From positions 1 to 27,835 of the IMG/VR virus record IMGVR_UViG_3300012017_001101: a stretch of 27,835 nt of DNA, one strand, 5' to 3'. This DNA is from a virus. Position numbers and translations under genes: made by a program. This document shows, piece by piece, positions 1 to 27,835 of the stretch. Under the pieces are notes generated by a model. The model ran no database searches. It saw only the letters and a program-made list of their open reading frames with translations, and had not been told where the DNA came from. Within the stretch, counting starts at the first letter, position 1; every line of letters begins with the position of its first letter.

Positions 1-827
1 TTATATCCTAAATCACCTAATTTAGTATTTACTCTATTTTTAATAAAATGTTCTAGATCATATTTTGAACAACCTTCTAAATCTCCAAGCTCATAAACTT
101 TATTAATAAAATCAATTTCTAGTTTAAGGGAAAGTAAAGCGGCTTCATTAATTGCTGCTTCTAATTCTTTAGTTTTGAGTTTTGGATTTTCTTGAATTAA
201 AGTTCTAAATAACCAACATCCAGCTTCAGAATGAAGAGATTCATCTCGAATAGACCATTCTACTATTTGTCCTACCCCTTTAAGTTTATTACGCATTTTA
301 AAACTTAATAAAATTGCAAAAGAAGAAAATAAATTAACACCTTCTGTAAATGCTGAGAATATAGCTAGTGATTTTGCTACTTCGTGCCAATCTATTTCTC
401 CTTGAAAACTATCTCTTATATTCATTAAATTTTGAATTTTAGCCATTGTAGCTTCATCTTCTAAAAATTCATCAAAATTTTCAAGACCTAAAGTTTCGTT
501 TAATAAAGAATAAGCTTCAGCATGAATTGTTTCAAAGGCACCAAAAGTAGTAGCCATCATAATAATTTCAGGTTTACGAAACCATTTTGTTACTAGACCT
601 GACCAATAATCATTTACAACAGTTTCAGTTTGAGCAAATCCCTTTAAAATAGAACCAATAATATTTTTTTCAGTTTTATTTAAATTAAAATTCCAATCTG
701 TTAAATCCGACATCATTGGTACTTCTGTGTGTAACCAATGAGCTTGTTGTTGTTTAAGCCAATAATCTGCAGCTTCTTGATATTCAAAAGGTTTATATAC
801 CAATCGTGGTTTTGTTATATTTTTCAT
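1..827 (-). CDS. nrdB: Ribonucleotide reductase class I beta subunit (partial, C-terminus off the left edge)
   Basis: Class I ribonucleotide reductase small subunit, which makes the tyrosyl radical used by the alpha subunit to reduce ribonucleotides to dNTPs for phage replication. The ATG is at 825-827 and about 275 residues are visible before the frame leaves the window without a stop. The diiron/radical signature is intact: ETIHAEAY supplies a Glu, a His and the radical Tyr in the E. coli NrdB E115/H118/Y122 spacing, FTEGVNLF carries a further Glu, and RDESLHSE matches the E238/H241 region. A conserved HTEVPMMSD segment lies near the N-terminus. It starts 8 bases after the helicase stop, so it is probably co-transcribed with the replication genes. 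The alpha subunit is not in the window. Family assignment is firm; the C-terminal tail that docks the alpha subunit cannot be seen. Confidence 0.95.
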   Translation of the reverse strand, partial: MKNITKPRLVYKPFEYQEAADYWLKQQQAHWLHTEVPMMSDLTDWNFNLNKTEKNIIGSILKGFAQTETVVNDYWSGLVTKWFRKPEIIMMATTFGAFETIHAEAYSLLNETLGLENFDEFLEDEATMAKIQNLMNIRDSFQGEIDWHEVAKSLAIFSAFTEGVNLFSSFAILLSFKMRNKLKGVGQIVEWSIRDESLHSEAGCWLFRTLIQENPKLKTKELEAAINEAALLSLKLEIDFINKVYELGDLEGCSKYDLEHFIKNRVNTKLGDLGY

Positions 828-835
828 ATTTTTAA

Positions 836-2206
836 TTAGGTGTTTAATTCGAAAAACTTATTACGTAACTCTTGTTTATCCATATAATCAATAGTATTGA
901 AAACAGGTAGTGCAGTTTGTGGAGAAGTAGCTTCATCATCATCTTCTGCTCTTTCTGAAACTTCAAAATGGCCTGTTGATGTATCTGCTTTAACATTAAA
1001 ACTCATTCCGTCCATTCCATATCTATTTTTCATAATATGGAATCTTCCGGTTCCATTAACTTTATCTTGACGTTTTCTTGATAAAGATATTGCAACATCA
1101 GTGACCATCATTTTATCATATGATCCTGCGGCTTTATCACCTTCAATAATATCATCTTTTGCACCTGCTCTATTTACTTGAGAAACAGACCATACGGGTA
1201 TATTTAGGTCTCGTGCAAGGGCTTTTGTGCTAATATAAATATCATCTATTTCATCTTTTCGTTCACGATTTGTTTTTCTTGAACGAAGAAGATCTACATA
1301 GTCAATAATGACTAAATCGGGTTTAAAATCTTGATCAATACATTTTTTAATATGTGATTCAACTGTAGACATTGATGCCTTACCTGGCGAATATTCTTTA
1401 ATAATTAACTGGCCTTGTAATTCTGCAATAATCTCTTCAACTTTTGGTCTATGTTTTTTTTCAGTAATTTTATTTACTGGGATGTTTGTAAAGAAGGAGT
1501 CATAACGACGTCCTACATAATCTTCCCCTAATTCAAGAGTATAATGTAAAACATTGTATCCCATTTTAACAGCATATCCACCTAGAGCAATTAGGGTCCA
1601 AGATTTACCACCTCCAGGATTACCAAAAATTAATCCAAAGTCACCATTACCTAATCCTCCTTGTAATAAGGTATTAAAAGGCTCCCAAGGACAAGGTACT
1701 ACAACTCTATGGTCTTCTCTATAACGAGATTCAATTTCTTTGTTATATTCGTGCCCTACATTTTTGTCTTGTCCCGATTTTAATGCGTTATCAATTAATG
1801 AACGGATTGTATCATAATCCCCCACGTTAAGAAAATTAACGCTGTTTAATAACGCTCTTTTAAGTTGTTGGTTTTTACAAAAATTTGAAAATTCTTCTTC
1901 AACATATTTAAGATCTTCATCTGATGCTTTATAAGCTTCACGGAGTTGTTCTTTTATTGATACTTGAAGTATTTCATTATCAATTTTTTTTAACTCTACT
2001 TTTAACACATCCATTGAAGGAGTAGTATGGTATTTTTGATAATATTTTAAAATTTCTTTAATAATCCATTGGTGTGCTTGATTATCAAAATAATCTTCAC
2101 TAATAACATCATGGATATTTAATAAAAATTCCTTATGAGTTAGTAATGAAGATAATACTTTAATTTGAAAATTAATTCCGTATTGGGAAAGATTCGATAG
2201 TGTCAA
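836..2206 (-). CDS. Replicative DNA helicase, DnaB/T4 gp41 type
   Basis: A 456-residue hexameric helicase that should unwind the fork 5'-3' and pair with a primase. The N-terminal ~150 residues are helical, as in the DnaB/gp41 primase-interacting domain, and the C-terminal RecA-like core begins near residue 170. Visible motifs are Walker A GNPGGGKS (195-202), Walker B LVIIDYVDLL (298-307) and the SQVNR segment (342-346) typical of DnaB motif H4. Length agrees with T4 gp41. The start is TTG at 2204-2206: an in-frame stop lies four codons upstream and no ATG intervenes, and the leader is A-rich. It sits between the 5' nuclease gene (36-base gap from 2242) and nrdB. The C-terminus is acidic. Confidence 0.95.
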   Translation of the reverse strand: MTLSNLSQYGINFQIKVLSSLLTHKEFLLNIHDVISEDYFDNQAHQWIIKEILKYYQKYHTTPSMDVLKVELKKIDNEILQVSIKEQLREAYKASDEDLKYVEEEFSNFCKNQQLKRALLNSVNFLNVGDYDTIRSLIDNALKSGQDKNVGHEYNKEIESRYREDHRVVVPCPWEPFNTLLQGGLGNGDFGLIFGNPGGGKSWTLIALGGYAVKMGYNVLHYTLELGEDYVGRRYDSFFTNIPVNKITEKKHRPKVEEIIAELQGQLIIKEYSPGKASMSTVESHIKKCIDQDFKPDLVIIDYVDLLRSRKTNRERKDEIDDIYISTKALARDLNIPVWSVSQVNRAGAKDDIIEGDKAAGSYDKMMVTDVAISLSRKRQDKVNGTGRFHIMKNRYGMDGMSFNVKADTSTGHFEVSERAEDDDEATSPQTALPVFNTIDYMDKQELRNKFFELNT

Positions 2207-2241
2207 AACTTTTATTTTTTAAATTGTGAATGTAATATAAC

Positions 2242-3282
2242 TTATTTATTAAAACTATTTAGTACTTTAAATGTATCATTGATCCAAAAATCCACATTTT
2301 TGATTAAATGACCTAAACCATCATCTTGGTAAAATCGTAAAAAAGCTCCAGTATTCAAAGCTAAATTATCTTCTTCTGCAAATGCTTCTAAAAATTCTTT
2401 ATCATTGTTATCTAATAAAGGTTTTTTTAAATTCATAATTTTGTAATTTTGTTCTAGTCTGTCACGTTCAAAAGCAATACGAGCATATATTACATGCTCT
2501 TTATGTTTTTGTCCCGCAATTTCAAAGATCTCATCTAATGTTAATACCCTTTCAGCTAGTTCTGGAAATTTTTTAAGTAATCCTTTATCTCCTAATCCTT
2601 TTATTCCGGGGATTTTATCGGAATTATCTCCAAGTAACATTTTATATAAAATAAAATTATCAGATAACACTCCAAATTTTTCTTTAACTGTATCTTTAGT
2701 ATAATATTCTTTTTCTATTGGTCTATATACTATAACATTATCGTTAACTAATTGTATAAAGTCTTTATCTGAGGAAACTATAAAACATTTTGAATTATAT
2801 GTTTTTGGGAGAATATCACTGTAATATGCAATAATATCATCTGCTTCAGCTTTATCAATTGCTACTGTTTTAACAGGTAAACATTTTAAATAATGAGCAA
2901 TTCGTACAATTTGATTAATTTTAGCATCATCTTCATCTTCTAAATTTTCAAATACTTCCCAATTTGTGATTCGAGTTAGATTACGTCCTGATTTGTATTC
3001 AGGGAGTAGGTTTTTTCTATTTGTAGAGGAACCTATTCCATCAAATACTACAAATACAGCAGTAGGTTGAATTTGTTTAATTAAAGATCCTAAGGAACGA
3101 AGAAAACCACCTAAACCCCCTACGTGTGTTCCTTGAGAATTGATGATATTCATCATAGCAAAATTTCTAAAAAATAAATTTAAACCATCAATCAAAAGTA
3201 CTCTATCGTATCTATTTGAGGAGACTGTTTCCTGCTCCTCAACTAAATTGTTCAGGAGTTTAAGTAATTCTTTTTTTTCCAT
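2242..3282 (-). CDS. 5'-3' exonuclease / flap endonuclease (T4 RNase H-like)
   Basis: A structure-specific 5' nuclease of the FEN/PIN superfamily, expected to remove Okazaki RNA primers and flaps, as T4 Rnh does. The metal-binding acidic residues are in place: LLIDGLN near the N-terminus, VVFDG, KAEADDII, and SSDKDFIQL, followed by the helix-3-turn-helix DNA-binding segment around GDNSDKIPGIKGLGDKG. I prefer the ATG at 3280-3282, which leaves one base after the recombinase stop (3284-3286). A TTG at 3301-3303 in the same frame would add seven residues and overlap the upstream gene by 20 bases. Tight packing suggests translational coupling with the recombinase. Roughly 346 residues, near the size of T4 RNase H (about 305). 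Confidence 0.93.
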   Translation of the reverse strand: MEKKELLKLLNNLVEEQETVSSNRYDRVLLIDGLNLFFRNFAMMNIINSQGTHVGGLGGFLRSLGSLIKQIQPTAVFVVFDGIGSSTNRKNLLPEYKSGRNLTRITNWEVFENLEDEDDAKINQIVRIAHYLKCLPVKTVAIDKAEADDIIAYYSDILPKTYNSKCFIVSSDKDFIQLVNDNVIVYRPIEKEYYTKDTVKEKFGVLSDNFILYKMLLGDNSDKIPGIKGLGDKGLLKKFPELAERVLTLDEIFEIAGQKHKEHVIYARIAFERDRLEQNYKIMNLKKPLLDNNDKEFLEAFAEEDNLALNTGAFLRFYQDDGLGHLIKNVDFWINDTFKVLNSFNK

Positions 3283-3283
3283 A

Positions 3284-4366
3284 TTAATCTGGTTCTTGGG
3301 CAAAGATGTTTACGGGTTCATATTGATCTTGTTCTTCAAAAATATCAAAATCTGTACCCCCAAGTATACTTACCCATTCTGCTGTGTGTGCGTCTTTATA
3401 GGATTTAAGTTCTTTGTCTGTATCATTAATAAATCCATGAGGTGTCATAATGATTTTTCCTCTTGACTGGATACCATTGATGTGATTTTTATCAATTTGA
3501 ATATTTGTACGTTTAGCAAATTCAACTTGTTTACCATCTTTAATTGCTTTAATTTTAGAGGTACCTGCATTTGAGATATTACCAAATGTTACCACAAAAG
3601 TAGCATCAAACCACATTGCAAATCCTCCTTTGTTCATTAATTTTGGTTGACCCATTGGAACTTCTGCTTTTGCCGTCCATACTTTATTAACACATACTAA
3701 GGTATTAGTATAAGGGGATGATTCTTTACGAGATAATGTAATTTTTTGATTTACACTATTTCCAAATTGTGTTGACATCGCTCCTGCATTCCATTCATTA
3801 TTATTTTTATTTGAACGAACTGAGAGATCACAAGGAATTGATCCGATAGAATCCCATAGGAATAATAAATCATAAGGTAAATTACCTTTTTTCTGTTCAT
3901 CTAATAAATCTAAAACAAATGCAGCTACATCTTCTATAGTGTGTAATATTTCACGATCAACATATATAAAATTACCTTCATAATTTAAAATTTCACCTGT
4001 TGATTCATCTACAATTTCATTAACCTGGAGGCCCATTTGTCTAGCATGTTCCCAGTTCCATTTCATTTCAGTTATAATAAATACAGGTAAAATACCTATT
4101 TTTTGAGCGGAAACTGCGGCCTCAATCATTGCTGTTGTTTTTCCAGTATCACTATGTCCCCGAAGAAGTACAATATGACCCATTGGAATTCCAGGTAATG
4201 AAGTTACATCCTGGAATGCCGGGCTTAAAGGAATCCACTTTTGATCTTTAAATTTTACATTTGAATTTAGCATTTTCTTTTCTTTAAACTTAGTTAAATC
4301 AAATTTAGATCTAAGTTCTGAGGAGAGAGCAGCCGTTAGCGATTCGCTTTTTTTACTTTTTGCCAT
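3284..4366 (-). CDS. uvsX: UvsX/RecA-like recombinase
   Basis: A 360-residue strand-exchange ATPase for recombination-dependent replication and repair, the phage counterpart of RecA. Walker A is GHSDTGKT (70-77), Walker B is LLFLWDSIGS (167-176), and a Glu following the second core strand (E100 in ITE) is well placed as the catalytic glutamate. Length is close to T4 UvsX (about 390). The ATG at 4364-4366 follows the ssDNA-binding gene stop by 14 bases and has an A-rich leader (AAAAAACAAAC). It lies in the order ssDNA-binding protein, recombinase, 5' nuclease, helicase, which groups partners that act on the same ssDNA intermediates. The C-terminus is acidic. Confidence 0.93.
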   Translation of the reverse strand: MAKSKKSESLTAALSSELRSKFDLTKFKEKKMLNSNVKFKDQKWIPLSPAFQDVTSLPGIPMGHIVLLRGHSDTGKTTAMIEAAVSAQKIGILPVFIITEMKWNWEHARQMGLQVNEIVDESTGEILNYEGNFIYVDREILHTIEDVAAFVLDLLDEQKKGNLPYDLLFLWDSIGSIPCDLSVRSNKNNNEWNAGAMSTQFGNSVNQKITLSRKESSPYTNTLVCVNKVWTAKAEVPMGQPKLMNKGGFAMWFDATFVVTFGNISNAGTSKIKAIKDGKQVEFAKRTNIQIDKNHINGIQSRGKIIMTPHGFINDTDKELKSYKDAHTAEWVSILGGTDFDIFEEQDQYEPVNIFAQEPD

Positions 4367-4380
4367 GTTTGTTTTTTATA

Positions 4381-5214
4381 TTAAAATGGTAGATCGTCTG
4401 ATTCTTCTTCAAATAATGAATCAAATTTATCTGCTTTGCTTACTTGAGCAGCTGCAGGTGTTTTGATTGAATATGCTTTTTCAGGAGATATTAAAGGAGC
4501 TTTTTCTTCCTTTTCATCATCAATAATAGCACCTTCTTCATATTCATCTTCCGGAGTTAACCATTCTTGAAGTGCTGATTTCATTTCATCATATGAATAT
4601 TTTTTAAATACATCCATAGGATTAGGTTGATTTTCTAACAATGATTCAATTGTTGTTTTATCACCTGCTAATGGAGTTTCTTTAACTTTAGGCATGATAG
4701 TTGTTTTATTATAACTTGTGCCTGTTACTTCAGGGCCTACAGTAGTTAATGTAATATCACGACCAATCATTACATCCGTAAAATCACCAACATCTTCATT
4801 ATCTGCAAGATTTAAGAAATCCATGTATAATTCCTTACCAAATTGCCATAACTTAATTCCCTCTGTTTCTTCACCACGAACAATAACAGGAGCAAAAATA
4901 CGCATTTTTGGATCTAATTTCTTAGCCAAACGCCAATTTTCTTTATCACTAGTTGTACGTAATTGTTTAGAAAATTCTACAATAGGATCTTTTTCACCCC
5001 AATTAATAGGAGATACCATAGTATTTTTTCCAATACCATAATGGAAATACATTTCTGTAAATGGGATAGTTTTGTTGTATTTAGAAGGTACAACACGAAT
5101 AACTTGTTTACCTACTGAGGGTTTCCAAAAGATAGATTTTTTTTCTCCGCCACCTTTTCCGGATTGTTTTGACTGCATTGCAGACAGTCTGTTTTTCATT
5201 TCATTTAAATCCAT
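4381..5214 (-). CDS. gp32: Single-stranded DNA-binding protein, T4 gp32-like, without zinc-site cysteines
   Basis: A 277-residue ssDNA-binding protein expected to coat replication and recombination ssDNA. It has the three-part gp32 layout: a short N-terminal basic/Gly stretch (KQSGKGGGEKK), a core with gp32-like features (FWKPSVGKQVIRVVP, YFHYGIGKN, LWQFGKELYMDF), and a long acidic C-terminal tail. Two oddities are clear. The protein contains no cysteine: where T4 gp32 has the zinc-ribbon segment with C77, C87 and C90, this one reads MVSPINWGEKDPIVEF. The tail ends ESDDLPF, resembling the DDDIPF tip of bacterial SSB more than the T4 gp32 end. The ATG is at 5212-5214, directly upstream of the recombinase. 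The gp32 assignment rests on layout and context. Confidence 0.85.
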   Translation of the reverse strand: MDLNEMKNRLSAMQSKQSGKGGGEKKSIFWKPSVGKQVIRVVPSKYNKTIPFTEMYFHYGIGKNTMVSPINWGEKDPIVEFSKQLRTTSDKENWRLAKKLDPKMRIFAPVIVRGEETEGIKLWQFGKELYMDFLNLADNEDVGDFTDVMIGRDITLTTVGPEVTGTSYNKTTIMPKVKETPLAGDKTTIESLLENQPNPMDVFKKYSYDEMKSALQEWLTPEDEYEEGAIIDDEKEEKAPLISPEKAYSIKTPAAAQVSKADKFDSLFEEESDDLPF

Positions 5215-5241
5215 AACTTAATTAATTTATTATTTATAACG

Positions 5242-5273
5242 TGAATATACTAACAATTTAACGAGATGCCAAA
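5242..5273 (-). promoter_or_regulatory. Possible Bacteroidota-type promoter for the ssDNA-binding gene
   Basis: On the minus strand, TTTG (5270-5273) and TATATTCA (5242-5249) are separated by 20 bases. This resembles the Bacteroidota -33/-7 consensus TTTG-N19-21-TAnnTTTG, with two mismatches in the -7 element. It lies 28 bases upstream of the ATG in the 94-base gap between the 59-aa gene and gp32. AT-richness makes chance matches likely, so this is tentative. Confidence 0.35.
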
Positions 5274-5308
5274 TTATAGTTGACTAATTTAAAAAATTTT
5301 CTATGATT

Positions 5309-5488
5309 TTATTCATCAGAAATATTTTCATCATTATTGATTTGGTCAACAATGTTTTCTGCTTGGATTGCTAACTTATCAGCCTCTTGGTATTCTTGTA
5401 ATTTTTGTATGTATTGGTCTTCGGTAATAATACCAGCTAATTTTTCTCTATCTAGAAGACGCAATCTAATGTATTGTTCGTTTGTCAT
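5309..5488 (-). CDS. Small hypothetical protein, 59 aa
   Basis: A short open frame with ATG at 5486-5488 and TAA at 5309-5311. The ATG immediately abuts the stop of the 152-aa gene (5489-5491), as expected in a tightly packed phage operon. The product is highly charged and looks helical: it starts MTNEQYIRLRLLDREKL, has a central stretch rich in Gln, Glu, Lys and Leu, and ends with an acidic tail (NNDENISDE). No cysteine, no membrane segment and no signal peptide. I do not recognise the family. Coding status rests on the perfect abutment, codon use like its neighbours and the absence of another gene in this interval. Confidence 0.6.
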   Translation of the reverse strand: MTNEQYIRLRLLDREKLAGIITEDQYIQKLQEYQEADKLAIQAENIVDQINNDENISDE

Positions 5489-5947
5489 TTAAAGATCAAT
5501 AATTTTATAAACTTTTGTATTTAATTGTTTAAAAGATCCATCTTGAGTAAGTAAAATACAATTTTGATAATGTTTCCAATCTACTCTAAAGTTAGTATCA
5601 ACTACTCCATCATTTAATTTTTTAATTAAATCATTTAAAGCATTGATTGTATATAAAGTATTGGTTTCTTTTTTTCTATGCACTAAAATAGTGTTCATAG
5701 GAATGTTGCTAACATTTCCTTGATCTACATTATATGTAATAACATATTCATTTGTACTTTTAACAAAAAGAACAAACATTTTATTATACATTATCGTATA
5801 TGTGTTTGATATGCTAGAAACCATTTCTTCTAGTATATCTTCTGTAACGAACGTACAAAATAACTTGTTGTTCAAATCTGTGTTATTTAATTGGGTTTCC
5901 TCCCAATAAATATTATGATGATTATTCAAAATCGTAGCTTGTTCCAT
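5489..5947 (-). CDS. Hypothetical protein, 152 aa, downstream of DNA polymerase
   Basis: An unrecognised protein with ATG at 5945-5947, overlapping the 3' end of the polymerase gene by 26 bases, so the two are probably translationally coupled. The sequence looks mixed alpha/beta, with hydrophobic strands (FVLFVKS, YVITYNV, TILVHRK), a helical stretch TINALNDLIKKLN and a late strand CILLT. It has two cysteines and no signal peptide or membrane helix. Its place between the polymerase and the ssDNA-binding gene suggests a replication-associated role, but that is inference from position only. Confidence 0.7.
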   Translation of the reverse strand: MEQATILNNHHNIYWEETQLNNTDLNNKLFCTFVTEDILEEMVSSISNTYTIMYNKMFVLFVKSTNEYVITYNVDQGNVSNIPMNTILVHRKKETNTLYTINALNDLIKKLNDGVVDTNFRVDWKHYQNCILLTQDGSFKQLNTKVYKIIDL

Positions 5948-7202
5948 GTTTAATCTTTATTTGTAATTTTTTACTTTTAAAAATATCTTCTATGTCCTTT
6001 AATAAATTTTCACTTTCGTCATAATCTAGTAAAAAACTGTCATAAGTATATAATACTAATTTAGTGTTTTTACCTTTTAGTAATTTATTTAACGCCGTTA
6101 ATATACAAACATTCATTGATGTTTCCAAATTTTGTAATATATAATTAAACAACTTTTGTGGATTCATGTTTTCTAACTCGCTTTTTTTAAAACCATAGCC
6201 TGAAATTGGTACTATAATTTCTCCTATATTGTTAAATTCATTCCAGTTGTTATCAATAAATTTCTTTATTTTTTGGAAAAATTCTAGGTGTTCATATTCT
6301 TTAAATACGCCTCCATATAGTTGTTTGAATGTAAGTTCTTTAGCTTCTTTATAACTTGTACCATACATATCTGCAAATATTTGATGAACGTCTTGTCCCT
6401 CAAAATCAAAAGAAACTAAACGAGCAGCAAGGTTAGGATGATAAGCACTAATATCGTACTCAATAAATTTACCGGTTGGTATAAAACTTTTTCTAGCTCC
6501 ACTTTCTTTATTTAATGCCGCAAAATTAAGACCATTAAAAGTGTTACTTGGTCTACGTGTAGTTGTAAATAAGTTATAGTTGGTATATATTTTGTTATCC
6601 CTAATGGAGTACAAAGGGTTAATTTGGGGAAAATGTTGATTAAAAACTGTTTCATTTATGTTTATTCCGTTTTTTTCGATTCCAAAAAATGCAATCGTTG
6701 ATTTATTGTTATAAAAGTCAAAATGTTGGGGTACATCTTGTGTAAAATGTTGTTTTGTTTTATTATAAATATTTTCACAATACTCATAGTGTTTAACTAC
6801 CGGAATAATTTTATTTATTTTTAGATTTTCCGGATACTTGTTATAAAAATATGTGTGTGCTTGGGTTTGTTCTTGTATATACGGAGGAGTGAGTATGTTT
6901 ATATCGCGCAAGCTCTTAATTTGAAAGTAGTATAATGCATTTTTCTTATCTCGCACCCATAGACACTCAACTGACGTTAATAACTCATTTACTACTAGAT
7001 TGTTGATGCTTAAGGTTTCACTATGATCAAGACATATCATAAATCCTTTAGAGGCGGTAACTGGTCTAAAATATACTAAAGAAATATTATTTAAAGCAGG
7101 GTGTACTTTATCGTGGTGGGGGATTATCTCTATAAAAGCTTCTTTAAAGTTGCTTTGTTGAAGATAATTTATTTGTTCTTGTGTCTCTATTAACCAAAAC
7201 AT
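5922..7202 (-). CDS. Compact family A DNA polymerase with degenerate N-terminal domain
   Basis: A 426-residue DNA polymerase of the PolA family. Visible Pol I-type motifs are TTTRRPSN (213-220, matching the TTGRLSS region), ARKSFIP (236-242), motif A EYDISAYHPNL with catalytic D250, GQDVHQIFADMYG (269-281), a motif B / O-helix core K288-x3-F292-x3-Y296-GG, a Q..E......A helix near 357-370, and motif C YTYDSF with D388. The first ~170 residues occupy the place of the 3'-5' exonuclease and the thumb is very short. The expected DxE catalytic pair is not visible: the corresponding strand reads AFIEIIP, and the possible second motif KNALYYFQI lacks Asp. Proofreading is therefore probably absent or supplied by another protein. 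ATG at 7200-7202. T4 itself uses a family B polymerase. Confidence 0.85.
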   Translation of the reverse strand: MFWLIETQEQINYLQQSNFKEAFIEIIPHHDKVHPALNNISLVYFRPVTASKGFMICLDHSETLSINNLVVNELLTSVECLWVRDKKNALYYFQIKSLRDINILTPPYIQEQTQAHTYFYNKYPENLKINKIIPVVKHYEYCENIYNKTKQHFTQDVPQHFDFYNNKSTIAFFGIEKNGININETVFNQHFPQINPLYSIRDNKIYTNYNLFTTTRRPSNTFNGLNFAALNKESGARKSFIPTGKFIEYDISAYHPNLAARLVSFDFEGQDVHQIFADMYGTSYKEAKELTFKQLYGGVFKEYEHLEFFQKIKKFIDNNWNEFNNIGEIIVPISGYGFKKSELENMNPQKLFNYILQNLETSMNVCILTALNKLLKGKNTKLVLYTYDSFLLDYDESENLLKDIEDIFKSKKLQIKIKHGTSYDFE

Positions 7203-7219
7203 AACCTTAATTTATTTTG

Positions 7220-7251
7220 ATAATATACAAATTAGAATTTAAACTACCAAG
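7220..7251 (-). promoter_or_regulatory. Possible Bacteroidota-type promoter for the polymerase operon
   Basis: Minus-strand CTTG (7248-7251) and TATATTAT (7220-7227) are separated by 20 bases and lie 17 bases upstream of the polymerase ATG. Spacing and the TATATT core equal those of the candidate promoter before the ssDNA-binding gene. It would mark the switch from tail genes to replication genes. Part of it falls in the 50-base gap after the 292-aa gene. Weak consensus match. Confidence 0.3.
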
Positions 7252-7252
7252 T

Positions 7253-8131
7253 TTAATATCCTCCTCCTCCACCACCACTACCTCCCCTAAAACTAGGGGT
7301 CTGAGTTAGATATATATCACTCCCAGAAACTGAGCTAGATGTTTGAGATTTAATTTTTGGAAGTATTGGCTTATTTGTTGGAATTAAAATTTCATGAGCT
7401 TCTTTAGTATGAACTTTACCAACCATAGGTATTGTACCCCTATGAATGTGGTAAAATCCTATATAGTTTTGTCCGTTTTTAGTTGTAAATTCATTACCCT
7501 CTGTGTATAAATTTGAGGTTTCTGAGGGGATATAGAATTTAGTATAATTATTTTTTAAATAAAATTCTAAACCTTGAAAACCATTTTTTTCAGCTAGTTT
7601 AACTAAATTTTGATTTGTTTTATATATGTTTTCTATATTGCCTGAGATTTGCCAAGGAATAGAGGTTACATTATATAATTGCCATAAATATTCACTGTTA
7701 TTTTCTGATAGGTTTTGGAAGGTTGATTGATTGATTTCAATAAAAATAGAGGCATTAATTTGTTTTGCAAAATATCTATCAAAATACCCTGTTGTATAAT
7801 CTTGATTTGTAGGTTGTGGATAAAAAGGGGTTGGGATTTTTTGTGGTGTTGGGGTAGTTTTTATGATTAGTGAATATGTGTTTAAAGATAAGGTTTCAAG
7901 GGTTGAGGGTTGTAATTGAGTAAAAATCTCAGAGGTTATAGCAGAATCAGGAGTTGTAAGATCTAGTAATTCATCGGGATATCTAAGAGTTTGGGGATCT
8001 ATTCCTACATATTTTGTACCATCCGATAATTTGTAATAAGGACCAATATATGTAGAAGCATCCGAGGATCTAAGAAATTCTCCATTAGAAAATAAATTGG
8101 TTTGTATTTTAGATTTTGGATAATACGGCAT
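7253..8131 (-). CDS. Hypothetical protein, 292 aa, probable virion component
   Basis: I do not recognise the family. The ATG is at 8129-8131, 13 bases after the lipoprotein stop. The product starts MPYYPKSKIQTNL, is rich in Pro, Thr, Tyr and Asn, has no signal peptide or membrane helix, and ends in a glycine run (GGSGGGGGGY). Two related-looking segments are present: YIGPYYKLSDGTKYVG near the N-terminus and YIGFYHIHRGTIPMVG near residue 235, each a Y-x-G-x-Y strand followed by a turn and another Gly-ending strand. The composition and the position at the end of the tail module suggest a structural or baseplate accessory protein. That is inference. Confidence 0.75.
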   Translation of the reverse strand: MPYYPKSKIQTNLFSNGEFLRSSDASTYIGPYYKLSDGTKYVGIDPQTLRYPDELLDLTTPDSAITSEIFTQLQPSTLETLSLNTYSLIIKTTPTPQKIPTPFYPQPTNQDYTTGYFDRYFAKQINASIFIEINQSTFQNLSENNSEYLWQLYNVTSIPWQISGNIENIYKTNQNLVKLAEKNGFQGLEFYLKNNYTKFYIPSETSNLYTEGNEFTTKNGQNYIGFYHIHRGTIPMVGKVHTKEAHEILIPTNKPILPKIKSQTSSSVSGSDIYLTQTPSFRGGSGGGGGGY

Positions 8132-8144
8132 TATTGCTATTTAT

Positions 8145-8837
8145 TTATTTTTTCTTTTCTTGAAGTTTCTTACCATAATCAGCAAGAGTAACTGGTGTTC
8201 CTACTGGGTAAGGAAATCCGGGTTTAGCGGCTGTTATTGATTTCATACCATTTTTAACAGGAACTGCTTTACGTAATGGAAATGCTGCTTCATTAAGGGG
8301 TCCATAAACTTTAGCTAATATAATACCTGTAGAGGTTGTGTCAAAAATAATTCCGGGCATCGCAAACATATTACTCTCACTTGTACTTGGAGAATCTAAA
8401 TTAATTATAAATGATCTATTAACAGGGGACATCATTTCCCACTCCTTAGTTAAAGGATTAAATTGAGGAATAGTTGTTGTTGAATCATAATACCAAAATA
8501 AAGACCATATAGTATTAGTAGTTCCATCAGGAGTTTGAAAGTTTTTACTTACATTGAATTTTCCGTATGTTTCACTAACACCCTTCATTGCTAAGTTAGA
8601 AATTGAGGGGCCAGATAGTACGGGACATATTGCACATCCTTCATCAAATTCAACACCTTGTACTATAATCTTTTTTCCTGTGGGTATGGCTCCTGATGCT
8701 CCACAAAAAGCAAAAGATCCCTTATGTATCTTAACAATTTTATTAGATTTAATATCTTCTAGCGTTTCATTTTTTGTTGCTGTGTTACAACTAAATAACA
8801 TAATAGCTGTGGCTATACTTAATAATAATTTTTTCAT
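8145..8837 (-). CDS. Predicted lipoprotein of unknown function, 230 aa
   Basis: The N-terminus is a clear lipoprotein signal peptide: MKK, a hydrophobic core (LLLSIATAIMLF) and the lipobox LFSC, giving lipidation at Cys17. After the Cys comes a short polar linker (NTATKNETLED). The mature part contains FCGASG and GCAICP (a CxxC-like pair) within the first ~60 residues, then a mostly beta-looking domain with YGPLNEAAFPLRKAVPV and a Lys-rich end (KKLQEKKK). It should be anchored to a host membrane rather than built into the virion. Known phage lipoproteins of this kind often block receptors or exclude superinfecting phage (T5 Llp, Cor); that role is only a possibility here. It lies between the large hub gene and the 292-aa gene. 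ATG at 8835-8837. Confidence 0.85.
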   Translation of the reverse strand: MKKLLLSIATAIMLFSCNTATKNETLEDIKSNKIVKIHKGSFAFCGASGAIPTGKKIIVQGVEFDEGCAICPVLSGPSISNLAMKGVSETYGKFNVSKNFQTPDGTTNTIWSLFWYYDSTTTIPQFNPLTKEWEMMSPVNRSFIINLDSPSTSESNMFAMPGIIFDTTSTGIILAKVYGPLNEAAFPLRKAVPVKNGMKSITAAKPGFPYPVGTPVTLADYGKKLQEKKK

Positions 8838-8867
8838 GATTTTTTTTTAAATTGTTTTTTATTTTAT

Positions 8868-11717
8868 TTATTTTTTTCCTTTATATTTTCTATTTGAACT
8901 TACTGTTAGACTTTCAATTTTAGTTTCCCATTTATTGTCTTTAATGATGTGGGATATACCTTTAATTAAAAAGTCAATAACTCCCCCTTGATTCCCTGTT
9001 CTATAACTATAAGGTAATACTTTTTCGGTAATAGAGAATCGTTCATAATTTCTCATCCCTGCAAGTCCTTTCATATTTAAAGAAAGATTAAAGGGAATAA
9101 AAAAGGGAGCAGGCATTAGTCCTTCTATAGCATCATGACCTGTTAAATATAAAGCAACATCTCTATTTGAGGAACGAGTATTTTCAACTGTATCTGTATT
9201 ATATATACTATTACCATACAATTCAGAAACAAAGGCACTTACTACCGAGAGATTTTTTTTAAAAATAACTGCGGGGTCTAATTCTCCGGTTGCTGGTGCT
9301 CCTTCAATACTATCTTTATCTAATTTAACTGAAATTAATCTATCTGTTAGTCCTTTATTTAGTGCCGATAAGCCAGTAGCGTTTTCTCCTACAATATTGC
9401 CTCCAGCTTGAGCGGAAATTGTAGCCATTGCTGCCATATTTGGGGGTAATTGAACTTGAAAATCTACATTAGTTATAAAACTGCCTTGAGGTGATGTATC
9501 CGTTCCAATACCATATACTTGAAATTCAGCTATTTGATATTCTTTTGCCTCTTTTTCAGCTGCTTCTTTTAATAAATCATCAACATTATCTAAAGTACTA
9601 CCTTCAATAAGTTTTAACTTATTAGAATCAGAATCAAAAACAGGTTCTATTTTATTTACATTACCTAAAGCATCATTTATTTCATTACATAGCGCTGAAA
9701 GGAATTTTAATAGATTAGTTTTACCATTTACATCTGTATTTGAATCTAAAACTCCAGCTATTTTATCTATACAAACAAATATATTCATCATTTTTCCAGC
9801 ATAGTCTGTTGATTTAGTATAATAGTTTTTTATCTTTGGAAGAATGTCCCATTGGATTCCATCCTTGTTATATTTACTAGGTACAATACAAACTGCAGGG
9901 TCTGTAGAAAATTGAGCAGGATATCTTAAACAAAAATTAGAATCAGGGTTATAATCTATTTCAAAAATAGGATTTGCACTCTTAGGGGCATCTATATCTG
10001 ATATGTACGTAGATTCTTGGTTATCAGTATTTATTTTTGGATCATATTTTTTAGTAGTATCATATAATAAAAGATTTTTTTCTATCCATTCTAATAAATA
10101 TCCTAATCTAACATAATAAAATTTTAAAGCTAAAGTCTCACCGGCGGACACTGTTGAGGATGCCTTTAAATCTAAAGCAAATAAATTATCACTTGTTAAT
10201 TTATTATCTATCTCTGTTCTCCATAAATATAACTGTTTATTAAATGATGTTTTATTTTTATTTTCTACAGAGGTAACAGGAGATAATTTTTTAATTTCAG
10301 AATCTTTTTTATAGAATAATATTTCCTTATTAAGAGCCTCTAGTGCGGCTTTATTTGCGGCTGATTGTGCATTAGTTTCTGCATTTGCTTGAGCAACTGA
10401 GTTGTAATCTGCAGCTGATAAACTAGTTAATTGAGCTCGGTATTTTTGTATTGCATCTCTTGCCTGATCTAAGGGACCCCCTTCATAAGAAAGACCCCAA
10501 AAGTTTGTTTTAGAAAGATATCTTAGATTACCTTGAGTATTTTTTAAATAATTCTCTATATTGGCAGATGCACCGTTATTTCCAGCTTGTTGATCTGTTT
10601 GGTAAGATTGATTTAATAAGGTAGATAATTGGTTTTTTGCTGTTCCTATCTTTGCGCTCTCAGGGAATCCTGATGCTAGATTTTGCATTTTTTGATAAAT
10701 TGCTAGAATTTCCTTTTTTATAATTTTTAATTGGTCATTATTAGCTCTAATTCTATCTGCTAAAGTAACTGTAGCATTTCCTGTTGTGGTTGCTTCTTTT
10801 TTCTTAGATATTGTTTCTTTTTTAGCTTCTAAAGCAGCTATTTTTTCATCATTTGTTTTTGTTGGTGGTGGTACATTACCTTGAATAATTCCGGAAGTGT
10901 TAATTTTTAAGGATTCAACTATATCTCCTAAACCAATTAAATTTAAATCAATATCATAAGTACCATCATCATTGTATGTCCATGTAAAGTTAGTAACTTT
11001 GCCTAACATAGCATCATAATTATAATTATCTTTTAATCTTTGACTTTTAATTTGTTGTATAATCATTTGTTGGCTTACTCCATCTGTTGAAAAAAAAGAT
11101 TCAAAGGGTGATGTAGCAAACTGATCCCTTACTCTAATTGGGATTGGATTTGTTTCAAGGTTTATATTATTCTCTAATATAATATTATGACCCCATTCTA
11201 AAAGCATGGTGTATCCAATTCTAAAATATAATAAATCAAATATTTGAAGTTGTTGAAGAGAAAAAACTTTAAGTTTAACTTTTGCTTTTTGAAGTGCTCC
11301 TCTATTAAAAAAACTTACATCTGCGGATTCAATATTTGGCATAGGAACAAAACCTTTATCTATACCTCCCCACCCATAAGCAGCAATTGTACTTACATAA
11401 TCAAATGTTCCATTTCCTCCATTATCTACAATTCCAAATTTCCGTGTAGGGTTTAATGTATCATCAATTCCTATAACTCCTCCAAATAAAACACAAGATT
11501 TTGCAAGCAAATCTCCTTGGAGATTTTCACTAAGAGATCTTTCTATTAATTGAGGGGCATCTACATTAACGGAGGATGCTAATCTTAAAAAAGAGGTATT
11601 ATTATTACTGTAAATAAGATTAGAATCTGATTTATATCTAGATCCTAGAAATGTTTGTCTAGCTTCGATTTGTTTAATAACGTCCGTATCAAAAACATTA
11701 CCTGTAAGGTTTCCCAT
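8868..11717 (-). CDS. Large baseplate hub-like protein with coiled-coil insertion, 949 aa
   Basis: Probably a baseplate hub or hub-associated protein. The N-terminal ~280 residues look like a tube/hub fold of gp27 type: SADVSFFNRGALQKAKVKL, then LLEWGHNIIL, then VTNFTWTYNDDGTYDIDL leading to a GLGDIVESL strand. A charged, Lys/Glu/Ala/Gln-rich stretch (about 285-480) looks helical. The C-terminal part has FIPFNLSLNMKGLAGM and a final beta segment (VIDFLIKGISHII...W.TKIESLTVSS), again hub-like. At 949 residues it is more than twice T4 gp27 (about 390). The ATG at 11715-11717 is 2 bases after the LysM gene stop, so it belongs to the baseplate operon. Assignment to gp27 is by fold-like pattern and gene order, not by strong identity. 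Confidence 0.7.
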   Translation of the reverse strand: MGNLTGNVFDTDVIKQIEARQTFLGSRYKSDSNLIYSNNNTSFLRLASSVNVDAPQLIERSLSENLQGDLLAKSCVLFGGVIGIDDTLNPTRKFGIVDNGGNGTFDYVSTIAAYGWGGIDKGFVPMPNIESADVSFFNRGALQKAKVKLKVFSLQQLQIFDLLYFRIGYTMLLEWGHNIILENNINLETNPIPIRVRDQFATSPFESFFSTDGVSQQMIIQQIKSQRLKDNYNYDAMLGKVTNFTWTYNDDGTYDIDLNLIGLGDIVESLKINTSGIIQGNVPPPTKTNDEKIAALEAKKETISKKKEATTTGNATVTLADRIRANNDQLKIIKKEILAIYQKMQNLASGFPESAKIGTAKNQLSTLLNQSYQTDQQAGNNGASANIENYLKNTQGNLRYLSKTNFWGLSYEGGPLDQARDAIQKYRAQLTSLSAADYNSVAQANAETNAQSAANKAALEALNKEILFYKKDSEIKKLSPVTSVENKNKTSFNKQLYLWRTEIDNKLTSDNLFALDLKASSTVSAGETLALKFYYVRLGYLLEWIEKNLLLYDTTKKYDPKINTDNQESTYISDIDAPKSANPIFEIDYNPDSNFCLRYPAQFSTDPAVCIVPSKYNKDGIQWDILPKIKNYYTKSTDYAGKMMNIFVCIDKIAGVLDSNTDVNGKTNLLKFLSALCNEINDALGNVNKIEPVFDSDSNKLKLIEGSTLDNVDDLLKEAAEKEAKEYQIAEFQVYGIGTDTSPQGSFITNVDFQVQLPPNMAAMATISAQAGGNIVGENATGLSALNKGLTDRLISVKLDKDSIEGAPATGELDPAVIFKKNLSVVSAFVSELYGNSIYNTDTVENTRSSNRDVALYLTGHDAIEGLMPAPFFIPFNLSLNMKGLAGMRNYERFSITEKVLPYSYRTGNQGGVIDFLIKGISHIIKDNKWETKIESLTVSSNRKYKGKK

Positions 11718-11719
11718 GT

Positions 11720-12043
11720 TTAAATTTGGTTTATAGTCTTAAAAAGTGTTTGAGCAAGTGAAACATTATAAGGAATTCTTATTTCAGTTCCACCGGGAAT
11801 AAATAGAGAATTTTGAGGGATAATATCTGGGTTGCCCGATGCTATAATCCACCAAAGATTAACATCACCATAAAATTGTTGAGCTAGTAAATCTAGTCTA
11901 TCCCCTTCCGTAGTAATAGCATAAGTATCGTTTACATCTTTAGGTAATTCGGGGTATCTAGTACTTCTTTGTATTGGAAATGTTTTATTACCTTTAGCCT
12001 CAGAAAATGGTATTAAAGGAACATTTATATATCTACTACTCAT
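11720..12043 (-). CDS. Baseplate wedge protein with LysM-like domain, gp53-like
   Basis: A 107-residue protein containing a LysM-like module: YAITTEGDRLDLLAQQFYGD, followed by LWWIIASGNPD and the closing strand LFIPGGTEIRIP. This is the pattern of T4 gp53 and of P2 gpX-type tail proteins, where the LysM domain acts in baseplate assembly rather than in peptidoglycan cleavage. The N-terminus (MSSRYINVPLIPF, then TRYPELP) also fits small contractile-tail wedge proteins. ATG at 12041-12043, 14 bases after the previous stop and 2 bases before the hub gene. T4 gp53 is longer (about 196 residues). Confidence 0.75.
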   Translation of the reverse strand: MSSRYINVPLIPFSEAKGNKTFPIQRSTRYPELPKDVNDTYAITTEGDRLDLLAQQFYGDVNLWWIIASGNPDIIPQNSLFIPGGTEIRIPYNVSLAQTLFKTINQI

Positions 12044-12057
12044 TTTTATTTAATTTA

Positions 12058-13341
12058 TTACGCAGGGTCAGATGCTGAAACTCCTTTTGCTAAAGTATTT
12101 TTATAACCACCCGTACTGTTAGCCTCTTTTCCTCTTCCAAATGTAATAAAAGGGGAATTTACATCATTGCCTTTACCATTTATGTCATTAATTGTACCAA
12201 TAAATTTATTACTTACTGTTTGAGGAATAAAGTTATGAATAGGTGTAAATTTAATACCTTTAATTTGAATTAATCTAGGCATAACATACGCATCTGGTTC
12301 TTTATTTCCAAGTTCATCTCTAGCTATATCCCATCCTGCCTCCGAATCTATTTCGTAACTTACTCCTTTTATTATTCCTGGGAGATTTGTTATGTAGTCT
12401 CCTATGGTAATTTTAACTAAATTACCTCTCATAAATCCTCCCTCAGTATAATCAGGGGCCATCATTGATGCTAAATAATTTAATTTACTATAAACAGAAG
12501 ATTGTTCTGCTCGGGATAATACAGGAACTGAGAATCCAAAGGATATATCTCGGGAAAAACCATGATATGAAAAAAATTTTTCTCCTCTACCCATATATTT
12601 AGTTTCCGTCCAATCAGCTCCATAATCATCTGTAAGTCCTGTTATGTAAGCTCTAAAATGAATGTATGTATTATTTCCTGAGCCATCATTATTAATTTTT
12701 TGGATGTAAAAAGGAACAGTATCATTTAAATACTCTTCTTTAGCTGCCTGGGCCATATACATAGGGCTTGTAGTTATAGTATCTACATTTGTTCCTCCAG
12801 CTTTTTTAGCTATTTTTCTAGTTGTATTATTTGGATATGATGCTAGTTCTCCATAAAGAGCTTCACGAGTTAAACTTGGATTTAATCCAAAATTTAAAAT
12901 ATTTGGAACACGAACTCCTGTACCAGATGTTGTTACATTTGCTATATATGAAAGAGGGTTTATTGTTTTATATTTTAAAATATCTGTACCATATACTGCA
13001 ATGTTTTGTTTAAGAAGTAATGTTTGTTCTTTTAAAATAAATTGTTTGCCTGCTGGGGAATCTAAAAATTTTTCTATCCTTTTAATATCTTCATTTCTTG
13101 CTTTCTCTGATAGTCCTGTTCCTCTAAATAAACTATCAATAGATGTTTTAGGTGTTGGTTCAGTATCTAATGCGGGAAGTGGAGTTATTATTAAAGGTTT
13201 AGTAGTAGATCCATTCCCCATAATCCCATCATTATCCGGAGTACCCGCAGTTAATGGAATAGCTCGAGGATTATAAGCATATCCTTTACCTTTATAAAAT
13301 TGAAAGGACTCGGGTTGTGTAAGTATTGTAACTAAACCCAT
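12058..13341 (-). CDS. Baseplate/tail-tube cap-type structural protein, 427 aa
   Basis: Likely a baseplate-tube junction protein comparable in role to T4 gp48/gp54. The C-terminal third is most telling: LVKITIGDYITNLPGIIKGVSYEIDSEAGWD, then MPRLIQIKGIKFTPIHNFIPQ, a beta pattern common to tube initiators, caps and LysM-adjacent tail proteins. The middle has a helical part (KARNEDIKRIEKFLDSP) and an aromatic beta region (YIHFRAYITGLTDDYGADW, KYMGRGEKFFSYHGFSRDISF). The N-terminus is low-complexity and Pro/Thr-rich. ATG at 13339-13341. It follows the 119-aa repeat protein by 30 bases and precedes the LysM protein by 14. Exact correspondence with a single T4 gene is uncertain. Confidence 0.7.
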   Translation of the reverse strand: MGLVTILTQPESFQFYKGKGYAYNPRAIPLTAGTPDNDGIMGNGSTTKPLIITPLPALDTEPTPKTSIDSLFRGTGLSEKARNEDIKRIEKFLDSPAGKQFILKEQTLLLKQNIAVYGTDILKYKTINPLSYIANVTTSGTGVRVPNILNFGLNPSLTREALYGELASYPNNTTRKIAKKAGGTNVDTITTSPMYMAQAAKEEYLNDTVPFYIQKINNDGSGNNTYIHFRAYITGLTDDYGADWTETKYMGRGEKFFSYHGFSRDISFGFSVPVLSRAEQSSVYSKLNYLASMMAPDYTEGGFMRGNLVKITIGDYITNLPGIIKGVSYEIDSEAGWDIARDELGNKEPDAYVMPRLIQIKGIKFTPIHNFIPQTVSNKFIGTINDINGKGNDVNSPFITFGRGKEANSTGGYKNTLAKGVSASDPA

Positions 13342-13371
13342 AATTTTTTAATTAATTAGTTAAATAATTGA

Positions 13372-13731
13372 TTACTGTGGTTGGTTATCAATATATTTTG
13401 GTGGTGTAACTCCACCTAAATCTAGGTTTGGTGTATTTACCTGTGCTAATAATGTTGGTAAATTTGAAGCCTGGAGGTTTGGTATTGTTGGTGTAACTCC
13501 ACCTAAATCTAGGTTTGGTGTATTTACCTGTGCTAATAATGTTGGTAAATTTGAAGCCTGGAGGTTTGGTATTGGAGGTGTAACTCCTCCATTTGCATCT
13601 AAAGAAGAAGAATTTGCAAAGGTTGCTTTTAATTTTGAAAATTGAAGATTAGGAGCTGTTGTTGGAGCATTAAGTGCTAACTCAGTTGCACCTGTATTTA
13701 GTAGATTTAAGAGGGATGTTTGTTGTGGCAT
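13372..13731 (-). CDS. Small tail-module protein with near-perfect 29-residue tandem repeats, 119 aa
   Basis: I do not recognise this protein. It consists of an N-terminal ~45 residues (MPQQTSLLNLLNTGATELAL) followed by two tandem copies of a 29-residue unit beginning NLQASNLPTLLAQ and containing NTPNLDLGGVTP; a partial unit edges the array. Pro-Asn-Leu and Gly-Gly-Val-Thr-Pro repeat regularly. The two DNA copies are 87 bases each (13403-13489 and 13490-13576) and differ only at the last two positions, so the duplication is recent. No signal peptide, membrane helix or Cys. It lies directly after the tape measure gene and carries its own promoter-like element, so it is probably expressed late. 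ATG at 13729-13731. Confidence 0.8.
   Translation of the reverse strand: MPQQTSLLNLLNTGATELALNAPTTAPNLQFSKLKATFANSSSLDANGGVTPPIPNLQASNLPTLLAQVNTPNLDLGGVTPTIPNLQASNLPTLLAQVNTPNLDLGGVTPPKYIDNQPQ
13403..13576. repeat. Two tandem 87-bp repeats
   Basis: Copies 13403-13489 and 13490-13576 match at 85 of 87 positions by direct reading. A third, partial copy resumes at 13577 with ggtgtaactcc before diverging. The period is a multiple of three, so the reading frame of the 119-aa gene is preserved. Confidence 0.95.
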
Positions 13732-13746
13732 GATTTTTAGTTTTAT

Positions 13747-13760
13747 TTATAAATATTAAA
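13747..13760 (-). promoter_or_regulatory. Putative late promoter element (119-aa gene and baseplate operon)
   Basis: Minus-strand sequence TTTAATATTTATAA lies 15 bases before the ATG of the 119-aa gene. The same 14-mer occurs before the tube and tape measure genes, with variants before the sheath, the gp26-like gene and the large glycosyltransferase gene. No similar element was seen before the genes at 13341, 12043 and 11717, so this one may drive the whole baseplate operon. Confidence 0.5.
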
Positions 13761-13769
13761 AAGTTTAAT

Positions 13770-16637
13770 TTATTGTTGTCTATAATTAGCTAAAGCTAAT
13801 GTAACTCCTACTTTATTACCATCAATCATTACATTTCCTTCTTTACTAAGAATCTGTTGTAATAAAGCTGATACTTTTTGAAGTTCCATAATCATTACGG
13901 ATTCACCTCCAGCACTGCTGGTTTGAGTTGGGGATGATTGTGTACTATCTTTAGTCGATTGCGTACTATCTTTATTTGAACTATTACCAAATAAATCAGT
14001 ACCCGCAACAATTGTATCTTTATCATTAAATTTAATTGATCCTTCAGGACCTGTTAATACTCGTCCGCCACCACCTGTGGATGGTGGAATTACACCATCA
14101 TTCATATACTTATAAGCCATAGCGGCAACACCTGCGGCGGCTGCTATACCTAAAGCAACTCCAACTACTGGGATTGCAGCTAAGGAACTAACTGCTTTCA
14201 TTACTGCTATACCTACTGATTTTAGTAATGATTTATTTTCTCCAAAAAGCAATCTAGCTACTCCTGCTATTTCTTTTCCTTGTCCAACTAATATTGCTGC
14301 TTGGATTATTTTTTTAGCACCTAATAAACCATTAGATATATTTTGATATGCGATTTGTATTTTTTCATATTTAACCATTGCTTTTTTATATAAGTTAATA
14401 GCCATCATAGTTCCTTTTATTGCTATTAAACCAAGTCCAACGGCTCCTACTAATTTTTCCATTTTAGTAAATTCACCATTTCCAGTTGCTAACTTATTAA
14501 GTAAACTACCAACAGAACCTACTATCTCCATAATTAAATCTCTAATATAAAAGATAACTGGTTGTATTTTTTCCCATATTACTAATATTACCGGAACTAA
14601 ATTCATTGCTAAGTCTCCTAACATTTCAAATATTGGTGTTAAAAATTCTTTTACACTTGCAAAAGCACCTTTAATACCTTCCGTCATCATTTTAACATTC
14701 TTGGAATCTGTTAACCAATTTTTTACTCCTTGAAATATAGGCCATACTATATTCCATATTTCTTGGAATAGAACTATCATTACAGGCATAAGAGCTATTG
14801 CTATTTCTCTCATAGCATTTTGAAACATTAAAAACATTGCACCTATAGGACCCATAGATGCTTTTCTTGCATCTTCAGCATTTGCTATTTGTTCAGCAAG
14901 TGAGGCTTGAGATGTCATAGCTGCTACACCTGCGTTTTGTCCAGCAACAAGGCTAGTGTTAGATGCTTCTACTTTTTCTTGGTTAGCTAACATATCTCCT
15001 AATTGTTCACCATTCATCCCCATTGCTTTACCTAAAGCCTCTTGTTGGATACGATTCATTTTACTATAGTCAGCAGCAGTAATACCTTGTTCAGCTAAGG
15101 CCGCCATTAATGCAACATTATTTCCAGATAAAGCTGCTTCTCTTGCTTTTTCAAGATTTAATTCTTTACCAGTTAATAATTCTGCTTCCATTTCAGCCGC
15201 TATTGAATCTTCAATATTTAATAACGAATTAGCAATACTTTCAACTTGCTCCATTTCCAAACCTAATTTTTTAGCTTGAACAACGGCACCAGTTATTGCT
15301 TTTCCTGATCCCCCCATGCTTAAGGCTACACGACTGGAGACTTTAGCGACTCCTTCCATAACAGCTCTCATACTTATGTTTACTTTTAAACTTTTAATAG
15401 AATGAGATGCTGCTCTTGCAATTTCTTCTGCTACTGTTCCTGCGGCTTTACCACTTAATTTTGATAAACCATATATTTTAGATAAAGTTTCAGCACTTAC
15501 ATTTCCATGAACATTTAATTTCATAAATGTTTTTAAAGTACTTGCTCCTAACATTTCTGAGCCAGCTAATTGGCTATATATTGCTCCGGCTGCTGCTGTT
15601 GCTTGTTCATGGGTCATACCCATAGCACCACCTATTGCTCTTGCTTGTCCTGCTAGTTTAGCTCCTGTTGCAGCACCTACTCCCATTTCACGAGTCATAT
15701 TAGCTGTTTCTTGGCTAATTTCTTTCATGTATTCTAGAGCTTCGGCACCCATTTGTTTAAATTTCTGGAATAGGAAGGAGCCAGCACTAATAGCCATTGA
15801 AATTAAAGCCATTGGGCCTAAAGCTGTCTTTAAAGCTGTACCAAAAGTAAATGCAGCTACTCTCATTTTACCAAACATACCTAATGATTTTTTACCTCCA
15901 TCAGTTAATCTATATGTTAATTCGTCTGCTGCTTGTTTTGCTTTATCTAATCCTAATCTATTACTTAAATTACCAAATCCTAATTTATTTAAAACCTTTG
16001 AAGTTCCACCTACCGCAGAGGTAAATAAGGATTGGGATGATACTAAATTTTCTTGACGTCTTAATTGTTCTTTTAAATGAACATTATTGCCTTCTAATGC
16101 TTTTCCTGCTTCTTCTAATAGTACTAATTGTTGAGCTTCAGGTGTTAAATTTTCGTGAGCAAGTTTAAGTTGTTCTTCTTTTTTAAGTACTGTATTTTGA
16201 GCTTGCTTATAAAGAACCTCATCAATTTTTACTCCTTGCTTTTTTTGGCTATCCATTTTAGCTAATTTAGCTTGTTGATCTGCAAGACTTTGCTTTTTTA
16301 GAGCAAGCAATTTCATCTCATCTTTTAAACCATCTCCACCCTTTTTTATTAAAGCATTTGTTTGTTTTGATATATCGTTTTGAAGTTGTTGATTTCTTGA
16401 TACATCTTTTTGAACTTCTTTTACAGAATCATATTCGGATTTATATGCTTTAGTAGCTGCTGTAACTGCTTTAATATTATCTAATGATAATTTATCTAAT
16501 GTACCTTTTTCTCTGTAAATCTTAATAAGATCGGACATCTTATCTTGAAGAGCTGTAACTAAATTTAGTTGGGCTCCTAAGGCTTTGTTAGCTTCTTCAG
16601 CATTTTGAGCTTTAATTTCTTCTAGTTTCTTAGCCAT
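13770..16637 (-). CDS. Tail tape measure protein, 955 aa
   Basis: Sets tail length and is expected to be injected with, or ahead of, DNA. Residues 1-200 are rich in Lys, Gln, Glu and Ala and look like extended coiled coil. Hydrophobic segments lie near 272-292 (MALISMAISAGSFLF), around 610-640, around 670-705 and at about 818-841 (VVGVALGIAAAAGVAAMAY), as in many tape measures. Near the C-terminus comes KFNDKDTIVAGTDLFG, then a Ser/Thr/Gln linker, then a helical end. Using the usual ~0.15 nm per residue, the tail would be about 140 nm; this is an estimate. It follows the gp26/gp51-like pair, matching T4 order 26-51-(27-28)-29. ATG at 16635-16637, preceded by a terminator-like hairpin and a promoter-like element. 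Confidence 0.9.
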   Translation of the reverse strand: MAKKLEEIKAQNAEEANKALGAQLNLVTALQDKMSDLIKIYREKGTLDKLSLDNIKAVTAATKAYKSEYDSVKEVQKDVSRNQQLQNDISKQTNALIKKGGDGLKDEMKLLALKKQSLADQQAKLAKMDSQKKQGVKIDEVLYKQAQNTVLKKEEQLKLAHENLTPEAQQLVLLEEAGKALEGNNVHLKEQLRRQENLVSSQSLFTSAVGGTSKVLNKLGFGNLSNRLGLDKAKQAADELTYRLTDGGKKSLGMFGKMRVAAFTFGTALKTALGPMALISMAISAGSFLFQKFKQMGAEALEYMKEISQETANMTREMGVGAATGAKLAGQARAIGGAMGMTHEQATAAAGAIYSQLAGSEMLGASTLKTFMKLNVHGNVSAETLSKIYGLSKLSGKAAGTVAEEIARAASHSIKSLKVNISMRAVMEGVAKVSSRVALSMGGSGKAITGAVVQAKKLGLEMEQVESIANSLLNIEDSIAAEMEAELLTGKELNLEKAREAALSGNNVALMAALAEQGITAADYSKMNRIQQEALGKAMGMNGEQLGDMLANQEKVEASNTSLVAGQNAGVAAMTSQASLAEQIANAEDARKASMGPIGAMFLMFQNAMREIAIALMPVMIVLFQEIWNIVWPIFQGVKNWLTDSKNVKMMTEGIKGAFASVKEFLTPIFEMLGDLAMNLVPVILVIWEKIQPVIFYIRDLIMEIVGSVGSLLNKLATGNGEFTKMEKLVGAVGLGLIAIKGTMMAINLYKKAMVKYEKIQIAYQNISNGLLGAKKIIQAAILVGQGKEIAGVARLLFGENKSLLKSVGIAVMKAVSSLAAIPVVGVALGIAAAAGVAAMAYKYMNDGVIPPSTGGGGRVLTGPEGSIKFNDKDTIVAGTDLFGNSSNKDSTQSTKDSTQSSPTQTSSAGGESVMIMELQKVSALLQQILSKEGNVMIDGNKVGVTLALANYRQQ

Positions 16638-16654
16638 TTTACATTAAATATATG

Positions 16655-16668
16655 TTATAAATATTAAA
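16655..16668 (-). promoter_or_regulatory. Putative late promoter element (tape measure gene)
   Basis: Minus-strand TTTAATATTTATAA lies 17 bases before the tape measure ATG. It directly follows the hairpin at 16666-16692 and shares its last bases with the hairpin arm, so termination of the upstream transcript and initiation of the next appear to be placed back to back. Confidence 0.5.
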
Positions 16669-16692
16669 AGGTATTAAAATATAATACCTTTT
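16666..16692 (-). terminator. Hairpin between gp51-like frame and tape measure gene
   Basis: A perfect 11-bp inverted repeat: 16666-16676 (AAAAGGTATTA on the plus strand) pairs with 16682-16692 (TAATACCTTTT), with a 5-base loop. On the minus strand the stem runs into TTTT, and it stands 12 bases after the stop of the gp51-like frame. The plus strand also has a T-run after it, so it could act in both directions. The stem is AT-rich and of moderate strength. Confidence 0.6.
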
Positions 16693-16703
16693 TTTTTATT
16701 TTA

Positions 16704-17000
16704 TTAAAATTTACTTCTATCTGGGTTTACCCAATCTAAAGTGGTTTTTCCGGGGTTATTATTTCCTGAAGTATTATTTTTATTTTTTTCTTCTTGGTCT
16801 ATTGAATCTTGAGTAAATTTAAATGTAATACGTCTTAACCAAATAGGCATATTATAGAGAGTATCATAATCATATCCTCGACCATAAAAAATAATTTCGT
16901 GAATTTGTTTAAATAGATTAAATCTATACTCTTGAGTCAGGCCAAAAAAACTGTACCTGCATAGGTACGGTGACCTCCTCTTCACCATTTGCTCCTTCAT
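16704..17000 (-). CDS. gp51-like baseplate hub assembly frame, possibly expressed by frameshift
   Basis: A 98-codon frame overlapping the end of the gp26-like gene by 77 bases. The recognisable part lies after the overlap: QEYRFNLFKQIHEIIFYGRGY, then YDTLYNMPIWLRRITFKF, a pattern I associate with the short protein after gp26 in T4-like phages (gp51 position) and reminiscent of the C-terminal extension of frameshifted tail-assembly chaperones. The part encoded in the overlap (from ATG 16998-17000: MKEQMVKRRSPYLCRYS) is basic and looks non-native. I therefore think it more likely that this frame is entered from the gp26-like gene at the T7 run at 16944-16950 than from its own ATG. The C-terminus is Asn/Lys-rich and low-complexity. 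Independent translation from the internal ATG cannot be excluded. Confidence 0.7.
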   Translation of the reverse strand: MKEQMVKRRSPYLCRYSFFGLTQEYRFNLFKQIHEIIFYGRGYDYDTLYNMPIWLRRITFKFTQDSIDQEEKNKNNTSGNNNPGKTTLDWVNPDRSKF

Positions 17001-17670
17001 GAATAAAGGTCATTTTAATATCTGGTTGAGTTGCTTTTAAATAAGATCTAAAAGCTGAAGCATCACGTGCTAAAAAATAATTATCAACAAATTCTCTAAT
17101 AGTTTTAGGATCATCATCTCCATCTACTGAAAGGATTTGGATTTTTAAACGAGACGTAAGATCAGTAGATGCATTTTTATTAATTCTTTTAAGACCTTTA
17201 CTTTCAGCCTCAATTGCTTTTTCATCTCTTGATGTTAAATATTTAAACGTAAGTTTATTTTTTCCTATAGGTGTTTCAAATTCAAATTCATTAACGCCTT
17301 TAGTTACTTTTGTTTCATCTAAATAAATAGTAGGAAGTTCGTTAAGATCTAATAGTATTTCTTCTCCTTCATATATAAAAGGATAATCTTTACCATAACC
17401 TAAAATACGAGCAGCAACCATAATAGCATTTTTATCTCCAATTAATAAATCGTCCCAATCAAATTTAGTTATTACAAGAGATTGTAGTAATTTATCAATT
17501 ACTATTCCTTGTTTAATATAATTTAGATTAGTAAGAATATCTTCTTCTTTAGCTGTCATATATTTTATTTCGACAGTACCTTTTGATAAGGGATGTTTTT
17601 CAGGGTAAAGTAAACCTTTTGAAGGTAATTCTACGTGTTCCGTAGGGAATTTGTGTTTTTTTTCTTCCAT
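16924..17670 (-). CDS. gp26-like baseplate hub assembly protein / tail assembly chaperone, 248 aa
   Basis: The sequence follows a pattern typical of gp26-position proteins in T4-like phages: HVELPSKGLLYPEKHPLSKG, VEIKYMTAKEEDILT, IDKLLQSLVI, then RILGYGKDY and a late LTSRDEKAIE segment. In T4, gp26 and gp51 serve baseplate hub assembly. Position between tube (gp19) and tape measure agrees. The frame closes soon after the string VPMQVQFFWPDSRV, and the gp51-like frame is open across the same bases in the +1/-2 phase, suggesting a short product (248 aa) and a longer fusion. ATG at 17668-17670. A promoter-like element and the tube-gene terminator lie upstream. Confidence 0.75.
   Translation of the reverse strand: MEEKKHKFPTEHVELPSKGLLYPEKHPLSKGTVEIKYMTAKEEDILTNLNYIKQGIVIDKLLQSLVITKFDWDDLLIGDKNAIMVAARILGYGKDYPFIYEGEEILLDLNELPTIYLDETKVTKGVNEFEFETPIGKNKLTFKYLTSRDEKAIEAESKGLKRINKNASTDLTSRLKIQILSVDGDDDPKTIREFVDNYFLARDASAFRSYLKATQPDIKMTFIHEGANGEEEVTVPMQVQFFWPDSRV
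16944..16950 (-). other. T7 run, candidate +1 or -2 ribosomal frameshift site
   Basis: On the minus strand the codons read CAG TTT TTT TGG in the gp26-like frame. Shifting by +1 (or -2) on the run of seven T gives GGC CTG ACT CAA, entering the gp51-like frame with Phe-tRNA still able to pair with TTT. A -1 shift would hit TGA two codons later, so it is excluded. A homopolymer sequencing error is an alternative explanation. Confidence 0.5.
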
Positions 17671-17700
17671 AATTTTTATTTATTATAACTTTGTTGTTCG

Positions 17701-17712
17701 TATATAAATATA
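17701..17712 (-). promoter_or_regulatory. Putative late promoter element (gp26-like gene)
   Basis: Minus-strand TATATTTATATA, a variant of the element seen before the sheath, tube and tape measure genes, lies 30 bases before the gp26-like ATG and immediately after the hairpin that ends the tube gene. Less conserved than the other copies. Confidence 0.4.
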
Positions 17713-17722
17713 TGGAAATAAA

Positions 17723-17749
17723 GGAAGCTCGCATTTTTTGCGAGCTTTC
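17723..17749 (-). terminator. Intrinsic terminator after the tail tube gene
   Basis: A strong inverted repeat with GC-rich core: 17723-17733 (GGAAGCTCGCA, plus strand) pairs with 17739-17749 (TGCGAGCTTTC), 11 bp with one G-T pair and a 5-base T loop. On the minus strand the stem is followed by TTTATTT. It lies 25 bases after the tube stop codon. Tail tube is normally made in large amounts, so a terminator here that isolates it from the assembly-chaperone genes makes sense. Confidence 0.8.
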
Positions 17750-17774
17750 TTTAAAATAATTTTAAAATGATAAA

Positions 17775-18263
17775 TTAGAAATTCAACACACAATAATCTG
17801 GTTGAACTGTCATTGTAAGGTTTATAGCTGTATCCGCTGTATCCCAATTGTATTCACCAAAGGCTGCACTTGTAATAAAACATCCTTTTAAAATCCATTC
17901 AGAAACAATATCTCCTACAGGACCTAATACATTTATTGTTAAATCTTTTTTATACATATCTAAATAACCATCACGTCCTGTTACAGATTCATGGTGTAAT
18001 CGTACCCACTCCATTATTGCTTGAGCTCCTGAAGGAGTTACGGGGTCATAAAGAGTAAATGTAATTGGATCCCATTTTGTCATACCTTTAAGGTAACGTT
18101 GAACGTTAATATGGTTTAAGGTAACTGTTCCTGAGTTAAGAGTAACTGCACTTACACCCTTAATTTCATATGATGGAATCCCATCAATATACACGATAAA
18201 CCTATTCGCTTGTTTTGGTTCAAATGCTGTGAAAAATATTTCGTTTGAATCTAATATGGCCAT
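17775..18263 (-). CDS. gp19: Tail tube protein, gp19-like
   Basis: The 162-residue major tail tube subunit that stacks in rings to form the inner tube of the contractile tail. Family features are visible: an N-terminal FTAFEPKQANRFIVYIDG strand, YEIKGVSAVTLNSGTVTLNH, the WDPITFTLYDPVTPSGAQ segment, a helix IMEWVRLHHE and the closing strands WILKGCFITSAAFGEYNWDT / INLTMTVQPDYC. Length agrees with T4 gp19 (163). It directly follows the sheath gene as in T4 (18-19) and has its own promoter-like element and a strong downstream terminator, consistent with high late expression. ATG at 18261-18263 with an A-rich leader. Confidence 0.95.
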   Translation of the reverse strand: MAILDSNEIFFTAFEPKQANRFIVYIDGIPSYEIKGVSAVTLNSGTVTLNHINVQRYLKGMTKWDPITFTLYDPVTPSGAQAIMEWVRLHHESVTGRDGYLDMYKKDLTINVLGPVGDIVSEWILKGCFITSAAFGEYNWDTADTAINLTMTVQPDYCVLNF

Positions 18264-18285
18264 TTTTTTATTTTATTTAGTTTTA

Positions 18286-18299
18286 TTATAAATATTAAA
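18286..18299 (-). promoter_or_regulatory. Putative late promoter element (tail tube gene)
   Basis: Minus-strand TTTAATATTTATAA lies 22 bases before the tube ATG, in the 48-base gap after the sheath gene. Identical over 14 bases to the elements at 13747-13760 and 16655-16668. Confidence 0.5.
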
Positions 18300-18311
18300 T
18301 ATTTTATTTTT

Positions 18312-20426
18312 TTATCCAGGGAATATAGCACCTGTTGGTAAAATATTAAAGTCTAGATAGATAAATTCTGCTGTTTTTGTTGGTTGGATATAAATTTGAC
18401 CTACCATTTGATTTCTATCGATTACATCAGCTGTGTTATTACTATCATCCATAATTACTTTAAAAGCATATAAACCTTGTCTTTGTTGTACTGTTTCTAA
18501 AAAAGGATTTACTGCAGCTAAAAAACTATTTCTTGTAGCTATTGAATTTTGTTCAAATACTAAAGTTTGAGCTACTTGAGAAATATAAGATTTAAGGGAA
18601 ATTAATAAACGACGAACATTTACACGATCAAGAGCAGATGCTTTTGTTTGTAATGTTTTTTGGCCATATACTACAACTCCATTTCCAGGGAATGTAGCTA
18701 TTGGGTTTACTTTATTTTCATATAAATTATCACGATCTGTTTGAGATAATTTCTTTTCAGCTCTAACTGCTGTGCTTAATCCACCTCTAGTAATACCTGC
18801 AGGGGCAAACCAAGGTTCTGAAATACTATCATTGAAAGCATAAGCTCCTGCTACTAATGATGACGCTGGTAGCCAAACTAACTGTGCTGAATCTGGGTCA
18901 ATTGTTTGAACCCAAGGCCAATAAGATGCAGCATATGAAGTGTTTTTAGAACTTGCTTGGGCAACAGCTTGTGATATAGTAGATCCAAAAGGTACTAAAT
19001 CAACTATATAAATATTATCTCCTCTAAGTTGAGTATTATTTATTGCTGTTGTTATTTGTGAAGCACCTAAATTAGCTGTTGAAGCAAATAATCCAGGAGT
19101 TAATAATACATTAAATCTATAATCATCAGCATTACCTAATAAGTTAATCATACTAGTATAACCACTTGCGGATATACCTTGTGGGGCTGTAGTAGATGAA
19201 TCAATTTGATCATAATAATCTGCTTGACCTATAAATAAATCCCCTGTAGCACTTTTAAAAAACCCTTCTGAGTTTATTGGGATTGAACTTGTATATTGAG
19301 GTTTTGCAATACCATTATTATCAAAGAAGAATGGTGTTGGAGTTGTTACACTAGATACATAAACGTATCTTGAATTAACCGGATAATCTCCAATTACCTC
19401 AATTTGATTGTCTTGACTACTATATTGTTTTCTTTGGTTACCAATTACTTTAGATACATAATTTACTGAAGTTGGATCCATTGATAAATTAGTCCAAGTT
19501 TCTAATACAATTGGTGTATTATCATTATCATCACCTCTTCTAATTAGTAAAGTAAAAGTTCCTGAGGATGTATTATTATTTTGAATTTGATATCTAATAT
19601 TATCCTCTGAGCCTGAAATTAATGAACCACTAGCATCTATTGAACCAGAATTATTCATAATAACACCCTCAGATATTGTTTTTAAAGTAAAAGCTGGTGT
19701 ATTTACACCTCCTGTAAATAAAGTAGTAGTACTTCCTGAGATGTAATACAAGCTATTACCTGAAACTCCAGAATTTATAGCAAATAGATTAAGGGTATTC
19801 GTTGTATTACTTGCTGAAATGTTTGACCAAGAAGAAGTATAAGCAGCTACTGATGAACTTACATTAATTGCCGGGACTGTACCTGCAGCAAATAGAGTTG
19901 CGGTTGTAAAGGATGCAGCATTAATGTTAACTTGAGTTGCTGAGTTTGCTTGCGCAGAACCTGTATAATTTATAGTAATACCATTTAAATTAAATGAACT
20001 AGAACCAACTGATGCAAAACTAGATGAAAGCGTAGTTACATCTAATGTTGCTGAAGCTGTTGCAAATCCTATACCACTAGCTATACCTAGACCTCCACTA
20101 ACAGTAGTAGGAACCTCGTCACATGAGACTGCAGGTAAAAAACTACCAGTTACTACTCTTGTTACTAATAAGGTTTCACCACCATTGTTAAAATAATTAA
20201 AAGCAGTTACCGAAGTAAAATAAGTATAAACTTGACTAGCACTTAAAAAAGTAGTACCAAATCTATTTTGATAGTCACTATAAGAACGAACAATTGTTGG
20301 GACATTTACAGGACCTTTTACTGTTGGTCCTACAATAGCGGCACCAACCACAATAGGTTGAGATGATACAAAAGAACCATCATTTTCTGATGCTTGTACT
20401 CCGGGAGATATTAATGTTTCTGCCAT
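18312..20426 (-). CDS. gp18: Tail sheath protein, gp18-like
   Basis: A 704-residue contractile sheath subunit. The N-terminus MAETLISPGVQASENDGS and the following IVGPTVKGPVNVPTIVRSYSDYQNRFG are typical of sheath proteins, as is the C-terminal part: FPGNGVVVYGQKTL, the RRLLISLKSYISQVAQTLVFEQN helix, and the end IYIQPTKTAEFIYLDFNILPTG, which forms the conserved strand-exchange domain linking neighbouring subunits. A large Ser/Thr/Asn-rich insertion (about 110-260) probably forms outer domains. Length is close to T4 gp18 (659). ATG at 20424-20426. Promoter-like element 20 bases upstream. Confidence 0.95.
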   Translation of the reverse strand: MAETLISPGVQASENDGSFVSSQPIVVGAAIVGPTVKGPVNVPTIVRSYSDYQNRFGTTFLSASQVYTYFTSVTAFNYFNNGGETLLVTRVVTGSFLPAVSCDEVPTTVSGGLGIASGIGFATASATLDVTTLSSSFASVGSSSFNLNGITINYTGSAQANSATQVNINAASFTTATLFAAGTVPAINVSSSVAAYTSSWSNISASNTTNTLNLFAINSGVSGNSLYYISGSTTTLFTGGVNTPAFTLKTISEGVIMNNSGSIDASGSLISGSEDNIRYQIQNNNTSSGTFTLLIRRGDDNDNTPIVLETWTNLSMDPTSVNYVSKVIGNQRKQYSSQDNQIEVIGDYPVNSRYVYVSSVTTPTPFFFDNNGIAKPQYTSSIPINSEGFFKSATGDLFIGQADYYDQIDSSTTAPQGISASGYTSMINLLGNADDYRFNVLLTPGLFASTANLGASQITTAINNTQLRGDNIYIVDLVPFGSTISQAVAQASSKNTSYAASYWPWVQTIDPDSAQLVWLPASSLVAGAYAFNDSISEPWFAPAGITRGGLSTAVRAEKKLSQTDRDNLYENKVNPIATFPGNGVVVYGQKTLQTKASALDRVNVRRLLISLKSYISQVAQTLVFEQNSIATRNSFLAAVNPFLETVQQRQGLYAFKVIMDDSNNTADVIDRNQMVGQIYIQPTKTAEFIYLDFNILPTGAIFPG

Positions 20427-20446
20427 TTTAAAATTATTTTATTTTA

Positions 20447-20460
20447 TTATAAATATATTA
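20447..20460 (-). promoter_or_regulatory. Putative late promoter element (tail sheath gene)
   Basis: Minus-strand TAATATATTTATAA lies 20 bases before the sheath ATG and overlaps the stop codon of the preceding 84-aa gene. It shares the ATATTTATAA core with the elements before the tube and tape measure genes. Confidence 0.45.
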
Positions 20461-20712
20461 AGGATTTTCAAAATTAGATTTTTTAAATATGCCTGTATCG
20501 GGATCTATTATTCCATCTCCATATTTTTTATGTAATAAAATACCCATTTTTTCATAACTAGTATTTATTATTTTTAATTGGAATTGAAGATATTGCTTTT
20601 TTGATTGATATTCTATTTCTAATTCTTTAAAATTATTAGATAAAATATTTTTTTTTATATTTAATTCTTTTAAAACTGATAATTCTTCAGGAGTTAGAAT
20701 TATTTGATCCAT
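20458..20712 (-). CDS. Small coiled-coil protein, 84 aa
   Basis: An unrecognised short protein of mostly charged helical sequence. It starts MDQIILTPEELSVLKELN, then a long stretch rich in Lys, Asn, Glu, Leu and Ile with heptad-like spacing, then YEKMGILLHKKYGDG and a final IDPDTGIFKK turn. This architecture (N-terminal helix hairpin, then a short DPxTG end) looks like a small dimeric coiled coil. The ATG at 20710-20712 falls 1 base after the stop of the heptosyltransferase-like gene, so the two are probably coupled. A degenerate copy of the late element (TTAATATTTATTAA) directly precedes the ATG but is too close to serve it. Role unknown. Confidence 0.75.
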   Translation of the reverse strand: MDQIILTPEELSVLKELNIKKNILSNNFKELEIEYQSKKQYLQFQLKIINTSYEKMGILLHKKYGDGIIDPDTGIFKKSNFENP

Positions 20713-20713
20713 A

Positions 20714-21916
20714 TTAATAAATATTAAGAACTTTATTAAGAGATGTAATTACTCGAGAAGGATTAATTGTTTTTGTACATTCAAATTGTTTATATGTATT
20801 TTTATGTTCTGGACACCATTCCCAATCACCTGGGTTTAGCCAGTGTTTATTAAAACATCCTGTGCATACATTAGTATCATAATTAAAAACTCGTTCACAA
20901 TCTGTAAATTCACTGTAAGGTAAACTAAATCCTGATATTAGTACTGTAGGGGTTCCTATTGACCACGATAACCAAGAAAGACCACTTCCAACACCTATAA
21001 AAGCATCAGCATATTTTAAATCTAACATTCTATCTTCAATAGGGTAATTTCCGGTTTTATCAATTACATTTTTTAATGTACCTCCTAACTTAGAATCATG
21101 CCATTTATCTCCTAGTTTTTCATGAGTAATCATTACTACTTTATAATCTTGTTCATTTAAATAGTCAATTATTGATTGCCATCCTCCTTTATAATTCCAA
21201 TATTTAGCATGTGCCGAAGCGTGAGGAGCTATAATAACATATTTATCTTCAATTTGTCTAGATTTATTAGGTATTGTTACTTTTGGTTTTATTTCTCTAT
21301 ATTTTAATCCTAAAATAGAGGTTGATGTTTCTCCTAATGGATGTTGTTTAAAATCAATTGGGATTTTAGAATTTGTTACTGTTTTATCTTCATTATAAAA
21401 CCACCCAACAGTATACATAGCATACAAATTATTTACTTCAGTTCCGGGATTAACAAATTCTAAGTTTGGATATTCTTTTTCAAACCATTCATTATGAAAT
21501 GTAGAACAAATCACCTGGCATTGGTGTGTATTTCTAAATTCCTCTATAGCAGGAAACCAAGCTAATGTATCACCAATTGCGGATGATTCAAAATGGATAT
21601 AAACTCTTTTATCTTTAGCATTATAATTATGTTCAAATACTAATTCATTATTTTCTTTATCATAAACCTCAATTCTCCAATTAATAAAATATTCAATACT
21701 AGGTTTAGTCCACATATTGTTGCTAATTTCAGTTTCATATAAACTTTCATTATTTACATTATTAATAAATTTAATTAAATATTTTTTTGGATCCGAACCT
21801 ATTATTTCTAAAAATGCTCCTTTTACAAAATTAAATACAAATTTATTTAAATTTTTTTTATAAGGTAAATTAAGTTGTGTAATATTATTGTATTCTTTGA
21901 TTAAAACTTCTTTCAT
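20714..21916 (-). CDS. O-heptosyltransferase-like glycosyltransferase (BAHT/GT9 type), 400 aa
   Basis: Resembles bacterial autotransporter heptosyltransferases (TibC/AAH), GT-B enzymes that transfer heptose to Ser of protein acceptors. The N-terminal ~110 residues are a separate beta-rich domain. The Rossmann part follows with HFESSAIGDTLAWFPAIEEF, the GT9-like opening. Later come VIIAPHASAHAKYWNYKGGWQ, YADAFIGVGSGLSWLSWSIGTPTVLISG and a C-terminal cysteine set C351-x2-C354, C368 (in GDWEWCP) and C380 (in QFEC), like the four-Cys iron site of TibC. It overlaps the preceding GT4 gene by 32 bases. The nucleotide sugar and acceptor are unknown. The nearby Ser/Thr-rich fibre is a candidate acceptor. 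ATG at 21914-21916. Confidence 0.8.
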   Translation of the reverse strand: MKEVLIKEYNNITQLNLPYKKNLNKFVFNFVKGAFLEIIGSDPKKYLIKFINNVNNESLYETEISNNMWTKPSIEYFINWRIEVYDKENNELVFEHNYNAKDKRVYIHFESSAIGDTLAWFPAIEEFRNTHQCQVICSTFHNEWFEKEYPNLEFVNPGTEVNNLYAMYTVGWFYNEDKTVTNSKIPIDFKQHPLGETSTSILGLKYREIKPKVTIPNKSRQIEDKYVIIAPHASAHAKYWNYKGGWQSIIDYLNEQDYKVVMITHEKLGDKWHDSKLGGTLKNVIDKTGNYPIEDRMLDLKYADAFIGVGSGLSWLSWSIGTPTVLISGFSLPYSEFTDCERVFNYDTNVCTGCFNKHWLNPGDWEWCPEHKNTYKQFECTKTINPSRVITSLNKVLNIY

Positions 21917-22847
21917 ATATTTTAATTAATTCTTTTGAACGATTAAACCACGATAATTCTTTAGCTGTTTCTGAGCATTTTGTTCTATATAAAGCCCAAT
22001 TATCTATAATATCTTTTAAACCTCTATCCATTTCAAATATATCACGAGGAGCTCTCCAAGCACCATGAAAATCAGTTTCTAATTCCCAATTAGCAATAAT
22101 AGGTAAACCTGCTGATGCTGCTTCAACCATTGTTAAATTAGGATGACCAGCTTCCAACATTGTAGGGTGAATAAAAATATCATGTTTATGATACAATTCT
22201 AATAATTTACTATTAGGAGTATCAAATACCAAGTTTAGTTTAGGATAATTTAACATCCATAAATGAGCATTAAAAAAGCTTTTATTGTCTGAAGGACCTG
22301 CTATTGTTATTTCAAGATTATTTAGCATTGCTAAACCTAAACCATATGTAAATCCTTTTCTATCAAATGTAGAATTACCTGCTAGACCATTATTAGCTAT
22401 CATTAATAGTTTTGGTTCTAATGGTGTTTCTTTTTCAATAGGATAAAAATCATCTATATTCACACCATGTGAAAAATATTCACATTTTGGATGATCAAAA
22501 TAATCAACTAAAAATCTAGCAGGCATTAAAGATATAAGTGAACCTTCAATTGCTTGTAAATTTTCTTTATATACGTGAGAATCTTTACCATAATGATATG
22601 CGTGATGATCATGTAATTGATAAATATAAGGAATATTTCTTTCTGATAATTCTAGGGCTAAATTAGCAACATGACAATGAACTATATCATATTCATTTGG
22701 TTCAATAACTCCAGACATTTTAATATCAACTTCATGTCCTAATTTATCTAAATTATTAGTAAATTCCCATACTATTTTTTCAATAGCACCCCAAGCTGGA
22801 GGGGGAATAGGAATACCGCATCCTGGATCTATTTGGCATATTTTCAT
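21885..22847 (-). CDS. GT4-type glycosyltransferase, 320 aa
   Basis: A GT-B fold glycosyltransferase of the GT4 group. The N-terminal domain has KICQIDPGCGIPIPPPAWGAIEKIVWEF, the glycine-rich acceptor-side loop, and DIVHCHVANLAL. The C-terminal donor domain shows LMIANNGLAGNSTFDRKGF, IFIHPTMLEAGHPNLTMVEAA with the paired Glu residues E232 and E242 that bind the nucleotide sugar, and GLPIIAN. Length is somewhat short for GT4 (typically 350-400). The ATG overlaps the stop of the large glycosyltransferase gene by 4 bases (ATGA), and its own 3' end overlaps the next gene by 32 bases, so the three are one translationally coupled operon. Confidence 0.85.
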   Translation of the reverse strand: MKICQIDPGCGIPIPPPAWGAIEKIVWEFTNNLDKLGHEVDIKMSGVIEPNEYDIVHCHVANLALELSERNIPYIYQLHDHHAYHYGKDSHVYKENLQAIEGSLISLMPARFLVDYFDHPKCEYFSHGVNIDDFYPIEKETPLEPKLLMIANNGLAGNSTFDRKGFTYGLGLAMLNNLEITIAGPSDNKSFFNAHLWMLNYPKLNLVFDTPNSKLLELYHKHDIFIHPTMLEAGHPNLTMVEAASAGLPIIANWELETDFHGAWRAPRDIFEMDRGLKDIIDNWALYRTKCSETAKELSWFNRSKELIKIYERSFNQRIQ

Positions 22848-25504
22848 TCGGTAGCGTATATTTCGGGACTATTTTCATCAATTCCTTTAAATTCTTGTTC
22901 AATAATACTAAATCCCGGGAGGTGTTTTGTGTATATTTTTTCAGCAGTACCTACTTTTAATTGAGCAATATTACATACCCACATATCAAAAGCATCCCAC
23001 AAAGTTGTTTTTATTTTATCTTGAATATAATTTATTTTTTCATTATTAATTAAATAAGATTGAGCAGGAATAAAAGGAGTTACATTTGTATAAATGTCTT
23101 CAATTTTAGGTCCATTTAAATTACGATTATTAAATGGATTACCAAATCCAATTATATCTTGGTTTTGTTCTTTAGATATTTTACTAAAGCGAATTAAAGA
23201 ATCATATAATTCTTGATAATCAGAATCTATAATTACATCTCCTTCAAATATTAATATATAATCATAATCTTTATTGTCATCTGCTAAAATAGCATTTGTG
23301 TGAGCTAAATAACAACCATAATGACCCGGTGCTAATTTATAATATCCCGGCTTATCTTGAACATCTTGAGGTCGAGCACAAGTATCACTAGGAGGTAATT
23401 CTGTCCATATTTTATTTACTCTTTGTTCGTATTTGATACCTGTTTTATTGCAAAAATCTTTAATATTTTCTACTGATCTAATTTCCTTTAGATTAGAATC
23501 AGGTTCAGTAACTAAATGCATTAGTTTAATCTTTGTATTTAAGTTTTTTATTTCTAAATTACCATTAAATTCAAGATTTTTTACTTGAATAGTAGATATT
23601 TTAAGAATTTTATGATAATTACTAATTTTAAATTCTACTTCCATTCCTTCTTCGTATGGGAGAACTTTATAATAATCTATTTTACTTTCTACATTTAATT
23701 CATCAAAAAATACTTCATTTTTATCTTTATCATGTACTGTAATTTGGATAAGTCTTGATTCTTTACTATTAGAAATTCTAATATAAGGAGCAAACGTATT
23801 TGGAATATTAGTAGGTAAAACTGTAAAATATTCTACTTGAGAAAAATCGTGGTGGTTAAATGTTTCTAAATTTTTTTGATTAAATACTTCAATATCTTCA
23901 AAATAAATTTGGTCTGCACTTCTTTTAAATATATGATACCACATATTTTCAAGTCCATTACTTTCACTTCCTAATTGAAAACGTAAATATTCATATTCCT
24001 CAGCATTAAATACTTGGCGAACGTGATCTAAAAAGAAATCTGAGGTGGAAGCATAAAAATAAGTATGCAAAGCATCACCTTCAGAAGCTTTATACTTACC
24101 AAAGTATGCTTTTTTAGTATCTAATATTTTAGATATTTTATCAATATGATGTTGGGATTGTATTGTGTAATCAAAATTAATAAAGAATAATTTTTTATAT
24201 CCTAAACTTTTTGCTAAGGCTGCGCCGTTTACATAATTAGAATGAACACTAGGTCCATGATAAACATCATTATCGTTTCCTCTTAAATTAATATGAACTT
24301 TATGATCTGGGTGGTCTGACCAGTAATTACAATAGTAAGTATGTTTTGTTAAAATATTGTTATTATCAACAACAACATAATCTGCTTTAGATTCGATTTC
24401 AAAAGGAACAGGAATATGAGATGTTACTAATACTTTTGTTCCTCGAGCATGTATTGAATCTATTGTTTTTAATGTAGTTTCAATTATAGCATCACTTATA
24501 GGGAATGTAGATAAAATAAATATTTCTTCATTTAGATTTGATTCTTTAATACCTAATTTTTCAGCAATTCTATCACAATTAGTTTTAAAATCATCAAATT
24601 TTAAATAATCAATAGTTTCAAATTTATCAAAATAATCTAAATAAACTGGGAGGTTATAAATTAAAGTTGGGATTTGATATGAAATTGCCTCACGAATAAC
24701 TAAAGGCATTGTTTCTTTATCAGTATCATGTCCCCGAGAAGTAAATAAAAATAAATCCATAGATTGATAAAAAGCATCTACATCTGAGCGTTCGTTCCAC
24801 CAAGTTAAATTTAAGGGTTGATCTTTAGTTAATGGTTCCCAATACCATTTAAAATTATCTGCTCTATTTCCTAAACTGTGAAATTCAATGTCTGGGAATT
24901 GTTTAGCATATTCAAAAAATTCAGCTTGGTTTTTACGAGAAGTATATAAACCAACATGCAAAACATGTTTTTTATTAGGGTCTAATCCTAATTTAGTTAA
25001 TGATTCTTCTCGATTTGGACGTTCAGTATATTCAATTGGGTATTCTACTAATATTTTGGGGATATCTAAATCTTTATATTGTTGAATTTGCCAATCCGAT
25101 ACAAACATAAATTTATCAGGGAAAAATAATTTATTATTTGTATCAAATGAGGAATCATGTGATGTTTCTACAATAGAATAATTTCTATTTTGGGTGTATA
25201 TTTGATGGGTGATTTCATCATCCATGAAGAATTCGGGTATTTCCTCTAAATGTATTATATCCGGTTGAATGCGGTGTATAATGTTAATTAATTCATGTTT
25301 ATTATCACCTAATGTAAAAAATTTATCAGAATCAATTAAATTAACTATTTTATTTCTAGTAACTACTAAAATCCCTCCAGTACAATCAACCCATTCTACA
25401 AGATAAATATCATATATATCTTTAAGTAATTCTATTTTTTTAGTTAAATATTGAGGAAGTCCACCTGTTGATAAATGAGGAGCAATAAATAACAATTTTG
25501 TCAT
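22844..25504 (-). CDS. Three-domain glycosyltransferase (GT4-like, middle domain, GT25-like), 886 aa
   Basis: Three parts are visible. Residues 1-310 look like a GT-B enzyme: LLFIAPHLSTGGLPQYLTKKI at the start, HVGLYTSRKNQAEFFEYAKQFP in the donor half, then LFLFTSRGHDTDKETMPLVIREAISYQIPTLI. Residues ~325-545 form a second unit (LSTFPISDAIIETTLKTIDSI, KVLVTSH, DYVVVDNNN, LFFINFDYTI) resembling a nucleotide-sugar-type GT-A domain. Residues ~661-886 resemble GT25 (LPS galactosyltransferase) proteins: GHYGCYLAH (727-735) and YILIFEGDV with FEGD (753-756) in place of the usual EDD. A beta-rich linker lies between the second and third. Such fusions can build a sugar chain stepwise. ATG at 25502-25504; promoter-like element just upstream. 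Confidence 0.8.
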   Translation of the reverse strand: MTKLLFIAPHLSTGGLPQYLTKKIELLKDIYDIYLVEWVDCTGGILVVTRNKIVNLIDSDKFFTLGDNKHELINIIHRIQPDIIHLEEIPEFFMDDEITHQIYTQNRNYSIVETSHDSSFDTNNKLFFPDKFMFVSDWQIQQYKDLDIPKILVEYPIEYTERPNREESLTKLGLDPNKKHVLHVGLYTSRKNQAEFFEYAKQFPDIEFHSLGNRADNFKWYWEPLTKDQPLNLTWWNERSDVDAFYQSMDLFLFTSRGHDTDKETMPLVIREAISYQIPTLIYNLPVYLDYFDKFETIDYLKFDDFKTNCDRIAEKLGIKESNLNEEIFILSTFPISDAIIETTLKTIDSIHARGTKVLVTSHIPVPFEIESKADYVVVDNNNILTKHTYYCNYWSDHPDHKVHINLRGNDNDVYHGPSVHSNYVNGAALAKSLGYKKLFFINFDYTIQSQHHIDKISKILDTKKAYFGKYKASEGDALHTYFYASTSDFFLDHVRQVFNAEEYEYLRFQLGSESNGLENMWYHIFKRSADQIYFEDIEVFNQKNLETFNHHDFSQVEYFTVLPTNIPNTFAPYIRISNSKESRLIQITVHDKDKNEVFFDELNVESKIDYYKVLPYEEGMEVEFKISNYHKILKISTIQVKNLEFNGNLEIKNLNTKIKLMHLVTEPDSNLKEIRSVENIKDFCNKTGIKYEQRVNKIWTELPPSDTCARPQDVQDKPGYYKLAPGHYGCYLAHTNAILADDNKDYDYILIFEGDVIIDSDYQELYDSLIRFSKISKEQNQDIIGFGNPFNNRNLNGPKIEDIYTNVTPFIPAQSYLINNEKINYIQDKIKTTLWDAFDMWVCNIAQLKVGTAEKIYTKHLPGFSIIEQEFKGIDENSPEIYATE

Positions 25505-25517
25505 AACATTTTATTTT

Positions 25518-25530
25518 TTATAAATATAAA
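25518..25530 (-). promoter_or_regulatory. Putative late promoter element (glycosyltransferase operon)
   Basis: Minus-strand TTTATATTTATAA lies 13 bases before the ATG of the 886-aa gene, within the 73-base gap after the collagen-like gene. It shares ATATTTATAA with the elements before the tail genes, which would place the glycosyltransferases in the same late expression class as virion proteins. No terminator hairpin was seen in this gap. Confidence 0.45.
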
Positions 25531-25577
25531 TAAAATTATTTAAAGTACCAAAATATTATGTGTTTTTTCTAAAATAA

Positions 25578-27835
25578 TTAACCTGGTCTTTCTACATTAA
25601 GGGTCCAACTTACTTTTACAATAGTATTAACACTGAAACCAATTACTTTCCAACCTATAACAAATTGAATATTACAGCCAGCTAATGACTCAAATTCTCC
25701 TAAAGTATAACTATCACTAAAACAACCGTATTGATAAGATTTACCACTACAGGTAACGCCCGCGTTATATGTTAAACTACCAGTCATAAGATTATTAATA
25801 GTATATTGAGCGGAGGTGCTAATATCTTCACCACAATCATAATAACCAACAACCCACTCTAAACCATCATTTGCTTTTTGTGGTATATTTGAGGTGCCGC
25901 ATATTTTTATTATGTCTCCATATTGTAAATTGAAGGGGTTTGTTATTCCACAATTATTATTTTGTACACAAAGGTTTGAATTGTATGGTTCTTCTAGACT
26001 AACTCTTGCTGCTACATCCCAATCACAACCCGCCCAACCACAATTATCATCCCCAATATAATAGTCCGCAGAACTTGTTGTTGCGCCTTGTGTAAAAGCG
26101 TTGGAATGAGATGCAATAACCCAATATTCATCACCACTTGTGCCTGATGTTCCACTGTTACCTGCATTTCCACTTGATCCTGCAGTGCCGCTTGTTCCTG
26201 ATGTTCCTCCATTACCTGAGGTTCCTGATAGTCCTGAATTAGCTGGACTTCCTGAGATACCACTTGATCCCGTTGAACCTGAGGAACCTGATGAGCCTGA
26301 TGTTCCACTTGATCCTGCTATACCTGATGTACCTGAAGAGCCATTTGAACCTGAAGTGCCTGATAATTGGCTTAATCCTGAGTTTCCTGCATTTCCACTT
26401 GACCCCATTGAACCTGAAGAACCTGAAGAACCGCTTAAAGCACTTGCTCCCAATAAACCAGTAATACCTGAGGAACCTGAAGACCCATTTGAACCTGATG
26501 TTTGACTTAATCCTGATGAACCTGTATTTCCACTTGTACCGTTTGAACCTGAAGAACCACTTGTTCCTGATGATGAGCCTGAGATACCTGATGAACCTGA
26601 TCCTCCTGAGGAACCTTTAGAACCACTTGAACCTGAGGTACCGCTAGTAAAACTTGGTCCTGAAGTACCTGCGTCACCTGTTGAACCACTAGAACCTGTT
26701 GAGCCTGAAGTACCTGAACTACGGCTTAATCCTGAGGTGCCATCATTTCCTGATGAACCTATTGTTCCTGATGAACCTGAGGAACCTGAACTACGGCTTG
26801 ATCCTGAGGAGCCAAGGTTACCTGTTGTACCATTTGAACCTGAGGTGCCTGAAGTACCTGAGGTTTGGCTTGATCCTGAGGAGCCTATGTTACCACTTGT
26901 ACCATTTGAACCTGAGGTACCTGAAGATCCTGAGGTTTGGCTTGATCCTGATGTGCCTGCGTTTCCTGAGGAGCCTATATTTCCACTTGTACCATTTGAA
27001 CCTGAGGTACCTGAAGTACCTGATGTTCGACTTAATCCTGAGGTACCATCATTTCCTGATGAACCTACTGAACCTGAGGAACCACTTGAACCTGAGGTTC
27101 GGCTTGAACCTGAAGAACCATTGTTTCCTGAGGTACCATTTGAACCTGAGGTACCGGAAGTGCCTGAGGTTTGGCTTGATCCTGAGGAGCCTATGTTACC
27201 GGTTGTGCCGTTTGAACCTGAAGTTCCACTTGATCCTGATGTTTGGCTTGATCCTGATGTACCTGCGTTTCCTGAAGATCCAAGGTTACCACTTGTGCCG
27301 TTTGAACCTGAGGTACCTGAAGTACCTGATGTTTGGCTTAATCCTGAGGAACCTACATTTCCTGATGAACCTACTGTTCCTGAAGAACCTGAGGAACCTG
27401 ATGTTCGACTTAATCCTGAAGTGCCATCGTTTCCTGAGGAGCCTACTGTTCCTGATGAACCGGAAGTGCCTGAGGTTTGGCTTGATCCTGAAGAGCCAAG
27501 GTTACCGGTTGTACCGTTTGAACCTGAAGTTCCACTTGATCCTGATGTTTGGCTTGATCCTGAGGAGCCTATGTTACCGGTTGTACCATTTGAACCTGAA
27601 GATCCTGAAGTGCCTGAGGTTTGGCTTAATCCTGATGTTCCAGCATTACCTGTTGTACCATTTGAACCTGAGGAGCCACTTGTTCCTGAGGTTTGGCTTA
27701 AACCTGAAGAGCCAAGGTTACCTGTAGAACCATTTGAGCCACTTGAACCTGAAGAACCTGATGTTCGACTTAAACCTGAAGTACCATCATTTCCTGATGA
27801 ACCTACTGAACCTGAGGAACCACTTGAACCTGAGG
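25578..27835 (-). CDS. Collagen-like Gly-X-Y fibre protein rich in Ser/Thr (partial, 5' end off the right edge)
   Basis: The frame is open without interruption from 27835 to the TAA at 25578-25580; about 751 residues are visible. About 567 residues are Gly-X-Y triplets in which X and Y are mostly Ser, Thr and Asn (GSSG, GTSG, GSNG, GNLG) with very little Pro. At regular points the Gly is replaced by Gln or Arg (LSQTSG, LSRTSG), mostly every 24 residues, and once by Phe. The C-terminal 184 residues (from DEYWVIAS) are a different domain with nine Cys and much aromatic and beta-type sequence, possibly a trimerising head. Probably a trimeric virion fibre. The TTG at 26451-26453 is merely an internal codon (Leu), not the start. 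Three glycosyltransferase genes follow. Confidence 0.9.
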   Translation of the reverse strand, partial: SGSSGSSGSVGSSGNDGTSGLSRTSGSSGSSGSNGSTGNLGSSGLSQTSGTSGSSGSNGTTGNAGTSGLSQTSGTSGSSGSNGTTGNIGSSGSSQTSGSSGTSGSNGTTGNLGSSGSSQTSGTSGSSGTVGSSGNDGTSGLSRTSGSSGSSGTVGSSGNVGSSGLSQTSGTSGTSGSNGTSGNLGSSGNAGTSGSSQTSGSSGTSGSNGTTGNIGSSGSSQTSGTSGTSGSNGTSGNNGSSGSSRTSGSSGSSGSVGSSGNDGTSGLSRTSGTSGTSGSNGTSGNIGSSGNAGTSGSSQTSGSSGTSGSNGTSGNIGSSGSSQTSGTSGTSGSNGTTGNLGSSGSSRSSGSSGSSGTIGSSGNDGTSGLSRSSGTSGSTGSSGSTGDAGTSGPSFTSGTSGSSGSKGSSGGSGSSGISGSSSGTSGSSGSNGTSGNTGSSGLSQTSGSNGSSGSSGITGLLGASALSGSSGSSGSMGSSGNAGNSGLSQLSGTSGSNGSSGTSGIAGSSGTSGSSGSSGSTGSSGISGSPANSGLSGTSGNGGTSGTSGTAGSSGNAGNSGTSGTSGDEYWVIASHSNAFTQGATTSSADYYIGDDNCGWAGCDWDVAARVSLEEPYNSNLCVQNNNCGITNPFNLQYGDIIKICGTSNIPQKANDGLEWVVGYYDCGEDISTSAQYTINNLMTGSLTYNAGVTCSGKSYQYGCFSDSYTLGEFESLAGCNIQFVIGWKVIGFSVNTIVKVSWTLNVERPG
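26133..27835 (-). repeat. 9-bp/72-bp periodic coding repeat array
   Basis: A degenerate 9-base (Gly-X-Y) repeat with a higher-order unit of 72 bases. Non-Gly triplets replacing Gly occur on the plus strand at 26367, 26502, 26649, 26721, 26793, 26865, 26937, 27027, 27099, 27171, 27243, 27333, 27405, 27477, 27549, 27621, 27693 and 27765. Spacings are 72 except for 135 and 147 at the C-terminal end and two of 90. All are multiples of three. Confidence 0.9.

Follow-up and report, generated by a model that had tools for sequence, protein, structure and literature searches.

TibC-like protein glycosyltransferase genes linked to Ser/Thr-rich collagen-like fibre genes in phages

Genes and features of the locus

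The stretch of DNA analyzed here (the window) covers a complete virus record, 27,835 bases long, and represents a fragment of a phage genome. It derives from an aquatic T4-like myophage; in a comparison of tail sheath proteins, the closest catalogued relatives were Flavobacterium phage immuto (51%) and Microcystis phage Mel-JY01 (48%). A fibre gene and three transferase genes lie on its - strand (Table 1). The preliminary description had placed three overlapping, same-strand glycosyltransferase genes behind the fibre gene, after a 73-base gap, and both points were confirmed: the open frames match Pfam GT4 and, weakly, GT25 (886 aa), GT4 (320 aa), and GT9 (400 aa), with overlaps of 4 bases between the 886-aa and 320-aa genes and of 32 bases between the 320-aa and 400-aa genes. 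The gene order (fibre, 886-aa, 320-aa, TibC-like, sheath) is conserved in the window's clade. Among contigs of this clade that reach far enough upstream, the fibre adjoins the transferases in nearly all, and in four rearranged contigs it is still found near the transferases, on the other strand.

Table 1 Coordinates and supporting evidence for the features of the locus.
Feature	Coordinates	Strand	Evidence
TibC-like protein O-heptosyltransferase, 400 aa; proposed first sugar on fibre Ser/Thr	20714..21916	-	Pfam GT9, TIGR04414, PDB sequence match, predicted fold
GT4-type glycosyltransferase, 320 aa; proposed glycan extension	21885..22847	-	Pfam Glycos_transf_1, E 4.4e-6
Multidomain glycosyltransferase, 886 aa; proposed glycan extension	22844..25504	-	Pfam GT4-type and weak GT25; predicted model; Foldseek
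Gap, 73 bases; possible promoter	25505..25577	-	Coding-strand TTGG-N-TATATTTAT conserved in relatives; inferred function
Ser/Thr-rich, Pro-free Gly-X-Y (collagen-like) tail fibre, 751 aa seen	25578..27835	-	Open frame to contig end; Pfam Collagen; PHROG tail fibre families; composition
C-terminal head of fibre, 184 aa, Cys-rich	25581..26132	-	Sequence searches

Because the record is a genome fragment and the fibre frame runs off the contig end, the N-terminus of the fibre (the 5' end of its gene) lies outside the view. The 567 residues of repeat that are present contain 215 Ser, 73 Thr, 2 Pro, and 1 Lys, in agreement with the early observation of hundreds of Ser/Thr residues in a Gly-X-Y context. 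Gly occupies every third residue over long stretches and is regularly replaced at about every eighth triplet, and the Pfam Collagen match has an E-value of 1.5e-58. The X and Y positions are not Pro-rich as in collagen; given 2 Pro in 567 residues, we call the fibre collagen-like by its repeat pattern only. Its head domain matched no known family in our searches and has a relative in one other contig only.

The gap had also been thought to hold a late-type promoter element, which did not withstand closer inspection. The T4-type late motif TATAAATA is on the + strand, directed away from the genes, and such motifs are not enriched in the window (13 observed versus 9.0 ± 2.9 expected), so that we rejected this candidate. 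The coding strand of the gap carries TTGG-N-TATATTTAT, kept in several relatives, which is a possible promoter.

The 886-aa protein appears to comprise a GT-B domain (residues ~1-320), a GT-A domain (325-555), a beta-sandwich (558-660), and a GT25-like GT-A domain (660-865), with limits read by eye from the predicted secondary structure of a model of moderate confidence (pLDDT 79). COLGALT1 gave the best Foldseek E-value for the GT25-like domain (3e-11) but a TM-score of just 0.19/0.29, and for this reason we do not claim it to be a true collagen galactosyltransferase. The 320-aa gene is conserved in relatives, where it is placed between the 886-aa and TibC-like genes.

The TibC-like enzyme

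The proposal that one of the transferases resembles protein O-heptosyltransferases found strong support in the 400-aa protein. Its best PDB match by sequence is TibC (4rb4, E 5.6e-59, residues 45-396), and it scores 315.6 bits with the TIGR04414 model, for which the curated cut-off is 200, aligning residues 19-396 to positions 5-374 of 374. The pair D116 and K238 aligns with catalytic residues D110 and K230 of TibC, and C351/C354/C368/C380 align with the iron-finger cysteines C339/C342/C358/C370 (TibC residues from PMC4358343); all six positions are invariant across 40 diverse phage members. The predicted model (pLDDT 93.9) contains the N-terminal beta-barrel and the GT-B catalytic fold, and its best PDB fold match is again TibC (TM 0.83-0.87, E 1e-38), the next GT9 structure having a TM of ~0.5. 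One possible difference concerns the beta-hairpin thumb of TibC: the corresponding region of the predicted monomer is of similar length but contains a helix (271-277), and the hairpin is not evident. By sequence and predicted fold, the 400-aa protein is a full-length TibC homologue, and transfer of heptose to Ser is predicted. For TibC itself, modification was demonstrated on Ser and not on Thr, in a beta-helix rather than in Gly-X-Y repeats (PMC4358343).

Glycosyltransferases in phage host-recognition islands are usually assumed to change the host surface (PMC7029224), and the cluster could accordingly be read as remodeling LPS or capsule glycans during infection, e.g. to block superinfection. 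GT4 and GT25 families are common in LPS synthesis, and the HldE-like genes of some relatives (see below) also serve LPS heptose. Against this reading, the 400-aa protein lies far above the TIGR04414 cut-off and reaches only 24-27 bits with LPS heptosyltransferase models, and the enzyme is linked to Ser/Thr-rich repeat proteins both in phages and in Methylobacter chromosomes; we therefore consider host-surface remodeling improbable.

Phage DNA glycosyltransferases exist as well, which would favor phage DNA as the target. As the top family and fold matches showed no resemblance to DNA glycosyltransferases, we rejected this possibility, to which we attach next to no probability.

Linkage of fibre and enzyme across lineages

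Two profile scans of IMG/VR retrieved at least 600 stretches with TibC-like genes of phages, and a single scan found 161 close relatives of the gene studied here; judging from these matches, the phage TibC-like genes are a large clade, widespread in phages. Fibres were compared under strict criteria, with a minimum of 12 Gly-X-Y triplets and, in X/Y, at least 50% Ser/Thr and less than 5% Pro. In three samples of GT9 loci (loci of at least 14 kb), an ORF of this type was present within the flanks (10 kb) in 27/31, 18/41, and 36/59 cases, compared with 1/25 sheath relatives lacking GT9 (Fisher p 4e-8, uncorrected for shared descent). The Gly-X-Y fibres of these GT9-less relatives are mostly Pro-containing or poorer in Ser/Thr. 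Strict fibres were likewise present in 60 of 158 GT9 loci versus none of 80 random loci, the latter being shorter on average. Starting from the fibre instead, among contigs of at least 30 kb, the enzyme was encoded in 17 of 45 versus 0 of 41 random contigs (p 3e-6, again uncorrected for shared descent). The enzymes are thus not equally frequent without the fibre; equal frequency was the outcome that the preliminary description had named as refuting its proposal.

Shared descent was corrected in part by counting enzyme clusters at 60% identity, 24/35 of which show the fibre linkage, and by an enzyme tree. In this tree, a single branch (SH-aLRT 99) contains all rows with Ser/Thr fibres and is separate from the majority of bacterial enzymes, including TibC; the link to the fibre spans deep branches.

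The association has exceptions on both sides. The enzyme is absent from 28 of the 45 fibre-bearing contigs of at least 30 kb, some of them 128-187 kb long. GT4 and GT2 genes are no commoner on these enzyme-less contigs than on random ones, and we rejected on this basis the idea that other glycosyltransferases replace TibC-like genes in fibre-only phages. Because many Ser/Thr fibres are on enzyme-less contigs, sugar cannot be called indispensable for all such fibres. Conversely, several enzyme-bearing contigs, including LR756504, show no collagen match, and three further loci bear the enzyme but have Pro-rich, Ser/Thr-poor fibres.

Fibres and glycosyltransferases are known to occur together in islands of aquatic myophages (PMC7029224), and enzyme-less fibres are common, as would be expected if the two were merely co-located as variable host-recognition cargo with no functional link. 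Such fibres were nevertheless absent from all 80 random loci and present in just 1/25 GT9-less relatives, and the link is kept in deeply separated branches of the enzyme tree and, as a two-gene unit, in Methylobacter, making coincidental cargo very unlikely.

Several contexts are independent of the window's clade. Microcystis phage Mel-JY01 encodes a 1016-aa Ser/Thr Gly-X-Y frame followed shortly by a fused GT4/TibC-like protein, and in a 735-kb phage a Ser/Thr Gly-X-Y ORF is immediately clustered with a GT4-TibC fusion and with a relative of the 886-aa protein. Flavobacterium phage immuto has neither a TibC-like enzyme nor a Ser/Thr fibre. Two Methylobacter chromosomes encode, between housekeeping genes on both sides, a GTSG-repeat protein and, 41 bases after it, a TibC-like enzyme; the repeat protein has an apparent signal peptide and looks secreted. 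A TibC-like enzyme is also paired with a GTSG-repeat lipoprotein-like ORF in an Arenicellales contig. Outside the Ser/Thr-fibre branch, an Acetobacteraceae homologue adjoins an AIDA-repeat autotransporter, likewise a Ser/Thr-rich repeat protein.

These contexts also bear on whether the transferases instead target a different protein of the virion, the tail sheath being the likeliest, with the fibre a mere neighbor. The TibC-like gene directly precedes the sheath gene in T4-like lineages, and three loci have the enzyme beside the sheath on contigs with no collagen match. In Mel-JY01, however, the enzyme adjoins the fibre and is more than 20 kb from the sheath, no sheath was seen near the enzyme in the locus of the 735-kb phage, and in Methylobacter the enzyme is paired with a GTSG-repeat protein and a phage tail is absent. 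A sheath target thus has a low probability.

In about 18 loci, the TibC-like gene is followed by HldE-like adenylyltransferase and kinase genes, mostly overlapping or abutting. Their best NCBIfam matches are heptose models, with scores below the curated cut-offs, and suggest that the pair synthesizes ADP-heptose and so supplies the donor. One locus has both genes together with the fibre, and another has the kinase-like gene and the fibre. GmhA was considered as well and rejected, as it was found in just 3 of 48 enzyme-bearing records. Neighboring decoration genes vary between relatives and encode an FkbM methyltransferase, a carbamoyltransferase, or a PIG-L protein (methylation, carbamoylation, and deacetylation, respectively).

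Proposed glycosylation of the fibre

The pairing of a fibre with a TibC-type enzyme recurs in many unrelated phages and in bacterial chromosomes, and these phages therefore very probably sugar-coat their own fibres. Based on enzyme identity, linkage, and independent contexts, TibC-type O-heptosylation of the fibre is the best explanation, and it is likely that the products of the three downstream genes glycosylate the phage's own fibre. This was the central idea of the preliminary description, and it is well supported by the intact TibC-family active site, the linkage over deep lineages, the Methylobacter pairs, and the HldE-like genes. The further roles put forward there, namely stabilizing the triple helix, shaping host contact, and evading immunity, would be possible consequences. 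The argument builds on observed homology, conservation of the active and metal sites, the predicted fold, and gene linkage over many lineages.

In the host cytoplasm during infection, the TibC-like enzyme would move heptose from an ADP-heptose donor to Ser (perhaps Thr) hydroxyls in the fibre's Gly-(Ser/Thr)-(Ser/Thr) repeat. Further sugars may then be added by the 320-aa (GT4) and 886-aa (GT4/GT-A/GT25) enzymes, and the product would be a heavily O-glycosylated fibre shaft with a variable head. The acceptor, the sugar, the order of the steps, and any effect on fibre stiffness or stability are what we infer from these data.

The closest known systems are the TibC/AAH autotransporter heptosyltransferases (TIGR04414; PDB 4RAP, 4RB4; PMC4358343), which share with the phage enzymes the full-length sequence, the fold, the catalytic Asp/Lys, the four iron-binding Cys, and a gene position next to a Ser/Thr-rich repetitive adhesive protein. 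In contrast, the phage enzymes form a clade of their own, and in many cases GT4/GT25, methyltransferase, or HldE-like genes are fused to theirs or come directly after it. As the partner is a Gly-X-Y fibre and not an AIDA/TibA-type autotransporter, we filed the enzyme as TibC-like and do not call the system an autotransporter system. In mycobacteriophages, glycans are likewise attached to the phage's own virion proteins (Freeman et al. 2023, as cited in PMC12619734); according to that citing source, the modification affects capsid and tail tube subunits at their C-termini, whereas here the substrate would be a collagen-like fibre and the enzyme is of TibC type. Bacillus BclA is also a collagen-like prokaryotic filament and is glycosylated, but it is a spore exosporium protein, and the text consulted describes neither a phage fibre nor a TibC-type enzyme for it (PMC8968730). 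Mimivirus combines Pro-poor collagen-like proteins with a sugar-adding enzyme, the collagen hydroxylase/glucosyltransferase L230, which has a GT25-type domain in common with the 886-aa protein (PMC9614988). L230 targets hydroxylysine (PMC9614988), whereas the fibre of the window is almost devoid of Lys and its predicted first enzyme is TibC-type, acting on Ser/Thr. In a search of open-access journal papers, we found no earlier description of phage TibC-like enzymes or of the fibre/TibC pairing.

Phage glycosyltransferases are usually read as anti-restriction tools or as changers of the host surface. The genes described here suggest a third role, in which the sugar is placed on the fibres of the virion itself. 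This would apply to hundreds of environmental phages and to one isolated phage, Mel-JY01, which carries both genes and is open to a direct test. If true, this would bear on how Pro-free collagen-like shafts exceeding 2,000 residues can work, widen the range of substrates known for TibC-type enzymes, and make fibre glycans a hidden layer of phage-host recognition.

A broader scenario is tentative and, taken as a whole, somewhat doubtful. A large, hitherto unrecognized viral TibC branch may have exchanged beta-helix autotransporters for Gly-(Ser/Thr)-(Ser/Thr) fibres as its substrates and so provide aquatic phages with a self-contained O-heptosylation system, with donor synthesis in some of them and exchangeable methyl, carbamoyl, or amino decoration; glycans would replace proline in the very long shafts, and the chromosomal GTSG-repeat/TibC pairs would derive from this system.

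The collagen-like fibre

The Gly-X-Y register of the fibre is broken at approximately every eighth triplet, where Q or R takes the place of Gly, and relatives carry A, N or K at the corresponding positions. The spacing is mostly exactly 8 triplets, with QTS, RTS, ATS and ALS as interrupting triplets in the fibres of the window's clade. This periodic replacement occurs throughout that clade and was not found in the fibres of the other TibC-like clades that were checked. In contrast to the conserved transferases, the C-terminal head is common to just one further contig, at 54%, and for these reasons we read the fibre tip as hypervariable.

The gap ahead of the transferase genes

On the coding strand, this gap holds the element TTGG-N(about 20)-TATATTTAT, which is retained in several relatives. 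Bacteroidota promoters have the form TTG / TAnnTTTG. The element resembles this pattern, a likeness which may hint at a host among the Bacteroidota.

Related and variant loci

Microcystis phage Mel-JY01 (L090) has an open fibre frame over which its annotation places two minus-strand CDS, and this region is probably misannotated. Contigs L558 and L559, filed under Winogradskyella and Flavobacteriales MAGs, both carry the same phage cluster. They are probably phage, since genes for sheath, tube and tape measure are present in L558 as well. At three loci (L258, L264, and L270) the first TibC-like gene is followed directly by a second, shorter one, perhaps encoding a partner subunit; that of L258 scores 186.8 bits against TIGR04414, matching only from position 84. 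In L202, a TibC-like fusion gene (1251 aa) precedes two ORFs similar, by eye, to the 886-aa protein's middle domain, together with a C-methyltransferase and a PseB-like dehydratase; the group may represent a larger phage sugar pathway.

Elsewhere in the window, a 426-aa protein has a C-terminal half that, on visual inspection, resembles the core of a family A DNA polymerase (SAYHPNLAARLV).

Coordinates of the features discussed
Feature	Location	Strand
Fibre	window 25578-27835	-
Fibre head	window 25581-26132	-
Gap	window 25505-25577	-
426-aa protein, without clear family	window 5922-7202	-
Ser/Thr Gly-X-Y fibre frame, 1016 aa, open	L090 (PP395634.1) 2-3052	+
Second TibC-like gene, 292 aa	L258 11074-11952	
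Gene group headed by long TibC-like fusion gene	L202 8786-16668
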